From Actinosynnema sp. ALI-1.44 (lineage in GTDB: Bacteria > Actinomycetota > Actinomycetes > Mycobacteriales > Pseudonocardiaceae), in the NCBI RefSeq assembly GCF_001984155.1, contig NZ_MTQO01000037.1:62001-126000 (forward strand): a stretch of 64,000 bases of DNA, in the 5' to 3' direction. Positions 1-64,000 of this stretch are shown here, in pieces (position 1 is the stretch's first letter; each line of letters begins with the position of its first letter). The position numbers and the translations under genes are program-made. The notes beneath the pieces were generated by a model. That model ran no database searches. It was not told the DNA's origin and saw only the letters and a list, made by a program, of their open reading frames with translations.

Positions 1-2021
1 TCAAGCAGGTACATCGCGCCGTCCGGGCCGAACCGCATGTCCATCGGCGCGAACAGCCGCTGGCTGGTCAGCCACGGGTCGATCTTGAGCAGCTTGCCCT
101 GCGCGTCCATGCCGAAGTTGAAGATCCGGTTGCGGGCCCACTCGTAGAAGAACGGCTTCCCGTCGTAGTACTGCGGGAACTTGCGCTCCGACTGCAGGTT
201 CGGGTCGAACCGGTACACCGGCCCGGCCATCGGCGCGCCGCCACCCGTGGCCAGCTCGGGGAACTCCGGTGAGGCACCATAGCCGTACCAGACGTCCGCC
301 GCGCGCGCCGCGGGCAGATCAATCAGGCCGGTGTTGTTGGGCGAGTCGTTGCGCAACGCGGCGCAGTCGAACTTCGCGCCGGAGGTGTTCGTGGCGAAGT
401 TGAAGTCGTTGTACGGGATGTTGTTGGCCACGCAGTACGGCCAGCCGTAGAAGCCGGGGGAGCGGATGACGTTCCACTCCACCTTGCCGTCCGGGCCCCG
501 GGTGGGGTTGCTCGCCTGCGCGTCGGGCCCGTAGTCCGCCATGTAGATCGCGCCGTCGGTGTCCACGGAGAACCGGAACGGGTTGCGGAACCCCATCGCG
601 TAGATCTCCGGCCGCGTCTTCGCGGTGCCGGGGGCGAACATGTTGCCGGCCGGGACGGTGTACCCACCGGCGGCTTCGGGGTGGATCCGGAGGATCTTGC
701 CGCGCAGGTCGTTGGTGTTGGCCGCGGTCTTCTGCGCGTCGAACAGGTCACGGCCCGCGCGCTCGTCGATCGGTGCGTAACCGCTGGACTGGAACGGGTT
801 CGTGTCGTCACCGACGCCGACGTAGAGGTTGCCGCCCGGCCCGAACGTCAGATACCCGCCGGTGTGCCCCGGCTCCTCTTGTCGTGACGCGGGCACCTCG
901 ATGATCTTCACCTCGGACGCGGGGTCGATGTGGTTTCCGTGCGCGGTGAACCGCGAGACCCGGTTGATCTCGGCGCTGCCCGGCGGTGAGTAGTTGATGT
1001 AGAGCCAGTGGTTGGTGGCGAACGCGGGATCGACCGTGATACCGATGATCCCGTCCTCGCCGCCGGAGTACACCGGCAGCTCCAGCGCGACCGGCGTGGT
1101 CCCGGTCGTCGGGTCGTACACCTTGATCTGCCCGAGGATTTCGGTGTAGTACACCCGGCCGTCCGGTGCGACCGTCAACGCGGTCGGCGCCTTGGTGTTG
1201 GTGTCCAGCGGCACCTTCTCGAACGCGCTGTCCACAGTGGCCGAACAGTCCGACGGGACCGCCTTCGCCGCGGTCTTCACCCCGCCGAGCAGGTGCTGGG
1301 CGAACAACGGCTCGCTGTACGCGCCCTGCGGGTGGCCCATCGCGGTGGACCAGACCTTGGCGAGCCCGACGTCACGGCACCACGAGATCGGGTGGTCGGC
1401 GCCCATCTTGTCCGGCCCGGGGTTGTAGGTGGTCTCGTCCGCGGTCACCAGGACGTGTGCTTTGCCGCGGATGTTCTTGTCGAAGTTGTACCACTCCTCG
1501 GCGCGCTGCCAGCGGTCCGGCAGATGGGCGGTCGAGGCGTGCTGGTGGTCGGCGACCTTCGCGGTGCCCTGCAGGACACCGGGGGAGTGGGTCGGCATGT
1601 GCGCACCGGCGTTCACCAGGTCGTCCCACCACGGGAACGTGTCCTCGATGCCCATGTCGGTGGCGTTGTGGACCGCCGCGATGCCACCTCCGTTGGCCAC
1701 GTACTTCTGCACGGCCTGGCGCTGCGCGTCGGTGTCCCACACCATGCCCGAGGTCTGGAACATGATCACGACCTGGAACCCGGCCAGGTTCGCGTCGTTG
1801 AAGACCGTGGCGTCCTCGGTGTGCACGAGCTCGAAGTTGTTGTCGGCGGCGAGTTTCTTGAACAACTCGACACCGGCGGGGATCGAGTCGTGCCGGTAGC
1901 CGACGGTCTTGGTGAACAGCAGGGCACGAAAGGCCGGTGCCAGTTGTGCCTGCGCCAAGGCTGGCAGCAGGCCGAGGACCAGCAGCACCGCGGTGAGCAC
2001 CGCGGTCATACGTCTGCGCAT
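1..2021 (-). CDS. Secreted ThuA-domain / PQQ-dependent sugar dehydrogenase-like protein (3' end off the window)
   Basis: About 673 codons are visible and the frame is still open at base 1, so the C-terminus is missing. The start MRRRMTAVLTAVLL gives a clear signal peptide. A ThuA-like (class I glutamine amidotransferase-fold) domain follows at roughly residues 30-250, with the motif FTKTVGYRHDS near its start. From about residue 280 there is a six-bladed propeller of the glucose/sorbosone dehydrogenase family, with motifs APDGRVYYTE, GYLTFGPGGNLYVGVGDD and GFRNPFRFSVD. Such fusions are common extracellular actinobacterial proteins, often with carbohydrate-binding or PKD domains further on. 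It lies 9 bp after the isomerase and looks like the last gene of the sugar-uptake operon. Its activity is inferred from family only. Confidence 0.88.
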   Translation of the reverse strand, partial: MRRRMTAVLTAVLLVLGLLPALAQAQLAPAFRALLFTKTVGYRHDSIPAGVELFKKLAADNNFELVHTEDATVFNDANLAGFQVVIMFQTSGMVWDTDAQRQAVQKYVANGGGIAAVHNATDMGIEDTFPWWDDLVNAGAHMPTHSPGVLQGTAKVADHQHASTAHLPDRWQRAEEWYNFDKNIRGKAHVLVTADETTYNPGPDKMGADHPISWCRDVGLAKVWSTAMGHPQGAYSEPLFAQHLLGGVKTAAKAVPSDCSATVDSAFEKVPLDTNTKAPTALTVAPDGRVYYTEILGQIKVYDPTTGTTPVALELPVYSGGEDGIIGITVDPAFATNHWLYINYSPPGSAEINRVSRFTAHGNHIDPASEVKIIEVPASRQEEPGHTGGYLTFGPGGNLYVGVGDDTNPFQSSGYAPIDERAGRDLFDAQKTAANTNDLRGKILRIHPEAAGGYTVPAGNMFAPGTAKTRPEIYAMGFRNPFRFSVDTDGAIYMADYGPDAQASNPTRGPDGKVEWNVIRSPGFYGWPYCVANNIPYNDFNFATNTSGAKFDCAALRNDSPNNTGLIDLPAARAADVWYGYGASPEFPELATGGGAPMAGPVYRFDPNLQSERKFPQYYDGKPFFYEWARNRIFNFGMDAQGKLLKIDPWLTSQRLFAPMDMRFGPDGAMYLL

Positions 2022-2030
2022 GTGGCTTCC

Positions 2031-2870
2031 TTACAGGGATTTGAGGAACGCGAGGCCGTCGGCGGCCAAGTCGTCCTGGCTGACGGCAAGCGGGCGCCAG
2101 ATCGACGCGGCCTTGGCGATGCTCGCGTTGTGCGCGGTGAACGATTCGATGCACAACGGACCGTCGTATCCGGCGTCGTCGAGCGCGGCGATCATGGCGG
2201 GCCAGTCCAGGTGGTCGCGTCCCGGTGTGCCGCGGTCGTTCGCGCACACCTGGACGTGGGCGATCCGGCCCGTCGCGGACCTGATCGCCGCCGGGATGTC
2301 GGCCTCTTCGATGTTCTGGTGGTAGAAGTCCAGCGCGACACCGCAGGCGGGCAAGCCGTCCAACGCGGCGAGCGTCTGGCCGACGGTGTTGAGCATGCTC
2401 GTCTCGTACCGGTTGAGCGGTTCGACCGCGACGGTCACGCCCGCTTGGCGCGCGTACTCCAGCACGGGCGTGAGGTTCTCCCGCAGTTCGGCGATGTCGT
2501 TCGCGCGCTCGCCCTCGGTCGCCCGCCACGTCCGGCCGACCGACGTGTACGCCGGGCCCGCGATCACCGCGGCCCCGACCTGGGTGGCGACGTCCACACA
2601 GGACCGCAGGTAGTCCTGTGTGGACGTCACCGTACCGGCGTCGGCTCTGACGAGCTCACGCCCCGGCGACATGACGAGCACGACGGACGCGACCAGGCCG
2701 AGATCGGCCAGCAGTGCCCTCGCCGCGTCCGGTGCCCAGTCGCCGGGGTTCTCCACCGGCATCTCGATCGTGTCGAAGCCCCACCCGGCGATCCTCGGCG
2801 CGAGCTCCCGAAGTGCCCCGTCGTCGAGTGGTGACGTCCACACCCACGTGTTCACCCCGATCCTCCGCAT
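2031..2870 (-). CDS. Sugar phosphate isomerase/epimerase, D-tagatose/D-psicose 3-epimerase type
   Basis: A 279-residue AP-endonuclease-2-like TIM barrel. The motif VEPLNRYE carries Glu150, the region around Asp181 reads LDFYH, His205 sits in RIAHVQ, and Glu242 in CIES. These match the two catalytic glutamates and the metal-binding Asp/His set of ketose 3-epimerases. The likely reaction is epimerisation at C3 of a keto sugar taken up by the neighbouring ABC transporter; the actual sugar cannot be read from sequence. It starts only 4 bp after the stop of the binding-protein gene, so it is cotranscribed. A hydroxypyruvate-isomerase or inosose-type activity is the main alternative. Confidence 0.85.
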   Translation of the reverse strand: MRRIGVNTWVWTSPLDDGALRELAPRIAGWGFDTIEMPVENPGDWAPDAARALLADLGLVASVVLVMSPGRELVRADAGTVTSTQDYLRSCVDVATQVGAAVIAGPAYTSVGRTWRATEGERANDIAELRENLTPVLEYARQAGVTVAVEPLNRYETSMLNTVGQTLAALDGLPACGVALDFYHQNIEEADIPAAIRSATGRIAHVQVCANDRGTPGRDHLDWPAMIAALDDAGYDGPLCIESFTAHNASIAKAASIWRPLAVSQDDLAADGLAFLKSL

Positions 2871-2874
2871 CGGG

Positions 2875-4029
2875 TCACTTCCACTTGCCGGGGTAGCCCG
2901 GCATCTGCTGGCAGCCGCACAACGCGTAGTGCAACGGCGGCATGCCCTGGCCGCGGTACGAGTCCAGCGTGGTGTCCGTGATCACCGGCTGCGGCAGGAT
3001 CCACTCCTTGGGCACCTGCTCGCCCTTGAGCACCTTCACCGCAGCGATCACCGGTGTGCGCCACTGGTAGGTCGGGTACGTCGGGGCCTGAGCGGTCAGC
3101 TTCTCGCCGCGCCACTTGTCCAGGAACTGCTGCTGGTCCTCGCCGGAGATCGCGGGCAGCGGCTTGCCCGCGTCCTCGAAGGCCTCCAGCACCGGGACCG
3201 CCGCTGTGCCGTCGTCCATCCAGATCCCGTTGATGTCGCCGCGCTGCAGGTAGTCCGAGACGATGCTCTTGGCCTTGGCGCCGTCGTTGCCGGTGAACTC
3301 CACCCCGGCGACGGTGACGCCCTTGGCTGCCAGGATCCGCTGGCCCGCAGCCCACCGGTGTTCGAGCACGTCGACACCGGGCAGCACCCGCAGTGCCAGA
3401 ACTTTGCCGCCCTGGCCCACTTTCCCGGCCAGGAACTCGGCCGCGGTCGCGCCGAACGCGTAGCCGCCGATCGGGTGGATGAACGTGACCGGGCACTTGG
3501 TGTTCACGCCGCGGTCGAAGACGATCACCGGGATTCCCTTGGCGCACGCGGCCTCCACAGCCGGAGTCAGCGTCGCCGTCGTGTTCGGTGAGACGATCAA
3601 CGCGCTGCAGCCGCCCGAGGTCAGCTGCTGGATGTCGCTGATCTGCTTGTCGTCCTTGGCTTCCGCGTCCAGTACGGTGAACTTGCCGATCTCCGGGTGC
3701 AGGGTGGCCTCGACCTGCATGGTCTTCCAGCCGACCTGCCGCCACGGGTTGTCGACCGACGCGTTGGCGAAGCAGATCTCGTACGGTCCCGGCTTGGCGA
3801 ACCTGGCGGTGTCGGCCATCTCCGGGTTCAGCGCCTGTTCCCACGGCTTGTCCGCGGGCCCGACGGGTTTCGCGTCCCGCAGCGCCAGTTGCCGGTCGTA
3901 CTCGGCCTGGTCGAAGAACTCCGACGTGGCGGGCGCGCCGGACGAGCCGGGCGGTGCGGCATCCGGCAGGTCCGTGGAGCACCCGGCCAGGACGAGAAGA
4001 GCGAAGCCGGCGGCGAGCAAGCGTTTCAA
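2875..4029 (-). CDS. Sugar ABC transporter substrate-binding lipoprotein (ribose/CUT2 type)
   Basis: A 384-residue type-1 periplasmic-binding-fold protein. The start is a TTG that overlaps the TGA of the upstream permease (TTGA at 4026-4029), with GAGGAAGAGAG just upstream as ribosome binding site. This start gives MKRLLAAGFALLVLAGC, a short lipoprotein signal with lipobox LAGC and modified Cys17. The body has the two-lobed fold of the RbsB class (for example VIVFDRGVNTKCPVTFIHP and DINGIWMDDGTAAV). It should capture a sugar outside the membrane and deliver it to the two permeases encoded upstream. A longer reading from 4482 exists but only runs through the permease gene in another frame. Confidence 0.9.
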   Translation of the reverse strand: MKRLLAAGFALLVLAGCSTDLPDAAPPGSSGAPATSEFFDQAEYDRQLALRDAKPVGPADKPWEQALNPEMADTARFAKPGPYEICFANASVDNPWRQVGWKTMQVEATLHPEIGKFTVLDAEAKDDKQISDIQQLTSGGCSALIVSPNTTATLTPAVEAACAKGIPVIVFDRGVNTKCPVTFIHPIGGYAFGATAAEFLAGKVGQGGKVLALRVLPGVDVLEHRWAAGQRILAAKGVTVAGVEFTGNDGAKAKSIVSDYLQRGDINGIWMDDGTAAVPVLEAFEDAGKPLPAISGEDQQQFLDKWRGEKLTAQAPTYPTYQWRTPVIAAVKVLKGEQVPKEWILPQPVITDTTLDSYRGQGMPPLHYALCGCQQMPGYPGKWK

Positions 4030-4997
4030 GCTCTCTTCCTCCTCCAGTCGATCGCGGCGTATGCCACCGCCGCGATGATGATCACGCCCTGCACGGTGGA
4101 TTCCAGCCCACCGGACACACCGAGCAGGTTGAGCAAGGAGAACAACGACTCCAAGGTCAGCGCCCCGGCCATGGCCGCGACCACGGATCCACGGCCGCCG
4201 CCGAGCACCACGCCGCCGAGCACGACCGCGGTGATGACCCGGAACTCCAGGCCGTCCCCGACCTGCGCGGACACCCCGGCGAACCCGCCGAGCAGGATCG
4301 CCGCGACCGCGGCGGACAACCCGGACAGCACGAACGCGAGCGTGCGCAGGCGTTCGACCCGTCCGCCGCCGAGCCACACCGCGGTCTCGTTGTCGCCGAC
4401 CGCGACCAGCGTGCGCCCGGTCGGGCCGCGCATGAACACCACGGCCATGGTGACGAGCACCGCCAACACGACCACGGACCACGGCACCTGGCCGATCACC
4501 GGCACGCCGTCGATGCCTTGCCTGCCGATGGTCCGGAACGAGTCGGACAACGCGCCGCGCGGTGCGCCGCCGGTCCAGAGGAACACCGCGCCGTCGAGCA
4601 CCAGCAGCATGCCCAGCGTCACGATGAACGACGGGACCAGCAGCCGGGTGGTGATCACCCCGTTGACCAGGCCGACCACCGCCCCGATGAGCAGCAGCAC
4701 CAGGATCACCCAGCCGGTCGCGGAGTCGTCGCCGTCGATCAGCCGGGCCGCGATCACCACCTCGGCCGTGACCAACGACCCGACCGACAGGTCGAACCCA
4801 CCGCTGACGATCACGAAGTACTGCCCGATCGCCAGGATCATCAACGGCGCCGCACGCTTGAGCAACGCCAGATACCCGGCGGGTTGCTGGTACGCCGTAC
4901 CCACGAAGGCAAGCGCCACAAGCAAAACAGCGAGCACCACGAGCACGGGAACGGTCCCTGGTGCGAACCTGGTTCGGCGGGCCTGAGTACGGGTCAC
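4026..4997 (-). CDS. Sugar ABC transporter permease (RbsC-like, second of two)
   Basis: A 323-residue membrane protein with about eight to ten hydrophobic helices. It carries the family signature of branched-chain/ribose-type (CUT2) permeases, including QYFVIVSGGFDLSVGS and the loop VVLGGVVLGGGRGS. The GTG start at 4997 overlaps the stop of the preceding permease (GTGA) and is preceded by GAGGAGGG. Its own stop overlaps the TTG start of the binding protein. Together with the neighbouring permease it forms the heterodimeric channel. Confidence 0.9.
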   Translation of the reverse strand: MTRTQARRTRFAPGTVPVLVVLAVLLVALAFVGTAYQQPAGYLALLKRAAPLMILAIGQYFVIVSGGFDLSVGSLVTAEVVIAARLIDGDDSATGWVILVLLLIGAVVGLVNGVITTRLLVPSFIVTLGMLLVLDGAVFLWTGGAPRGALSDSFRTIGRQGIDGVPVIGQVPWSVVVLAVLVTMAVVFMRGPTGRTLVAVGDNETAVWLGGGRVERLRTLAFVLSGLSAAVAAILLGGFAGVSAQVGDGLEFRVITAVVLGGVVLGGGRGSVVAAMAGALTLESLFSLLNLLGVSGGLESTVQGVIIIAAVAYAAIDWRRKRA

Positions 4998-5995
4998 CGG
5001 GCCCTCCTCGCGAGCTGGCTGCGCGCGTACAGGGCGACCGCGACGATCAGGACCGCGCCACGGACGACGTCCTTGAGGAACGGCGTCACGCCGAGGTCGT
5101 CGAAGACGGTGTCGAGTGTGGCGAGGATCAGGACTCCGCCGATGGTCCCCGCCACACCGCCTCGACCGCCGGACAGCAGCGTGCCGCCGAGCACCACCGC
5201 CGCGATCGACTCGAGGTCGTAGCCGCCGTCCGCGCCGACGAGGGGCGCGCCCGAGCCGAGCCTGCTCACCAGGAACAACGCCGCCAACCCGGCCATCACC
5301 GAGCACAGCACGTGCGTCATGACGATCGTGCGCCCGGTCCGGATTCCCGACAGGCGCGCCACTTCGGCGTCCCCGCCGACGGCGTAGACGTGGTAGCCGC
5401 CCTTGGTCCTGGTGAGGTACCACCACACGGCGACGGCGATCACGAGCATGACCACTGTGGACAGCGGGACCGGGCCGATCCGGTCGTACCCCAGGTGCTG
5501 GAAGCCGCGCGGGACCGAACCGGCAGGCCCGGTGTACGTGTTCTCCAGGTAGCCCCGGATGATCAACGCGACGCCGAGGGTGGCGATGAACGCGTTGACC
5601 TTCAGCGCGGTGATCACCAGACCGTTGACCAGGCCGACCAGGGCGGCGAACCCGACGGTGAGCAGCACGGCTGGCACGACCATGCCGGGGTCACCGGCCA
5701 TGGTCTCGGCCGCGATCAGCGAGCACAGCCCGATCAGGTACGCAGGCGAGAGGTCGAGAGAACCGGTCAGGATCACCATCGTCTGGCCGATCGCGACCAG
5801 CCCCAGCACGGTGCTGCGGGTCAGGATGTTGAGGATGCCGCCGTGGTCGAGCAGAACCCCGCCACGCATGGCGACCAGGACACTGCCGACCACCAGCAGG
5901 ACGACGAGAGCCAGGTAGACCATCAGCGTCGGCGTCACCCGGCCCCTGCTGGTGGCGTTGTGCCGCACCGGTTGTGCTGCCTGGGTCGCCGTCAT
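4994..5995 (-). CDS. Sugar ABC transporter permease (RbsC-like, first of two)
   Basis: A 333-residue multi-spanning permease. The first helix begins near residue 25, and the typical motifs QTMVILTGSLDLSPAYLIG and VVLGGTLLSGGRGG are present. The ATG start at 5995 lies within an ATGA overlap with the ATPase stop, so translation is coupled. The two permeases are clearly homologous to each other but diverged, as expected for a heteromeric CUT2 importer. Confidence 0.9.
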   Translation of the reverse strand: MTATQAAQPVRHNATSRGRVTPTLMVYLALVVLLVVGSVLVAMRGGVLLDHGGILNILTRSTVLGLVAIGQTMVILTGSLDLSPAYLIGLCSLIAAETMAGDPGMVVPAVLLTVGFAALVGLVNGLVITALKVNAFIATLGVALIIRGYLENTYTGPAGSVPRGFQHLGYDRIGPVPLSTVVMLVIAVAVWWYLTRTKGGYHVYAVGGDAEVARLSGIRTGRTIVMTHVLCSVMAGLAALFLVSRLGSGAPLVGADGGYDLESIAAVVLGGTLLSGGRGGVAGTIGGVLILATLDTVFDDLGVTPFLKDVVRGAVLIVAVALYARSQLARRAR

Positions 5996-7452
5996 GCGCC
6001 GCTCCCGGTGGCCAGCGCCATCACGGCTTCCTCGGACGAGCCCGCGGGCAGTTCCCCGGCCAGGTGCCCGTCGCGCATGACCAGGATCCGGTCGCTCATC
6101 CCGATCAGCTCGGGCAGTTCGCTGGAGATCATCAGGATCGCCACACCGGAGCAGGCCAGTTCGCGTAGCAGCTCGTAGACGCCCCGCTTGGCGCCGACGT
6201 CGATCCCGCGCGTCGGTTCGTCGGCGACCAGGACCTTCGGCGCGACCGCGAGCCACTTGGCCAGCACGACTTTCTGCTGGTTGCCGCCGGACAGGAAACG
6301 CACCTCCTGGCCGGTGCGCCCGGCCGCCAGACCGACCGAACCCAGCAGCCGGTCGACGTCGATGCGGCTACGACCGAACACGGCGTTGCGCACCAGCATC
6401 GTGTTGTCGCGGACGGTCTGCCGCAGTGCGAGCCCCTCGCCCTTGCGGTCCTCGGTCACGTGCGCGATGCCGTGCCGGATCGCCGCGCGCGGCGAACGGA
6501 TGCGCACCGGGCGGTCGTCCACCTCGACCTCGCCCCTGGTCAACGGGTCGACGCCGGTCAGCGCGCGGGCCACGGCGGAGCGGCCCGCGCCCTGCAGCCC
6601 CGCGAGCCCGACTATCTCCCCGGCGGCCAGGTCGATCGTGATGTCACGCAGGCGTTCGTTCCCGCCGCCGCGGACGGACACCCGGACCGGGCCCCGCGTC
6701 TTGGCCCGGTCCGGGAACATCGCGTCCAACGGCCTGCCGACCATGGCCCGGACCAGTTGGTCCGGCGTCATCTCGGTCGTGGCGGCCGATGTGACGAGCG
6801 CGCCGTCCTTGAGCACGGTGATGCGCTGGCTGAGGTCGAAGACCTCGCGCATCCGGTGCGAGACGTACAACACCGCGATTCCGTCCGCACGCAGCCGGCC
6901 AACCAGGTCGTAGAGCAGTTCGACCTCGTGTTCGGCCAGCGCGGCGGTCGGTTCGTCCATGGCGATCACGCGCGCGTCCATGGACAGCGCCTTGACGATC
7001 TCCACGACCTGCTGCTGTGCCACCGGCAACCGGCGGACCGGGGTCCGCGGCGTGATCCCGCGCTCGCCGAGCCGGTCGAGCAGGTCCGCGGTGGCTGCTT
7101 GCATCCGCGCCCGGTCGACGTGCCCCCGGCGGACCGGTTCCCGGCCGAGGTAGACGTTCTCGGCCACGCTCCGGTCCGGCAGCAGCGTCATTTCCTGGTG
7201 CACGATCGCGATTCCCGCGCGCTGGGCGTGCACCGGCGACGCGAACGACACCAGTTGTCCATTGAGGACGATCGTGCCGGTGTCGGGGCGGTGCGCGCCC
7301 GCGAGGATCTTCATCAGGGTCGACTTGCCCGCGCCGTTCTCGCCGACGAGCGCGTGCACCTCACCCGCGTGCAGTTCGAGGTCGATGTCCTTGAGCGCGT
7401 CGACGCCAAGGAACCGCTTGTTGATCCCGTTCATCCGGACGATCGGCGCCAT
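5992..7452 (-). CDS. Sugar ABC transporter ATP-binding protein with duplicated ATPase domain (RbsA/MglA type)
   Basis: A 486-residue protein with two fused nucleotide-binding domains. The first has a canonical Walker A, GENGAGKST at residues 37-45, and a Walker B ending AMDEPTAAL. The second has the degenerate Walker A GLQGAGRSA but a normal signature LSGGNQQKV and the motif VADEPTRGID. This one-good, one-degenerate arrangement is typical of RbsA/MglA/XylG. It is the first gene of the operon, with its promoter region at 7453-7690. No LacI or ROK repressor is adjacent, which is unusual for a sugar operon. Confidence 0.93.
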   Translation of the reverse strand: MAPIVRMNGINKRFLGVDALKDIDLELHAGEVHALVGENGAGKSTLMKILAGAHRPDTGTIVLNGQLVSFASPVHAQRAGIAIVHQEMTLLPDRSVAENVYLGREPVRRGHVDRARMQAATADLLDRLGERGITPRTPVRRLPVAQQQVVEIVKALSMDARVIAMDEPTAALAEHEVELLYDLVGRLRADGIAVLYVSHRMREVFDLSQRITVLKDGALVTSAATTEMTPDQLVRAMVGRPLDAMFPDRAKTRGPVRVSVRGGGNERLRDITIDLAAGEIVGLAGLQGAGRSAVARALTGVDPLTRGEVEVDDRPVRIRSPRAAIRHGIAHVTEDRKGEGLALRQTVRDNTMLVRNAVFGRSRIDVDRLLGSVGLAAGRTGQEVRFLSGGNQQKVVLAKWLAVAPKVLVADEPTRGIDVGAKRGVYELLRELACSGVAILMISSELPELIGMSDRILVMRDGHLAGELPAGSSEEAVMALATGSGA

Positions 7453-7461
7453 TGCCCACCT

Positions 7462-7549
7462 CGGTTCCCGACGGTCTTACCCCAACCGAGTGACTACGTG
7501 ATCGCTCACAGTCATGATCGGGAACCTAACCGAGCACTTACGCATGCGT
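7462..7549. promoter_or_regulatory. Inverted repeats in the divergent region between the sugar operon and the SARP gene
   Basis: GGTTCCCGA at 7463-7471 is matched by its exact reverse complement TCGGGAACC at 7518-7526. A perfect 10-bp palindrome ACGCATGCGT follows at 7540-7549. Both lie in the roughly 240-bp region upstream of the ATPase gene (minus) and the SARP gene (plus). They are candidate operators for either promoter; no binding protein can be assigned. Confidence 0.35.
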
Positions 7550-7690
7550 CAAACGAAAGTTCTGTCAAGTTCGACAAAACTGACCAAGGTCCCTCGAATG
7601 CACTAGTGGTCACGACAGGCTGCCGGTCGTGACGACCGGCCCCGTTAAGGTGTTTCGAAATGTCCTGCGGCGGGGGTCTGGGGAGGTGCC

Positions 7691-10675
7691 GTGGAGTTTC
7701 GGCTACTGGGGCCGGTGCGGGCGATCAGCGACGGCAAGCAGATCGACCTCGGCGTGCGCAAACAGAGATTCGTGCTGGCGATGATGTTGCTGGACGCCAA
7801 CAAACTGGTGCCCGCCGAGCGGCTGGTCGAGCTGACGTGGCCCGACGAGGCCCCGCGCAGCGCACGAGGGGTCATCCACACGCATATCAGCAGGCTGCGG
7901 TCGGTGCTCAACGCGGCGGACGCCGAACGGCACGGTGTCGCGTTGATCAGCAACGGCCCGGGATACGTGCTCAGGTGCGACCCGAAGAGCATCGACATCA
8001 ACAGGTTCATGGACCTGTGCACGACCGCACGCGGCTGCCAGGACGACGAGGACCGCATCCGAATCCTGGACGAGGCGCTGGCCCTGTGGGACGGCCCGGC
8101 GCTGGCGTCGGTCGCCGCCGAGGAGGTTCGGACCAGGCTGACCCGGCACCTCGACGAGGCCAGGCTGCTGGCCATGGAGGAGCGCATCGACGCCCACCTG
8201 CGGCTCGGACGGCACGCCGAGGTGATCCACGAGCTCACCGAACTCGAAGCCGAGCACCCGTACCGCCAGCAGATCGTGGCACAGTTGATGCTCGCGCTGC
8301 ACCGCAGCGACCGCGGCCCGGACGCGCTCAGCGCGTACCAGAAGCTCTACCACCGGCTGGACGCCGAACTCGGCGTGGAACCCGCGCCCGCGTTGCGTGA
8401 CCTGCAGACCAGGATCCTGCGTGACGACCCGGCGTTGAACCTCAGCCCACGCGAGAAACTCAAAGCAGGTCCACGCCAACTGCCGCCCGACGTCGACCAC
8501 TACATCGGCAGACGACAGCACGTCGAACAGATCTGCCAACTGCTCACCCCGCACGACGGCGGCGTGCTGCCCGTTGTCGCGATCACCGGCAAACCCGGAC
8601 TGGGCAAGACCGCCCTCGCGGTCCGCGCCGGGCGGCGGGTGGCGGGCGAGTTCCCCGACGGCCAGCTGTTCATCGACCTGCAGGGAAACGGGCCGCGCCC
8701 GCGTGGCCCGAGCGAAGTCCTCGCCAGGTTCCTGCGCGACCTCGGCGTGGACGGCGCCGACGTGCCAGCCACACTGGAGGAACGGGTCGGCTTGTTCCGC
8801 GACCGCACGGCAGGGCGGCGAATCCTTGTCGTTCTGGACAACGCGGCGACCGAGCAGCAGGTCAGGTCGCTGATCCCCGGCAACTCCGAATGCGCCGTGC
8901 TGATCACGAGCAGGCGCAGGCTGACAGGTCTGGACATGCGCAGACTCGTCGACCTCGACGTGCTCAACCAGGTCGACGCGCTGGCGTTACTGGCCGATCT
9001 GGTCGGCGACGGCAGGCTGGTAGCCGCCGACCCGAGCGTGCGCAGGATCGTCGAACTGTGCGGCGGGCTGCCGTTGGCGTTGCGGATCGTGGGTACCAAA
9101 CTGCGCTCCCGGTCACACCTGACGGCCGCGGCCCTCGCCGCGCGCCTGGAGGACGAGCGGACCAGGCTCGACGAGTTGGTCGGCGGCGACAGGGAGATCC
9201 GCGCCAGCTTCCTGCTCAGCTACGACAGCCTCGACGCCGACCACCAGCGCGCGTTCCGGCTGCTGGCGCTGATGCCCGACAACGGCCTGCCACCGTGGGC
9301 GGCCGCGGCCGTGCTCGACGTGGACTTCCGCACCTCGGAACGGCTCGTCGAAGACCTCGTCGACGTCAACCTGCTCGAAGCCACCCCCGGCCGGTACCGT
9401 TACCACGACCTGCTCCGCCTGTACGCACAGGAAAAGCTTGCGACCGACGACGAACGCGACGCCGCGCGGACCAGGATGGTCAACGCCTACCTGAGCCTGG
9501 GCAAGCGCGCCGACGCGCTGCTGGAGTTCGGCGGGCTCTACCAGTTCGACGCGCCACCGTTCACAGTGGACGCCCCCGGCGTGCTCGACGAGCTCGACCG
9601 GGCACCGGCGGCCTGGCTCGACCAGGAACACCCGGCGATCCTGGAAGCCATCGAGCACGCCGCCGCCAACGACCACCACGACCTGACCTACCACCTGGCG
9701 GCGACCGTCGCGGCGTTCCTCGAACTGCGGGCGCAATGGGCGGACCTCAAACGCGTCGCGGAACTGAGCCTCGCCGCGGCCCGCAAGTCCGGCAGCCCGT
9801 ACTGGAAGGCCTACGCGCTGTTCGCCGTCGGTCTCGCGGCAAGGGAGACAAGGGACTTCCGCAACGCCGAGGAGTACTTCCGGGCCGGACTGGAAATCCT
9901 CCCGCAGGCCAACGACCCGCTGCTCGAAGTGGTCACCCTGCTCTCGGTCGGTGTGGCCCAACGGCTGCAGGGGCGGTGGAACGACGCGGCACGGTACTTC
10001 GACGGATGCCTGTCGGTGCTGGACGCCCTGGACACACCCCGCTGGCGGGCCTACACACTCCGCGAGTCCGGGGTGCTCGACCGCTACCGCGGTGAATGGG
10101 ACCGTGCCGAGGAACGGCTGCGCGCGGCGGTGGACACCTTCGAACGCCTCGGTGACCGGCGCTGGATCGGTGCGACACTGCGTGAGCTCGGCATCGTGCG
10201 GCGCGGAGTCGGCGACCTCGAAGGCTCCCTCGAAGTGCTGATCAGAAGCCGGGACGCGCTGCGCGGCGCGGGCGACCTGCGCCGGGAAGGCGCGGCGCTG
10301 CGCTGCCTCGCCGAAACCCACCGTGCCCTCGGCGCGCTGGCGGAGGCCCAAGCATGCGCCGAACGCGGACTCGACGTCCTCGAACTGACGCTGGACTCCC
10401 ACGGCCTGGCGTGCACCCAGGTGGTCCTCGCCGAGATCCTGATGGACGTCGACGACCTCGAAACAGCCGGAAAGTACCTGGACAAGGGCTACGCCGCACT
10501 GAGCGTCAGCGGCGACCCCCGGTGGCACGGCAAGGCGTTGATCACCCGGGGCCGCTACCTGGTGGCGTCCGGCGACGCGAACGGAGCCCAGGCAGCCTGG
10601 GACACCGCCCGGCAGATGCTGTCCGAGCTGGGCGCGGTCGAAGCCGAACACGTCGGTGAGCTCCTGGGACGTTAA
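7691..10675 (+). CDS. SARP/AfsR-family transcriptional regulator with NB-ARC ATPase and TPR domains
   Basis: A 994-residue protein started by GTG after GGGGAGG. Residues 1-95 form an OmpR-like winged helix (RFVLAMMLLDANKLV, GVIHTHISRLRSVL) and about 100-245 the bacterial transcriptional activation domain ending GVEPAPALRDLQ. From about 290 there is an NB-ARC ATPase with P-loop GKPGLGKT at about 299-306, a Walker B LVVLDN and a GGLPLALR motif. From about 620 to the end there are tetratricopeptide-like helical repeats. AfsR-type proteins of this architecture activate secondary metabolism or differentiation. There is no biosynthetic cluster immediately beside it, so the target is unknown. Its TAA stop overlaps the stop of the convergent gene (TTAA). 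Confidence 0.93.
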   Translation: MEFRLLGPVRAISDGKQIDLGVRKQRFVLAMMLLDANKLVPAERLVELTWPDEAPRSARGVIHTHISRLRSVLNAADAERHGVALISNGPGYVLRCDPKSIDINRFMDLCTTARGCQDDEDRIRILDEALALWDGPALASVAAEEVRTRLTRHLDEARLLAMEERIDAHLRLGRHAEVIHELTELEAEHPYRQQIVAQLMLALHRSDRGPDALSAYQKLYHRLDAELGVEPAPALRDLQTRILRDDPALNLSPREKLKAGPRQLPPDVDHYIGRRQHVEQICQLLTPHDGGVLPVVAITGKPGLGKTALAVRAGRRVAGEFPDGQLFIDLQGNGPRPRGPSEVLARFLRDLGVDGADVPATLEERVGLFRDRTAGRRILVVLDNAATEQQVRSLIPGNSECAVLITSRRRLTGLDMRRLVDLDVLNQVDALALLADLVGDGRLVAADPSVRRIVELCGGLPLALRIVGTKLRSRSHLTAAALAARLEDERTRLDELVGGDREIRASFLLSYDSLDADHQRAFRLLALMPDNGLPPWAAAAVLDVDFRTSERLVEDLVDVNLLEATPGRYRYHDLLRLYAQEKLATDDERDAARTRMVNAYLSLGKRADALLEFGGLYQFDAPPFTVDAPGVLDELDRAPAAWLDQEHPAILEAIEHAAANDHHDLTYHLAATVAAFLELRAQWADLKRVAELSLAAARKSGSPYWKAYALFAVGLAARETRDFRNAEEYFRAGLEILPQANDPLLEVVTLLSVGVAQRLQGRWNDAARYFDGCLSVLDALDTPRWRAYTLRESGVLDRYRGEWDRAEERLRAAVDTFERLGDRRWIGATLRELGIVRRGVGDLEGSLEVLIRSRDALRGAGDLRREGAALRCLAETHRALGALAEAQACAERGLDVLELTLDSHGLACTQVVLAEILMDVDDLETAGKYLDKGYAALSVSGDPRWHGKALITRGRYLVASGDANGAQAAWDTARQMLSELGAVEAEHVGELLGR

Positions 10676-11148
10676 CGCCCGCCACGCGTTGACGGTGGAC
10701 CCTGAGGTGGCAGCCAGCCCTGCTGCGTGGTCTGTGGCTGCGCTTGCTGGGGCTGTTCTGGGTGCGGCCAGCCTTGTTGCGTGGTCTGTGGTTGTCCTTG
10801 CTGGGCCTGTCCCTGCTGGGGCCACGGGGCTGCGGTGGCTGCCGGGGCCTGAGGAGCACCTGTCCTGCGGTTGCGCAGGCCGATCCGCAGGTTCTGGAAC
10901 CCGATCACCGTGATCAGCACGCCGAAGCCGATGCCGATGAAGGTCCCGATCTTCTCCGATGTGCGGGTCTCGTCGATGCTGTCCTCGGAGACGACTGTGC
11001 CGCTGCGGTTTTCCCGGACGCAGATGTCGCCGTCGGTCATCGTCTTGCCGCCACAGCTGACCTTGTCGTCGAGCAGGGCGAAGGTCGCTGCCACGACGAA
11101 CAGGACACCGAGCGCCAGCGCGACGCACGACCATACGATTCGCTTCAC
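10672..11148 (-). CDS. Small membrane protein with glutamine/proline-rich C-terminal tail
   Basis: A 158-residue protein. The chosen GTG start (11148) gives MKRIVWSCVALALGVLFVVAATFAL as a first membrane helix. A short segment with two cysteines follows (VSCGGK and DICVREN), then a second helix (IGTFIGIGFGVLITVIGF). The last 60 or so residues are a low-complexity tail containing the repeated unit QPQTTQQGW. I do not recognise a family. It begins 13 bp after the stop of the STM4011-type gene on the same strand, so it may be cotranscribed with that cassette. It overlaps the convergent SARP gene by 4 bp. The function is unknown. Confidence 0.65.
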   Translation of the reverse strand: MKRIVWSCVALALGVLFVVAATFALLDDKVSCGGKTMTDGDICVRENRSGTVVSEDSIDETRTSEKIGTFIGIGFGVLITVIGFQNLRIGLRNRRTGAPQAPAATAAPWPQQGQAQQGQPQTTQQGWPHPEQPQQAQPQTTQQGWLPPQGPPSTRGGR

Positions 11149-11161
11149 CCGGCCGATGCTG

Positions 11162-12040
11162 TCAGCGGACCCTTTCGGTTTTCTTCCAGTCACGTTCAAG
11201 GGGGATCCGCTCCAGGATGCCACCCGCGAACACGTCGTACAGACCAGTTGGTTCCAGGTGGACATAGCCGATGTGGCAGTCACACGTGGACATCGGGCAC
11301 GGCCGGGGCTTGAGGGCGGCACGGAACGAACCGTCGTACAGGTTGCCGATGGTCCGCGGGACGAAATGGCATCGCCGGACCGTCCCGTCGCCGAGCACTG
11401 AGACGACAGTGTCCCCCGTGCGGCACGGCAGGCCCCTGCTGACGTGGGGGTGCCTGCTGTAGTGGAACAGCGGGTCGACGGACTGCCACTCGGCGGCCTG
11501 CTCGTCGGTGTACTCGTGGCCTTCGGCGGCGTTGACCCACAGGTAGACGCTGTCCGGCAGCGCCGCCCGCAACTCGCGGGCCTCGGCGAGGTGCTCCGGG
11601 ACGCCGACGATCCCCACGCTGAACCGGGCGCCCAGCCGCGTCAACTCCGCGCATTGGCCGAGGAAACGGTCCCGCGTGACCTGGGTGGGGTGGTAGGTCA
11701 CCCAGAACGCCACTGTGTCCAGGTCGCAGTCGGCGACCCAGGTCAGCCTGCAGCTGAGGTTGGTCTGGATCGCCACCCGCCGGACGTGCGGCATCCGGCT
11801 GAGGCTGACCATCGCGTCGCGGTACCAGGACCGCACCAGGCCCTCGCCCCACGGCGTGAACAACACCGACAGTTCGTCCGAGGTGTTCTCCCCGGCCCAG
11901 CCGGTGAACCGTTGTAACGCGGCGCGATCCGCGCGCAGCTGTTGGGTGCTGTCCCGCCTCTTCGCGAACGGGCAGTACGCGCAGTCATAGTCACAGGAAG
12001 CCAACGGGCCGCGGTAAAGCATGGTCAAGTGCACGGTCAC
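11162..12040 (-). CDS. STM4011-family radical SAM protein
   Basis: A 292-residue protein with a radical SAM [4Fe-4S]-binding triad C-x3-C-x2-C at Cys16, Cys20 and Cys23 (CDYDCAYC), very near the N-terminus. Further cysteines near the C-terminus, in the SLGDGTV-RRCHF region and the segment CPMSTCDCHIG, could hold an auxiliary cluster. The GTG start at 12040 overlaps the stop of the upstream radical SAM gene (GTGA). The family name comes from Salmonella STM4011 and is recalled from knowledge. Such proteins occur in a conserved cassette with the four genes upstream here. The substrate is unknown; SAM cleavage to a 5'-deoxyadenosyl radical is inferred from the motif. Confidence 0.85.
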   Translation of the reverse strand: MTVHLTMLYRGPLASCDYDCAYCPFAKRRDSTQQLRADRAALQRFTGWAGENTSDELSVLFTPWGEGLVRSWYRDAMVSLSRMPHVRRVAIQTNLSCRLTWVADCDLDTVAFWVTYHPTQVTRDRFLGQCAELTRLGARFSVGIVGVPEHLAEARELRAALPDSVYLWVNAAEGHEYTDEQAAEWQSVDPLFHYSRHPHVSRGLPCRTGDTVVSVLGDGTVRRCHFVPRTIGNLYDGSFRAALKPRPCPMSTCDCHIGYVHLEPTGLYDVFAGGILERIPLERDWKKTERVR

Positions 12041-13320
12041 CTCCGGTCGTACGCGGCCATGGCCGCACGGACAGCCGGGGAGAACAGCGACGGGCCGATC
12101 GCGTCCGACCAGGCGAGACCTTCAGGCGTCAGCCGTAGGCGGCCCTCGGTATCGGCGAGCCAGCCGCGATCAGCCAGCACGGCCAGCTCAGGGAAGTCCG
12201 CCGTGACGTCCGCGCCGAAACGTTTGCGGTACAGCGCTTTCTCCAGACCGTCGGCCTGGAGGACGGACTGCAGCAGATGCCGTCGTCGTTGTTCGGCGTC
12301 GTCGAGCCGGACACCCACCTCGGCCATGGCGAAGTCCGCGATCGGCCGTGACACGTAGTCGTCGATGATCCCGCGCACAGCGCGAGGGCCGACCGCGTAG
12401 TCGAACGAGTAGTGCATTCCCCTTGTGTACGAACGCGCCCCGCAGCCCAGCCCGACCATGCCGTCCGACTGGCACGAGTAGTCGTCCCCGCCCAGCGACG
12501 GCGCGTCCGCCCGCCGGAACATGCGCATGGACTGCTGTTCGTAGCCCGCGGCCAGCAGATGGTCCCGGCCCAGCCGGTACAGCCGCATCCGCTGCTCGTC
12601 CCACTCCTGCGGGGTTTCCCGTCCGGCGAGGCCCGTCAACGGACGAACGTACAACGGGTACAGGTAAAGCTCCTCCGGCCGCCACGCGAGCGCGGCGTCG
12701 ATGGACGCCAGCCAACTGCCGTCGGTCTGACCTGTGATGCCGTAGATCAGGTCGATGTTGAGCACGGGGACACCGGCGGCCCTGATCGCGTCCAGCGCCG
12801 TCTCCACCACGACCCGCTTCTGCGGGCGCACCGCTGCTTTGGCCTCGTTGTCGTCGAAACTCTGTACGCCGCAACTGATTCGCGTGGCGCCGCGTTCGGC
12901 CAGCACCGCGAGCCGGTCCGGTGTCGCGGTGTCCGGTGACGTCTCGACCGAGAACGGGATCCCGGGCAGGTCGACGATGTCCAGCAGGCGTTCCAGCTCG
13001 CCCGCGGTCAGGTACGTCGGCGTGCCGCCGCCGATCGCCGCCTGGACGAACGTGGCCCGGCCGTCCAGCTCCGCGCGGACAGCGGACGCCTGCCGCTCCA
13101 ACGCGTCGAGGTACCGGGTGACCAGTTCGGCGGGCGCCCCTGTCCGCGTGAACAGGTTGCAGAAGCCGCAGCGGATCTCGCAGAACGGGATGTGCACATA
13201 GTGGAACAGTGCGTCCCGTGGCTCGCCCGCCCAGATGTCCCGCAGCCGGGGGCGCGGGTCCAACGGGCGGTACGCGGTTTTGTGCGGGTACGCGTACACG
13301 TAGTCCTGGTAGGGGGTCAT
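12037..13320 (-). CDS. STM4012-family radical SAM protein (HemN-like)
   Basis: A 427-residue protein with the HemN/coproporphyrinogen-dehydrogenase-like motif YVHIPFCEIRCGFC. The cluster cysteines are 47, 51 and 54. The Gly-rich SAM-contact motif AAIGGGTPTYL and the downstream SVETSPDTATPD and LNIDLIYGITGQT segments are also HemN-like. It is a member of the HemN superfamily but belongs with the STM4012 cassette, not with haem synthesis, because its neighbours are STM4011 and STM4013-4015 homologues. Both ends overlap neighbours by 4 bp. The reaction is unknown. Confidence 0.87.
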   Translation of the reverse strand: MTPYQDYVYAYPHKTAYRPLDPRPRLRDIWAGEPRDALFHYVHIPFCEIRCGFCNLFTRTGAPAELVTRYLDALERQASAVRAELDGRATFVQAAIGGGTPTYLTAGELERLLDIVDLPGIPFSVETSPDTATPDRLAVLAERGATRISCGVQSFDDNEAKAAVRPQKRVVVETALDAIRAAGVPVLNIDLIYGITGQTDGSWLASIDAALAWRPEELYLYPLYVRPLTGLAGRETPQEWDEQRMRLYRLGRDHLLAAGYEQQSMRMFRRADAPSLGGDDYSCQSDGMVGLGCGARSYTRGMHYSFDYAVGPRAVRGIIDDYVSRPIADFAMAEVGVRLDDAEQRRRHLLQSVLQADGLEKALYRKRFGADVTADFPELAVLADRGWLADTEGRLRLTPEGLAWSDAIGPSLFSPAVRAAMAAYDRR

Positions 13321-14132
13321 GTGGAGTCCTCCACCACGAACTGCGCGTACGGCACCGTCCAGACGACCTCATGTCCCAGCCGGTGCCCGGTGTAGCCGTC
13401 TTCGCCGTAGGCGGTGCCGTGGTCGGAGCAGACGATCACGAAACTCGGCCTGCGCAGCGCGTCGAACAGCCGGGCCAGTTCGGCGTCGACGTACTCCAGC
13501 GCCGCGGCGTGACTGGCCAGGGTGTCGCCGTCCGCGGCGGACGCACCGGACAGGTGGAACCAGTTGGGCTGGTGCAGGGCGGACACGTTGAGGAACAGGA
13601 ACAACCGCTGGTCCCGCGGCTGCCCGGCGATGATCTCCCGCGCCTTGTCCACTTGGGATCGTGTGGAGTGCGGCGCTGTCACGCCGAACTCCGGTGACCA
13701 ATGGCTCTCCGCGAACATGCCGGGCAGGACGGACCCCAGCGCGCCCTGGTTGGTGAAGAACCCGACACCCCCGAGGCACACCGTGTGGTACCCCGCGTTG
13801 GCCAAACCGCCGACCATGTCCGGCGCGTCGTACACCCAGGTGCCGTCCGCTGTGCTCTCGCTGCCCGAGAACCGGGCGGCGAACAGCCGGGAATGCGGCC
13901 CCTGGCTCGCCGGTGTCGGCAGGAACCCCGCGAACATCGCAGCGTGCGAGGCGAACGTGAAGCTGCCCGGCGCGTGCCGCCGCTCCCACCGGCCACCCGG
14001 GATCAGCCCGGCCAGCACCGGCGTCCTGCCCTGCTCGGCAAGGGACTGCGCCACGTCGTAGCGCAACGTGTCGAGCGTGATCATGACCAGGTCGTGGCTG
14101 CCCACGACGGCGTTCATGTCGACCTTGCTCAC
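13317..14132 (-). CDS. STM4013-family sulfatase-like hydrolase
   Basis: A 271-residue alkaline-phosphatase/sulfatase-fold protein. The first metal-binding Asp lies in VMITLDTLRYD (about residues 16-26), the candidate nucleophile region is APGSFTFASHAAMF, and the second metal site is in VIVCSDHGTAYGEDG with a late His in HRLGHEV. It is short compared with true sulfatases (about 450-550 residues). The start GTG at 14132 overlaps the upstream TGA; a longer upstream reading only runs through the next gene in another frame. Within the cassette it probably hydrolyses a phosphate or sulfate ester, or acts as a phosphotransferase. Confidence 0.82.
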   Translation of the reverse strand: MSKVDMNAVVGSHDLVMITLDTLRYDVAQSLAEQGRTPVLAGLIPGGRWERRHAPGSFTFASHAAMFAGFLPTPASQGPHSRLFAARFSGSESTADGTWVYDAPDMVGGLANAGYHTVCLGGVGFFTNQGALGSVLPGMFAESHWSPEFGVTAPHSTRSQVDKAREIIAGQPRDQRLFLFLNVSALHQPNWFHLSGASAADGDTLASHAAALEYVDAELARLFDALRRPSFVIVCSDHGTAYGEDGYTGHRLGHEVVWTVPYAQFVVEDST

Positions 14133-15226
14133 AGGCGATCCGATGTCCTCGGCACGGCCAAGTCCACCCAGTCCGCGCAGGCGGCGATCTGGGCCTCGTA
14201 CGTGCTCATCCCCGCCGCCGGACCGTCGGGCAGGCCGGTGAGCCGCGGCAGCAGGTCGCCGAAGGCGTTCACCTCGCCGACCACGTGCCGCCGCCATCCC
14301 AGTCCCGGCAACAGATCCACCCCCACCATCAGCGTGCGGCCGAACTGCGCCGCCGCTTTCTCGCACGTGTCCAGCCATTCCCGCCACCGGGCCGCGCCGA
14401 TGACCGCGCGCAGTTCCGCCACGTCGACCCGCGCACCGCCCAGGTGCAGGTTCGTGATCGGATGGCTGCTGGCGCGCGCGACCGCGTGCGTCGCCTTGCC
14501 CGCGATCACCACCACACGCAGGTCGACGCTGCGCCCGCCGAGCGATGCCTTGGGAAACCAGCGTTCCACGTGCACCGGGTCGGCACACAGCCGATCGATC
14601 AACGCCGCCGCCTGCTCGTCGCGATAGGTCTGCACACGCAGGCTGTTCATCAGGCCGTCCGGCGTCACCGCGACCGACGTCGTCGCCGCCACCCGCGAGC
14701 CCACCGCGGTCAGTGCGACCACACCGGACGCGGACGAACCGTGCGCGGGTTTGACGAACACCTTGCTCCAGCGCCGTTCCCGCATCTGCTCGCGTAACGA
14801 CTCGTAGCCGTCGACATCGCCGATGGTCGGCGGCACCGGACAGCCCGCCCTCGTCAGCACCTCGTGGCAGCGCCGCTTGTCGAACATGACGGCTATGTCT
14901 TCGAGGTCGTTGAGCAGCCGCGCGCCCGGCGTTCCCGCCACGGTTTCGCCCAGTCGCCGCAGGCCCCCGGTGAACCCCTCGTACCAGGCGCCACTGCCGT
15001 CCGCACGGTACGGATGGGCCAACGACCCGCGTAACAGCCGGTCCACGTGCTCGTCCTCGCCGGGCGAGTCGACCCGGACGAGCGAATCGGTCGGGACCGC
15101 GCACGTCCCGGCCAGGATCTCCCGCCAGGCCACCACTTTCGCGGGCGGCAACCCGGCGGAGCGGACCGCGTCGGCGAACATCGCCACCCGCCGGTTGCCG
15201 GGATTGCCGACGACGACGAACTTCAT
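14129..15226 (-). CDS. STM4014-family ATP-grasp-like protein
   Basis: A 365-residue protein. The middle resembles an ATP-grasp fold: MFDKRRCHEVLTRAGCPVPPT, a nucleotide-binding Lys in KVFVKPAHGSSASGVV, and a late GVDLLPG-VVGEVNAFGD segment where metal-binding residues sit in ATP-grasp ligases. This suggests an acyl-phosphate-forming ligase, perhaps acting on a peptide. The ATG start at 15226 overlaps the TGA of the LRR gene (ATGA). It is assigned to the STM4014 family by position and overall similarity from memory. Confidence 0.8.
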   Translation of the reverse strand: MKFVVVGNPGNRRVAMFADAVRSAGLPPAKVVAWREILAGTCAVPTDSLVRVDSPGEDEHVDRLLRGSLAHPYRADGSGAWYEGFTGGLRRLGETVAGTPGARLLNDLEDIAVMFDKRRCHEVLTRAGCPVPPTIGDVDGYESLREQMRERRWSKVFVKPAHGSSASGVVALTAVGSRVAATTSVAVTPDGLMNSLRVQTYRDEQAAALIDRLCADPVHVERWFPKASLGGRSVDLRVVVIAGKATHAVARASSHPITNLHLGGARVDVAELRAVIGAARWREWLDTCEKAAAQFGRTLMVGVDLLPGLGWRRHVVGEVNAFGDLLPRLTGLPDGPAAGMSTYEAQIAACADWVDLAVPRTSDRL

Positions 15227-16158
15227 TCCGAGATCGCCGTGTAGTAGTAGGGTTCCGAGTCGCCGTCGTAGCGGTCGGGCTGCTGGACATCGTCCACATT
15301 GACCTCCACCCCGGCGCCACCGAGCGCCGAGACCAGCTCGGCGGACATCTCCTCGGACAGGAAGTGGTGGTGCAGATCGAGACTCTTCAAGTGGGTCAGG
15401 GAGAGCAGGTGCCGCGCGCCTTTGTCGGTGAGGATGCCCATCGACAGGTCGAGCGTCTCCACCTGCCGCACGATGGCGGACTCGGCGACCAGTTCGCAGA
15501 TCTCGTCCTGCCTGTCGCTGTTCTGCAGACCGAGCACACGCAGACTGGCGAACTTCCCGCCGTCCAGCAACGGCCGCAGGTCCTCGCGCTGCCAGTCGCC
15601 GCCGTACTCGTCCACACCGAGCCACAGCCGCAGATCCCGCAACGCCGGCAGCTCCGACCGGGACACCCCGCTCACCACGCCACGCGGCAGGCCGCCGGTC
15701 TCGATGCGCAGGATTTCCAAAGCGCTGTGCCGCACCGGTTCCAGCTCAAGACCGTCGCCGCCGCGGACACCGAGCTCGGTCAGCTTCGGCAGCGCGGTGA
15801 GCAGCGGCGTGATGTCGCTCTGCTGGATCCACGAGATCTCGTTCTCCTCCATCACCATGTCGCCGAGGAAGATCCCGGTCAGCGCGGGCAGCCGGTCCTT
15901 CGCGGCCAGGATGTGGTCGATCACCTGGTTCGACCGGTCGTCGTCACCGGGCTCACCCCACTGGCCGACGACGAGGGCCGTCACCGCCGACGTGTCCACT
16001 GTGGTGAGAAAGCGGTCCCAGAGTTCGGCGAACGTCTCATCGCCGTCCCACGGCTCGATCGCCAGGCGCCACGCCACCGGGCCGGTCGGCGGCTGCTCGG
16101 CGGGGAACGCCACCACCGGCAAGCCGTGGAACGTGGTGAGGTGTTCGTGGATGGTCAT
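15223..16158 (-). CDS. STM4015-family leucine-rich-repeat protein
   Basis: A 311-residue cytoplasmic protein without signal or membrane helix. From about residue 95 there are irregular leucine-rich repeats (LPALTGIFLGDM, LPKLTELGVRGGDGL, LPALRDLRLWLG, FASLRVLGLQNSD, LKSLDLHHH). The protein ends in a short hydrophilic and aromatic tail, EPYYYTAISE. It is the first gene of the cassette; the next four follow with 4-bp overlaps, implying one translationally coupled unit. An LRR protein beside two radical SAM enzymes and an ATP-grasp protein could be a scaffold or itself the modified substrate. That is inference. Confidence 0.8.
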   Translation of the reverse strand: MTIHEHLTTFHGLPVVAFPAEQPPTGPVAWRLAIEPWDGDETFAELWDRFLTTVDTSAVTALVVGQWGEPGDDDRSNQVIDHILAAKDRLPALTGIFLGDMVMEENEISWIQQSDITPLLTALPKLTELGVRGGDGLELEPVRHSALEILRIETGGLPRGVVSGVSRSELPALRDLRLWLGVDEYGGDWQREDLRPLLDGGKFASLRVLGLQNSDRQDEICELVAESAIVRQVETLDLSMGILTDKGARHLLSLTHLKSLDLHHHFLSEEMSAELVSALGGAGVEVNVDDVQQPDRYDGDSEPYYYTAISE

Positions 16159-16194
16159 CGCTGGCCCCTCGGTGATCGACTGTTGCTGGGAGCA

Positions 16195-17106
16195 TCATGC
16201 ACCCGGCCACCGACACTTTTCGCGCGTGCCCGCTGACCAGCCGATATCCGTGTCGTGCAGCAGAGCGGAGATGATCTCGGCGCCGCGCACGACCCGGGGA
16301 CCCGGCCGGTTGAAGTAGGCGGGCCCGTCCAGGACCCACACGGCACCGTCCCGCACGGCGGGGATGTCGGCCCACCCCGGTCGGCCGGTCAGCGCGTGCA
16401 TCTCGGCCCTGGTCCGCTCCGGCGGGAAACCGCACGGCAGCACAAGCAGCACGTCAGGCTGGGCGTCCACCACCACCTGCCACTCGACCGGACTGGTGTG
16501 CTCACCGGGGGAGGCGAGCAGCGGAACGCCACCGGCGTGGGTGATCTGCTCGGGAACCCAATGACCGGCGGGCCACACCGGGTCCAGCCACTCGATCGCG
16601 GCCACCCGCGGTCTCGGCCGCCCGGCGACCCGCGCACGCAGGTGCTCCAGCCGTGCACGCAGGGACTGGACCTGCTCGGCGGCGACGTAGGCGACACCCA
16701 GGATCTCACCGACCTGAGCGACGCACGCCAGGATCTCGTCGACAGTCCGTGGTTCGAGGCTGACCACCCGCGGGCCGACGTCCAGTACCCGCACGGCGTC
16801 CGACACCTGGCGGTACGACAGTGCGCACACGTCGCACAAGTCCTGCGTCAGCACGAGATCCGGCGACAGTTCGGCCAGCAGACCGGTGTCCAGCCCGTAC
16901 AGCGACGAACCGTGGTGAGCACCGCCGACAGCCGCGAAATTCTCCTTGCTGGTCAACGAATTGTCCACGCCGCTCGCGGTCACGACCGGCACGGCGGCGA
17001 CCTCGCGCGGCCAGTCGCACTCGTGCGTCCGGCCGACCAGATCCGGTGTCCGGCCGAGGACGTGCACGATGTCGGTGGCGGCGGGCAGCAGCGAGACGAT
17101 CCTCAT
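16195..17106 (-). CDS. BtuF-like cobalamin/metal-chelate-binding protein without signal peptide
   Basis: A 303-residue helical-backbone binding protein of the BtuF/FecB class. It starts [18 protein letters not shown] directly at the first beta strand of the fold and contains [25 protein letters not shown] and [11 protein letters not shown]. There is no secretion signal or lipobox, so it is predicted to be cytoplasmic. Many actinobacterial homologues share this and are annotated as cobalamin-binding proteins, although a transport role is doubtful. ATGA overlap with the metallophosphoesterase gene upstream; 36 bp separate it from the STM4015 gene downstream. Confidence 0.8.
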
Positions 17107-18233
17107 CCGGCCGCCCGCAACGTGATGACGGTGATCTCGCTCGGCGCGAAGATCCGGAACGGCGGACCCCAGAACCCGGTGCCGCGCGTGGTGTACAGCA
17201 TGGTCCGCGAACCGTGCCGGGACAGGCCGTGCACCGCGCCTTGGTCGAGCCGGACCAGGTAGTGGAACGGCCAGATCTGGCCGCCGTGGGTGTGGCCGGA
17301 TATCTGCAGGTCCACCCGGTCGACGGCCTGCCTGATCTGCTTGGGCTGGTGCGCGAGCAGAACGACCGGCAGGTCCGGGTCCGCGCCGTCCAGCGCGGCG
17401 ACGAGGTCGGCGCCGTGACCGTCCACGCCGGAGGCCTTCGCGGTCGCGTCGTCCACACCCGCCAGCACGAGCCGGGCCGAGCCGCGTTCGACGACGATGT
17501 GCCGGTTGTGCAGGGGTTCCCAGCCGAGATCGGCCATGTGGTCCAGCCAGGCCTGCGCTTCGCTGAAGTACTCGTGGTTGCCGGTGATGTAGGCCTTCGC
17601 CAGCCGGGCGCGAACGGTGCCCAGCGGAGCGGCTTGGTCCTTGCGGCGGGCAGGCGAGCCGTCGGCGACGTCACCGACGTGGCAGACGATGTCCGGGTCG
17701 AGCGCGTTCACCGCGTCCGCGACCGCTGCGGACCAGCGCGCCCGGTCAAGCGGGCCGTAGTGCGTGTCCGAGATGACGACGATCTTCGTGTCGGCCAGAT
17801 CGCCACCCAGGCCGCGGATCGGGACATCGGTGTGCCTGATCCGCGGGAGCCGCGTCGCCTCGTGGAAACCCCACGCCAGCAGGCCCACCGCGGCGACGGC
17901 GACGAATCCGGCGACGATCCGGGACCGCAGCGGGTCCGCCACACCGAGCAGGACGACGCCGAGCAGTTGGCCGAGCACGGACCAGCACAGCAGGACCCAG
18001 ATCGCGCCGAGGGTCGTGTCCCCGATCCGTGCCGCCCAGTCCCGGCCGTGCCTGCTGTGGCCCAGGTACATCATCACCGGGAACGACACGAGTGCGGCGA
18101 CGAACAACACGGTCCCCACCGCGGTCACGGCGCCGGGCCAGTCCGGCCCCGGTCCGAACAAGGTCAGCCACGGCACCCCGAACATGACCGACAACAGGGC
18201 GACCAGGACCAGTATCCGGACGATTCTTCGCAC
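17103..18233 (-). CDS. Membrane-anchored metallophosphoesterase (YkuE-like)
   Basis: A 376-residue protein with about four N-terminal membrane helices (first two: [20 protein letters not shown] and [20 protein letters not shown]). A calcineurin-like phosphoesterase domain follows. Its motifs are in order: [27 protein letters not shown] and [12 protein letters not shown], which together carry the dinuclear metal ligands. The start is uncertain. GTG 18233 is preferred because codons upstream (to GTG 18311) use TCA, AGA and GTT unlike the rest of the gene. No good Shine-Dalgarno sequence is seen for either. The substrate is probably a lipid or nucleotide phosphate at the membrane. Confidence 0.85.
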
Positions 18234-18467
18234 GATGACAACGATATCCGCGTGGGGAGTCAGCGGGTGACCGTCGCCGTCGGCGGCTCTCACCTGCGGT
18301 GACCGCGACACCGATTCTTAACGCGTTCGAGTCCGGGAAGGTATGGACACTCGACTATCGCATTCGGACAGTCACCCCGGTGACGGCGCCGTATCCGGTT
18401 GGTCTACTGTTCGCTCGCTACAACCGCCCAGGGGGGTCCTGGCGCCGACAAGAGGGGAACTGTCCGT

Positions 18468-19136
18468 ATGACCAATGATCCGAACGCCCAGCCTGGCCAG
18501 CCCGCGCCGATGATGCCACCTCCCGGGCAGGGCGCGCCGTTGCCGCCGCCGTCCGGCCAGCCAGGCGCGCAGTTCCCGCCGCCCGGACAGCCCGGTGCCC
18601 CGTTGCCGCCTCCGGAGCCGAAAAAGAAGGGCTTCCCCAAGTGGGCGATCAGCCTCATCGTGCTGATCGTGATCGGTGGTGGCATCTACGCCTTCAGCTA
18701 CTTCTCCAACGACGCGGCGCAGGCCAAGGCCGGTGAGTGCGCCAAGGTGTCGGGCACCAAGTCGAAGCCGGACTACAAGACGGTCGGCTGCGACTCGGCC
18801 GAGGTCACGCACGTCGTCGGCAAGGCGCTTGGCAAGACGTCGGACTCGTGTGGTGCGACCGAGAAGTACGACGAGTTCACGCTGACCGGCCGCGGCCCGG
18901 ACACGAAGCTCTGCCTGATGCCCAAGTGGGGCGAGGGTGACTGCCGCAAGGCCGACGAGGCGACCGTCGACTACCCGAAGGTCGACTGCGCGTCGGCGAA
19001 GGGTGACAGCAACGTCGTGAAGATCGTGAAGGTCATCTCCGGCCCTTCGGCTGAGGAGTCGCAGTGCCCGAAGGAGACCGGCCCGGTGTTGTTCCCCGAG
19101 CCGAAGACCGTTTACTGCGTCGGCCCAGCCGAGTAA
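18468..19136 (+). CDS. LppU/SCO3897-like membrane protein with proline-rich N-terminus
   Basis: A 222-residue protein preceded by AGAGGGGA. Residues 1-60 are Pro/Gly/Gln-rich with repeats of the type GAPLPPP. After the basic stop-transfer sequence EPKKKGFPKW comes a single membrane helix (AISLIVLIVIGGGIYAFSYF). The exported domain from about residue 80 has paired cysteines (GECAKV, VGCDSAE, DSCGATE, LCLMPK, DCRKAD, VDCASA, QCPKE, YCVGPAE) likely to form disulfides. This matches the actinobacterial LppU/SCO3897 type. The function is unknown. It is a single gene followed by a strong terminator. Confidence 0.72.
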   Translation: MTNDPNAQPGQPAPMMPPPGQGAPLPPPSGQPGAQFPPPGQPGAPLPPPEPKKKGFPKWAISLIVLIVIGGGIYAFSYFSNDAAQAKAGECAKVSGTKSKPDYKTVGCDSAEVTHVVGKALGKTSDSCGATEKYDEFTLTGRGPDTKLCLMPKWGEGDCRKADEATVDYPKVDCASAKGDSNVVKIVKVISGPSAEESQCPKETGPVLFPEPKTVYCVGPAE

Positions 19137-19161
19137 GCGAGCCAGCAAGAACCACTGCCAG

Positions 19162-19197
19162 CTGACGCCCTCCGGTGAAGCCACCGGAGGGCGTCAG
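19162..19197. terminator. Perfect 16-bp stem-loop between convergent genes
   Basis: CTGACGCCCTCCGGTG, loop AAGC, then its exact reverse complement. It lies between the LppU-like gene (plus) and the glycoside-hydrolase-like gene (minus) and includes the last codon and stop of the latter. The two-sided symmetry suits a bidirectional terminator; there is no U-tract, as is usual in high-GC actinomycetes. Confidence 0.8.
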
Positions 19198-20582
19198 CGT
19201 TGTTTGAGGTACAACACGGCGGGGCCGCTGAACGGCGGCGTGAACTGCGTACCGGGGTCCGCCCGCAGATCCGACACGGCCGTGGTCCGGTTCGTCTTCG
19301 GGTCGAACCACTGCCCCTCGTACGCGCCCGGCGTGACGCTGATGGTGAACTGCTTTCCCGGGGTGAACACCAGGAACTCCCGTGAACCGGCGAGGCAGTA
19401 CCCGGTCGAGCACAATTCCGGCTGCGGCTTGGCCGTCCTGAGGTCCATCGAGGCCGCCCATGCCCGGACGTTGCCGAGGTTGGCCCTGATCGAGACCTGG
19501 GTGCTGTCGTCCATCTGGCCACCGATGCCGTACGCGCCGTCGTACGGGTCCATGTAGATCGGGTTCTCGCCGCGGATGAACGACCGCCACGGCCACGTGC
19601 TGTCGCCGCACAGGCCGCACAGGTGGTCGGTGTCCGACAGCACGACCTTGGTCCCGTCGTTGACCGGCGGGTTGTCGATGTCGCCGTTCGGGGAGATCCA
19701 GTCGGCGGGGGACGAGCGCAGGTCGGTGTTGTCGCCGCCGGGGTACGCCGACGTCATTCCGATCGGGTGAACCTTGCCGCGGCTGCGTTCGTACGCCCGG
19801 ACGACCTCGATCATGTGGTACTGCCACTGAACCGAGGCACCGGGGGATTCGTTGGAGATCTCGTACAGGACGTTGTCCAGGTCGCCGACCGTGTCGACGA
19901 CCTTGCGCGCGTAGGCCTCCTGGCGCGCGGTGACCGCGGGGACGGCCAGCGTGTGCGTTTCCTCGCCGCTGTTGTTGCCGTTCAGGTCGCCGTCGATCCC
20001 GTTGACGTTGTTGTCCTTGTTGAACGGGTGACCGCGCCACGGGTTGTTCTCGCAGAACTGCCCCTTGCAGGATTCGATGCTCCAGCCGTTGAACAGCATC
20101 ACCGAGACGTAGATCCCGCGCTTGCCTGCCTGCCCGACCCGGTCCCGCATCCGCGCGAAGTAGTCGGGGTCGAACGCGTCGAGGTCGAACTTCGGTTGCC
20201 TGTCCGCGCTGCCGGTCCGCACATACGGCATGGGCGCGGTGAAGTAGTCGTCACTGCGGATCTCGTTGGAGTACCGCGCCTGTTCCCAGGTCCACAGCCG
20301 GAAGAAGTTGTGGTTGTTGCGTTGCAGGAAGTCCAGGTAGCCCGGGTAGTCGAAGGCGGGTGGCGGGTTCGACGGGCCCGTGTCCTGGAGGTTCTGCCAG
20401 GTGTGTGCGCCGGTCAGCAGCACCGGGCGGCCGTCGGGTGTCGCGAAGTACCTCGGGTTGTCCACGCTGCGCCGCAGCGGGCCGATGGCGCTCGCCGGTG
20501 TCGATGGCACGGCGGGCGACTCGCCCACGAGCATCACTCCGATCAGGACAAGGCAGAGCAGGAGCGGGACAAACCGGACCAT
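19194..20582 (-). CDS. Secreted glycoside-hydrolase-like TIM-barrel protein with collagen-binding-type C-terminal domain
   Basis: A 462-residue protein with signal peptide MVRFVPLLLCLVLIGVMLVG. The barrel begins with GAHTWQNLQDTGP and FFRLWTWEQ and has a likely acid/base Glu in LYEISNESPGASVQW. This resembles the DUF4038/apiosidase-like or cellulase clan. The last roughly 90 residues (SREFLVFTPGKQ through PFSGPAVLYLKQR) look like the putative collagen-binding domain that caps such proteins. An ATG at 20582 is preferred over a GTG six codons earlier because it starts the signal peptide. The substrate cannot be told. Confidence 0.8.
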   Translation of the reverse strand: MVRFVPLLLCLVLIGVMLVGESPAVPSTPASAIGPLRRSVDNPRYFATPDGRPVLLTGAHTWQNLQDTGPSNPPPAFDYPGYLDFLQRNNHNFFRLWTWEQARYSNEIRSDDYFTAPMPYVRTGSADRQPKFDLDAFDPDYFARMRDRVGQAGKRGIYVSVMLFNGWSIESCKGQFCENNPWRGHPFNKDNNVNGIDGDLNGNNSGEETHTLAVPAVTARQEAYARKVVDTVGDLDNVLYEISNESPGASVQWQYHMIEVVRAYERSRGKVHPIGMTSAYPGGDNTDLRSSPADWISPNGDIDNPPVNDGTKVVLSDTDHLCGLCGDSTWPWRSFIRGENPIYMDPYDGAYGIGGQMDDSTQVSIRANLGNVRAWAASMDLRTAKPQPELCSTGYCLAGSREFLVFTPGKQFTISVTPGAYEGQWFDPKTNRTTAVSDLRADPGTQFTPPFSGPAVLYLKQR

Positions 20583-20612
20583 GGCGTGAACAGTAGCCAC
20601 ACGCGTGTCAAC

Positions 20613-21212
20613 TCACGGTGATCGACGCGTCCAGCGCGGGTCACGGCCGATGAACCCCAGAAGCCGGTCCTGCAGCGAGGCGCTCGCGTCCACCGGCACC
20701 TCGGGGCCGAAGACCTCGATGCCGGGGCCGAACGCCCCCGGCGTGCGGAACTGGGCCATCGTCTCGGCCGGGACGGCGGTGTTCGCCGCCCACAGCCGCT
20801 CGACCTCGGCCTGGTCCATCGTCGCGTCGCGGCCGAGTGCCATGGCCAGGTCCCAGCCGTGCAGGATCAGGTCGTCGGTGAGGACCTGGTCGACGTGCTG
20901 GGCCGCCGTCATCGTCCCGGTGGGTGTGCGGCACTCGGTCGCCGCGGCTTCGGGATCGTCGAGCAGGGCCGTCACGTCCGCACGCGCCGCGCGGAAGGCG
21001 CCGAGCGCGTCGGCGGGCGGTGGCGTCAGTGTCCGGTCGAGTGGCGTGAGCATGGCGCCGTGCATCATGATGACGTGATCGACCACGTCACGTGCCGTCC
21101 ACTTCGCACACGGTGACGGATCGTTCCACTGGTCCGGCCGTGCGGCCGCCACGGTGCGTTCGAAGGAATCGGCGTGCCTGCGATAGCGGTCGGCGATGGC
21201 GTTCACGGGCAT
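20613..21212 (-). CDS. TIGR03086-family metal-binding protein (mycothiol-dependent maleylpyruvate isomerase/DinB-like)
   Basis: A 199-residue four-helix-bundle protein with metal-ligand pattern DVVDHVIMMHGAM near the N-terminus and ILHGWDLAMALG later. The DinB-like fold binds a metal through three His residues. Actinobacterial members use or are thought to use mycothiol, and a stand-alone gene gives no hint of the substrate. The start ATG 21212 (MPVNAIADRYRRHAD) is chosen over GTG 21224. Confidence 0.82.
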   Translation of the reverse strand: MPVNAIADRYRRHADSFERTVAAARPDQWNDPSPCAKWTARDVVDHVIMMHGAMLTPLDRTLTPPPADALGAFRAARADVTALLDDPEAAATECRTPTGTMTAAQHVDQVLTDDLILHGWDLAMALGRDATMDQAEVERLWAANTAVPAETMAQFRTPGAFGPGIEVFGPEVPVDASASLQDRLLGFIGRDPRWTRRSP

Positions 21213-21314
21213 GACCGTAACCAAAACGTGTGTCGGTAGATAGACAGTGTGACTCCCGCGCCCGAAGGGTAATCATGGGCATGCCGGGGAGGAGAGAGCC
21301 ATGACGAGGTCGCG

Positions 21315-21473
21315 ATGACAAGTCATTCCAGGCGATTCGCACGCCGCTGCCGCGAGCATTTCGCGGACGGTCAGCCACAACAGAGCGTCAGCGCGGCAGC
21401 CGACACCCAGGACGCCGCCGAGGCGCCCGCGCAGCCCGCACCTGAGGAAGCAACCGCACCTCCGGGGGACTGA
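21315..21473 (+). CDS. Possible small protein (52 residues), preceded by a five-codon ORF
   Basis: A strong ribosome-binding-like stretch (GGGGAGGAGAGAG, ending near 21296) precedes ATG 21301, which encodes only MTRSR before a TGA. That TGA overlaps ATG 21315 of a 52-codon frame starting MTSHSRRFARRCREHF and ending in an Ala/Pro/Glu-rich tail. Third-position GC is lower than in neighbours, so a real protein is uncertain. No family is recognised. Confidence 0.3.
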   Translation: MTSHSRRFARRCREHFADGQPQQSVSAAADTQDAAEAPAQPAPEEATAPPGD

Positions 21474-21499
21474 CCCCGGGAGTGACCCGGCCGGCTCGG

Positions 21500-23479
21500 T
21501 CAGCCGACGTGGACGCGTGGCCTGCGGGCGGTCTCGGGTTCGGCCGTGCGCAGGATCTCCCGGACGACCGGGGGAGTGTCGCCCTGCCCGAGGATCAGGT
21601 AGCGGAACAGGTGCCCCAGCGGGCTGCCCTCCGACCACTCGAAGTAGCAGTGCGGCAGCACACCGGTCGAGTCGCGCAGCGCCAGCAGGATCGCCGCGAT
21701 GGCGTTGGGCACCGCGGTGCTCTGCACCCGCAGGATCCGGTGGCCGCCGATCTCGACGCCGTGCACGTGCAGCACACCGCTGAATTCGGACGGGTCGGTG
21801 ACCTCGATCTCGAGGAAAATCACGTCCGAGGCGCCGGGCACCCGATTGAGCCCGCGTTGTTCGTGTTCTTTGGCCAGGTACTCGGCGTTGTCCCCGGCCT
21901 GTTTCTTGTTGGCGATGATGTCGAGCTGGCCGTTGTGCGCGAGAGAATCCGTGACGAATCCGCGGGCGGTGTCGTCGAATTCGATGTGGTCAGCGCGCAG
22001 TTCAGTGGTGCGCGTCACCCTGGACACCAGCGAGACGATCACGATTCCGGCGATGAACGCGGCCGAAATCGCGATGCCATCGGGTTTCTCGATGACGTTC
22101 TCGACCAGTGCGTACAACAGCACCAGCGTCAGCACGGTGAACCCGGCGGTGGCCAGACCCTGCCGTTTCTTGAGCGCGGAGATCGTCACCGCGAACGCAC
22201 CGGAGACCATCATCGCCAGAATGCCCGTCGCGTACGCGCCCGCCTGCGCGTTCACGTCCGCGCCGAACACGATCGTGATCAGGATACTGATCACCGTGTA
22301 GACGATCACGACCGGGCGGACCGCGCGGCCCCAGTCCGGCGCCATGCCGTAGGACGGCAGGTAACGCGGCACGATGTTGATCAGGCCGGCCATCGCCGAC
22401 GCGCCCGCGAACCACAGGATCAGGATGCTGCTGACGTCGTAGACCGTGCCGAACACCTCACCGAGCTGCTCGTGCGCGAGGTACGCCAAGGCGCGGCCGT
22501 TGGCCTCGCCACCCGGCTGGAACTTCTCCGCCGGGATCAACACGGTGGTGATGAAACTGGTCGCCACCAGGTACACCGACATGATCAGCGCGGCGACGGT
22601 GAGCAGCTTGCGGGTGTTGCGGATCCGCGATTCGAGCTGCTCCCGCGGCGTTTCGCCCTTCGCGGCGACCAGCGGCATCATGCTCACGCCGGTCTCGAAG
22701 CCGGAAAGCCCCAGCACCAGCATGGGGAACGCCAGCACGGCGGGCCCTGCGATGTCGAAGAAGCCGCTGCCGCCCTCGGTCAGCCGCTCGACCCAGCGCG
22801 ACATCCACTCCGGGTGCGAGAACACGTCGACAAGGCCGAAGCCCGTGATCACCGCGTTGAGCCCGAGGAAGATCGCGACGAGCGGGATGGCGACGCCGAC
22901 CGCCTCGCTGAAGCCGAGCAGGAACACGCCGCCGAGCACCAGCAGCAGCACGGATGTGACCAGGACCTCCTGGCCGTGCAGGAAACCGGGGGAGATCGGG
23001 TTCTCGAGCAGGTGCACCGTGGCGTCGGCCGAGGACAGGGTGATGGTCACGATCCAGGACGTGGCAACGAAACCGAGCAGGACGAGGACGAAGATCTTGC
23101 CGCGCCAGAACGGCAGCAGGTCCTCGAGCATCGCGACGGAGCCCTGGCCGTTCGGGCTTTCCCGCGCCACCCTGCGGTACATCGGCAGCATGCCCAGCAG
23201 GGTCAGCGCCACGATCAGCAGTGTGGCCAGCGGCGAGAGCGCGCCTGCCGCCAGCGCGGCGATAGCGGGCAAATAGGACAAGGTGGAGAAGTAGTCGACG
23301 CCTGTCAGGCACATCACCTTCCACCACGCCTGTGGTTTGGCGTGATTTTCGCCGCTTTCCGGGCCGACCGGGCCGACCCGGTGTTCCAGCAGCCATCGGC
23401 CGAGGGGTTTCTTCGGTCGCGTCTCGGCTGCCGGACTTGCCACCTTCGCCGGGATCGCGTACTCGAAATCGCTGGTCAT
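21500..23479 (-). CDS. APC-superfamily amino-acid/cation permease with soluble C-terminal domain
   Basis: A 659-residue protein. About twelve membrane helices span residues 55-480, starting with the APC-type first helix region [22 protein letters not shown] and including [17 protein letters not shown]. About 170 C-terminal residues are cytoplasmic ([12 protein letters not shown]-like region onward, ending in [16 protein letters not shown]). The size and architecture match a group of actinobacterial APC permeases whose substrate is not established. AGGAG lies 9 bp before the ATG. Confidence 0.85.
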
Positions 23480-23783
23480 GTGGCGTTTCTCCTGGCTGGG
23501 GATCCACGGTCGCTGGCCGCGTCAGGATGCCGTACGGGCGCTCGCCGCCTGTTCTCAGGTCGTCCGTTCACAGTGGACGAAGCCGGTGTGAACGAGCCGG
23601 AAGCATGCGAACGCGTGTATGGGTCGCGCCAATTTGGACACCGACTGTGCTCGATCGGGTACTGTCCGGGCTATTTCCCTCGAATCGAACAATCGTGGCC
23701 CGTTCGTGACTTGACGCCCGTGGCCGGGTCGCTTGACGATGCCAAGGGGCGGGCCGTAAATTTCCGCCGAATCTTTCGACTTA
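23480..23783. other. Divergent intergenic region between the APC permease and the peptide ABC operon
   Basis: About 300 bp with no convincing gene. It must hold both divergent promoters. A short inverted repeat TCGTCC ... GGACGA (about 23561-23581) is visible. I see no recognisable riboswitch or tRNA. Confidence 0.5.
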
Positions 23784-24812
23784 ATGGATATCGGGGGGCA
23801 CGTGGCCGACCTGGTTCAGGCCGAGCTGACGACGGCAGACGCTTCGTCTGTCCCGACTGGTAGGAGCAAACCCCCGGTCGGCAGGTCGCCAGGACAGCTG
23901 GCATGGCGTCGTTTCCGCAGGGACAAGACCGGAGTGATCTCCGGCTGTGTCGTTCTTTTCTTCTTCCTGGTCGGCCTCGGCGCGCCGCTGATCTCGCTGC
24001 TCTACGGAAAAGACCCGGACACGCAGTACGGCCTCGAGCGGCCGGGCCTGCTCAGCGACACCGGAATTCCCATGAAGCCCAACGGGGGCATCGACGGCGA
24101 ATTCTGGCTCGGCCTCGAGCCCAAGCTCGGCCGGGACGTGCTCATGCAGCTGGTCTACGGCATCCGGACCTCGCTGCTGATCGCGCTCGTCGTGGTCTTC
24201 ATCGTCACCGCGATCGGCGTGATCATCGGCATCACCGCCGGTTACCTCGGTGGCAAGGCCGACTACTTCATCGGCCGGGTGATCGACACGCTGCTGGCGA
24301 TCCCGTCGACCCTGTTCTTCCTGGCGTTCACGCCGATCGCGCTGGCGCTGTTCATCGCCCCGGGCAAGGAGGCGCCTGCCTGGCTACGGGCCACCGCGCT
24401 GATCCTCGTGCTGTCGGTGTTCGGCTGGACCAGGGCGGCCCGGCTGCTGCGCGGCCAGGTGCTCTCGCTGCGTGAACGCGAGTTCATCGACGCCGCCCGC
24501 GTGTCCGGTGCCAGCTCGCGCCGGATCGTGCTCAAGGAGCTGCTGCCCAACCTCGTCACGCCGATCCTCGTCGTGGTCACCCTGGACGTGCCCGCCATGG
24601 TCACCACCGAGGCCGCGCTGTCCTACCTCGGCGTCGGCATGGTCGAGCCGACCCCCGACTGGGGCCGGATGATCCACACCGGCGGCGACTACATCCAGAC
24701 CGTGCCGACCTACCTGGTGTTCCCCGGTCTGGCGCTGCTGATCTTCGTCCTCGCGTTCAACCTGCTGGGGGACTCCGTGAGGGACGCGCTCGATCCGAAG
24801 TCGCACCGCTGA
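23784..24812 (+). CDS. Oligopeptide ABC transporter permease, DppC/OppC type
   Basis: A 342-residue permease with an OppC-type N-terminal helix (VISGCVVLFFFLVGLGAPL) and a periplasmic loop. Five further helices follow, with the ATPase-contact EAA loop REFIDAARVSGASSRRI. It is unusual that the C-type permease leads the operon: the order is C, A, B, D, F. ATG 23784 has no evident Shine-Dalgarno sequence; GTG 23802 is an alternative start. Confidence 0.9.
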   Translation: MDIGGHVADLVQAELTTADASSVPTGRSKPPVGRSPGQLAWRRFRRDKTGVISGCVVLFFFLVGLGAPLISLLYGKDPDTQYGLERPGLLSDTGIPMKPNGGIDGEFWLGLEPKLGRDVLMQLVYGIRTSLLIALVVVFIVTAIGVIIGITAGYLGGKADYFIGRVIDTLLAIPSTLFFLAFTPIALALFIAPGKEAPAWLRATALILVLSVFGWTRAARLLRGQVLSLREREFIDAARVSGASSRRIVLKELLPNLVTPILVVVTLDVPAMVTTEAALSYLGVGMVEPTPDWGRMIHTGGDYIQTVPTYLVFPGLALLIFVLAFNLLGDSVRDALDPKSHR

Positions 24813-24847
24813 ACCGGGTACCGGGTGCATCGAGAACAGGGAGATGA

Positions 24848-26617
24848 ATGTTGAAACGCAAACCGATCCTCGTGGCGTCCGCATTCGCCACGAGCGCGGT
24901 CTTGATCGCGTCCGGGTGCAGTGCGGGTGGCCAGAACGCCGGCAGTGACCCCAACCGGGCACAGGCCGAGGTCGCCAAGGTGTCGATCGACAAGGACGGC
25001 TCGCTGTCCAAGGGCCCGGCGCCGGAGATCAAGGACTCGCGCAAGGGCGGCAACGTCAACATCCTGTGGCGCCAGGACCTGGCCCACTACGACCCCGCCG
25101 TGTCGCAGTCCTCGCCGGACAACACCGTGCTCGAGATGATCTCCCGCCGGCTGACCCACTACCGCATCGAGGGCGACAAGACCACGCTGGTCGGCGACCT
25201 CGCCACCAACGCCGGTGAGTCCACCGACGGCGGCAAGACGTGGAAGTACACCCTCAAGGACGGGATCAAGTACTCCGACGGCACGCCGATCGTCGCCAAG
25301 GACGTCAAGTACGCCGTGGCCCGGTCGTTCTCGACGCTGTACGCCCGCGGCTTCCCGTACATCCAGACCTGGCTGGCCGACAGCGAGAACTTCGCCAAGG
25401 TCTACCCGGGTCCGTACGAGGGCGGCGAGCTCTCCAACGACAAGGTCGAGGTCCAGGGCGACAAGACCATCATCTTCAAGTTCTCCCAGCCGCGACCGGA
25501 CTTCCCGTTCGCGGCCGCGCTCGGCGCGACCGCCCCGGTGCCGCAGGCCAAGGACACCAAGGAGGCGATGGACCAGGCTCCGATCACGTCCGGTCCGTAC
25601 AAGATCGGCTCGCACGAGCCGGACAAGAGCCTCAAGCTGGTCCGCAACGAGAACTGGGACCCGTCGACCGACTCGATCCGCCACCAGTACGTCGACAGCT
25701 TCACCTTCCAGTTCGGCCCGCAGGTCGGCGAGGTGACCGACCGGCTGGCCGCGTCGGCGGGTGACGACAAGAACAGCGCCAGCATCTACCAGGCCGTCGC
25801 ACCTGAGCGCTTCGAGCAGGTCATGAACGACCCGAAGATCAAGCAGCAGATCATCGACAAGCCGACCGCCCAGGTCGACCTGTACGCGATCAACACCACC
25901 CGCGTCACCGACCTCAACGTCCGCAAGGCGCTGCTGGTCGCGTTCCCCAAGGAGCAGGCGCGGCTGCAGAAGGGCGGCCCGTACCAGGGCGACTTCGCGA
26001 CCACCCTCGGCTCGCCGAGCACGCTGGGCTGGAAGAAGTACGACCTGCCCGGTGTCACCGACGTCGACCCGAAGGGCGACCCGGAGAAGGCCAAGAAGAT
26101 CCTGACCGACGCTGGCAAGCTCGGCTACTCGATCTCGCTGGGCTACAACCAGACGCCGACCAGCGAGAAGGAAGCGCTGGCGATCGCGGAGGGCCTGACC
26201 AAGGCCGGGTTCAAGGTCGAGAAGATCCCGATGCAGCCCAAGACCTTCAACGACACCCGCGACAAGATCAACAACAACCTGGACTTCTACTGGTCCGCGT
26301 GGGCGGCCGACTGGCCGACCGGCGTCACGGTGTACCCGGAGCTGTTCGACGGCCGCAAGGTCGCCGACGGCAGGCCGAACAACACCCACTTCAACAACGC
26401 GGACGTCAACGCCGACATCGACCGGATCCTCAAGATCACGGACTCGACCGAGCAGGGCGCTGAGTTCAACAAGCTGGACAAGAAGATCATGGAGAGCGTG
26501 CCCGCGGTGCCGTACGTGTACCCCCGCAGGCAGCTCATGTTCGGCACCAACGTGGGTGGCGCGTCGTTCGACGTCCACACCGTGATGAACCTGACCAACC
26601 TGTTCCTGAAGTCCTGA
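24848..26617 (+). CDS. Peptide ABC transporter substrate-binding lipoprotein (DppA/OppA family 5)
   Basis: A 589-residue protein with a lipoprotein signal, MLKRKPILVASAFATSAV and lipobox ASGC. The family-5 binding fold follows, with GNVNILWRQDLAHYDP at the start of the domain and WKYTLKDGIKYSDGTPI, the family signature. It captures peptides or related molecules for the flanking permeases. It lies 35 bp downstream of the C permease. A hairpin follows the gene and may keep its mRNA more abundant than that of the permeases. Confidence 0.92.
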   Translation: MLKRKPILVASAFATSAVLIASGCSAGGQNAGSDPNRAQAEVAKVSIDKDGSLSKGPAPEIKDSRKGGNVNILWRQDLAHYDPAVSQSSPDNTVLEMISRRLTHYRIEGDKTTLVGDLATNAGESTDGGKTWKYTLKDGIKYSDGTPIVAKDVKYAVARSFSTLYARGFPYIQTWLADSENFAKVYPGPYEGGELSNDKVEVQGDKTIIFKFSQPRPDFPFAAALGATAPVPQAKDTKEAMDQAPITSGPYKIGSHEPDKSLKLVRNENWDPSTDSIRHQYVDSFTFQFGPQVGEVTDRLAASAGDDKNSASIYQAVAPERFEQVMNDPKIKQQIIDKPTAQVDLYAINTTRVTDLNVRKALLVAFPKEQARLQKGGPYQGDFATTLGSPSTLGWKKYDLPGVTDVDPKGDPEKAKKILTDAGKLGYSISLGYNQTPTSEKEALAIAEGLTKAGFKVEKIPMQPKTFNDTRDKINNNLDFYWSAWAADWPTGVTVYPELFDGRKVADGRPNNTHFNNADVNADIDRILKITDSTEQGAEFNKLDKKIMESVPAVPYVYPRRQLMFGTNVGGASFDVHTVMNLTNLFLKS

Positions 26618-26624
26618 CACCGTA

Positions 26625-26654
26625 AGGGGGACGGGCCGCGAGGCCCGTCCCCCT
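26625..26654 (+). terminator. Intra-operon 13-bp stem-loop after the binding-protein gene
   Basis: AGGGGGACGGGCC, loop GCGA, then GGCCCGTCCCCCT, an exact inverted repeat 7 bp past the SBP stop codon and about 20 bp before the next gene. It probably acts as a partial terminator or mRNA 3'-end stabiliser, giving excess binding protein over permease. Confidence 0.65.
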
Positions 26655-26676
26655 CCCCGTTGGAGAAGCCCGTTCG

Positions 26677-27660
26677 ATGCTGGCCTTCCTTGTCCGCAGG
26701 GTGATCGGTGCGCTGCTGATCCTTTTGGTGATCAGCGCCATCACGTTCCTGCTCTTCTTCGCCGTACCCGGCAACGAGGTCGCGGCACTGTCCTGCGGAA
26801 AGTCCTGTACGCCCGCGTTGATCGACGAGATCAAGCGCGGCCTCGGCCTCGACCAACCGATCTGGCAGCAATACCTGACCTATCTCGGCGGGATCTTCGG
26901 CGGTCGCATGATCGGCGACAAGATGTGCGAGGCGCCGTGCTTCGGCTATTCGTTCGTCAACCGTCAGCCGGTGTTCGACACGGTCGTCGACCGCCTGCCG
27001 GTCACGCTGTCGCTGGCCATCGGCGCGGTCGTGCTGTTCCTGATCTTCGGCGTCGGCCTCGGCATGCTGGCCGCGCTGCGCAAGGGCAAAGCCGCCGACA
27101 AGATCGCCATGGGTTTCGCCCTCGTCGGCGGGTCCATGCAGATCTACGTCCTGGCCCCGTTCTTCCTGTACATCTTCGTGTACAGCTCGGACCTGCTGCC
27201 GCGGCCGCACTACGTCTCGTTCTTCGACAGTCCGCTGGACTGGGCGGGCGGGTTGATCCTGCCGTGGATCTGCCTCGCGTTGATCCACACCGCCTACTAC
27301 GCGCGGTTGACGCGATCGTCCATGGTGGACGTGCTCAACGAGGACTTCATCCGCACGGTCAGGGCCAAGGGTCTGAGCACGCGCGAGGTGTACGTCAAGC
27401 ACGCCTTCCGCGGCGCGATGACCCCGATCGCGACGATCCTCGGCCTGGACATCGCGACCCTGTTCGCGGGCGCGATCATCACCGAGACGTCGTTCAGCCT
27501 GGTCGGTGTCGGCCAGTTGGCGGTGAACTCGGTGCTCGCGTCCGACCTGCCGATGATGATGGGCGTGGTGATGCTGGCCTCGTCGGCGGTCGTGGTCGCC
27601 AACATCATCGTCGACGTGGTGTACGCCGCCATCGACCCGCGAATCAAGGTGACCGCATGA
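26677..27660 (+). CDS. Oligopeptide ABC transporter permease, DppB/OppB type
   Basis: A 327-residue permease with the typical N-terminal MLAFLVRRVIGALLILLVIS helix, a long extracytoplasmic loop with four cysteines (LSCGKSCTP, DKMCEAPCFG), and the EAA loop EDFIRTVRAKGLSTREV. GGAGAAG lies 10 bp before the ATG. Its stop overlaps the next start (ATGA). The loop cysteine pairs could form disulfides. Confidence 0.9.
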   Translation: MLAFLVRRVIGALLILLVISAITFLLFFAVPGNEVAALSCGKSCTPALIDEIKRGLGLDQPIWQQYLTYLGGIFGGRMIGDKMCEAPCFGYSFVNRQPVFDTVVDRLPVTLSLAIGAVVLFLIFGVGLGMLAALRKGKAADKIAMGFALVGGSMQIYVLAPFFLYIFVYSSDLLPRPHYVSFFDSPLDWAGGLILPWICLALIHTAYYARLTRSSMVDVLNEDFIRTVRAKGLSTREVYVKHAFRGAMTPIATILGLDIATLFAGAIITETSFSLVGVGQLAVNSVLASDLPMMMGVVMLASSAVVVANIIVDVVYAAIDPRIKVTA

Positions 27661-28673
27661 CCATCCTGTCCGTACGCGACCTCAAGGTCCACTTCTCCAC
27701 GGAAGACGGCGTGGTCAAGGCCGTCGACGGGCTGTCGTTCGATCTCGCCAAGGGCAAGACGCTGGGCATCGTCGGCGAGTCCGGCTCCGGCAAGAGCGTG
27801 TCGAACCTGGCGATCCTCGGTCTGCACAACCCGAAGACCACCACGATCGGCGGCGAGATCCGGTTCAACGACCAGCAGTTGGTCGGGGCGAGCGAGAAGG
27901 CCATGCAGAAACTGCGTGGCAACGGCATCTCGATGATCTTCCAGGACCCGCTGACCTCGCTGTCGCCGTACTACACGGTCGGCGAGCAGATCGCCGAGAC
28001 CTACCGCAGGCACACGGGTGCCACCAAGAAGAAGGCGTGGGCCCGCGCGGTCGAGATGCTCAAGAAGGTCGGCATCCCGCAGCCCGAGCGCCGTGCCAAG
28101 CAGTACCCGCACGAGTTCTCCGGCGGTATGCGGCAGCGCGCGATGATCGCGATCGCGTTGTGCTGCGACCCGGCGCTGCTGATCGCCGACGAGCCGACCA
28201 CCGCGCTGGACGTCACCGTGCAGGCCCAGATCCTGGACCTGCTGCGGGAACTGCAGTCCGAGTTCGAGACGGCGATCATCCTGATCACCCACGACATGGG
28301 CGTGGTCGCGCAGATGGCCGACGACGTGCTCGTGATGTACGCGGGCCGCGCGGTGGAACGCGGAACCGTCCGCGAAGTGCTCAAGACCCCGGAACACCCG
28401 TACAGCTGGGGCCTGCTGTCGTCGATCCCGCACCTGGGTGGCGATGTGGACGTGCCGCTTGTGCCCGTCCGCGGCACGCCACCCAGCCTGATCGATCCGC
28501 CGACCGGCTGCCCGTTCAACCCGCGTTGCGACTACCGCGACCGCGTGCCGGACAGCCGGTGCACCACCGAACGGCCGCTCCTGGCACCCGCGGACGGGCA
28601 CGGGTCCGCGTGCCACCTCGCCGCGGCGGACAAGAAGCTCATCCGTACCGACGAGCTGCAACGACTGGGCTGA
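27657..28673 (+). CDS. Oligopeptide ABC transporter ATP-binding protein, DppD/OppD type
   Basis: A 338-residue ATPase with Walker A GESGSGKS near residue 40, signature FSGGMRQRAMIA and Walker B LLIADEPTTALD. The C-terminal peptide-transporter extension has PPTGCPFNPRC and further cysteines that in some homologues hold an Fe-S cluster. The start ATG 27657 overlaps the permease stop. It pairs with the DppF-type ATPase immediately downstream. Confidence 0.92.
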   Translation: MTILSVRDLKVHFSTEDGVVKAVDGLSFDLAKGKTLGIVGESGSGKSVSNLAILGLHNPKTTTIGGEIRFNDQQLVGASEKAMQKLRGNGISMIFQDPLTSLSPYYTVGEQIAETYRRHTGATKKKAWARAVEMLKKVGIPQPERRAKQYPHEFSGGMRQRAMIAIALCCDPALLIADEPTTALDVTVQAQILDLLRELQSEFETAIILITHDMGVVAQMADDVLVMYAGRAVERGTVREVLKTPEHPYSWGLLSSIPHLGGDVDVPLVPVRGTPPSLIDPPTGCPFNPRCDYRDRVPDSRCTTERPLLAPADGHGSACHLAAADKKLIRTDELQRLG

Positions 28674-28680
28674 ACGACAC

Positions 28681-29706
28681 ATGACCGAAGTAGCTGCTCC
28701 CACCAAAGAACTGCTCACCGCGAGTGGGCTCCAGATGCACTTCCCCGTCCGCGCGACCGGCCTGTTCAGCCGCAAAGCCGGTGTGGTGCAGGCGGTCGAC
28801 GGGATCGACCTGACCGTGCACGAAGGCGAGTCGTTCGGCCTGGTCGGCGAGTCCGGCTGCGGCAAGTCGACGACCGGGCGGCTGATCGCCCGGCTGCTCG
28901 AACCCACCGGCGGCTCGATCACATACGACGGCAAGGACATCACGCACGCCACGCGCAAGCAGCTGGCACCCATCCGGACCGAGATCCAGATGATCTTCCA
29001 GGACCCGTACTCGTCGCTGAACCCGCGGCACACGGTCGGGTCGATCATCGCGGGGCCGATGGAGGTCAACGGGATCAACCCGCCGGGCGGCAGGCAGAAG
29101 CGCGTCCAGGAACTGCTGGAGACCGTCGGCCTGAACCCCGAGCACTACAACCGCTACCCGCACGAGTTCTCGGGCGGCCAGCGGCAACGGATCGGGATCG
29201 CCCGCGCGCTGGCGTTGCAGCCCAAGCTGATCGTCGCCGACGAGCCGGTGTCCGCCTTGGACGTCTCGATCCAGGCGCAGGTGGTGAACCTGCTGCAGCG
29301 GCTGCAGCGGGAACTGGGCATCGCGTTCGTCTTCATCGCGCACGACCTCGCGGTGGTCCGGCACTTCTCGCAGCGCATCGCGGTGATGTACCTCGGCAAG
29401 ATCGTCGAGATCGCCGACCGCGCCGACCTCTACAACAACCCGCACCACCCGTACACCCACGCGTTGCTCTCGTCGGTGCCGGACGCGGATCCCGACAGCG
29501 AGAAGCACCGGGAGCGGATCAGGCTGACCGGTGACGTGCCGTCGCCGATCAACCCGCCGTCCGGCTGCCGGTTCCGCACCCGCTGCTGGAAGGCCCAGGA
29601 CATCTGCGCCTCGGAGGAACCGCCGTTGGTGCAGCTCAGCGGCGCGACCGAGGGGCACAGGGCGGCGTGCCACTTCCCCGAGGCGCGCCAGGTGATGCCT
29701 GAGTAG
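28681..29706 (+). CDS. Oligopeptide ABC transporter ATP-binding protein, DppF/OppF type
   Basis: A 341-residue ATPase with Walker A GESGCGKST, Q-loop MIFQDPYSSLNPR, signature FSGGQRQRIGIARAL and Walker B LIVADEPVSALD. It also carries the C-terminal extension PPSGCRFRTRCWKAQDIC. It is the last transporter gene, 7 bp after the DppD-type gene. With the other four products it forms a complete peptide importer. Confidence 0.92.
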   Translation: MTEVAAPTKELLTASGLQMHFPVRATGLFSRKAGVVQAVDGIDLTVHEGESFGLVGESGCGKSTTGRLIARLLEPTGGSITYDGKDITHATRKQLAPIRTEIQMIFQDPYSSLNPRHTVGSIIAGPMEVNGINPPGGRQKRVQELLETVGLNPEHYNRYPHEFSGGQRQRIGIARALALQPKLIVADEPVSALDVSIQAQVVNLLQRLQRELGIAFVFIAHDLAVVRHFSQRIAVMYLGKIVEIADRADLYNNPHHPYTHALLSSVPDADPDSEKHRERIRLTGDVPSPINPPSGCRFRTRCWKAQDICASEEPPLVQLSGATEGHRAACHFPEARQVMPE

Positions 29707-29756
29707 CGACGAAGGTCGGGTTGACCCGATCAGGCCAGGGGGAGTGGGGTGCTCGT

Positions 29757-31295
29757 ATGCGCCTGCCACTTGTACTGCTCGCCACGGCCGCGCTGGTCGC
29801 CGGACCGGTACCAGCGTCGGCCTCGTCGTCGGTGGATCTCGACGGGTCGACCATCCCGGATCTGCAGCGCCAGATGGACCGAGGGCGGCTGACGGCCGTC
29901 GCCCTGACCAAGGCCTACCTGAACCGGATCAAGGCGGTCGACGGGAAGATCCGTTCGGTCCTGGTGCTCAACGACCGCGCCGTCGCCGAGGCCGCGGCCA
30001 GTGACGCACGCAGGCGTGCGGGCCGCGAGCTGGGCCCGCTCGACGGCATTCCCGTGCTGCTGAAGGACAATGTCGACACCCGGGCGATGCCGACGACGGC
30101 GGGGTCGCGGGCGTTGCGGTCCAAGCCCGCCGCCGACGCGCATCTGGTCGACCGGCTCTACCGGGGCGGCGCGGTGGTCCTCGGCAAGGTCAACCTGTCG
30201 GAGTGGGCGAACTTCCGCTCGACCCGCTCGTCGTCGGGCTGGTCGGGTGTCGGCGGGCAGACCGCGAATCCCTTCGTGCTGGACCGGAATCCGTGCGGCT
30301 CGTCGTCCGGCTCCGGAGCGGCGATCGCCGCGAGCCTGGCACAGGTGGCGATCGGGACCGAGACGGACGGGTCGATCGTGTGCCCGTCCGGTGCGAACGG
30401 GATCGTCGGGCACAAACCGACACTGGGCCTCGTCAGCCGGTCCGGCGTGGTGCCGATCTCGGCGGAGCAGGACACCGCGGGCCCGATGACCAGGCACGTC
30501 GTCGACTCGGCGATCACGCTGGCGGTCATCCAGGGCCGTGACCCGTCGGACGCCGCGACCGGGGACATCCCGGCGAACCAGCCACGTGACTACGCGGCGT
30601 CGTTGAAGCCGGATGCGTTGCGGGGAGCAAGGATCGGTGTCTGGCGATTGTCCGGAGCGGACACAGCTGTCGACCGGGTCGTGTCGGACGCGGTGCGGAC
30701 GTTGCGGGCGCGCGGTGCGACCGTGGTCGATGTCGACCTGCCGTTCCAGAACGAGATCGGGCAGAACGAGTTCGCGGCACTGGTCACGGAGTTCAAGCGC
30801 GACCTACAGGCCTACCTGGCCAAACGCCCCGGCGGGCCGGACACGTTCGACGAGCTGATCGCGTTCAACCGGCAGGATCCCGTGGAACTGTCCAAGTTCG
30901 GCCAGGAGATCTTCGAGCAGGCAGCGGTCGCCCCACCGACCACGGATCCCACGTACGTCAAGCAGCGCACCACGGCGACCACGCTCGCCCGCCGCTCGAT
31001 CGACGAAACCCTGGCCACACACCGGCTCGACGCGATCATGGCACCGACGAACAGCCCGGCGTGGAAGACCGACTACGCCGCTGGTGACGCGTTCGTGCTC
31101 GGCTCGTCGGGACCGGCGGCGGTGTCCGGCTACCCGAACATCTCGGTTCCGGCGGGGTTCGCGGGGCCGCTGCCGATCGGTGTGTCGTTCTTCGCGGGCC
31201 GCTGGTCGGACGCGAAAGTCCTCGCATTGGGAGCGGCTTTCGAACGAGCGGCCGACGCGCGCAAGGCTCCCCGGTTCATCCCGACCATCGGCTGA
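29757..31295 (+). CDS. Secreted amidase (amidase-signature family)
   Basis: A 512-residue protein with signal peptide MRLPLVLLATAALVAGPVPASA. The amidase signature is intact: a catalytic Lys in IPVLLKDNVDTR, and the Gly/Ser-rich segment NPCGSSSGSGAAIAASL with the cis-Ser and the nucleophilic Ser in TDGSIVCPS. It hydrolyses an amide outside the cell. It follows the peptide importer by 50 bp on the same strand, so peptide or amide scavenging as a joint role is plausible. Start ATG 29757 is preferred over 29721 because it begins the signal peptide. Confidence 0.88.
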   Translation: MRLPLVLLATAALVAGPVPASASSSVDLDGSTIPDLQRQMDRGRLTAVALTKAYLNRIKAVDGKIRSVLVLNDRAVAEAAASDARRRAGRELGPLDGIPVLLKDNVDTRAMPTTAGSRALRSKPAADAHLVDRLYRGGAVVLGKVNLSEWANFRSTRSSSGWSGVGGQTANPFVLDRNPCGSSSGSGAAIAASLAQVAIGTETDGSIVCPSGANGIVGHKPTLGLVSRSGVVPISAEQDTAGPMTRHVVDSAITLAVIQGRDPSDAATGDIPANQPRDYAASLKPDALRGARIGVWRLSGADTAVDRVVSDAVRTLRARGATVVDVDLPFQNEIGQNEFAALVTEFKRDLQAYLAKRPGGPDTFDELIAFNRQDPVELSKFGQEIFEQAAVAPPTTDPTYVKQRTTATTLARRSIDETLATHRLDAIMAPTNSPAWKTDYAAGDAFVLGSSGPAAVSGYPNISVPAGFAGPLPIGVSFFAGRWSDAKVLALGAAFERAADARKAPRFIPTIG

Positions 31296-31339
31296 ACCGG
31301 TGATGATCCGACGGCAAGTGCTGTCGCTACGCTGTCGGA

Positions 31340-31720
31340 GTGGGGCAACGCAAGGGTGCGCGCGTGCTGCTTGTCGAACAGGCGACGTACCGGTGGACCG
31401 TGTCCCATACCCACCGCGCGGACGACGGCTCGCCGACATACCACGACTGCACTGAGCACCTGACGATTCGTCGCGACGGCGACCCAGGGCGGCTGGAGAT
31501 CGTCTTCGCCGTCGGCCCGGGAAAGTCGGTGGCCGACCCGGTGCACTCGGGCGGCGTGAAACGCGGTGACGACTACCTGAACCTGCACCGGCCAGGCGTG
31601 GTGCGGGCACTGCTCGACGAGGCGATCGACCGGGGCTGGTTGCCTGCCGAGCCTGGCCGGTGTGAGCTCGACGGATGGGCTCTGGTCGACTCCGTGCTCG
31701 CTCGGTTGGCCGAACAATGA
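31340..31720 (+). CDS. Hypothetical protein, 126 residues, leaderless start
   Basis: No family is recognised. It is a soluble protein with an early YRWTVSHTHR segment and a late acidic and hydrophobic helix region (VVRALLDEAIDRGWLP). A -10-like TACGCT at 31328-31333 lies 6 nt before GTG 31340, consistent with a leaderless transcript and supporting this start. The codon bias fits a real gene. Confidence 0.65.
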   Translation: MGQRKGARVLLVEQATYRWTVSHTHRADDGSPTYHDCTEHLTIRRDGDPGRLEIVFAVGPGKSVADPVHSGGVKRGDDYLNLHRPGVVRALLDEAIDRGWLPAEPGRCELDGWALVDSVLARLAEQ

Positions 31721-31876
31721 ACACCGCGGAGCTCGGGTGAGGGCACCGGTAGTTCGGCTGCTGTTGTCATTCGTAGTGCCCTTTCTGTTCGCTCGATCCG
31801 GTGATCCACTCTCCCGCGCGGCTTCTTCGCGACTACATTCCTCGTTGCGGCAGATCCAGTCTCCCGGCTCATCTCG

Positions 31877-32260
31877 TCAAGTAGGCCAGGTCTGCTGCTC
31901 CCACGCCTGACTGACAGCCGCGATCGCGTCGTCGAGTGTCACGCCAAGGGTCTTTGCCTGATCGGCGAACTGGGACGCGGCGGTGGTCAGCGCGGTACCG
32001 GGCTCGACGGGTTCACCGGGAACCGCTGCGACGACAGTGCCCTTCCGTCGGGCTGTCCGCAGCACGCCGGAGCCTTCCAGTTCGCGGTAGACACGGGCGA
32101 CCGTTCCGGCGGACAGGCCGAGGTCGTTGGCCAGTTGCCGGATGGTCGGAAGTGGTGTGCCGAGCGCGAGTTCGCCGGACCGGATCAACCCGACGAGCTG
32201 GTCGCGAACCTGCCGCCATGGCGGGACGCCGTTGTCCGGGTCGACCAGGATCCGCGTCAC
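31877..32260 (-). CDS. GntR-family regulator of the short YtrA type
   Basis: A 127-residue protein. It has an N-terminal winged helix (PPWRQVRDQLVGLIRSGEL, LPTIRQLANDLGLSAGTV, RVYRELEGSGVLRTARRKGT) and only a short helical tail of about 50 residues, as in the YtrA subfamily, which lacks a large ligand domain. The GTG start overlaps the stop of the membrane-protein gene upstream (GTGA), so the two form an operon with the likely operator at 33163-33188. Confidence 0.88.
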   Translation of the reverse strand: MTRILVDPDNGVPPWRQVRDQLVGLIRSGELALGTPLPTIRQLANDLGLSAGTVARVYRELEGSGVLRTARRKGTVVAAVPGEPVEPGTALTTAASQFADQAKTLGVTLDDAIAAVSQAWEQQTWPT

Positions 32261-33153
32261 GGGTCGGTTCGCGCTCTCCGGACGAACGGCATCCTCGTGT
32301 CCGGGTTGGCCACCCAGATCCACCCGGCGATGCCGAGGATCAGCATCGGCACCGTGATCGACTCGAGCCAACCGGTCCCCGCCAGCCACGAGGGCATGGG
32401 CTCGGGCCAGTGGATGTCACGGATGTGGATGAGCTTGTTGTTGGCCTGCTGGACGCACATCGACATCCACGCGATGCCGATCCCCACGGCGACTCGCGCG
32501 GTACGGGTGCGCAGCGCGGCGTCAACGCTCGGATCGGTGCCGGAGCCCCGGTAGACCGCGAGCCACACGATGCCCAGCACGGCCGCGGTCGCCAGGAACA
32601 CAGCGACGAGGACCAGCAGCCAGTCGGAGTTGTCGAGGACGCGGTTCGCGTCCGCGACGTTCGTCACGATGCCGTCGGCTGTCCGCCAGGAACCGCCGGG
32701 CGGGTACTTGTCGACCACTCCCGTACCCCAGTGCTTGCCGATGCCCTCGGCGACAGCGAGCAGCACCGCGAACCCGGCGAGTACGAGCATGGCGACGACT
32801 GCCCAGCGTGGCACGAGATCGCTCCACGTCCGCCGGGTGAGCGTGGCGGTGCGCGGTCCGCGGCTTGGTCGGAGCATCGCGAGGATCTCGCCGAGCAGCA
32901 GCGCGGTGATCAACGCAGGCAACGGGTTGTTGTCACCCAACGTGATCAGCGACGCGGCGAGGAAGAGCGGCGGGTAGAGCACTCGCCGGTGCAGCAGGTA
33001 CCTCCTGGCGAGCAGGCCCTGCTGTTCGGTCGGGTCGCCGACACCCCATCGCTTGAGGAAGCGCTGGCCGACTTTCACGGTCGGCCACAGGATGACCAGC
33101 AGAACAAGGCCGCTGAGTCCGTACGCCAGGACGTTCCACCAGTCCAGGTTCAT
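32257..33153 (-). CDS. Multi-spanning membrane protein cotranscribed with the YtrA-type regulator
   Basis: A 298-residue protein with about seven hydrophobic segments (first: VLAYGLSGLVLLVILWPTV; last: ITVPMLILGIAGWIWVA). I do not recognise a specific family. YtrA-type regulators are usually followed or preceded by ABC transporters or by DUF1648-type membrane proteins induced by cell-envelope antibiotics. A related envelope-stress role is inference from context only. Confidence 0.7.
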   Translation of the reverse strand: MNLDWWNVLAYGLSGLVLLVILWPTVKVGQRFLKRWGVGDPTEQQGLLARRYLLHRRVLYPPLFLAASLITLGDNNPLPALITALLLGEILAMLRPSRGPRTATLTRRTWSDLVPRWAVVAMLVLAGFAVLLAVAEGIGKHWGTGVVDKYPPGGSWRTADGIVTNVADANRVLDNSDWLLVLVAVFLATAAVLGIVWLAVYRGSGTDPSVDAALRTRTARVAVGIGIAWMSMCVQQANNKLIHIRDIHWPEPMPSWLAGTGWLESITVPMLILGIAGWIWVANPDTRMPFVRRARTDP

Positions 33154-33162
33154 CACGCGCCC

Positions 33163-33188
33163 CTTTGTATCGAGTGCTTGGTACAAAG
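33163..33188. promoter_or_regulatory. Inverted-repeat operator of the GntR/YtrA-type operon
   Basis: CTTTGTA (33163-33169), 12 bp, then its exact reverse complement TACAAAG (33182-33188), just 10 bp upstream of the membrane-protein ATG. The size and position fit a YtrA-type autoregulatory operator. It lies between the divergent membrane-protein/GntR operon and the ArsR gene, so it could touch both promoters. Confidence 0.6.
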
Positions 33189-33196
33189 TAGCACGG

Positions 33197-33226
33197 TTGA
33201 CATGCAGGTGTTTACCTGCGTAACTT
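33197..33226 (+). promoter_or_regulatory. Promoter of the ArsR-SRPBCC gene with a palindromic operator in the spacer
   Basis: A -35 TTGACA (33197-33202), an 18-bp spacer and a -10 TAACTT (33221-33226) lead straight to GTG 33232, 5 nt on, so the mRNA is probably leaderless. Inside the spacer is the inverted repeat GCAGGT-GTTT-ACCTGC (33204-33219), placed to block RNA polymerase. It is the likely autoregulatory site of the ArsR domain. Confidence 0.6.
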
Positions 33227-33231
33227 GACGT

Positions 33232-33993
33232 GTGGACAAGGTTTTCAAGGCCCTGGCCGACGAGACGCGACGGCACCTGCTGGACAGGCTGCACGAGCAG
33301 AACGGGCAGACGCTGGGGGAGTTGTGCGACCGGCTGGACATGGCGCGCCAGTCGGTCACGCAGCACCTGGCGGTGCTGGAGGCCGCGAACCTGATCAACA
33401 CTGTGCGCCGCGGCCGGGAGAAGCTGCACTACCTCAACCCGGTGCCGTTGCAGGAGATCCAGGAGCGGTGGATCGACAAGTTCGAGCGCCCGCGCCTGCG
33501 TGTGCTCAGCGCTGTCAAACAACGAGCTGAGGAAAAGATGAGCGACAAGCCGAGTTTCGTGTATGTCACCTACATCGAGAGCACGCCGGAGAAGGTGTGG
33601 GAGGCGATCACCGACGCCGACCTGAGCGCGCAGTACTGGGGGCACCGCAACGTCTCCGACTGGCAGGCCGGGTCCATCTGGGAACACCAGCGGCTCGACG
33701 ATGCCGTCGCGGACGTGACCGGTGTCGTCGAGGAATGCACGCCACCGCGCCGCCTGGCCTTCACGTGGGTCGATCCCGCCAAGCCGGACGAGACCTCGAA
33801 GGTCACGTTCGACATCCAGCGCTACGGTGAGGTCGTCCGACTGACCGTCACGCACGAGGACTTCGTCGACGAGGCGCAGCAGCGCGCCGCGGCGGCGGGT
33901 TGGGCGGCGGTGCTGTCGAACCTCAAGTCCTTCATGGAGACCGGCAAGCCGTTGTCCCTGCCGCCGTGGCGTGCCCAAACCGGCAAAGAATAG
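33232..33993 (+). CDS. ArsR-type regulator fused to an SRPBCC/AHSA1 domain
   Basis: A 253-residue two-domain protein. Residues 1-100 form an ArsR winged helix (MDKVFKALADETRRHLL, MARQSVTQHLAVLEAANLI) without the usual Cys metal site. Residues 108-240 form a START-like AHSA1 fold (VYVTYIESTPEKVWEAITDAD, FTWVDPAKPDETSKVTFDI). In many actinomycetes the two are separate adjacent genes (regulator and AHSA1 protein). Here an internal ATG near 33538 marks where a separate second gene would start. The helix-grip domain may sense a hydrophobic ligand. Confidence 0.88.
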   Translation: MDKVFKALADETRRHLLDRLHEQNGQTLGELCDRLDMARQSVTQHLAVLEAANLINTVRRGREKLHYLNPVPLQEIQERWIDKFERPRLRVLSAVKQRAEEKMSDKPSFVYVTYIESTPEKVWEAITDADLSAQYWGHRNVSDWQAGSIWEHQRLDDAVADVTGVVEECTPPRRLAFTWVDPAKPDETSKVTFDIQRYGEVVRLTVTHEDFVDEAQQRAAAAGWAAVLSNLKSFMETGKPLSLPPWRAQTGKE

Positions 33994-34023
33994 CGTACGC
34001 GCACTTTGTGAACCGGTCAGCAC

Positions 34024-34057
34024 TTTCCTTACCTATTTCACGTACGTGGAAAGGAAA
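34024..34057. repeat. Palindromic segment after the ArsR-SRPBCC gene
   Basis: TTTCCTT (34024-34030) and AAGGAAA (34051-34057) flank a perfect 10-bp palindrome CACGTACGTG (34039-34048). This sits 30 bp past the ArsR-SRPBCC stop and about 110 bp before the beta-helix gene. It could be a weak terminator or an operator of the beta-helix operon. Confidence 0.35.
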
Positions 34058-34164
34058 CGCATTTCATTGACGACGTGCCGTCTGGTGGGCTACAACAGGT
34101 ACACCTCGGGTGTGAGTGCCGCCGCACATCTGCCGTCCCTGCCCCGCCGCCACCGGAGGGTTTC

Positions 34165-36093
34165 ATGTCGTGGAAACATCGCGGTTTCCTCGCGCTCGCG
34201 GTGAGCTCGGTGCTCACTGCGAGCGCGACGGTCCTACCGTCTCCAGTTGTCCGTGCCGCGCCCGGCGCTGGTGCTTTGACCAGCCTTGATCTGTCGCCAG
34301 GAAATCGGCGGGCCGCTGTGTCCGGTCTTTACGACTGGTCGAAAGCCGGATACCGGGGCGGTATGAACCTGCCCGGTGCCGGTGACATCAATTCCAACCA
34401 GACCTGTCAGATCACGCCGCAGGAGTTGAGCAGTCAGTACAATGTCAAACCCGATGACGGCGCGGATGATTCCGCTGGTCTGCAGGCCGCGATCGACGCG
34501 ATCAAGTCGTCGTGTTCGGGTTCGGCGAGCTATACCGAACTCAGCCTGATCACGCTGCCCGCGGGCGAGTTGATTGTCAGCCACGAGGTGCACGTGGACG
34601 CCGACTACCTGGTGATCCGCGGTGCGGGGACGACCGCGACGAAAGTCGTGTACCGGCCGGATTCGAACACCCTGTACGACACGCTGACCGAGGACAAGTC
34701 GGACTGGGACGAGGACGGGATGACCTCGGGCAGCGGCAAGGGCGGCTGGTTGTGGCCGGGGCGAGGGTTGTTCCGGGTGCAGTCGCGTGGTGTGCACTCG
34801 AGCTACCAGAGCGACTACTCGTCCGCGCCCGCCAACCGCAAGGACATCTTCGAGGGCACGGTGAACGTGCACTGGAAGTCCGGCGTCAAACTGCGCGCCA
34901 AGGCCGGTGACACCGGGTTCTCCGCCCGTATCGGCGACCGCGTGGTGCACCTGGCGTCCAGTGGTTCGATCACCTCGTTGACCGCGGGCTCGCTGGTCAA
35001 CATCCGCGCGGCGAACACGCGGAAGTTCTACGCCGAGCAGCAGGCCCTGCCGACGACGTTCCCGTTGCTGAACATGCACATGCGCCAGCAGATCTTCACC
35101 ATCGCGTCGGTGAACACCTCGCAGCGCACGATCACGCTGGACAAGCCGCTCGAGTTCGACGTGCCGGTGAACTCGACGTCGGACGGTTCGGCCGCGATCG
35201 GCGGCGCGACCTACGACTCGAAGGCGGCACCGCTGGTCGACCCGGTTGTGGGCGTGGGGTTCGAGAACTTCGGCTTCACGCAGGACATGCCGAACCTGAC
35301 CAAGGCCGAGGCGATCGACAACTACGGCAACATGGACCCGCGCGCCGAGATGCACGGCATCGTGTTCAAGTGGGCGGCGAACTCCTGGGTCCGCGGCATG
35401 AAGGCCGAGATGACCGGATCGCACCCGATCGTCACCGAGGAGGCCAAGAACCTGCAGATCGTGAACAACGAGCTGGACGGTTCGTGGAACAAGGGCAAGG
35501 GCGGCAACGGCTACTTCCGCGGTTCACGCGTGTGGGACTCGGTGTACGCGGGCAACACGTCCCGCAACCTGCGGCACTTCACGTTCCAGTGGTCGGCGTC
35601 GGGCAACGTCGTGGTCGGCAACGACTTCGACTCGGACCTGAACCTGCACGGCGGCTGGGAGCGCAACAACCTGTTCGAGCTCAACACCGTGAAGGTCGAC
35701 TACGGCCACCGCTCGGGCAACTGCCGCGCCAACTGCGGTGACGAGGGCGGCGGCGGGCCGGACGACTCGAACTGGTTCCCGATCTGGTGGGGCGCGGGCA
35801 AGAAGGCGGTGAAGTGGTCCGGCGCGTCGGGCTACCGCAACGTGTTCTTCAACAACACCATGACCAAGCAGGTGGCCACCAACGGCCCGTTCCAGGAGTA
35901 CTACCCGGACAAGCAGCGGATCTACGTCTTCGGCTGGAACGGCAGCGCCTACAAGCACCTGGACATCGGCGGCGCCCCGATCGCGGACTGGGCGAAGAAC
36001 GAACAGCGCGACTACACCGGTGGTCACGGTGTCGACGCGACCAAGACCGACAGCGCGAAGTCGCTGTTCCTCAAGTCCGTGGGAGGCAAGTGA
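34165..36093 (+). CDS. Secreted right-handed beta-helix protein (pectate-lyase-like)
   Basis: A 642-residue protein with GGAGGG 6 bp before ATG 34165 and a signal peptide (FLALAVSSVLTASATVLPSP). The domain opens with KPDDGADDSAGLQAAIDA, the start motif of pectate-lyase-like/GH28-related helices. The later part has short repeats with stacked Asn residues (VNNELDG, VYAGNTSRNL, VVVGNDFD, NLFELNTV). It probably binds or cleaves an extracellular polysaccharide. Catalytic residues cannot be assigned. Its stop overlaps the next start by one base (TGATG). Confidence 0.8.
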   Translation: MSWKHRGFLALAVSSVLTASATVLPSPVVRAAPGAGALTSLDLSPGNRRAAVSGLYDWSKAGYRGGMNLPGAGDINSNQTCQITPQELSSQYNVKPDDGADDSAGLQAAIDAIKSSCSGSASYTELSLITLPAGELIVSHEVHVDADYLVIRGAGTTATKVVYRPDSNTLYDTLTEDKSDWDEDGMTSGSGKGGWLWPGRGLFRVQSRGVHSSYQSDYSSAPANRKDIFEGTVNVHWKSGVKLRAKAGDTGFSARIGDRVVHLASSGSITSLTAGSLVNIRAANTRKFYAEQQALPTTFPLLNMHMRQQIFTIASVNTSQRTITLDKPLEFDVPVNSTSDGSAAIGGATYDSKAAPLVDPVVGVGFENFGFTQDMPNLTKAEAIDNYGNMDPRAEMHGIVFKWAANSWVRGMKAEMTGSHPIVTEEAKNLQIVNNELDGSWNKGKGGNGYFRGSRVWDSVYAGNTSRNLRHFTFQWSASGNVVVGNDFDSDLNLHGGWERNNLFELNTVKVDYGHRSGNCRANCGDEGGGGPDDSNWFPIWWGAGKKAVKWSGASGYRNVFFNNTMTKQVATNGPFQEYYPDKQRIYVFGWNGSAYKHLDIGGAPIADWAKNEQRDYTGGHGVDATKTDSAKSLFLKSVGGK

Positions 36094-37136
36094 TGAAGGG
36101 CGGGATCCTCGTCGCGGCGGCCGCGTTCACCGCGCTGGTGGTCACGCCGCAGGCGGCGACAGCGGCCCCTGTGGACGTTTCGACTGCCGCGCAGCTCCAG
36201 GCGGCGCTGGCCGGTGCCACACCGGGCACGGTGATCAGGATGGCGCCGGGCACGTACCGCGGTTCGTTCGTGTCGCAGAAGGTCGGGACGTCGTCGCAGC
36301 CGATCACGTTGACCGGCCCGGCGAACGCCGTGCTGATCAACGACGGCCCGAGCGGGCAGGCGCCGTCCTGCCCGGTCCCGACCGCGGGCTGGGACTCCGG
36401 TTACGGCCTGTGGCTCTACGGCGCGCCGTACTGGAAGCTGACCGGTTTCACGGTGGCGGAGTCCAAGAAAGGCATCGTCCTGGACAACTCCCACCACACC
36501 ACGGTCGACGGGGTCACCGTGCACCACGTCGACGAGGAAGCCGTGCACTTCCGGCGTTCGTCGGCCGACAGCGTGATCCGCGACTCGAAGATCACCGACA
36601 CCGGCCTGGTGCAGAAGGGGTACGGCGAGGGCGTCTACATCGGATCGGCGAACTCCAACTGGGGCTGCCACGGCAACTCCGGCGGCGTCGACAGGTCCGA
36701 CCGGGTGCAGGTGCTCGACAACACGATCGGGCCGAACATCGCGGCGGAACCGATCGACGTGAAGGAAGGCACGCAGTCGGGCGTGATCCGCGGCAACACG
36801 TTCAACGGCCAGGGCATCACCGGCCAGAACTCCGCGGACTCGTGGATCGACGTGAAAGGCGTCGGATACCTGATCGAGAACAACACAGGCACCTTCGCCA
36901 AGCCCGGCACGTTCGCCAACGGCTACGAGACCCACAACCCGAGCACGTCGCCGTCGTTCCCGAACGGCTGCGGAAACACGTGGCGTGGCAACAATTCCGA
37001 CCTCGGTGGCGTCGGCGGGTACGCGATCAGGATCACCTCGACGTCGAAGTGCAAGGACCGCCCGAACGTGGTCCACGCGTCGAACACCGTCACCAGGGCG
37101 ACGAAGGGACTGACGAACGTCCCGGTCACACCCTGA
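36093..37136 (+). CDS. Secreted right-handed beta-helix protein (chondroitinase-B/pectate-lyase-like)
   Basis: A 347-residue protein with signal peptide MKGGILVAAAAFTALVVTPQAATA. It has the opening motif VSTAAQLQAALAGATPGTVI and the helix rung IRMAPGTYRGSFV common to DUF1565/chondroitinase-B-type proteins. Repeats include LTGFTVAESKKGIVLDN and DGVTVHHVDEEAVHF, and four or more Cys could form disulfides. It is translationally coupled to the larger beta-helix protein, suggesting both act on the same polymer outside the cell. Confidence 0.82.
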   Translation: MKGGILVAAAAFTALVVTPQAATAAPVDVSTAAQLQAALAGATPGTVIRMAPGTYRGSFVSQKVGTSSQPITLTGPANAVLINDGPSGQAPSCPVPTAGWDSGYGLWLYGAPYWKLTGFTVAESKKGIVLDNSHHTTVDGVTVHHVDEEAVHFRRSSADSVIRDSKITDTGLVQKGYGEGVYIGSANSNWGCHGNSGGVDRSDRVQVLDNTIGPNIAAEPIDVKEGTQSGVIRGNTFNGQGITGQNSADSWIDVKGVGYLIENNTGTFAKPGTFANGYETHNPSTSPSFPNGCGNTWRGNNSDLGGVGGYAIRITSTSKCKDRPNVVHASNTVTRATKGLTNVPVTP

Positions 37137-37142
37137 CGGCGG

Positions 37143-37174
37143 CCCGTGAGCGGCCCGGCCGGGCCGCTCACGGG
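37143..37174. terminator. Perfect 32-bp palindrome after the beta-helix operon
   Basis: CCCGTGAGCGGCCCGG is followed immediately by its exact reverse complement. It starts 7 bp past the beta-helix stop codon and can form a very stable GC hairpin, which fits a terminator without U-tract. Confidence 0.75.
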
Positions 37175-37221
37175 TGTTCGGCGTGCCGCAAATCGATAGC
37201 CAGGTTCCCTATGCTCGACGC

Positions 37222-37971
37222 ATGGAATGGGCAAGGGGCGTGACAAGGGTGTCGGTGCTGACCGGCGCAGGCATCTCCACGGACTCGGGAATCCCGGACT
37301 TCCGCGGACCGGACGGTGTGTGGACGAAGAACCCGCGGATGGCTGACCTCTTCACCTACCGCAACTACATGGCTGACCGGGCGGTGCGCGAGCAGTTCTG
37401 GGCGGCTTACAGCGGTCACACGGCATGGACGGCGGAGCCGAACGCGGCCCACCGCGCTCTGGCCGACCTCGACCGCGAAGGCCTGGCGGTCCGAGTCCTG
37501 ACGCAGAACATCGACGGACTGCACCAGCGCGGAGGAATGCCGGACCGAAAGGTCCTGGAACTGCACGGCTCCATGCACAAGACGGTCTGCGTGGGCTGCG
37601 ACGCGTCCCAGCCGAGCGAGAAGGTGCTCGCGCGGGTCGCGGCGGGGGAGAAGGACCCGGCCTGCCAGGACTGCGGCGGCATCCTCAAACTCGGCGTGAT
37701 CCTGTTCGGACAGTACCTCGACGCGGCGGTGTTCTCGAAGGCGGAGGCAATCGCCGCGGCGAGCCAGTTGTTCATCGCGATCGGCAGCACGCTCGAAGTC
37801 GAACCAGCGGCGTCGCTGTGCCGGGTGGCCGTCGACGCCGGTGCTCGACTGGTGGTCGTCAACCGCGATCCGACGCCGTATGACCACCTCGCCGACGAGG
37901 TGATCACGGAGCCGATCGGGACGGCTGTTCCGAGAATCTGCCGGGCCGTGCTGGACGGCCGCACCAGCTGA
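37222..37971 (+). CDS. NAD-dependent protein deacylase, Sir2 family
   Basis: A 249-residue sirtuin. It has the NAD-binding GAGIST at residues 15-20 and IPDFRGPDGVW, the TQNIDGLHQ motif, the catalytic His in LELHGSMH, and a zinc site of two CxxC pairs (CVGC and CQDC). The later motif AIGSTLEVEP is also typical. ATG 37222 is chosen over GTG 37174 because a -10-like TATGCT (37210-37215) lies 6 nt upstream, suggesting leaderless translation, and because the upstream GTG falls in the terminator. It removes acyl groups from lysines of cytoplasmic proteins. Confidence 0.9.
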   Translation: MEWARGVTRVSVLTGAGISTDSGIPDFRGPDGVWTKNPRMADLFTYRNYMADRAVREQFWAAYSGHTAWTAEPNAAHRALADLDREGLAVRVLTQNIDGLHQRGGMPDRKVLELHGSMHKTVCVGCDASQPSEKVLARVAAGEKDPACQDCGGILKLGVILFGQYLDAAVFSKAEAIAAASQLFIAIGSTLEVEPAASLCRVAVDAGARLVVVNRDPTPYDHLADEVITEPIGTAVPRICRAVLDGRTS

Positions 37972-38122
37972 GCTCAGTGAGGTCGAGCACAGCCGGGCGC
38001 CTGTCGCGAATGAGGATGTCCTTCGGGGCATCCCTTGCCGTGCGGGCCGCGTGCGGGAGTCGCATGCCGGTAAGGTGGCTTGAGTTCCGAGGGGTGCAAC
38101 ACCCTTTCTGAGCTGGGGCGGT

Positions 38123-39208
38123 TCAGGGCTGGTACATCTGGATCGAGGCGTAGGTCCCCGTGGTCTGCCAGCCGGGTTCGCGGTCTCGGCCGTCCGCGCC
38201 GACGACGACCTCGGACTTCAGGATCCGCAGTGCCACGGCGGGTCCGGGCAGGTACGACACGGCACGGTGGAACGGGGTCGACGGGTCCCAGTAGCAGTCG
38301 CCGACCAGCCGCCGGTAGTTCAGGTCCCCCTTGAACACGGTCACCCCGCGCCCGAGTTCCCCGGCGAGGTCGGCTGGCATGTCGTGGAAGGACAGCGGGG
38401 CGCAGTGGAACGGGTGGGTGCGGATTCGCAGCCGTCCGTCCGCCGCGGCCTCGTGCAGCCTGCGCCCGGAGTCGCCGGGCAGGTCCCGCAGCCGCCGCAG
38501 GCAGTCCCCGACGTCGGTCAAGGTCGCGTCGGAGACGAAGTACGGGTACGGCTTCGCGTGCAGCGTGACCGAGCTGGCCAGTCCGCCGGTCAGCAGGTGA
38601 TCGGCGAACACCAAGTCGGACAGCAACTCCCTGCCCGCATTGTCCAGGACGAACGTCACGGGGACGGGCCCGCCGCGGTGGAAGAACTCGCGCACGGCCC
38701 CGCTGTCGTCGGCGACCAGCTGGTCGTGGACCGCGGCCGTGTCCCCGGCGACGAGCTGGAACCCCAGGTCCGCTCGATTGCCGTACAGCGACGCCATCAA
38801 CGCGGCGTCGAAGTCGAGCCGCTCGGTCAGCCAGCCGTATTCGGCGTCCAGTGTGGACGAACGCAGCTCCGCGGTCTTGAAGGGCCCGAACGGGTCCACG
38901 CCGGTCTCGAAGTAGCCGACCGCGCCGAGCAGCAGCCGGTAGAAGTAGCTCTCCGCCCACAGGAACGGCGCCTTCGCCCACGACGTGCCGAAGTGGCGCC
39001 GGTCCCAGCCCAGCCACGTGTCCCGGTCGAACGCGTCGTCGGCCAGCGAGATCGTGCCCTTCTGCGTCTCGGTCAGCAACGCCTCCAGTGCCGCGCGCTC
39101 GGCGGGACCGTACGGATGGGCGTCCATCAGCCGCCGGAACAGCTCGGGATGCCGCTGGTGGAAGACCTGGTGGGCGAACGGGCTCTCGAGCGTGATGACC
39201 GATGGCAC
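38123..39208 (-). CDS. ARMT1/DUF89-type damage-control phosphatase-like protein
   Basis: A 361-residue protein. Characteristic DUF89 motifs are VTFVLDNAGRELLSDL (Asp-Asn metal pair) and the late GVTVFKGDLNYRRLVGD (substrate and metal contact), with HAKPYPYFVSD between them. Family members dephosphorylate reactive or damaged phosphometabolites such as sugar phosphates, or methylate carboxyls in the human protein. It is transcribed divergently from the DUF1989 gene across a double palindrome, hinting at joint control. Confidence 0.78.
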   Translation of the reverse strand: MPSVITLESPFAHQVFHQRHPELFRRLMDAHPYGPAERAALEALLTETQKGTISLADDAFDRDTWLGWDRRHFGTSWAKAPFLWAESYFYRLLLGAVGYFETGVDPFGPFKTAELRSSTLDAEYGWLTERLDFDAALMASLYGNRADLGFQLVAGDTAAVHDQLVADDSGAVREFFHRGGPVPVTFVLDNAGRELLSDLVFADHLLTGGLASSVTLHAKPYPYFVSDATLTDVGDCLRRLRDLPGDSGRRLHEAAADGRLRIRTHPFHCAPLSFHDMPADLAGELGRGVTVFKGDLNYRRLVGDCYWDPSTPFHRAVSYLPGPAVALRILKSEVVVGADGRDREPGWQTTGTYASIQMYQP

Positions 39209-39238
39209 TCGGCAAGCCTATTCCGTGGGGAACGCCTA

Positions 39239-39283
39239 TGGAGGATCCTCCAGTCGATCGCGTTATTCGTGGAGGATCCTCCA
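39239..39283. promoter_or_regulatory. Two copies of the palindrome TGGAGGATCCTCCA in a divergent promoter
   Basis: The 14-bp perfect palindrome occurs at 39239-39252 and again at 39270-39283, 31 bp apart (about three helix turns). The copies are themselves embedded in an 18-bp-arm inverted repeat (CCTATGGAGGATCCTCCA and its reverse complement). It lies between the starts of the ARMT1-like gene (39208, minus) and the DUF1989 gene (39321, plus). This is a strong candidate for cooperative binding of two dimers; the regulator is not known. Confidence 0.7.
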
Positions 39284-39320
39284 TAGGTGTTGTACTCGGT
39301 GTAGTGGTGAACTGAGTGGC

Positions 39321-39920
39321 ATGGAGCTGACAAAAGTTCACGTCCCCGCCCGCGAGGGCCGGGCCGTGCGGGTCGCCGCCGGACAGCTCGTCCGGGTGAG
39401 CACCCCGGAGGGAGCGCAGGTCAGCGACTTCTTCGCCTTCTGCGCGGCAGACACGACCGAACACCTCAGCGCCGCGCACACCCGCGGTCACACCAGTCGC
39501 TTGTTCCCCAGGTTGGGCGAAGCGTTCGTCACCGACCGTAGGCGGCCGATCCTCACGTTGGTCGACGACACCTCGCCAGGCCGTCACGACATGCTGATCG
39601 CCGCCTGCGACCCCGCTCGCTACGAACTGCTCGGGTACGAGGGGTGGCACGCGTCCTGCGCGGAGAACCTGCGGTCGGTCATGCGCGAGTTGGGTGTGGG
39701 CGTCACCACGGTGCCGCAGCCGGTGAACTTCTTCATGGACATCCCGGTGACCCTGCAGGACGTGATCGAATGGCGGTCGTCGCCCGCCGCGCCCGATGCC
39801 GCCGTGACGCTGCAGGCCGAGATGGACTGCCTGGTGGCGGTGTCCGCCTGCCCGCAGGACCTGGTCGACATCAACGGCATGCGACCCGGCCCGCTCGAGA
39901 TCGAAATCCTGGACAAGTGA
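39321..39920 (+). CDS. Urea carboxylase-associated family protein (DUF1989)
   Basis: A 199-residue protein of the DUF1989 type, with AREGRAVRVAAGQLVRV, EGAQVSDFFAF and SFMD-like PVNFFMDIPVT. Cys in GWHASCAENL and SACPQDLVDING lie at positions expected for the zinc site of the family. Relatives sit beside urea carboxylase or guanidine carboxylase and act as carboxyguanidine deiminase subunits, but no carboxylase is encoded here. It leads an apparent operon with the old yellow enzyme and the deacetylase. Confidence 0.82.
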   Translation: MELTKVHVPAREGRAVRVAAGQLVRVSTPEGAQVSDFFAFCAADTTEHLSAAHTRGHTSRLFPRLGEAFVTDRRRPILTLVDDTSPGRHDMLIAACDPARYELLGYEGWHASCAENLRSVMRELGVGVTTVPQPVNFFMDIPVTLQDVIEWRSSPAAPDAAVTLQAEMDCLVAVSACPQDLVDINGMRPGPLEIEILDK

Positions 39921-39934
39921 AGCGAGACACCGCG

Positions 39935-41038
39935 ATGAACACGATCCACCCCGCACTGACACCGACCCGCATCGGGGCCAACGAACTGGCCTCGCGGTAC
40001 GCGGTCGCCCCGATGACCAGGGTCTCGGCGACCCCCGGCGGCGTCCCGACCGAGGAAATGGCCCGGTACTACAAGGAGTTCGCCGAGGGCGGCTTCCCGC
40101 TGGTGATCACCGAGGGCACGTACATAGACACCCTGCACAGCCAGTCCTACCTCAACCAGCCCGGCCTGGCCACCGCCGAGCACGTCGCAGGCTGGCGGAC
40201 GGTGACCGCGGGCGTCCATGCCGCAGGAGCGGTGATGGTCGCACAGCTCATGCACGCCGGGGCGCTGTCGCAGGGCAACCCGCACACCGCCGAACGCATC
40301 GGGCCGTCCGCGATCCGGCCTCGCGGGGTGATGATGCCGGAGTACCACGGCAGCGGTCCGTGGCCGGTACCCCGCGAGATGACCACACAGGACATCGACG
40401 ACGTGGTGGCCGGATTCGCCGCCGCCGCGAGGAACGCCGTCGCCGCGGGGTTCGACGGCGTCGAGATCCACGCGGCCAACGGTTACCTCCTGGACCAGTT
40501 CATCACCGACTACACCAACCAGCGCACGGACGAGTACGGGGGCCCGATGGCCAACCGGGTCCGGCTGACCGCGCGGGTCCTCGATGCCGTCAAGTCCACG
40601 GGTGTCCTTGTCGGAGTCCGGCTGTCGCAGACGAAGGTCAACGACTTCACCTACCGCTGGCCGGAGGGCGAACGCGACGCCGAGACGATCTACGCGGCCC
40701 TCACGGCGGCCGACTACCTGCACATCGCCAGCGAAGGGCGCAACTGGCTGGACACCGCCACGTTGGCCGGCGGCAGGACCGTGACCAGCATCGCCCGTGA
40801 GGTCACCGGTCTGCCTGTGATCGTCAACGGCGGCATGCACGACCCGGTGCTGGCCGCGAAGGTGCTCGACGGCGGTCATGCCGACGTGCTGTCCGTGGCC
40901 AGGGGCGCGCTCGTCAACCCCGACCTGCCACGCCGGGTCGCCGCGAACGCCGAGCTGGAACGGTTCGAGCACCGCATGCTTGACCCCATGGTCACCATCG
41001 CCAACGTGCGCCGGTGGAAGGAGAGCAGGCAGGGATGA
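39935..41038 (+). CDS. NADH:flavin oxidoreductase, old yellow enzyme family
   Basis: A 367-residue FMN-binding TIM barrel. Family motifs are RYAVAPMTRVSA at the start, QLMHAGALSQ (FMN contact), FDGVEIHAANGYLLDQFI, RTDEYGG and LPVIVNGGM. It reduces activated C=C or related bonds with NAD(P)H. GTG 39917, overlapping the stop of the upstream gene, is an alternative start; ATG 39935 is preferred because MNTIHPALTPTRIG aligns with the usual N-terminus. It overlaps the next gene by 4 bp. Confidence 0.88.
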   Translation: MNTIHPALTPTRIGANELASRYAVAPMTRVSATPGGVPTEEMARYYKEFAEGGFPLVITEGTYIDTLHSQSYLNQPGLATAEHVAGWRTVTAGVHAAGAVMVAQLMHAGALSQGNPHTAERIGPSAIRPRGVMMPEYHGSGPWPVPREMTTQDIDDVVAGFAAAARNAVAAGFDGVEIHAANGYLLDQFITDYTNQRTDEYGGPMANRVRLTARVLDAVKSTGVLVGVRLSQTKVNDFTYRWPEGERDAETIYAALTAADYLHIASEGRNWLDTATLAGGRTVTSIAREVTGLPVIVNGGMHDPVLAAKVLDGGHADVLSVARGALVNPDLPRRVAANAELERFEHRMLDPMVTIANVRRWKESRQG

Positions 41039-41889
41039 CACCACCAGGATGGCGGGGTGGGGCGGCCGCGGTGGCCACCCTCACCTTCGACGTGGACGCG
41101 GAAAGCCCGGTCCTCGCGGAAGGTGCCCGGTTCGCGCACCACCTGTCGACGATGTCACACCAGGCCTACGGGCCGGAGGTGGGCGTGCCGCGCATCCTCG
41201 ACCTGCTCGACGACCTGGCCGTGCCCGCGACGTTCTTCGTCCCCGGCTGGGTGGCCAGGCGGTACCCGGGCCTCTCCTCCTCCATTGTGGAGCGCGGCCA
41301 CGAGGTCGCGCACCACTCGTACGCCCACAAGGCACCTACAGCGATGACCGAACGGGAGGAACGGGACGACTTCGCCATGGCGATGGACGTCTTCACCTCG
41401 CAGGGCATCGAGATCCTCGGCTACCGCGCGGCGATGTGGGGCGCGCGGTGGCAGACACCGGAGCTGGTCGCCGAGCACGGACTGCTGTACGACTCGTCGC
41501 TGATGGCCGACGACCGCCCGTACAGGATCCTGACCGCCCGCGGGGAGATCGCCGAACTACCGGTGCACTGGTCACTCGACGACTGGGAGCAGTACGCCTT
41601 CCTGCCGGAACCGCACATCGGCTCGGTCATCGAGTCCCCGCTGAAGGTGCTGGAGATGTGGCGTGCGGAGCTGGACGGGATGCGCCACTACGGCTGCCTG
41701 TTCAACCTGTGCTGCCACCCTTTCCTGTCCGGGCGGCCGGGCAGGATCATGGCGTTGCGGCGGCTGGTCGAGTACGCGCTGGAGTGCGGCGACGTCGCGT
41801 TCATGCGGTGTGGTGACCTCGCGCGTGCCGTGCTGGATGATCAGACGCTGGACGCTCGCCCCTTGCCCGAGCCGCCGAGCTATCCGTAG
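41035..41889 (+). CDS. Polysaccharide-deacetylase (NodB-fold) protein, PuuE-like
   Basis: A 284-residue cytoplasmic protein without signal peptide. NodB-fold motifs include TFDVDAES with the metal Asp, VPATFFVPG, and the metal His pair in GHEVAHHSYAHK; later GYRAAMWGA and CHPFLSGRPGR. Cytoplasmic members without a signal are often allantoinase/PuuE-type amidohydrolases of purine catabolism rather than polysaccharide enzymes. The PucR gene that follows fits this. The last gene of its operon (ATGA overlap with the oxidoreductase). Confidence 0.85.
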   Translation: MTPPGWRGGAAAVATLTFDVDAESPVLAEGARFAHHLSTMSHQAYGPEVGVPRILDLLDDLAVPATFFVPGWVARRYPGLSSSIVERGHEVAHHSYAHKAPTAMTEREERDDFAMAMDVFTSQGIEILGYRAAMWGARWQTPELVAEHGLLYDSSLMADDRPYRILTARGEIAELPVHWSLDDWEQYAFLPEPHIGSVIESPLKVLEMWRAELDGMRHYGCLFNLCCHPFLSGRPGRIMALRRLVEYALECGDVAFMRCGDLARAVLDDQTLDARPLPEPPSYP

Positions 41890-41898
41890 CGCCCGTGG

Positions 41899-43458
41899 CT
41901 ATCTGTAGTACTCGGATGCTGCCAGTGCCAGGAAGAGATCGACCCGGTCCTCCGTGCGCGCGACGTCCCGGCCGGTCAGTTCCGTGACCTTGAGCAGCCG
42001 GTTGCGCAGCGTGTTGACGTGGATGAACAACGCCTCCGCGGTCGCGGCCCACTGTCCGCCGTTGTCCAGGAACGCCCGCACTGTGCGCAGGAGCTCACCG
42101 TCGCGGTGCTCGTCGTGCCTTCTCAGTGGCGCGAGGACGACGTCGGCGAAGTCCCGCACCGTGTCCGCGTCGTGCAGGCCGAGCAGGAGCCGGTGTGTGC
42201 CCAGTTCCGCGAACGTGGCCACGTCGAGTTTGCCGTTGCGGTTCCGCAGTACACGGCAGGCGTCCCGGGAACGCACCAGGGGCTGTTTCAACGCGGCGGA
42301 GTTCTCCGCTGTGCCGCCGATGCCGACCGCTGTGCGGCGGTTGGCGAAGCGGTACTCGATCGCGTCCGCCAGTTGTACCGCCAGCTCTCGCAGGTCCGCG
42401 TCGGTGTGGCGGGACGGCAGCACGGCCACGACGTCACTCGTGCCGCCTGCCACGGCCGCCGGTGTGTTCTTGGCCAGGAAGAACTCCGCCACCGCTTCGG
42501 CCATGCCGGGCAGGGTCGGTTCGTCCTCGCCCGCGAAGGCGAGCGCGTACACCGCGAGCGGGCCGTCGGGGTCCACACCGAACGCGCGGAGCCTGCCGGG
42601 AACCTCCGCGGCACGGTGCTGCCCGGAGAGGATCATGTCGAGCAGTTCGCTGGCGAAGCGCAGTTCTATCGCGTGCACCGCCTGCTGTTTGGCGACCTCC
42701 AGGCTGAGGAACCTGGCCGCCTGGTCCAGCGCGTCCCGTTCGGCACGCGTGAGTTCCCCGGACGGTCGCAGGCACAGCAGGGCCGCGTCCACTTCGCCGA
42801 CCGCGCCGACGAGGAAGACACTGGCCTTGTCGGCGCCGAGGTCGATCTCCAGTGGCGGCGGGTGGCCGTTCAGCCGTTCGGCGACGACACGCAGGTGCTC
42901 CCTGCTCGGCTCGGCCCCCGCGGCGGCGAGCAGGCGGCCGGTGCGGTCGACGACGGCCAGCGGCAGTTCGTGGTCACGGCGAAGGACCTCCAGCACCCCG
43001 AAAGCACCCGCGCCCTGCGTCAACGCGTTCGCGAGCTCGTCACCCCGGCGCACCATGTCCACCAGCGACGACTGGCGAGCCTCGGCGTAGTGCCGGGCCG
43101 CGGCGCGTGTGACGGCGGTGAACGGCACCTTCGCGGAGATCTCCAGCAGCGGCAGGTCCAGCAGCTCGCACATGTCGATCATCACCTTCGGCGTGCGGGG
43201 CGACTGATCCCGCAGTCCGAACACGATTCCGGCGCCACCGGCGCGGGCCACGTTCTCCACGAAGTCCATCGCGTCGGCGTTCGGCAGCCACATCCCGTTG
43301 GTGAGCACCAGTTCGCGTTCACGCAGATACGGCGACGGGTCCGGCAGTTCCGTGTTGTGCACCCACACCACGTTCTCGTCCAGCGCCTGCGGGCTGCCTT
43401 CGACGAGCAGGCGCAGCTCGAGTTCGGGGTCGTCGAGCAGAGCACGAATGGTGAGCAC
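41899..43458 (-). CDS. PucR-family transcriptional regulator
   Basis: A 519-residue protein. It has an N-terminal purine-catabolism-regulator sensing domain (DENVVWVHNTELPDPSPYL, NGMWLPNADAMDFVENVARAGG), a GGDEF-like middle domain (CdaR type), and a C-terminal PucR helix-turn-helix (VRAFLDNGGQWAATAEALFIHVNTLRNRL, shown in parts). GTG 43458 is preferred: upstream codons to 43560 have low third-position GC. It ends 10 bp from the convergent deacetylase gene and is the obvious regulator of the DUF1989 operon. Confidence 0.87.
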   Translation of the reverse strand: MLTIRALLDDPELELRLLVEGSPQALDENVVWVHNTELPDPSPYLRERELVLTNGMWLPNADAMDFVENVARAGGAGIVFGLRDQSPRTPKVMIDMCELLDLPLLEISAKVPFTAVTRAAARHYAEARQSSLVDMVRRGDELANALTQGAGAFGVLEVLRRDHELPLAVVDRTGRLLAAAGAEPSREHLRVVAERLNGHPPPLEIDLGADKASVFLVGAVGEVDAALLCLRPSGELTRAERDALDQAARFLSLEVAKQQAVHAIELRFASELLDMILSGQHRAAEVPGRLRAFGVDPDGPLAVYALAFAGEDEPTLPGMAEAVAEFFLAKNTPAAVAGGTSDVVAVLPSRHTDADLRELAVQLADAIEYRFANRRTAVGIGGTAENSAALKQPLVRSRDACRVLRNRNGKLDVATFAELGTHRLLLGLHDADTVRDFADVVLAPLRRHDEHRDGELLRTVRAFLDNGGQWAATAEALFIHVNTLRNRLLKVTELTGRDVARTEDRVDLFLALAASEYYR

Positions 43459-43553
43459 GCCCTGACCGTATACGGGCGTCACAGACGCCGGGCAACACCC
43501 CGGCGCGGGCTGTTGAACTGCGGGTTTGCCGTTGTCCGACGATGATGAAAATG

Positions 43554-43572
43554 TTCTCATCTTGATCTCATC
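43554..43572 (+). promoter_or_regulatory. Direct repeat TCTCATC with 11-bp period upstream of the two-component operon
   Basis: TTCTCATC at 43554-43561 and ATCTCATC at 43565-43572, 11 bp apart, are followed 33 bp later by the first ATG of the operon. A closely similar pair lies upstream of the DASS transporter (45940-45959). An 11-bp-period direct repeat is the classic operator form for OmpR/PhoB-type regulators, one of which is encoded by this operon. Confidence 0.6.
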
Positions 43573-43604
43573 GAGGGATCACCCCCGGGACGCAAGGTAG
43601 GCGC

Positions 43605-43880
43605 ATGGCGCGGATCAGGAGCATCGTGGCGGTGATCGCCGTCCTGGCGCTGCCGGGTCTCGCCGCGCTCACCGGATTGATGCTCGCGCCGGCCGCGCCG
43701 CCGCCGAACGTGCCCTCCGTCGTGCGGATCGGTGAGTCGAACACGCCTCGTCCGGCGACATCGGCACCACCCACGACCCGGACGACCTCAGCGCCGCCGC
43801 AACTGCCCCCGCCCCCGCCCGTCGACGACAGTGATGACGGTGACGACGGGCCGGACGGAGCCGACGATGACGACGGGTAG
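43605..43880 (+). CDS. Small exported or membrane-anchored protein with proline-rich and aspartate-rich tail
   Basis: A 91-residue protein with one hydrophobic N-terminal segment (IVAVIAVLALPGLAALTGLML). A Pro/Thr-rich linker follows, and an Asp/Gly-rich end with ten or more Asp. It overlaps the sensor kinase start by 14 bp and is cotranscribed with it. The acidic tail might bind divalent cations outside the cell; this is inference. No family is recognised. Confidence 0.6.
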   Translation: MARIRSIVAVIAVLALPGLAALTGLMLAPAAPPPNVPSVVRIGESNTPRPATSAPPTTRTTSAPPQLPPPPPVDDSDDGDDGPDGADDDDG

Positions 43881-45276
43881 CAGGCTGCCCGCCCGCGTGC
43901 GGATCATGGGCTGGCTCGTGCTGCTGATGCTGTCGGTGCTGACCACCGTTGTCCTCGTGGTGCGCGAATACCAGCTCCAGGAGATCGACGACCGGGTCAA
44001 CCGGTCGCTGGAGCAGGACGCCGAGGAGTTCCGGATCTTCGCGGCCACCGGCGTGAACCCGGTGAACGGCCGGGTCTACGACCACCGGCACGAACTGCTC
44101 GAAGCCCACCTGCGCGGCCAGTACACCGACACGGCCGAAGTGCTGATCGGTGTGCGTGTGCGCGACGGTGTGCTCACCAAGCAGGCGCAGGGGCAGCCGT
44201 CGTCGACCGCGGTCCCGATCGGCAACGACCTGTTGTGGTCCATCGTCCGCGACACAGCCGTCGTCGGCACGTCGGCGACGCCCGGTGGCACCATGCGATG
44301 GGTGAAAGTCGGTGTGCTGGCACCCGGCGAACCGCCCGATGCCCAACCCAGCGCGTGGCTGGTCGCCGGGTACTTCATGGACCAGATCCGGGCAGGCGTC
44401 ACGTCGACACTGCGCACGCTGATCGTGGTGAGCGCGATCGGTCTCGTCCTCACCGCGGGGGTGGCGTGGCTGGTCGCGGGCTGGATCCTCGCGCCCGTGC
44501 GGACAGTGCGCGCGGCCGCCGCCGACCTGACCGAGCACGACCTGACCAAACGCATCCCCGTGCAGGGGCGTGACGACATCGCCGCGCTCGCCGAACAGTT
44601 CAACGCCATGCTCGACCGGCTGGAACACGCCTTCACCACCCGGCAGCGGTTCCTCGACGACGCCGGCCACGAACTGCGCACCCCCATCACCATCGTCCGC
44701 GGCCACCTCGAGCTGATGGGCGACGACCCGGCGGAACGCGCCGAGGTGGTCAGGCTGTGCACGGACGAGCTCGACCGGATGGCCCGGATGGTGGACGACC
44801 TGCTGTTGCTGGCCAAGACCGAGCAGGCGGACTTCGTCCGGTTCGCTCCGGCGTCCGTGCCGGAACTGACCAGCGACATCGACGCCAAGGTGCGGGCCAT
44901 GGCCGACCGGCGCTGGGTGCTGGAGTCGATCGGCGAGGGCGAGGCGGTCCTGGACGAGCACCGGGTCACCCAGGCCATGGTGCAACTGGCCCAGAACGCC
45001 GTGCAGCACACGCGACCCGGCGACGAGATCCGCATCGGCTCGGCGATGACCGGCACCCGGCTGGACTTCTGGGTGGCCGACACCGGCCACGGCGTCGACG
45101 AAACCGAGATCGACCGGATCTTCGACCGGTTCGCCCGTGGTGCCGACAGCACGCGGGACGGTGCCGGACTGGGCCTTGCCATCGTCAAGGCCATCGTCGA
45201 CGCACACCACGGCACGGTCACCGTACGACCGACGCCGGGCGGTGGCGCGACTTTCCGATTGGAGCTGCCGAGATGA
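43867..45276 (+). CDS. Sensor histidine kinase
   Basis: A 469-residue kinase with two membrane helices (MGWLVLLMLSVLTTVVLVV and TLIVVSAIGLVLTAGVAWLVAG) around an extracellular sensor domain of about 150 residues. A HAMP linker follows (WILAPVRTVRAAAADL), then the phosphoacceptor His in DDAGHELRTPI. The ATPase domain has N-box QLAQNAVQHT, DTGHGV and GAGLGLAIVKAI. ATG 43867 lies inside the preceding gene; the stop overlaps the response regulator start (ATGA). The signal may relate to substrates of the DASS transporter downstream. Confidence 0.92.
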   Translation: MTTGSRLPARVRIMGWLVLLMLSVLTTVVLVVREYQLQEIDDRVNRSLEQDAEEFRIFAATGVNPVNGRVYDHRHELLEAHLRGQYTDTAEVLIGVRVRDGVLTKQAQGQPSSTAVPIGNDLLWSIVRDTAVVGTSATPGGTMRWVKVGVLAPGEPPDAQPSAWLVAGYFMDQIRAGVTSTLRTLIVVSAIGLVLTAGVAWLVAGWILAPVRTVRAAAADLTEHDLTKRIPVQGRDDIAALAEQFNAMLDRLEHAFTTRQRFLDDAGHELRTPITIVRGHLELMGDDPAERAEVVRLCTDELDRMARMVDDLLLLAKTEQADFVRFAPASVPELTSDIDAKVRAMADRRWVLESIGEGEAVLDEHRVTQAMVQLAQNAVQHTRPGDEIRIGSAMTGTRLDFWVADTGHGVDETEIDRIFDRFARGADSTRDGAGLGLAIVKAIVDAHHGTVTVRPTPGGGATFRLELPR

Positions 45277-45932
45277 GCCGGATCCTGATCGCCGAGGACG
45301 AGCAGCGGATCGCCTCGTTCGTCGACAAAGGACTGCGGGCCAACGGTTACAGCACGGTGATCGTCGCCGACGGGGACGCCGCGCTCGCCACCGCGATCAC
45401 CGGCGACTTCGACCTGGTCGTGCTCGACCTCGGCCTGCCGAGGCGGGACGGCTTCGACGTGCTGCGGGGAATGCGCAAGGCGAACGTGCTGACCCCCGTG
45501 ATCATCCTGACCGCCCGGGATTCGTTGCGCGACACCGTCGCCGGTCTGGAAGGCGGTGCGGACGACTACATGACCAAGCCGTTCCGGTTCGAGGAACTCC
45601 TGGCCAGAGTGCGACTCCGGCTGCGCACAGGGGACCGCACGCCGGAGCTGACCGTGCTCAACCACGGCGACCTTTCCCTGGATCTGCGCACAAGGCGCGT
45701 GACCACCAAACAGTCCACAGAGGACCTCACGGCGCGCGAGTTCGCGTTGCTGGAGCTGTTCCTGCGGCACCCGGGCCAGGTGCTGACCCGGGAACAGATC
45801 CTATCGCACGTCTGGGGATACGACTTCGACCCCGGATCCAACGTCGTCGACGTGTACGTGCGGACGTTGCGCCGCAAGATCGGTGCGGAGCACATCGAGA
45901 CCGTCCGGGGAATGGGTTACCGGCTGTCCTGA
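45273..45932 (+). CDS. OmpR-family response regulator
   Basis: A 219-residue regulator. The receiver has acidic residues EDE (8-10), phosphoacceptor Asp52 in VLDLGLPRRDG, a Thr in ILTARD and Lys in MTKPF. The C-terminal winged helix has LTAREFALLELFLRHPGQVLTREQIL (in parts) and VDVYVRTLRRKIG. It is coupled to the kinase gene by an ATGA overlap. The predicted targets are the TCTCATC repeats upstream of its own operon and of the DASS transporter. Confidence 0.93.
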   Translation: MSRILIAEDEQRIASFVDKGLRANGYSTVIVADGDAALATAITGDFDLVVLDLGLPRRDGFDVLRGMRKANVLTPVIILTARDSLRDTVAGLEGGADDYMTKPFRFEELLARVRLRLRTGDRTPELTVLNHGDLSLDLRTRRVTTKQSTEDLTAREFALLELFLRHPGQVLTREQILSHVWGYDFDPGSNVVDVYVRTLRRKIGAEHIETVRGMGYRLS

Positions 45933-45939
45933 TGAAGAT

Positions 45940-45959
45940 CCTCTCATCCGCCTGTCATC
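45940..45959 (+). promoter_or_regulatory. Direct repeat upstream of the DASS transporter, matching the two-component operon repeat
   Basis: CCTCTCATC (45940-45948) and CCTGTCATC (45951-45959) have the same 11-bp period and core as the pair at 43554-43572. They begin 8 bp after the response regulator stop and end 33 bp before the transporter ATG. Confidence 0.6.
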
Positions 45960-45992
45960 TGGGCTTCAGCGCCGCTGTGCACAGTGGACTGC

Positions 45993-47294
45993 ATGACAGG
46001 CACGGCAGTCCTCACGCTGGTGATCTTCGGCGTCACCGTTGCCGCGTGGATGGTCGGCAGGCTTGACGACACGTTCGTCGGCCTGGTGGCAGCGCTCACG
46101 TTGGTGCTCGCCGGGGTCATCCACCGTGACGACCTGTTCGGGGCGCTGGGCGGCGACACGATCTGGTTGCTGATCGCCGCGTTCGTGATCGCACAGGGGC
46201 TTGCGGCGACAGGACTACCCGAGCGGGTCGGGGCCGCGCTGATCGCGCGGGCGAGATCGGTCCGTCAACTCGCGCACCTGGTCACGGCGGGTCTTGTGCT
46301 GACCGCTCTCGCGGTTCCGGCGACGTCAGGACGCGCGGCGTTGGCGTTGCCCGTGTTCATGGCACTGGCCGAGGCGTTGAAGGAGCGGCCCGCGGTGGTC
46401 AGGGCGCTGGCGCTGCTGATGCCGTCGGTGATCCTGCTGTCGGCCATCGCCACCCTGATCGGCGCGGGCGCCCACCTGATCACCAGCCAACTGCTCACCG
46501 GCCTGACCGGTACGGGGATCGGGTTCGGCCAGTGGCTGCTGCTCGGCCTGCCGTTCGCGGTCATCAGCTCGCACCTGGGTGCCGAACTCGTCGTCCTGCT
46601 GATGACCAGGCGGGAGCACCGCCGCGCGGCGCTGCCGCCCGTGCACCTGAACAAGCAGCCGTTCACCGGTGCGCAGAAGCGGGTCACGGTCGTGCTCACG
46701 GTGGTGATCGCGTTGTGGTGCACCGGTCTCCTGAATCCCGCACTGGTCGCCCTCGTCGGCGCGGTCGTGATCACCTCGCCGAAGGTCGGCACGATCGGGA
46801 TGAGCGCCGCCCTGGCGAAGGTCCCGTGGTCGCTGCTGCTGTTCATGGCGAGCACGGCCGTGATCGGCACCGCACTGTCCCACTCGGGCGCCGCGCAGTG
46901 GCTCGGACACGCCGCTTTCGGCGGCGCGGCGGGCAACGCGATGCTGCTGCTGATCACGGTCGTGGTCGTGAGCGCCGCCGCGCACCTGGTGCTGCAGTCG
47001 CGGTCGGCCCGGTCCGCCGTCCTCGTCCCGCTGGTCGTCCCGGTGGCCGTGGCGACCGGTCTCAACCCGGCGGCGCTGGCGTTCGCGTCCACCGCGGCGG
47101 CCGGGTTCTGCCACACCCTGCCGTCCTCGGCGAAACCGGTCGCGATGTTCGCGACCGCCGAGGACGTCCCCACATACCGCAAACGCGACCTGGTCAGGCT
47201 TTCGCTGGTGCTCGGACCGTTGATCGCCGCACTGGTCGTCGCGTTCGCGGTGTTCGTCTGGCCGGTGTTCGGCCTTCCGATGGAGGTGTCATGA
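45993..47294 (+). CDS. DASS/SLC13-type anion transporter
   Basis: A 433-residue membrane protein with about eleven helices. Family features include GLVAALTLVLAGVIHRDDLFGALGGD-type N-terminal segment (in parts), IWLLIAAFVIAQGLAATGL, and paired hairpins with SNT-like turns (PATSGRAALALPV, LPSSAKPVAMFAT). Members carry di- and tricarboxylates, sulfate or similar anions with Na+. ATG 45993 is preferred; GTG 45984 is possible. It is coupled to the glycerate kinase gene (ATGA), suggesting uptake of a C3-C4 hydroxy acid. Confidence 0.85.
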   Translation: MTGTAVLTLVIFGVTVAAWMVGRLDDTFVGLVAALTLVLAGVIHRDDLFGALGGDTIWLLIAAFVIAQGLAATGLPERVGAALIARARSVRQLAHLVTAGLVLTALAVPATSGRAALALPVFMALAEALKERPAVVRALALLMPSVILLSAIATLIGAGAHLITSQLLTGLTGTGIGFGQWLLLGLPFAVISSHLGAELVVLLMTRREHRRAALPPVHLNKQPFTGAQKRVTVVLTVVIALWCTGLLNPALVALVGAVVITSPKVGTIGMSAALAKVPWSLLLFMASTAVIGTALSHSGAAQWLGHAAFGGAAGNAMLLLITVVVVSAAAHLVLQSRSARSAVLVPLVVPVAVATGLNPAALAFASTAAAGFCHTLPSSAKPVAMFATAEDVPTYRKRDLVRLSLVLGPLIAALVVAFAVFVWPVFGLPMEVS

Positions 47295-48442
47295 GGTTCA
47301 CCGTCGCTCCCAGCGGTTTCAAGGAATCACTGGACGCACCCGCGGTCGCGGCGGCGATCGCCCGTGGCATCCGGCGTGTCGTGCCCGGCGCCGTGGTCGA
47401 CGAGGTCCCGCTCGTCGACGGGGGCGAGGGCTCGGCCAAGGGACTCGCCGCCGCACGCGGTGGACAGGTCGTGCCGGTGACAGTGACCGGGCCGGTCGGG
47501 ACGCCCGTGGAGTCACACATCGCACTCCTCGGCGAACACACGGCCGCGCTCGACATGGCCGCCGCGGCAGGACTCCGTCTGGTGCCCGGAACACACCGCG
47601 ACCCAGGGCTGACCACGACGTATGGCGTCGGCGAGCTCATCACGGCCGCGCTGGACCACGGCGCGCGCACGATCCTGATCGGCTGTGGCGACTCCGGCAC
47701 CTGCGACGGGGGAGCGGGTGCGCTGGAGGCGCTCGGTGCCCGGATCTTGGACGCCGACGCCCAGCCCATCGGCAGGCGCGGCGGATACGCGCTGCGCTCG
47801 GCGGCCAAACTGGACACCTCCGCGATGGACCCCCGGCTCGCTCGCACCGAGATCGTCGCCGCCGTGAACCCGCACAACCTGCTGACGAGCGTCGCTGCCG
47901 TGTTCGGGCCGCAGAAGGGCGCAACGCCGCCACAGGTCGACGCCCTGTCGGACGGAATGGACCGCTGGGCAGGCGTCCTCGCCGGGCACTGCGGTCTGGA
48001 CCTGCGCACACTGCCCGGCAGCGGGGCGTCGGGAGGGCTGGGCGCCGGGCTGGCCGGAGCGCTCGGCGCCGCGCTGACACCCCGGTTCGACGTACTGCTC
48101 GACCACACCGGACTGGACGCGCGACTGGCCGAAGCGGACCTGGTGATCACCGCGGAAGGCGCCATCGACCACCAGACACCCCACGGCAAGATCCCCGCCG
48201 AAGTGGCCGTCCGCGCCAAACGACACGGCAAACCGGTGATCGCGCTGGCCGGGACGATCGGCGACGGCGCCCGGCACACCTATGACATCGGCATCGACGC
48301 CTACGCCGGGATCCTGCCCGCCCCGGTGGCCCTCGCGGAGGCCATCGACCACGCGGCCGAACTGCTCACCGACGCGACCGAGCGAACCCTCCGCCTGATC
48401 CTCCTCGGCGCGGCTATGCGCCCCGCCCCATGTCGTGAGTGA
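47291..48442 (+). CDS. Glycerate kinase (GarK/GlxK family)
   Basis: A 383-residue glycerate 2-kinase. The family N-terminus VAPSGFKESLDAPAVAAAIARG is shared with GarK (here in pieces), and the motifs VPLVDGGEGSAKGL, GCGDSGTCDGGAGAL, GSGASGGLGAGL and ITAEGAIDHQTPHGKIP are all present. It phosphorylates D-glycerate, feeding glycolysis. With the DASS transporter and its two-component system it suggests sensing, import and use of glycerate or a precursor such as tartronate or glucarate products. Confidence 0.92.
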   Translation: MRFTVAPSGFKESLDAPAVAAAIARGIRRVVPGAVVDEVPLVDGGEGSAKGLAAARGGQVVPVTVTGPVGTPVESHIALLGEHTAALDMAAAAGLRLVPGTHRDPGLTTTYGVGELITAALDHGARTILIGCGDSGTCDGGAGALEALGARILDADAQPIGRRGGYALRSAAKLDTSAMDPRLARTEIVAAVNPHNLLTSVAAVFGPQKGATPPQVDALSDGMDRWAGVLAGHCGLDLRTLPGSGASGGLGAGLAGALGAALTPRFDVLLDHTGLDARLAEADLVITAEGAIDHQTPHGKIPAEVAVRAKRHGKPVIALAGTIGDGARHTYDIGIDAYAGILPAPVALAEAIDHAAELLTDATERTLRLILLGAAMRPAPCRE

Positions 48443-48609
48443 TGGGCAGGGCCAGAACCCCGATAACCGCTCACGACACCTGGGGGTGTCCGGATGGTGG
48501 ACACCGGGTCGCGTCGGGCTGGGAATTTCGGTGGGTTGGGAACCAGTCGGCCTTCGCGTCCGACTTGTACACCGGAATCAGTCTGGCGAGCGCGGGAGGC
48601 TCCGGCGGG

Positions 48610-49338
48610 ATGCGGTGGTACGAGAACGACGATCTGTGGTCGGGCTTTGCCGAGGCGATGTTCCCGCCGCGCCGGGGTGCGGAAGCGGCCGAACTGGTCG
48701 ACACCTCGCCGCTGCTGCGGTTCCAGCCCGGTGCGCGGGTGCTTGACCTGTGCTGCGGGCCTGGGTTGTGGTTGGCTCCGCTGGCCCGTCGCGGGTATCG
48801 GGTCACCGGTGTCGACCTGAGCCAGGCGATGCTCGCGCAGGCCAAGGCCGCGTGCCCGGACGCGGACCTGGTCTGCGAGGACATGCTGGAGTTCCGCCGA
48901 CCCGGGCAGTTCGACGTGGCGCTCAACGTGTTCACCAGCTTCGGCTATCTCGCCGACGCGGGGGACAACCTGCAGGTGCTGCGCAACGCGTACACGTCGC
49001 TGGCACCAGGGGGTCAGCTGATCGTCGACGTGATGGGCAAGGAGGTGCTCGCCGGGTGGATCGGCAGGCCCAAGACCGTCGACGTCGACGGCGGCTACGT
49101 CGTGATGCGCGACACCGTCCTCGATGACTGGACGCGGTTGCGCACCGACTGGACACTGGTGCGTGGCGACACCGCACGGCACGCCGTGATCGAGTGTTTC
49201 CTGTACAGCGCGGCCGAGTTGAGGGAGTTGTTCCGGCAGGCGGGATTCCAGGACGTCGAGTGCTTCGGTGACTTCGACGGCGGCTCGTACGACAACCACT
49301 CGAAGCGGTTGATCGTTCGTGGCTACCGGCGTGGCTGA
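48610..49338 (+). CDS. Class I SAM-dependent methyltransferase
   Basis: A 242-residue Rossmann methyltransferase with SAM-binding motif I VLDLCCGPGLWLAPLA, the acidic residue in VTGVDLS, and motif LNVFTSFGYLAD. A longer frame exists upstream to 48439, but ATG 48610 (MRWYENDDLWSG) begins at the usual domain start with GGAGG-like sequence before it. Its stop lies 20 bp inside the next gene, so it is first in the transporter operon. The methyl acceptor is unknown; it may decorate the proposed metallophore. Confidence 0.82.
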   Translation: MRWYENDDLWSGFAEAMFPPRRGAEAAELVDTSPLLRFQPGARVLDLCCGPGLWLAPLARRGYRVTGVDLSQAMLAQAKAACPDADLVCEDMLEFRRPGQFDVALNVFTSFGYLADAGDNLQVLRNAYTSLAPGGQLIVDVMGKEVLAGWIGRPKTVDVDGGYVVMRDTVLDDWTRLRTDWTLVRGDTARHAVIECFLYSAAELRELFRQAGFQDVECFGDFDGGSYDNHSKRLIVRGYRRG

Positions 49339-50371
49339 GCGGGTCCGGCTGGTCCCGGTCCTGCTGACGCTGTCCGTGGCGCTCGTGGTGTCCGTCGCCG
49401 CGGGCATCGCGCTCGGTTCGTCCGTCATCCCCATCGGCGACGTGCTGCGCTACCTCGGTGCCGCGTTGACCGGCGGCACGATCACCTCGGACGAGCTGTC
49501 CGGCTACACCATCGTGTGGGAGGTCCGGACCCCTCGGGTGCTGCTCGCGGTTCTGGTCGGAGCCGGTCTGAGCGTGGTCGGCGTGGTGATCCAGGCGTTG
49601 GTGCGCAACGCTTTGGCTGACCCGTTCGTGCTGGGTATCTCGTCGGGGGCGTCCGTCGGCGCGACCGCGGTCGTGGTGTTCGGCGTGTTCGCCAGCCTGG
49701 GCGTGTACGCGTTGTCCGCGGCGGCTTTCCTGGGTGCCCTGGGTGCTTCTGTACTGGTCTACATCGCGGCCATGAGCAAGGCCGGGCTGACGCCGCTGCG
49801 GCTCGTGTTGACCGGAATCGCCCTGGCGTACGGCTTTCAAGCCGTCATGAGCGTGCTTGTGTTCCTCGCGCCGGACGGCCAGGCGGCGCGCACCGTGCTG
49901 TTCTGGCTGATGGGCAGCCTCGGCGGGGCGAACTGGGGATCGCTGCCGATCGCGGCGGTCGCCGTGCTGCTCGCGATGGTCGTGCTGCTGCGCAACAGCA
50001 GGCCGTTGGACGTTCTCGCGATGGGCGACGAGACCGCGGCGAGCCTCGGCGTCGACGCGGTCCGGCTGCGGCGGTGGCTGTTCGTGCTCACCGCGGCGGT
50101 GACCGGGCTGCTGGTCGCGGTCAGCGGGGCGGTCGGGTTCGTCGGCCTCGTCATGCCCCACCTGGTGCGGATCGTGGTCGGGTCGGGGCATCGGCGGGTG
50201 CTGGCGGTCGCGCCGCTCGCCGGTGCGGTGTTCATGGTCTGGACCGACCTGGTGGCACGGACCCTCGTCGCGCCGGAGGAACTGCCGCTCGGCGTGATCA
50301 CGGCGGTGATCGGGGTCCCGGTGTTCATCACGTTGATGCGCCGCCGCGGCTACCTCTTCGGAGGTCGTTGA
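49319..50371 (+). CDS. Iron-siderophore/cobalamin-type ABC transporter permease (FecCD family)
   Basis: A 350-residue permease of the BtuC/FecCD fold with about ten helices. Conserved segments include RTPRVLLAVLVGAGLSVVG, VQALVRNALADPFVLGISSG-type (in parts), and GAVGFVGLVMPHLVRIVVG, which contacts the ATPase. The GTG start overlaps the methyltransferase stop. FecCD proteins carry ferric chelates, haem or corrinoids. Confidence 0.9.
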   Translation: MATGVAERVRLVPVLLTLSVALVVSVAAGIALGSSVIPIGDVLRYLGAALTGGTITSDELSGYTIVWEVRTPRVLLAVLVGAGLSVVGVVIQALVRNALADPFVLGISSGASVGATAVVVFGVFASLGVYALSAAAFLGALGASVLVYIAAMSKAGLTPLRLVLTGIALAYGFQAVMSVLVFLAPDGQAARTVLFWLMGSLGGANWGSLPIAAVAVLLAMVVLLRNSRPLDVLAMGDETAASLGVDAVRLRRWLFVLTAAVTGLLVAVSGAVGFVGLVMPHLVRIVVGSGHRRVLAVAPLAGAVFMVWTDLVARTLVAPEELPLGVITAVIGVPVFITLMRRRGYLFGGR

Positions 50372-51144
50372 TGGACGTCGCGCTCACCGGTGTCTCGGTC
50401 GACATCGCGGGCAAGTCGCTGATCAGGGACCTGCACCTGGAGGCCGACTCCGGGCAGGTGGTCGGACTCGTCGGCCCGAACGGCAGCGGCAAGTCCACCG
50501 CGCTGCGGTGCGTCTACCGCGCGCTGACGCCCAGTGCCGGGGCGGTGTACCTGGACGGCACGGACGTGGCCACGTTGACCTTGCGGGACAACGCGAAACA
50601 CGTCGCCGCGTTGACGCAGGACAACCGCACGGACCTTGATTTCACGGTGTCCGAGGTGGTGGCACTCGGCCGGACACCGCACCTGCGGGGAAACCAGCCG
50701 TTGTCGGCCAAGGAACACGACCTGTGCCGTGAAGCGATGGACCAGACGGATGTGCTGCACCTCCAGGACCGCAGCGTCCTGACGCTGTCCGGTGGCGAAC
50801 GGCAACGCGTGTTCATCGCCAGGGCTCTGGTCCAGGAGCCCAGGGTGCTGGTCCTCGACGAACCGACCAACCACCTGGACGTGCGCCACCAGGTGGAGCT
50901 GTTGTCGTTCCTCGGCAAATCCGGGCTGACGGTGCTCGTCGCCATTCACGACCTGAACCTCGCCGCTGCCGCGTGCGACCGCCTCGGCGTGCTCGCCGGA
51001 GGTGAACTGGTGGCCGCCGGGGCCCCGATCGACGTGCTCACACCAGACCTTGTCCGCAGGGTGTTCGGCGTGGACGCGACCGTCGTCGCCCACCCGCGGA
51101 CCGGTGTCCCGCAGTTGCTGTACGACCTCAAGGAGAAAGCGTGA
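50371..51144 (+). CDS. Metal-chelate ABC transporter ATP-binding protein (FecE family)
   Basis: A 257-residue ATPase with Walker A GPNGSGKST, signature LSGGERQRVFIARAL and Walker B VLVLDEPTNHLD, followed by the switch His in AIHDLNLA. The start overlaps the permease stop by one base. It also contains FTVSEVVALGRTPHL, the signature segment of siderophore-type ATPases. Confidence 0.92.
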   Translation: MDVALTGVSVDIAGKSLIRDLHLEADSGQVVGLVGPNGSGKSTALRCVYRALTPSAGAVYLDGTDVATLTLRDNAKHVAALTQDNRTDLDFTVSEVVALGRTPHLRGNQPLSAKEHDLCREAMDQTDVLHLQDRSVLTLSGGERQRVFIARALVQEPRVLVLDEPTNHLDVRHQVELLSFLGKSGLTVLVAIHDLNLAAAACDRLGVLAGGELVAAGAPIDVLTPDLVRRVFGVDATVVAHPRTGVPQLLYDLKEKA

Positions 51145-52121
51145 CCAGGATATCGGCCCTCGTGCTCGCGGTGGGCCTGCTGGCCGGGTGCGGGGCGTCC
51201 GTGCAACCGACGGCGGAGGCGAACGCACCGGTCACGGTCACCAACTGCGGCAAGGAAGTCAGCTACCCGCTGCCGCAGCGACCGGTCGCGTACGACGTCA
51301 GCGGTGCGGAGAAGATGTTCTCGCTCGGCCTGGCCGACCGCATGCGCGGCTACGTGATGAACAAGCTCGGCGACCCGTCGATCGCCGGATCGCCGTGGCG
51401 CGAGGACTACACCAAGGTCCAACGGCTCGGCACCGCCAGGATCACGCGGGAGATCGTGGTCGACGCCAAGGCGGACTGGGTGCTGGCCGGGTGGGGGTCG
51501 GGGTTCAGCGAGGAGCGCGGGATCACGCCGCAACTGCTCGACCAGGTCGGCATCCGCAGCTACATGCACACCGAGACCTGCTGGAACTACGGTGACAAGA
51601 AAACCGACGTGCCCGCGCTCGATGCGCTGTACGCCGACCTGGAGAACCTCGGGCGGATCTTCAAGGTCGAGCAGCGCGCCACGGACCTGGTGGCCGAGTT
51701 GAAGGGCCGCGTGGCCAAGGTGCGGCAGTCGGTCCCGGCGAACACCCAGCCTGCCAAGGTCTTCGTGTACGACTCCGGCACCGACCAGCCGTACACGGCG
51801 GGCAGGCACGCCGCGCCCACCGACATCATCAACACCGCCGGTGGCCGCAACGTCATGGACGGCTTGGGGAAGGGCTGGGCGACGGTCGGCTGGGAACCGG
51901 TCGTGCAGGCCGCGCCCGATGTGATCATCATCGTTGACTACGCCGACCAGCCAGCCGCGGACAAGCGGAAGTTCCTCGAATCGCTGCCCGCCCTGAAGTC
52001 CGTCCCGGCAGTGCAACAGGGCCGCTACTTCGTCATGTCCTACGGGGACGCTGTCAGCGGCCCGCGCAACGTCAAGGGCGCCGAGGACTTCGCCGCGTAC
52101 CTCAGGTCGGTCGGTCGATGA
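51141..52121 (+). CDS. Metal-chelate ABC transporter substrate-binding lipoprotein (FecB family)
   Basis: A 326-residue binding protein with lipoprotein signal MTRISALVLAVGLLAGC (lipobox LAGC). The helical-backbone FecB fold has VTVTNCGKEVSYPLPQRPVA, DWVLAGWGSGF and PDVIIIVDYADQP. It is started by GTG in a GTGA overlap with the ATPase. It delivers a metal chelate to the permease. Confidence 0.92.
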   Translation: MTRISALVLAVGLLAGCGASVQPTAEANAPVTVTNCGKEVSYPLPQRPVAYDVSGAEKMFSLGLADRMRGYVMNKLGDPSIAGSPWREDYTKVQRLGTARITREIVVDAKADWVLAGWGSGFSEERGITPQLLDQVGIRSYMHTETCWNYGDKKTDVPALDALYADLENLGRIFKVEQRATDLVAELKGRVAKVRQSVPANTQPAKVFVYDSGTDQPYTAGRHAAPTDIINTAGGRNVMDGLGKGWATVGWEPVVQAAPDVIIIVDYADQPAADKRKFLESLPALKSVPAVQQGRYFVMSYGDAVSGPRNVKGAEDFAAYLRSVGR

Positions 52122-53164
52122 GCCCAGGTCCGACCAACACCGTCCACGAGCACATCACCGACGCGATCAAGCAACCCGACCTGGTACGCCTGACCGACAA
52201 CGTAGTGCTCGCCCGGTTCGAGACCATGAAGGTGTACGCGGCGCTCGGCGCGGTCCGTACGCTGCTCGACCGCGGGGTCGTCCGCCCAGGACAGACACTT
52301 GTGGACAGTTCCAGTGGTATCTACGCGTTGGCGCTGGCCATGGCGTGTCACCGCTACGGTCTCAAGTGCCACATCGTCGCTTCGACCACTGTGGATGCGG
52401 GAATGCGGGCGCAGCTGGAGTTGCTCGGCGCTACGGTCGACCAGATGCCGCCGTCGCAGTCGCTGCGGCTCGACCAGGAACGCCGGGTGCACCGGGTCAG
52501 CCAGCTGCTGGCGCAGCGCCCGGACGTGCACTGGATGCGGCAGTACCACGACAGTGTTCACTATGAGGGCTACAAGCACTTCGCGGAGCTGATCACTTCC
52601 GCGCTCGGTGACGGCCCGTTGACCGTGGTCGGCGCGGTGGGAACGGGCGCGTCCACCGGCGGGGTCGTCGAGCCCCTGCGCCGGGCCGACCCGTCCGTGC
52701 GGCTGTTGGGGTTGCAGCCGTTCGGCAGCGTCACGTTCGGCAGCGAGGGGTTCACCGACCCCGAGGCGATCATCGCCGGGATCGGCAGCTCGATCTGGTT
52801 CGACAACGTCCGCCACCACCTGTACGACGGTCTCCACTGGGTGGATTTCCGGCACGCCATGGCCGGGACGATCGGGTTGATGCGCGAGCACGCGGTGTTC
52901 GCCGGACTGTCCACCGGTGCGGCGTACCTGGTCGCGGGCTGGGAGGCGGCGCGAAACCCGGACCGGACCCACGTCGTGATCGGCGCGGACACCGGACATC
53001 GATACGTGGACAGGGTGTTCGCCCGGCACGAGGAAGCGCCGGACATGGACTCGTTGAGTCCATTGGAGATCACGTCACTGGAAGACCTCGCGATGCCGTG
53101 GTCGACGATGGAGTGGCACCGCCGGGCGTGGCCGGCCGTGCGACAGGAAGAACAGGCATCATGA
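52118..53164 (+). CDS. PLP-dependent cysteine-synthase-like enzyme (tryptophan-synthase-beta fold)
   Basis: A 348-residue fold-type II PLP enzyme. The PLP lysine is probably Lys38 in RFETMKVYAA, where cysteine synthases have NPTGSVKDR. The Asn loop is replaced by DSSSGIYALALAMA, and the phosphate loop is GTGASTGG. These departures place it outside ordinary CysK. Relatives such as SbnA make 2,3-diaminopropionate precursors for siderophores. Its location between a FecB gene and an ATP-grasp gene suggests it supplies an amino-acid building block. Both ends overlap neighbours by 4 bp. Confidence 0.82.
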   Translation: MSPGPTNTVHEHITDAIKQPDLVRLTDNVVLARFETMKVYAALGAVRTLLDRGVVRPGQTLVDSSSGIYALALAMACHRYGLKCHIVASTTVDAGMRAQLELLGATVDQMPPSQSLRLDQERRVHRVSQLLAQRPDVHWMRQYHDSVHYEGYKHFAELITSALGDGPLTVVGAVGTGASTGGVVEPLRRADPSVRLLGLQPFGSVTFGSEGFTDPEAIIAGIGSSIWFDNVRHHLYDGLHWVDFRHAMAGTIGLMREHAVFAGLSTGAAYLVAGWEAARNPDRTHVVIGADTGHRYVDRVFARHEEAPDMDSLSPLEITSLEDLAMPWSTMEWHRRAWPAVRQEEQAS

Positions 53165-53373
53165 CAGCGACATCGTCTCCGTGCACACCGTGCTCAGCGA
53201 CCGCACCCGCGGCCACCCCTTGTGTCAACCTCGAGGCCCGACGCGGGCCGCGTGGCAGCCGACCGCACCTCAGGGGAACGTGGCGCAAACCAGCCATCGG
53301 TACGCAACGAACTGAATGGTGCCAGCCCAAGGTGACCAAGCGCCGAAATTCCGGGGAGGCGGAACTGCCTTGA
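53161..53373 (+). CDS. Small Cys-containing, Arg-rich ORF coupled to both neighbours
   Basis: A 70-codon frame. It starts in an ATGA overlap with the PLP enzyme stop and ends in a TTGA overlap with the ATP-grasp start. The N-terminus MTATSSPCTPCSATAPAATP has a CTPC motif; another Cys follows at 21 and a fourth near residue 53. The rest is basic. Third-position GC (about two thirds) is lower than in neighbours, so it may be a young gene, a leader-type coupling ORF, or a precursor peptide. No family is recognised. Confidence 0.42.
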   Translation: MTATSSPCTPCSATAPAATPCVNLEARRGPRGSRPHLRGTWRKPAIGTQRTEWCQPKVTKRRNSGEAELP

Positions 53374-54563
53374 CCATTGTGGCTCTCGAAGCACTCACGT
53401 TCGGCCTCGGGCACATGGTCCGCGCCGCGGCCGAGTCCGGCGAACGGCTGTGCCTGCTGACCGGTGTCCGTGAGATCTACCGGCACGAACTGTCCCGGCT
53501 GTCCGCCGACGCGCTGGACGTCTTCGACGTCGACACCACCGACATCGATGCCTGTGCGGCGATCCTCAAGCAGATCCCGGACCTGCACGGCCTGATCAAC
53601 TCCACCGACACGTGGCTGGTGCCGGGCGCCGAACTGGCGGAACGGTTCGGCCTGCCCGGACGGTCCGTCGACTCCGCGCTGTTCCTCCGTGACAAGCGCG
53701 AAGTGCGCGAAAGGCTTCATGAGCACGGCTTGAGTCCGGCGCCGGGCGACACGCTTCCCGCTGTGCTCAAGGATTCCTCGGGTACCTCGTCGCGCAACGT
53801 GTGGCTGGTGCGTACCCGGCAGGAGCTGGACACGGCACGCGAGGAGGCGGCGAACGGCGACCTGAAAGGCGAATTGTTCGCCGAGCCGCTGTTCGAAGGC
53901 CCGGTGTACAGCGCCGAGACGATCACGTGGGGCGGACGGACGCGCCTGCTGGGTGTGCTCAGCCGTCAGGTGACCGGGGTCCGCGAGGACGCGGCGGCGT
54001 TTCCGGTCGTGTTCCCGCCGGAGGACTCGGTGGCCGGGTGGGTCAGTGAGGTGCTCGACGTGGTGGAGTTCGAACAGGGCTTCGCGCACGTGGAGTTCGT
54101 GCTCACTGTGGACGGTCCGCAGCTCGTCGAGATCAACCCGCGCATCGGCGGTGCTCTGGTGGGCGAGGCGTTGTGCCGCAACCTCGGCACGAACGTGTAC
54201 GAATCGATGATCGACATGGCGCTCGGCCGGGCGCCAGCTCTGCTCATCGGCGCTGAACCGACCGGCCCCGGCGTGGCCTTCGCGCTGGTTTACCCGGCAC
54301 AGCAAGGTGTTCTGACTGCTGTCGACGGCGTGGACCGGCTCGCGGCGTACCCGGGAAACCCCGAGTGGTACCCGACCAAGGCCGTGGGGGATCACATCGA
54401 GCACGTGACCGACCAGCGCGGCTGTGTCGGCATCGTGCTGGCCGAGGGACCGACCGCGGAACTGGCGATGCACCGGGCGCTGGCTGCGGCCGCCGCGATC
54501 ACTGCCGTGGTTACGCCGACAGCAAAACCAGGAGCTCAGGGGACCGCGCTGCCTTTAGGGTGA
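53370..54563 (+). CDS. ATP-grasp ligase
   Basis: A 397-residue protein started by TTG after GGGGAGG (53353-53359), in frame with LTIVALEALTFGLGHM. ATP-grasp features: nucleotide-binding Lys in PAVLKDSSGTSSRNVWLV, FAEPLFEGPVYSAE, and the Mg site FVLTVDGPQLVEINPRIGG. Such enzymes join a carboxylate to an amine through an acyl phosphate. With the adjacent PLP enzyme it may assemble a small amide-linked chelator. A longer upstream frame from 53316 exists, but the TTG has the ribosome binding site. Confidence 0.86.
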   Translation: MTIVALEALTFGLGHMVRAAAESGERLCLLTGVREIYRHELSRLSADALDVFDVDTTDIDACAAILKQIPDLHGLINSTDTWLVPGAELAERFGLPGRSVDSALFLRDKREVRERLHEHGLSPAPGDTLPAVLKDSSGTSSRNVWLVRTRQELDTAREEAANGDLKGELFAEPLFEGPVYSAETITWGGRTRLLGVLSRQVTGVREDAAAFPVVFPPEDSVAGWVSEVLDVVEFEQGFAHVEFVLTVDGPQLVEINPRIGGALVGEALCRNLGTNVYESMIDMALGRAPALLIGAEPTGPGVAFALVYPAQQGVLTAVDGVDRLAAYPGNPEWYPTKAVGDHIEHVTDQRGCVGIVLAEGPTAELAMHRALAAAAAITAVVTPTAKPGAQGTALPLG

Positions 54564-54568
54564 CCGGC

Positions 54569-55351
54569 ATGGGCGACGTGATCACTGGCACTGCCGCGGG
54601 CGTGCCGTACACAGCATTGCGACCAGCGGTCGAGACCGACGCGTTGCTCGTGTCCTGGCACATGATCGACGCACCGAAGTCGGACGCCGCCTTCGCCGCC
54701 GCGTTGCCGTTGCACGACGTCCCGGCGTGGCGCGTGCACCTGGGCCTGCCGTTCTGCGGCGCGAGGATGGTCGACGGCAGCATGGACGCGGTGATCGAGC
54801 GAGCACGGCGTGACGCGGTGCTGGAGTACTTCGCGGGCTTCACCGTCCAGGCCGTCGAGGAATTTCCCGCCGCGCTGACGGAAGTTCGCAAGCAGTTGTC
54901 CATTGGTGACGGCCCGCTGTTCGCGCTGGGCGGGTCGCTCGGCGGTCTCGTCGCCCTGCGGAACATGACCAGGGCGGAGTTCAAGGCTGGCGCCGTGGTC
55001 AACGCGTTGATCAAGGTGCGGACGGGAGTCGCCCTGATCGAGGAGATCGTGGGCATCCCGTACACGTGGACCGACGAGTCGGCTGCCGCAGCCGACGCGC
55101 TGGACCTCGTCGCGCGTGCGGGCGAACTCGGTAATGTCCCGCTGCTCGTGGTCAGCGGCGAAGAGGACTACCCGATTTTCCGCGAGGACGCCAAGAACCT
55201 GGCCGATGCGGTGCCCAACGGCGAACTGGCCACCATCCCTGGCCTCGCACACCCGCTCGCGCAGGAGCCTGGCATCGAGCCCGCGCCGCAGACCCCGTCG
55301 GCCAAGCTGGTCGACGACCTGCTCACCCAGTGGTTCCGGAAGCACGTGTGA
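54569..55351 (+). CDS. Alpha/beta hydrolase
   Basis: A 260-residue hydrolase with nucleophile elbow ALGGSLGGLVAL, Asp in VVSGEEDYPIF and His in PGLAHPLAQEP. It starts 5 bp after the ATP-grasp stop. A -10-like TAGGGT (54556-54561) sits 7 nt before the ATG, so it may also be transcribed alone as a leaderless mRNA. Possible roles are chelator release or an unrelated esterase. Its 3' end overlaps the convergent MFS gene by 29 bp. Confidence 0.8.
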   Translation: MGDVITGTAAGVPYTALRPAVETDALLVSWHMIDAPKSDAAFAAALPLHDVPAWRVHLGLPFCGARMVDGSMDAVIERARRDAVLEYFAGFTVQAVEEFPAALTEVRKQLSIGDGPLFALGGSLGGLVALRNMTRAEFKAGAVVNALIKVRTGVALIEEIVGIPYTWTDESAAAADALDLVARAGELGNVPLLVVSGEEDYPIFREDAKNLADAVPNGELATIPGLAHPLAQEPGIEPAPQTPSAKLVDDLLTQWFRKHV

Positions 55352-56495
55352 CCAGCAGGAACACAGGCAGCACAGCGAGGACTCCGGCCACCGCGGCCAC
55401 GAGCGGGTAGCCGCCGTGGCCGAACAGGTGGCCGGAGCCGATGCTCGCGAACGCCGACGACCCCCAGATCACCGCGTCCACCGCGCCTTTCGCGCGTGTC
55501 TGCACCGACGTGCTCAACAGGCTGCTGCCGCCGACGAACATCAGGTTCCAGCCGTACCCGAGCAGGAACAACGACACCGGCAGACCGGATTCGTGCGAGG
55601 TGGGCAGGAAGTAGGCGAGCACAGTGGCGGCCACCAGGACGGCGATGCCGATGCCGATGGTGCGCCGCCCGCCGATCCGGTCGGCGATCCGACCGGTCAA
55701 CGGCGACAACGCGAACATCCCGAAGATGTGCGCGGCGAGGATCCAGCCGACGACGTCGAGGCTGTGACCGAGGTGGTGCAGTTGCGGTGGCGTCATCGTC
55801 ATGACGGCGACCATGGTGATCTGCGCGGCCACCATGGCGCCCAAGGGAAGCCGTAACGAACGCCGCCGGAACACCCGCCACCCTTCGTGTGTGGCCTGTT
55901 CGCTCACCTCGTCGGCCGGGAGTGCGAGAGCGGCGGCGACCGCGGCGCACGCCACCGCGACCGTCGCGGTGAGGATCGGCCCGGCCAGTTCGGGCAGTCC
56001 GAGCCACCCGGCGGCATGCGCGGTCGGCGAGATCATCAACGGCCCGGTCAACGCGCCGATCGTACCGGCCCACACCACCGAGGACAGTGCGAAACCCTTG
56101 CGCTCCAACGGGTACATGTCGGCGGCCAGATAGCGGGACAGCTGGGCGGCGCCGTTGCCGAGCCCCAGTGCGACCAGCCCGACGAGCAGCAGGAGCAGTT
56201 CACCGGCGGCAGCGCCACCGAAAGCCAGCAGCCCGCCGACGGTGGCAAGACCGTACCCGGTCAGCAACGCGAAACGCCTGCCGCGCCGCGCGGTCAACGC
56301 CCCGGCCAGCAATGCGCCGACCGCGGTCCCCGCGACCCCGGCGGCGCTGGGCAAACCGCTGGCCGCCGGTCCACCGGCATCGGCCGCGATCAACGTCCCG
56401 GCCGTGTTGGCCAGCACGGTCGCGGTGTTCATGAGCGCGACAGTCACGAAAAGCGCGGACATCGACCGCCGCCGAGTCCGGGTCCCCAGTTCCAT
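55323..56495 (-). CDS. MFS transporter (drug/metabolite efflux type)
   Basis: A 390-residue protein with twelve predicted helices. The first helix is LFVTVALMNTATVLANTAG; the loop 2-3 motif appears as GALTARRGRRFALLTG and again as GRIADRIGGRRTIG. ATG 56495 is preceded at 8 nt by TAACAT (minus strand), a plausible -10 for a leaderless transcript. It is convergent with the chelator operon and divergent from an Lrp gene, so it could export the operon's product or an amino acid. Confidence 0.85.
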   Translation of the reverse strand: MELGTRTRRRSMSALFVTVALMNTATVLANTAGTLIAADAGGPAASGLPSAAGVAGTAVGALLAGALTARRGRRFALLTGYGLATVGGLLAFGGAAAGELLLLLVGLVALGLGNGAAQLSRYLAADMYPLERKGFALSSVVWAGTIGALTGPLMISPTAHAAGWLGLPELAGPILTATVAVACAAVAAALALPADEVSEQATHEGWRVFRRRSLRLPLGAMVAAQITMVAVMTMTPPQLHHLGHSLDVVGWILAAHIFGMFALSPLTGRIADRIGGRRTIGIGIAVLVAATVLAYFLPTSHESGLPVSLFLLGYGWNLMFVGGSSLLSTSVQTRAKGAVDAVIWGSSAFASIGSGHLFGHGGYPLVAAVAGVLAVLPVFLLVTRASGTTG

Positions 56496-56590
56496 GACCG
56501 TCGATGTTATGCAGGCGCAAGCCGTTTTCGAATGACTACAGTACGGAAAAGCGCACGCCGCACCGTGCGGACGCAAGGAGGATGCGGCCG

Positions 56591-57112
56591 ATGACCTTCC
56601 GAACGGAAAGAGACCTCGACGAGCTGGACTGGCGCATCGTCGAACGGCTGCAACACGACGGCAGGCTTTCGTTCAAGGAGTTGGGCAGGAGGGTGAACCT
56701 GTCCGCGCCCGCGGTGGCCGAACGAGTCCGCAGACTGGAGGAATCCGGGGTGATCACCGGGTACCACGCCAGAGTGGACCCGCGGACGGCGGGCTACCCG
56801 ATCTCCGCCTTCATCGAGATGCGCTGCTCACTGGGCAGGTGCCTGCTGAAGACAAGCGCCGCGGCCGACTACCCGGAGGTCGTCGAGATCCACAAGCTCA
56901 GCGGTGACCACTGCTCGATGCTCAAAGTACGCGCCGCGTCACTCGAACACTTCGAGGGCTTGCTGGAGCGCATCGGCAAACACGGCGAGATGCGCTCGTC
57001 GGTCGTGCTGTCCACGCAGTACGACGGCCGCCCGGTCGAGCGCCCGGCGGCGGACTTCTTCCGTGCCACGACAAGCCACGGCTGGTCCAAGCCGGACAGC
57101 CGTCCGTCCTGA
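56591..57112 (+). CDS. Lrp/AsnC-family transcriptional regulator
   Basis: A 173-residue regulator with an N-terminal helix-turn-helix (LDELDWRIVERLQHDGRLSF, KELGRRVNLSAPAVAERVRR) and the RAM/AsnC ligand domain (YPISAFIEMRC, VVEIHKLSGDHCSMLKVRA). AGGAGG lies 10 bp before ATG 56591. The divergent MFS gene, 95 bp away, is the obvious target, as Lrp-type regulators often control adjacent exporters. Confidence 0.9.
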   Translation: MTFRTERDLDELDWRIVERLQHDGRLSFKELGRRVNLSAPAVAERVRRLEESGVITGYHARVDPRTAGYPISAFIEMRCSLGRCLLKTSAAADYPEVVEIHKLSGDHCSMLKVRAASLEHFEGLLERIGKHGEMRSSVVLSTQYDGRPVERPAADFFRATTSHGWSKPDSRPS

Positions 57113-57116
57113 CGGG

Positions 57117-57686
57117 TCACTCCGGGTGGGCGCGGTGGCGTGTGGCGAAGGTGCGTTGTTTGGCGCGAGCGCCGCACACCTGCATGGAACACCATGTCCG
57201 GGACCGGTTGCGTGTCGTGTCCCGGAACGCCTCGCGGCAGTTCAAGTCGGCGCACACCTTGGCACGCGGCCAGGAGCCGTCGGCGCGCCCCAGCGTCACC
57301 GCTACCAGGAGCCACGCCAAACCCGTGCGGGCAGTCCCGGTCTCGGCAGGGCGGAGGAACGCCACGTCGTCATCCGGATCTGCCTGAAGGCGTAGTTCCA
57401 CGGCCAGTGTGCGCATGGCGGCCAATGCCCCCTCGTCTTCGGGTCCGGCCGCGTCGTTGTGCTTGGCCAGCAGAGCGCGTAGCCCTTCACGCATCACGTG
57501 TGCTTCCGTGACGTCCTCATCGGCTGTGCCGATGTCGGTGAAACCTTGCTTTTCCCACCATGCCGTGAGCGTGTCCGGCGTGTCGATCTCCTCGCGGGCA
57601 TGGGGATTGTCGGCCAGGATGCCGCGCGTGTTGACGAACCGGCAGACCAGATCGAGATCTGCCCGCACCCCGGGTTGTCGGGCCAT
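57117..57686 (-). CDS. CGNR zinc-finger (ABATE-type) regulator
   Basis: A 189-residue protein. The N-terminal part (LDLVCRFVNTRGI...) is the ABATE stress-domain type; the C-terminus is a zinc ribbon with two Cx4C pairs, VCADLNCREAF and WCSMQVCGARAK. The final pair normally reads CGNR and here reads CGAR. It is probably a DNA-binding regulator. It ends 4 bp from the Lrp stop (convergent). Repeats upstream (57712-57749) may be its operator. Confidence 0.85.
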   Translation of the reverse strand: MARQPGVRADLDLVCRFVNTRGILADNPHAREEIDTPDTLTAWWEKQGFTDIGTADEDVTEAHVMREGLRALLAKHNDAAGPEDEGALAAMRTLAVELRLQADPDDDVAFLRPAETGTARTGLAWLLVAVTLGRADGSWPRAKVCADLNCREAFRDTTRNRSRTWCSMQVCGARAKQRTFATRHRAHPE

Positions 57687-57711
57687 GCCGTCACCTTACC
57701 GGCTAATCGGC

Positions 57712-57749
57712 ATAGATGGTTGCAACCGACTATCGTGAATAGATGGTTG
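57712..57749. promoter_or_regulatory. Repeats upstream of the CGNR gene
   Basis: ATAGATGGTTG occurs twice as a direct repeat (57712-57722 and 57739-57749). The first copy merges into the palindrome GGTTGCAACC (57718-57727). Between them CAACCGACTAT pairs with the second ATAGATGGTTG in 9 of 11 positions. It lies 26 bp upstream of the CGNR ATG and is probably an autoregulatory site. Confidence 0.45.
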
Positions 57750-58255
57750 TCGTGCTGGGATGTGCCGCACACGGAACAGCCGCTCGCCCACCAGCGGTAG
57801 TACTTTCACAGCACGGTTGCCCGTGCTGACCGTGGCCACAAAGCCGCCGAAGGCGCCCGGAGCATCCCTCATATCGATATGACCCGGGCAGGTTCAAACG
57901 GACTGGACAACCGGCAAGGAAAGGGCGGTTGCCCATGACCTGCGTGAGCGCCGCCTAGCTCACCACGTTGAGAGCCAAAGGGTCTGAACGGTGTGGCGTG
58001 GCGGTCGTCGCCTTTTTACGGAGATGACCTGCGGCGGTGCGGCCCTGTTCGCGCTCGACGCGGGATTCTCGCATCAGATGCGAAGTCGGGAGGCGAGTTG
58101 ATGGTGAGATCGACGAAACCGGTGGCCGGTGTCCTGTCTCATCGATGTTGAGGCAGTCTCGCTGAAGTGATGTAGCCGACGCGTCGTACCGCCAAGACCC
58201 GACGCGACGGTGGGCAGACTGATCACCCGCTACACGGCAAGGGGACGCTGACCGC
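57750..58255. other. About 0.5 kb without a recognisable gene
   Basis: Short frames exist in several phases, but none shows the strong third-position GC of real genes here, and base composition is lower in GC. No transposase, tRNA or known RNA motif is apparent. It adjoins the gene fragments at 58256-58764, so this looks like decayed DNA at an old rearrangement point. Confidence 0.5.
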
Positions 58256-58545
58256 TCAGCTCTCTTCGGACTTGAGGGCCGCATCGAGGGCGGCGTCATA
58301 ACGGGCGTCCCTGCGGCGTCGAACCACAAAAATGATCCCCGTGCCGAGAAGGGCGAGCACGGCGATCCCGCCGAACAGCCACCACTGCCAGGTCGACGGG
58401 GTGTGCCCGGTGACGGCGACGACCTCGCCCTCGCCGGGCACGGACGTGATGTCCCGCAGGGTCAACATCGTGTCGCCCTGGGTAAGCAGGCCGTTGTTGG
58501 CGCGGAAGTCCTCCAGATCGGTGTAGGTCCGTGCCCGTTGTGCAG
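58256..58545 (-). pseudogene. C-terminal fragment of a membrane protein
   Basis: The frame is open from about 58545 down to a TGA at 58256. It reads RTYTDLEDFRANNGLL, then LTLRDITSVPGEGEV, then one membrane helix (WWLFGGIAVLALLGTGIIFVV) and a basic and acidic tail ending KSEES. A 70-residue reading from ATG 58468 is possible, but coding character continues upstream without a start until it meets the MFS remnant on the other strand. That suggests a truncated gene. No family is assigned. Confidence 0.5.
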
Positions 58546-58764
58546 GCGCGCGTGTACCAACTCGGAGGTAACCGCGGCGAGGCCGCTGTGTCCTACGCCA
58601 TCGCCGCGTTCAACTTCGGGATCGTCGCAGGTGTCACGCTCGGCGGCCTCGCGTTGACCATGGGCGGGTTTACTGCGGTCGGCGCGGTCTCAGCGTTCTT
58701 CACCCTCGTCGCGATCGGACTCGCCGCCGCCGTGAACACTGCCGTATCGCGCTCGTCCCTTTAG
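58531..58764 (+). pseudogene. C-terminal remnant of an MFS transporter
   Basis: A 77-codon frame starting PVVQARVYQLGGNRGEAAVS and continuing AIAAFNFGIVAGVTLGGLAL, the last two helices and VQARV motif of a DHA1-type MFS exporter. These normally contain about 400 residues. The N-terminal ten helices are absent; upstream DNA is the unrelated fragment on the other strand. Clear gene relic. Its TAG overlaps the stop of the convergent small gene. Confidence 0.7.
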
Positions 58765-58952
58765 TTCTCACGGTGTTGGTGCGCGTCGATGCGCTCGTCG
58801 AGCTCCGCCAAGTCGTTGTGCAGCGCGGTCAGCTCGCGAGCGTGTCTGGTGAGTTGCTTGGATTGCTGGTCGATGCGGGTACGCAGGTTGTGCAACTCCT
58901 TGCCGGTCTGCGACTCAGGGACGGCGGAGGGGTCGTCGGTGTCGTCGGTCAT
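58761..58952 (-). CDS. Small coiled-coil protein
   Basis: A 63-residue acidic protein; GGGAGA lies 6 bp before ATG 58952. After a Thr/Asp-rich start (MTDDTDDPSAVPES), residues 17-60 form a heptad-like helix (LHNLRTRIDQQSKQLTRH, ELTALHNDLAELDERIDA). No family is recognised. Dimeric or scaffold role is possible. Confidence 0.55.
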   Translation of the reverse strand: MTDDTDDPSAVPESQTGKELHNLRTRIDQQSKQLTRHARELTALHNDLAELDERIDAHQHREN

Positions 58953-59077
58953 ACATATCTCCCAGCAGTGCAGATCGTGTCGTCCATGCCAGGGCGTGGA
59001 GACCCAGCACGGGTTCCCCGCGTGATCGCGAACTAAACGCCTGGACTCCACGAGTGCCGAAAGGTAGGTTGGTCATA

Positions 59078-59101
59078 CGCCTTGGACGGTCGTCCAAGGC
59101 G
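59078..59101. promoter_or_regulatory. 24-bp palindromic operator upstream of the TetR gene
   Basis: CGCCTTGGAC, spacer GGTC, GTCCAAGGCG: perfect 10-bp arms, 32 bp upstream of the TetR ATG. A further half-site GTCCAAG recurs at 59104-59110. The size and symmetry are typical for a TetR dimer, so it is the probable autoregulatory site controlling the TetR/monooxygenase operon. Confidence 0.7.
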
Positions 59102-59133
59102 AGTGTCCAAGACAATTGCCCCGGGGAGTGTGC

Positions 59134-59682
59134 ATGGAGTCGTCGATGGCCGCGCGAGGCCGGGACGTACGGCAGCGGCTGATCACGGCGGCGACCGAGT
59201 TGATCGTGCACAAGGGCTGGTCAGCGGTGAGTACCCGAATGCTCGCCGAGCGCGCGGGCGTCGCTCCCGGCGTCGTCCATTACCACTTCGCGTCGCTGCG
59301 GGCGTTGCTCACCGAGGCCGCCATCGGCACCATGCGGGCGGCCGTCACCGGCCTCGAACCCGGGCAGGACGTGATCGCGGCCCTGCTCGACCCGTTGGAC
59401 GAGTACTCCGGTGACGACCCGACGTCGCTGCTGTTCATCGAGACCTACCTCGCGGCGACCCGGGACGACGAACTGCGCTCGGCGATCAGCGCACTGGTGG
59501 CCGAGTTCCAGCACCGGCTCGCCGAGTGGCTGGCCGACCGGGCAGTGGTCGCGCCACAGGAGACAGCGGCCGTGATCGTGGCCGCGATCGACGGTCTGAT
59601 GCTGCACAGGGCGCTGAACCCGGCCGCGAGAACAGATCTCCGGCCGGTGCTGCGCCGGCTGGTGGAAGGGGGAACCCGGTGA
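59134..59682 (+). CDS. TetR-family transcriptional regulator
   Basis: A 182-residue regulator with N-terminal helix-turn-helix (VRQRLITAATELIVHKGWSA, STRMLAERAGVAPGVVHYHF) and an all-helical ligand domain. GGGGAG lies before the ATG. The stop is inside a GTGA overlap with the monooxygenase gene, so the pair is cotranscribed. It probably represses the operon until the monooxygenase substrate binds. Confidence 0.9.
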   Translation: MESSMAARGRDVRQRLITAATELIVHKGWSAVSTRMLAERAGVAPGVVHYHFASLRALLTEAAIGTMRAAVTGLEPGQDVIAALLDPLDEYSGDDPTSLLFIETYLAATRDDELRSAISALVAEFQHRLAEWLADRAVVAPQETAAVIVAAIDGLMLHRALNPAARTDLRPVLRRLVEGGTR

Positions 59683-60842
59683 GAGTGGTCATCTGCGGCG
59701 CGGGGATCGCCGGACTGACCCTGGCCAACCACCTGGCGGACCGGCACGACGTGACCGTGCTGGAGAAGTCACCCGGACCGCGGCCACAGGGCTACATGAT
59801 CGACTTCTTCGGCCCCGGCTACGACGCGGCGGACAGGATGGGCCTGTTGCCGAGGCTCGAATCCGTCGGCTACCGCGTGAGCGAGGCGGCGTACGTCGAC
59901 GAGACCGGCCGGCGAAGGGCAGGGCTGCCCTTCGACACCTTCGCCAAAGCCGTCGACGGCAAACTGATCAGCATCATGCGCCCGGACCTGGAAGCGGCGC
60001 TGCGCGAACACTTGCCGGACACGGCGCACCTGCGGTTCGGGACCTCGATAACCCACATCGAGCGGGCACCGGAGCACGTCACGATCACCCTGTCCGACAC
60101 GAGCACGATCGTCGCGGACCTCCTGGTCGGCGCGGACGGCATCCACTCGGCAGTGCGCGCCATGACCTTCGGGAACGGCGACAGCGTGCGTTACCTCGGC
60201 TTCCACACGGCGGCGTACGTCTTCGACAACGACGCCATCCACGCCCAGGTCGGCGACCGCTTCTGCCTGACGGACACCGTCGGCAAACAGTTCGGCTTCT
60301 ACGCGCTCAGAGACGGCCGGGTCGCCGCCTTCACCGTGCACCGCGCACCACACGCCACCCTGCCGCAGGACCCGGCGGCAGCGATCCGTGAAACGTACGC
60401 GGACCTGGGCTGGGTTGTCCCCCAAGCCATCGACGCCTGCCCGGACACCCAGGACATCTACTACGACCAGGTCGCTCAGACAGTGCTGCCGACGTGGAGC
60501 AAGGACCGCGTCGTGCTCATCGGCGACGCCTGCCACGCCGTCTCGCTACTCGCAGGCCAGGGAGCGTCACTGGGCATGGCGGGCGCGTACCTCCTCGCCG
60601 CGCAGTTGAACAAGAAAGCCTCCGTACCCGAGGCTTTGGCTCGCTATGAGGACATATGGCGCCCGGTCGTTGAGGAGAAGCAACAGGTAGCCCGCAACGG
60701 CGCCCGCTGGTTCCTGCCCGCCTCGGAGCACCACCTCCGCATCCGCCGCGCCGCGATGCGCCTGGCCCGGGTCCCCGGTTTCAGCCGCTACCTCGCCGGA
60801 ACGATCGCGGGAAAGACCACAGCGGTGATCAAGCAGCTCTAG
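59679..60842 (+). CDS. FAD-dependent monooxygenase (PHBH/TetX-like)
   Basis: A 387-residue group A flavoprotein hydroxylase. It has the dinucleotide-binding motif VVICGAGIAGLTLANHLA at the start, VGADGIHSAVR in the middle (DG motif) and VVLIGDACHAVSLLAGQGASLG (GD motif) near residue 280. It hydroxylates an aromatic or polyketide-like molecule; similar enzymes with TetR partners inactivate antibiotics. GTG 59679 is set by the overlap with the TetR stop and by GGAAGGGGG upstream. Confidence 0.9.
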   Translation: MRVVICGAGIAGLTLANHLADRHDVTVLEKSPGPRPQGYMIDFFGPGYDAADRMGLLPRLESVGYRVSEAAYVDETGRRRAGLPFDTFAKAVDGKLISIMRPDLEAALREHLPDTAHLRFGTSITHIERAPEHVTITLSDTSTIVADLLVGADGIHSAVRAMTFGNGDSVRYLGFHTAAYVFDNDAIHAQVGDRFCLTDTVGKQFGFYALRDGRVAAFTVHRAPHATLPQDPAAAIRETYADLGWVVPQAIDACPDTQDIYYDQVAQTVLPTWSKDRVVLIGDACHAVSLLAGQGASLGMAGAYLLAAQLNKKASVPEALARYEDIWRPVVEEKQQVARNGARWFLPASEHHLRIRRAAMRLARVPGFSRYLAGTIAGKTTAVIKQL

Positions 60843-60852
60843 TGGTTGCGAA

Positions 60853-61488
60853 CTAGCACAGACCCGCGTCGTAGGCGAGCAGTCCGGCCTGAGTCCGGTT
60901 GGCGCAGCGGAGTTTGAGCAGGATCTGCGAGATGTAGTTCTTCACTGTGCCCTCGCTCAGGTGGACCCTGGTGGCGATCTGGGCGTTGGACAGGCCGTTG
61001 CCCAGGCACGCCAGGATCTCGGACTCCCGCTCGGTCAGGGCGGCGAGCAACTCCGATGTGGACGAACGGCGGTCCGCCGCGTGCGCGACGAGCTTGCGGG
61101 ACACGGTCGGCGACATCACCGTGTGGCCGTCGGCGGCGACCCGGACCAGGCCGATCAGGTCCTTGGGCGGCGTGGATTTCAGCAGGTACCCCGCTGCTCC
61201 GTTGCGCATGGCGCGCAGGATGTAGTGGTCGCCGTCGAACGTCGTCAGCGCGACCACCGCGGGCGGCTGGTCGAGTTCGCTGATCCGCTGGATCGCCGTG
61301 AGTCCGTCCACGCCCGGCATGTGCAGGTCCATCAGCACCACGTCCGGCTTGTGCCGCAGGACGGCCTCGACGGCTTCGGCGCCGTCGTAGGCCTCCGCCA
61401 CCACAGTCACGCCTTCCGCCGCGCGGAGGATCGTGCGGAGGTGGCCGCACACCAACGGGTCGTCGTCCACGACGAGGACGTTGATCAT
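60853..61488 (-). CDS. NarL/LuxR-type response regulator
   Basis: A 211-residue regulator. The receiver has DDD (8-10) and phosphoacceptor Asp54 in VVLMDLHMPGVDG; the LuxR-type helix-turn-helix is in LTERESEILACLGNGLSNAQ and VHLSEGTVKNYISQILLKL. Its ATG overlaps the kinase stop (ATGA). It is likely to bind the inverted repeats at 62667-62696. Confidence 0.93.
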   Translation of the reverse strand: MINVLVVDDDPLVCGHLRTILRAAEGVTVVAEAYDGAEAVEAVLRHKPDVVLMDLHMPGVDGLTAIQRISELDQPPAVVALTTFDGDHYILRAMRNGAAGYLLKSTPPKDLIGLVRVAADGHTVMSPTVSRKLVAHAADRRSSTSELLAALTERESEILACLGNGLSNAQIATRVHLSEGTVKNYISQILLKLRCANRTQAGLLAYDAGLC

Positions 61489-62621
61489 GATGCGGGCTCC
61501 GTCAGGGTTGCCGACACGTGGAAACCGCCCTCTGGGGACGGTCCGGCGTCCAGTGTTCCGCCGATCATGCTGACCCGCTCGCGCAGGTTGTCCAGCCCCG
61601 ATCCGGAGCCGGCCGAGGTCAGGTCCGGGTCTGCCGGGCGGTCCGGCGCGGTGTTGCGCACCGACACCTTGGTGTCCGACGGTCCGTAGTCGATCTGCAC
61701 GCGCACAGCCGCGCCGGGCGCGTGTTTGCGGACGTTGGTCAGCGCTTCCTGGACGATCCGGTGCGCCGCGCGCCGCACGACCGGTGACGCCTGGTCCGCG
61801 GCGCCTGCCTCGACCAACTCCACCGGGACACCGACCGAGGTGGACTCGGCGACCAACGTGGACAACTCCGGCACCGGGGCCTGTGTCACCGTTCCCTGGC
61901 CCTCGCCGACGTCCGCGCGCAGGATCGCGACGACCTCACGCAGTTCCTCCAGCGCCTGGCAGCCGTTGGCCCGCAGTTCCTCCGCCGCGCGGCGGGTCTC
62001 GGCGTCCTTCGCGGTCATCTCCAGCCCACCGGCCTGCAACACCATCAGGCTCACGCGGTGGGTGACGACGTCGTGCATCTCGGCCGCCAGCCTGGCGCGT
62101 TCCTCCGCCCTCGCCGACTCCATCCGCAGCTGGTACACGCGATCCCGCGCCCCGAACGTCATGCCCATCACCGAAGGCACGGCGATCAACAGCAACGACG
62201 TGGCCAGCCGGGCGCCGGTGAGCTCCCATGGCCGCACCGCCAGCACCAGCAGCAGCCCGGCGGGCAACCACGCCGCCCGGACGTGGGTGGAGGCCATCGC
62301 GGTGCACACCACGAACGGCGTGACTGCCTGCGGTATCCACAGTGTGCTTTCGTCACGGGCGAGGTCGATCACCGTTCCCGGCGCGGCCAGTTCGGTGATC
62401 GTCATGCCCGCCGAGGTCGCGACCGTGAACCAGAGGATCCCCAGCGGTGCCTTGCGGCGGAACACCAGGATCCCCACGGCCATCACCTGGATCGCCGTGC
62501 CCACCGCGGTGTAGGCGACGCCACCTGGCGAGCCGACCAGCGACACGACCAGCAACGACGTCGCTCCGGCCAGGGAGAGGACGTCGAACAGCCGGTCTCG
62601 GGTCACGGTCACGAACCCCAC
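61485..62621 (-). CDS. Sensor histidine kinase of the NarL-partner (HisKA_3) type
   Basis: A 378-residue kinase with about five N-terminal helices and almost no extracellular domain, suggesting membrane or intramembrane sensing. The phosphoacceptor His is in RLAAEMHDVVTHRVSLMV, and the ATPase domain has VQEALTNVRKHAPG and SGSGLDNLRERV. Several GTG starts (62621, 62612, 62606) are possible. Divergent from the MMPL relic. Confidence 0.9.
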   Translation of the reverse strand: MGFVTVTRDRLFDVLSLAGATSLLVVSLVGSPGGVAYTAVGTAIQVMAVGILVFRRKAPLGILWFTVATSAGMTITELAAPGTVIDLARDESTLWIPQAVTPFVVCTAMASTHVRAAWLPAGLLLVLAVRPWELTGARLATSLLLIAVPSVMGMTFGARDRVYQLRMESARAEERARLAAEMHDVVTHRVSLMVLQAGGLEMTAKDAETRRAAEELRANGCQALEELREVVAILRADVGEGQGTVTQAPVPELSTLVAESTSVGVPVELVEAGAADQASPVVRRAAHRIVQEALTNVRKHAPGAAVRVQIDYGPSDTKVSVRNTAPDRPADPDLTSAGSGSGLDNLRERVSMIGGTLDAGPSPEGGFHVSATLTEPAS

Positions 62622-62666
62622 GTTATTCGCCGCGCCCCCGCCGGCGACGGGGTTCGCCGCAAGACC

Positions 62667-62696
62667 TGACGAAAGTCATCCGGTCGATGACCTTCG
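62667..62696. promoter_or_regulatory. Inverted repeats between the NarL-type system and the MMPL relic
   Basis: TGAC-GAAA-GTCA (62667-62678) overlaps a larger repeat in which GAAAGTCATC (62671-62680) pairs with GATGACCTTC (62686-62695) at 9 of 10 positions. It lies about 50 bp upstream of the kinase start and about 105 bp upstream of the MMPL stub. Candidate binding site for the adjacent response regulator. Confidence 0.5.
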
Positions 62697-62800
62697 GCCG
62701 TGCCGTTGGTGAGCTAACGGACTGCCGGTGTGACCCGGTCACCCGCTGTGCTTGAGCGGTCGGTTCGAGACGAGCCATTCCGAGATGGGGGGAACCACAG

Positions 62801-62965
62801 GTGCACGTCATCGCCCACTGGTGCGTCCAGCACCGATACCTGGTGATCGGCCTGTGGCTGGTCGCACTGCTGGGCCTGGGGGTGCCCAGCAGTCGACTGG
62901 ACCGGCCCGCACCGGCACCTTCGCCATCCCCGGCTCGGCGTCGACGAAGGAATGCCAGGCGATGA
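62801..62965 (+). pseudogene. N-terminal stub of an MMPL-family transporter, frameshifted
   Basis: From GTG 62801 the frame reads HVIAHWCVQHRYLVIGLWLV then ALLGLGVPSS, the first helix of MMPL/RND-type exporters, before losing similarity near 62890 and stopping at 62965. In the next frame the typical continuation TGTFAIPGSASTKECQAM appears (compare the MMPL consensus SLPGTxSTKA). A one-base indel therefore split the start of an MMPL gene; the remaining roughly 700 codons are absent. Confidence 0.7.
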
Positions 62966-63498
62966 TCACGTTGCGCAGCACACTGCACCTGACCGGCCTG
63001 ACCGGCGTGACGATCGAGGACATGGTGATCGACACCGACGGCGACGGGATCGTGCTGGACGACTGCCGTGACATCACCATCTCCCGCGTGCTCGTCAACG
63101 CGTGCGGTGGTCACGGGATCCGGCTGACCAACTCGGCTCACGTGTCCATTGAGGACTGCGCGGTCTACGGCTACGACACGGGTTCGGTCGCTGCGGGGAC
63201 GTTCACGTTCCTGCACCCGCGACCGTGCGGCGGGATCAGGGTGCTCAGCGGTTCGCGCGACATCACGCTGACCTCGACGGTGATCGAGCACAGCCGCGGT
63301 CTCGTGCTGGACACAGTGGACGACGTGGTGGTGCGCGGCCTGCACATGGCCGACGTCCTCGGCGTCCCGCTGGTCGTGCGCGGCCGGGGACGCCGGGTCG
63401 ACATCGGTGACATCGACATCCTCAACGTGCTGTCAGACGTCGCGCGACCGGTACAACCAGTGCACATCCCGGCCGAACGACCACGACAGAGCGCCTAG
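62962..63498 (+). pseudogene. Beta-helix protein fragment joined to the MMPL stub
   Basis: A 178-residue frame starting at ATG 62962, in an ATGA overlap with the stub's stop. It has parallel beta-helix rungs (LTGVTIEDMVIDTDGDGIVL, DITISRVLVNACGGHGIRL, VSIEDCAVYGYD, DITLTSTVIEHSRGLVL). It lacks a signal peptide and any N-terminal cap, so it looks like the C-terminal portion of a secreted beta-helix protein brought next to the MMPL stub by deletion. Translation remains possible. Its end overlaps the convergent gene by 66 bp. Confidence 0.6.
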
Positions 63499-63984
63499 CG
63501 CGATGCCCGTGACGATGTACGACACCGTGGCGGGCAGCAAACCGGACGCGGCGGCCACGAGCACAACTCCTTGCATCGCGGCGACGGTCTTGCGCGCCAT
63601 GCTGTGCGGCAGTGCGGCGGTCAGCCACGGCAAAGCCCAACTGGCCGCGACGAACAGGTACCGCATGGCACCGATCAGCAACACCCACGGCCCGAGGAAC
63701 TTCGCCACGAACAAGCTCAGGATGAGGATCAGGAACGCGTCCACTTCCATGTCGAACCGTGCGCCCAAAGGCGTGACGCATCCGGTCCGGCGGGCGATCT
63801 GGCCGTCGATCGCGTCGCCGACCAACGCGACTGCCGCGATCACCGCCAACAGGGTCAGGGGAACAGGCCGCCAGAACGAGTCGATCACGATGGCGGTCAC
63901 GCTGCCGACGAGCCCAGCCCGAGCCAGCGTCACCCGGTTGGCCGCGCCGACCGTCTCCGCTCCGGCACGGAACAACGCCGTCAT
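63433..63984 (-). CDS. CDP-alcohol phosphatidyltransferase family protein
   Basis: A 183-residue integral membrane enzyme with about five or six helices. The full family motif D-G-x2-A-R-x8-G-x3-D-x3-D is present at residues 60-82 (DGQIARRTGCVTPLGARFD then MEVD). It transfers a phosphatidyl or phospho-alcohol group from a CDP-linked donor in phospholipid synthesis; the alcohol acceptor is not evident. ATG 63984 is 16 bp from the window edge. Confidence 0.9.
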   Translation of the reverse strand: MTALFRAGAETVGAANRVTLARAGLVGSVTAIVIDSFWRPVPLTLLAVIAAVALVGDAIDGQIARRTGCVTPLGARFDMEVDAFLILILSLFVAKFLGPWVLLIGAMRYLFVAASWALPWLTAALPHSMARKTVAAMQGVVLVAAASGLLPATVSYIVTGIALGALSWSFGRDVHWLYRSRDV

Positions 63985-64000
63985 CAGCCACCCGCCCAGC

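Follow-up and report, generated by a model that had tools for sequence, protein, structure and literature searches.

An STM4011–STM4015 cassette as a possible protein-modification system with its own leucine-rich-repeat protein as the proposed substrate

Several of the closest described systems to the locus reported here build on the C-terminus of a protein or peptide. LysX joins its substrate to LysW at the γ-carboxyl of the latter's C-terminal Glu (PMC10433800), the C-terminus of RpsF receives Glu from RimK (PMC7343187), and the pearlin systems use a short-peptide carrier and PEARLs that employ aminoacyl-tRNA (PMC9303977). The graspetides offer a further comparison through the ATP-grasp fold of their ligases. 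To our knowledge, PEARLs are not ATP-grasp enzymes.

The window (the whole 64,000-nucleotide stretch of Actinosynnema sp. ALI-1.44 DNA that was analysed) contains five genes of the STM4015-4014-4013-4012-4011 type on the minus strand at 11162–16158, as read from the ORFs, the sequence and the translations. All four gene junctions are exact 4 bp overlaps, and all five proteins passed their NCBIfam cut-offs in a profile search of the window, in agreement with the original prediction of such a cassette with an overlap at every junction. The features are as follows.

15223–16158, minus strand: STM4015-family leucine-rich-repeat (LRR) protein, 311 aa (NF038076, 362.9 bits, cut-off 275)
15226–15243, minus strand: proposed modification site, the C-terminal tail Tyr-Thr-Ala-Ile-Ser-Glu of the window LRR protein, Glu last
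14129–15226, minus strand: STM4014-family ATP-grasp ligase, 365 aa (NF038074, 414.5 bits, cut-off 175)
13317–14132, minus strand: STM4013-family alkaline-phosphatase-superfamily hydrolase, 271 aa, predicted Thr59 nucleophile (NF038075, 412.8 bits, cut-off 250)
12037–13320, minus strand: STM4012-family HemN-like radical SAM enzyme, 427 aa (NF006067, 620.8 bits, cut-off 380)
11162–12040, minus strand: STM4011-family radical SAM enzyme, 292 aa (NF038073, 408.2 bits, cut-off 200)

All five families, their order and the single-strand layout are those of the NCBIfam STM4011–STM4015 catalogue. The family names there carry no function; the tail, the ligase kinship, the LRR multiplicity and the extra partners described below are additions. 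Literature searches found no published function for the cassette, so the earlier statement that no product is established holds. With LysW/ArgW and LysX/ArgX the cassette has in common the RimK-type ATP-grasp fold and a (candidate) acceptor protein ending in Glu (PMC10433800). The LysW/ArgW carrier has ∼54 residues, whereas the candidate acceptor is an LRR protein of 311 aa and falls outside the small carriers. Two radical SAM enzymes stand where LysW/ArgW systems have amino-acid-pathway enzymes. The ligase fold also resembles that of RimK, which works at a protein C-terminus (PMC7343187); unlike RimK–RpsF, the cassette has a candidate substrate gene in its own operon and additionally encodes a hydrolase and radical SAM enzymes. 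C-terminal carrier tailoring with radical SAM chemistry is an idea shared with the pearlins (PMC9303977). Graspetide ligases have the ATP-grasp fold in common with STM4014, whereas the proposed substrate here is a folded LRR protein and the ORF list leaves no room between the overlapping genes for one encoding a short, leader-bearing precursor peptide of the graspetide kind. We propose, with a probability of about one half, that the five genes form a dedicated system for modifying a protein, namely their own LRR protein. If so, the C-terminal acceptors known for RimK-type ligases would come to include a large folded protein, and ATP-grasp ligation would be linked with two radical SAM steps.

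Scores above cut-off for all five families came from one and the same set of 15 genomes, the window's own among them, out of 148 in the class; in the remaining 133 none of the five reached its cut-off. This profile search, which the original prediction had put forward as a check, gave a co-occurrence that exceeds chance. The clean pattern hinges on the curated cut-offs, because weaker relatives also match at E up to 0.001 when the cut-offs are ignored (STM4015 in 16, STM4014 in 62, STM4013 in 29, STM4011 in 16 and STM4012 in 143 of the 148 genomes). The four enzyme genes kept an identical order in 97 of 97 loci having all four, a count restricted to genes that share the strand of STM4013 (in locus L128 one more LRR gene lies on the opposite strand). 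Complete cassettes were found in Actinomycetota, Deinococcota, Bacillota and Pseudomonadota, confirming the expected recurrence in distant bacteria, and several phylogenetically distant cassettes are plasmid-borne. A copy in Bacteroidota has two genes reduced to remnants. The 106 loci analysed comprise 18 stretches from 14 class genomes, 80 loci that ranked best among at least 562 matches in genome_contigs, and 8 loci chosen from 15 plasmid hits, a selection that over-represents close Actinomycetota relatives. Gene starts in these loci were assigned heuristically and gene ends are stop codons.

Glu is the last residue in 156 of 156 LRR proteins from the 106 loci (no row was dropped before the count), although these copies are not independent because Actinomycetota dominate the sample. 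The tail follows the pattern [YF]-x-[AS]-[VILMA]-[SGTA]-E in 134 copies, and the 22 outside it are still Glu-terminated. Position -6 is Tyr or Phe in 153/156 and position -3 is Val in 139/156; the stretch from -8 to -14 varies strongly (entropy 2.6–3.2 bits). Among 1701 neighbouring ORFs the tail motif was absent and 51 ended in Glu; this control took ORFs with a length of 100 aa or more in the 80 genome_contigs loci, passed through a third-position GC filter, and includes some non-genes. The cassette enzymes rarely end in Glu (STM4014 1/99, STM4013 1/101, STM4012 0/98 and STM4011 2/97 copies). LRR copies from Bacteroides, Calothrix and Embleya, beyond the 156, are Glu-terminated too. The Salmonella tail is NAMYTE, in which only the final T-E is clearly kept. 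The original prediction named no substrate site. For a cassette formerly named as unknown, a proposed substrate and site make it directly testable.

The AlphaFold model of the window LRR protein (46 sequences used) has a pLDDT of 96.4, and its best solved match is 2ra8, a Bacteroides fragilis protein (Q64V53_BACFR) from structural genomics. A crystal structure of one LRR member thus already exists, deposited as uncharacterized. It aligns end to end with a cassette LRR protein and has an N-terminal region that the window protein lacks; its tail ends YPMITE, and the native chain behind the crystal construct ends in Glu. Tail confidence in our model is high (mean pLDDT 94 at residues 301–310, 79 at Glu311), so the tail may have a structural role, packed against the LRR domain. 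Many residues of the LRR body are conserved as well, which fits a simple binding protein. These features suit an LRR protein that is an adaptor or regulator, its tail a structural cap or docking signal, with the enzymes acting on another molecule. Two neighbours, DUF6745 and a 98–108-aa protein, are both present in 71/101 STM4013 loci and likewise have fixed C-terminal residues, so that a fixed end alone is no proof of modification. We do not count this pair towards the system of the window, which has neither of them, and no DUF6745 match was found in the window's genome. A cap would have no obvious need for a Glu stop in every one of the 156 copies after a segment that changes in length, and among the nearest structural relatives of the ligase are enzymes whose structures were determined together with LysW and with RpsF. 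We regard the adaptor explanation as rather unlikely.

The structure model of STM4014 (pLDDT 92.1; 38 sequences used) has a RimK/LysX-like fold. Its top solved Foldseek matches were ArgX (3vpb), RimK (5zct) and LysX (3vpd); the 3vpb entry was solved with LysW, and the list also holds RimK with RpsF and LysX/ArgX with LysW-γ-AAA. The model is thus closest to ligases working at a protein C-terminus, though at only 14–20% identity and TM-scores of about 0.5–0.6 over the query. Sequence comparison places STM4014 far below the cut-offs of rimK_fam (28.3 vs 143.4) and LysX_arch (23.2 vs 275.6), and a sequence search of solved structures returned only two weak cyanophycin synthase matches (E 0.085). 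D304, E318 and N320, probably catalytic, are at least 97% conserved in 100 aligned sequences. The same Foldseek list includes D-cycloserine and D-Ala-D-Ala ligases and the graspetide ligases PsnB and MdnC. These last, a linker before the tail that is rich in Asp/Glu, and a weak match of the Bacteroides STM4014 to TIGR04187 (19.3 bits, cut-off 350) would suit an enzyme that makes lactam or ester links within the acidic linker and tail. Neither the sequence nor the length of the linker is conserved, however, and the window STM4014 matched no graspetide model at E up to 0.001. In 81/156 copies a Gly, Ala or Asp occupies position -2, so there is also no fixed Ser/Thr partner next to the Glu, and we consider such cross-linking very improbable.

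Each enzyme is encoded once per cassette, and LRR genes number up to six. The 97 four-enzyme loci have one LRR gene in 58 cases, two in 31, three to six in 6 and none in 2, the last two being at contig starts. Paralogs within a locus (91 pairs) have a median identity of 56% in the body vs 83% in the last six residues. The earlier suggestion that the cassette modifies a macromolecule or peptide gains support from this multiplicity, the invariant LRR Glu and the ligase fold kinship, and is something we still infer. Multiplicity also bears on the fate of the product. The LRR protein could be a reusable tether comparable to the LysW and pearlin carriers, with a small molecule built on its C-terminal Glu and released as a free metabolite. 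The LysX/ArgX-like fold of the STM4014 model and the Glu itself would suit this, as would the pearlins, in which amino acids are altered on a carrier C-terminus with a radical SAM enzyme involved (PMC9303977). A tether, however, needs no set of six paralogs, and no peptidase is encoded among the five cassette genes (NCBIfam and Pfam). Release from a carrier therefore seems unlikely, and for the same two reasons we lean towards a product that remains on the LRR protein.

STM4011 has a CX3CX2C cluster motif (C16, C20 and C23 in 98/98 aligned sequences) and five further conserved Cys (C206 in 97, C224 in 98, C248 in 98, C253 in 96 and C255 in 98 of 98). A full SPASM domain has seven Cys, of which this set falls short. 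Pfam yielded nothing for STM4011 at E up to 0.05, nor did a sequence search of solved structures at E up to 0.1. STM4012 matched PF04055 and PF06969 (radical SAM, HemN_C) above the gathering score and stayed below the equivalog cut-offs for HemW (128.5/205.4), HemN (112.9/324.95) and ChuW/HutW (126.9/400).

STM4013 was originally labelled a sulfatase-like hydrolase. Its best Pfam match is indeed PF00884 Sulfatase (44.7 bits), and choline-sulfatases and an arylsulfatase also matched at E 0.006–0.008; the best solved sequence matches were phosphodiesterase-nucleotide pyrophosphatases. T59, H63, D216, D237, H238 and H254 are present in 102/102 aligned sequences and D21 in 101/102. In the match to 2gsn, T59 falls opposite the Thr of SLTFPNH (E 0.71 for that stretch alone, 1.2e-06 for the whole match). 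True sulfatases, such as the formylglycine enzymes, have a Cys/Ser nucleophile motif, and NPP-type phosphodiesterases a Thr nucleophile with alkaline-phosphatase-superfamily metal ligands. The assignment to the sulfatase/alkaline-phosphatase superfamily stands, with a predicted Thr nucleophile rather than Cys/Ser; because this Thr is present in 102/102 sequences, we judge true sulfatase activity unlikely despite the Pfam match.

Under our preferred reading, modification of the LRR protein itself, recognition would fall to the folded LRR domain, and the reaction would take place on roughly the last six residues. We infer the order of the steps, the amine and the product as follows. The RimK/LysX-like STM4014 would activate the invariant C-terminal Glu by phosphorylating one of its carboxylates and would then join it to an amine, which may be an amino acid or another small molecule. 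STM4011, with its auxiliary-cluster-like Cys set, and STM4012 would next alter either the unit so attached or the Tyr/Ala/Val residues nearby, and STM4013 might use its Thr nucleophile to make or break a phosphoester on the pathway. Tentatively, and at clearly less than even odds, this would be a novel class of protein maturation, in which two radical SAM enzymes, together with one ATP-grasp ligase, assemble a new chemical group at the LRR C-terminal Glu, so that each paralog presents the same head group to its own partner.

STM4013 does not mark the cassette strictly, being alone in 3/101 STM4013 loci (L109, L135 and L136) and present as a second, extra-cassette copy in one genome (G073). A megablast search of 20,395 records found no near match of the Salmonella cassette in E. 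coli. A role in anti-phage defence was also rejected, PADLOC giving one weak match (STM4012, 18.5 bits). In a phage collection, STM4013 was matched by three records, of which one bears the name of a Salmonella strain and the other two are short and unannotated.

The STM4011-4015 cassette is real and tightly conserved. The original prediction of five genes joined by 4-bp overlaps was borne out by the ORFs and their translations: the genes fill the stretch below, listed in order of transcription, every junction is a 4-bp overlap and 5/5 genes pass their NCBIfam cut-offs.

11162-16158, minus strand: STM4015 (LRR protein), STM4014 (ATP-grasp), STM4013 (hydrolase), STM4012 and STM4011 (both radical SAM)

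STM4015 occurs once in the window's genome. Upstream of the cassette (window 16195-18311), one gene encodes a protein resembling periplasmic binding proteins (PF01497) and another a metallophosphoesterase (PF00149). Absence of conserved co-occurrence had been named as grounds for refutation. Among 148 genomes of the window's class, a set that includes the genome of the window itself, each of NF038076, NF038074, NF038075, NF038073 and NF006067 exceeded the cut-off in 15, and these were the identical 15; that objection therefore fails. With cut-offs ignored (E up to 0.001), weak relatives of STM4014, STM4013 and STM4012 appeared in 62, 29 and 143 of the 148 genomes respectively. All four enzymes were present in 97 of 106 fetched loci, always in the order 4014-4013-4012-4011 (97/97), and LRR genes on the enzyme strand precede them. 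Among distant bacteria, Methylobacterium, Paenibacillus, Deinococcus (three) and Salmonella carry complete cassettes on plasmids. On a Bacteroides plasmid STM4015, STM4014 and STM4011 are kept, the last as a fusion with a HAD hydrolase; between the kept genes, STM4013 and STM4012 are represented only by what look like remnants. In the fusion (L141:9817-11760) the partner is a Cof-type HAD phosphatase, and such a gene follows STM4011 in Salmonella (L134:9916-10650). In the open-licence literature, two papers name a gene of the STM4011-4015 set: PMC2784778, and PMC3844500, which lists a sigma-54 site in STM4013. The same literature yielded no paper on the cassette family names, DUF6745 or combined terms, and we found no described function for the cassette there, in agreement with the earlier statement that no product is established.

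The central argument concerns the LRR protein, which invariably ends in Glu, and the adjoining ligase, which has a LysX/RimK-type fold. All 156 LRR copies in the fetched loci, every sequence distinct, have a C-terminal Glu, compared with 51/1701 neighbouring ORFs and with 1/99, 1/101, 0/98 and 2/97 copies of STM4014, STM4013, STM4012 and STM4011. Counting the last residue as -1, position -6 is Tyr (127/156) or Phe (26/156), -4 is Ala in 127, -3 is Val in 139, and -2 is Ser, Gly, Ala, Thr or Asp; entropy is 2.6 to 3.2 bits at positions -8 to -14. The motif [YF]-x-[AS]-[VILMA]-[SGTA]-E occurs in 134/156 LRR copies and in 0/1701 neighbouring ORFs. The segment past the last LRR element measures 34 to 49 residues in the 110/156 copies where the pattern located that element. 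Beyond the 156, the window LRR protein likewise ends in Glu, and tails read YPMITE in Bacteroides, YTQVAE in Embleya and YCSVAE on a Calothrix plasmid (259 bits, below the cut-off of 275). Of all the tails, that of Salmonella, NAMYTE, diverges most.

For STM4014, the top structural matches of the AlphaFold model (pLDDT 92.1 on average) were, in order, ArgX (from a structure solved together with LysW), RimK, LysX and PsnB, a graspetide ligase, with RimK plus RpsF and LysX/ArgX plus LysW-gamma-AAA lower down; identities were 14-20% (best 50 of 548 matches, E up to 0.001). D304, E318 and N320, which we take to be metal ligands, are at least 97% conserved in 100 aligned sequences. LysX couples its substrate to the gamma-carboxyl of Glu54, the last residue of LysW (PMC10433800), and RimK extends the C-terminus of RpsF with Glu (PMC7343187). 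C-terminal modification of the cassette's own LRR protein, by a chemistry that is inferred, is the best-supported reading.

Alternatively, the tail could be a structural element and not a modification site. The main point for this, taken from the model, is that AlphaFold confidence is high across the tail of the window LRR protein (pLDDT 96.4 for the whole model). The best structural match of that model, 2ra8 from Bacteroides fragilis, aligns from end to end with the LRR protein of the Bacteroides cassette; SYPMITE ends at residue 354 of the 362-residue construct, and the eight residues beyond it are presumably a tag.

Gene numbers fit modification of the LRR protein. The 97 four-enzyme loci hold one (58), two (31), three (1), four (1), five (2), six (2) or no (2) LRR genes, the last two both at contig starts; the enzymes occur once each, and thus the substrate-like genes multiply while the enzymes stay single. 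Within-locus LRR pairs (n = 91) share 40-83% identity over the body (median 56%) and a median of 83% over the last six residues. Four stretches (L045-L048) have an LRR gene without nearby enzymes, and their source genomes all also carry the cassette; in L048 (genome G037) that gene sits close to the beginning of a contig, where adjacency to the cassette is possible.

STM4011 has the radical SAM Cys triad and five further conserved Cys, a set that resembles the SPASM domain as defined but falls short of a complete one. STM4012 resembles HemN and carries a HemN_C domain, but it scores far under the HemN, HemW and ChuW/HutW cut-offs.

DUF6745 (PF20530) and an unnamed 98-108-aa protein (no Pfam/NCBIfam match at E up to 0.01) both occur in 71/101 STM4013 loci, one of them in 4 and neither in 26; neither gene was found in the window. 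They recur at many of the loci L031-L128, and at L129 and L131-L133, with fixed C-terminal ends. The front half of DUF6745 is weakly similar to LRR proteins, and in its tails position -7 is always Tyr and position -5 always Pro (73/73). It exceeds its cut-off in 10/148 class genomes: six, all cassette carriers, score >300 bits, and the other four, where the cassette is absent, ≤107 bits.

The best solved sequence matches of STM4013 are phosphodiesterase-nucleotide pyrophosphatases (E 1.2e-06), followed by choline-sulfatases and an arylsulfatase (E 0.006-0.008); Pfam scores Sulfatase (44.7 bits) over Phosphodiest (28.2 bits). T59 aligns to the Thr of SLTFPNH in the pyrophosphatases, a stretch that is weak by itself (E 0.71). 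All 102 aligned sequences share T59, H63, H187, D216, D237, H238 and H254. The invariant T59 with this His/Asp set makes an active Thr-nucleophile phosphoester enzyme likely and a formylglycine sulfatase unlikely. Family members also stand next to a Nudix hydrolase gene (L136:4831-8250, L139:447-3838, L135:6968-8297), in what looks like an uncharacterised nucleotide-related pathway. L136 also encodes MoaA-like radical SAM and thymidylate-kinase-like proteins and a small unnamed one, L139 resembles it by eye only, and L135 pairs the Nudix gene with one annotated as lasso peptide B2 protein. The 19-kb locus of Planotetraspora silvatica has an STM4013 gene (L109:8452-9315) and nothing that matches the four remaining genes of the cassette. 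On the Streptomyces albidoflavus plasmid, a short-repeat array (L135:8886-10040), which by eye looks like a CRISPR, lies close to a gene for Cas3 and to the divergent STM4013 gene.
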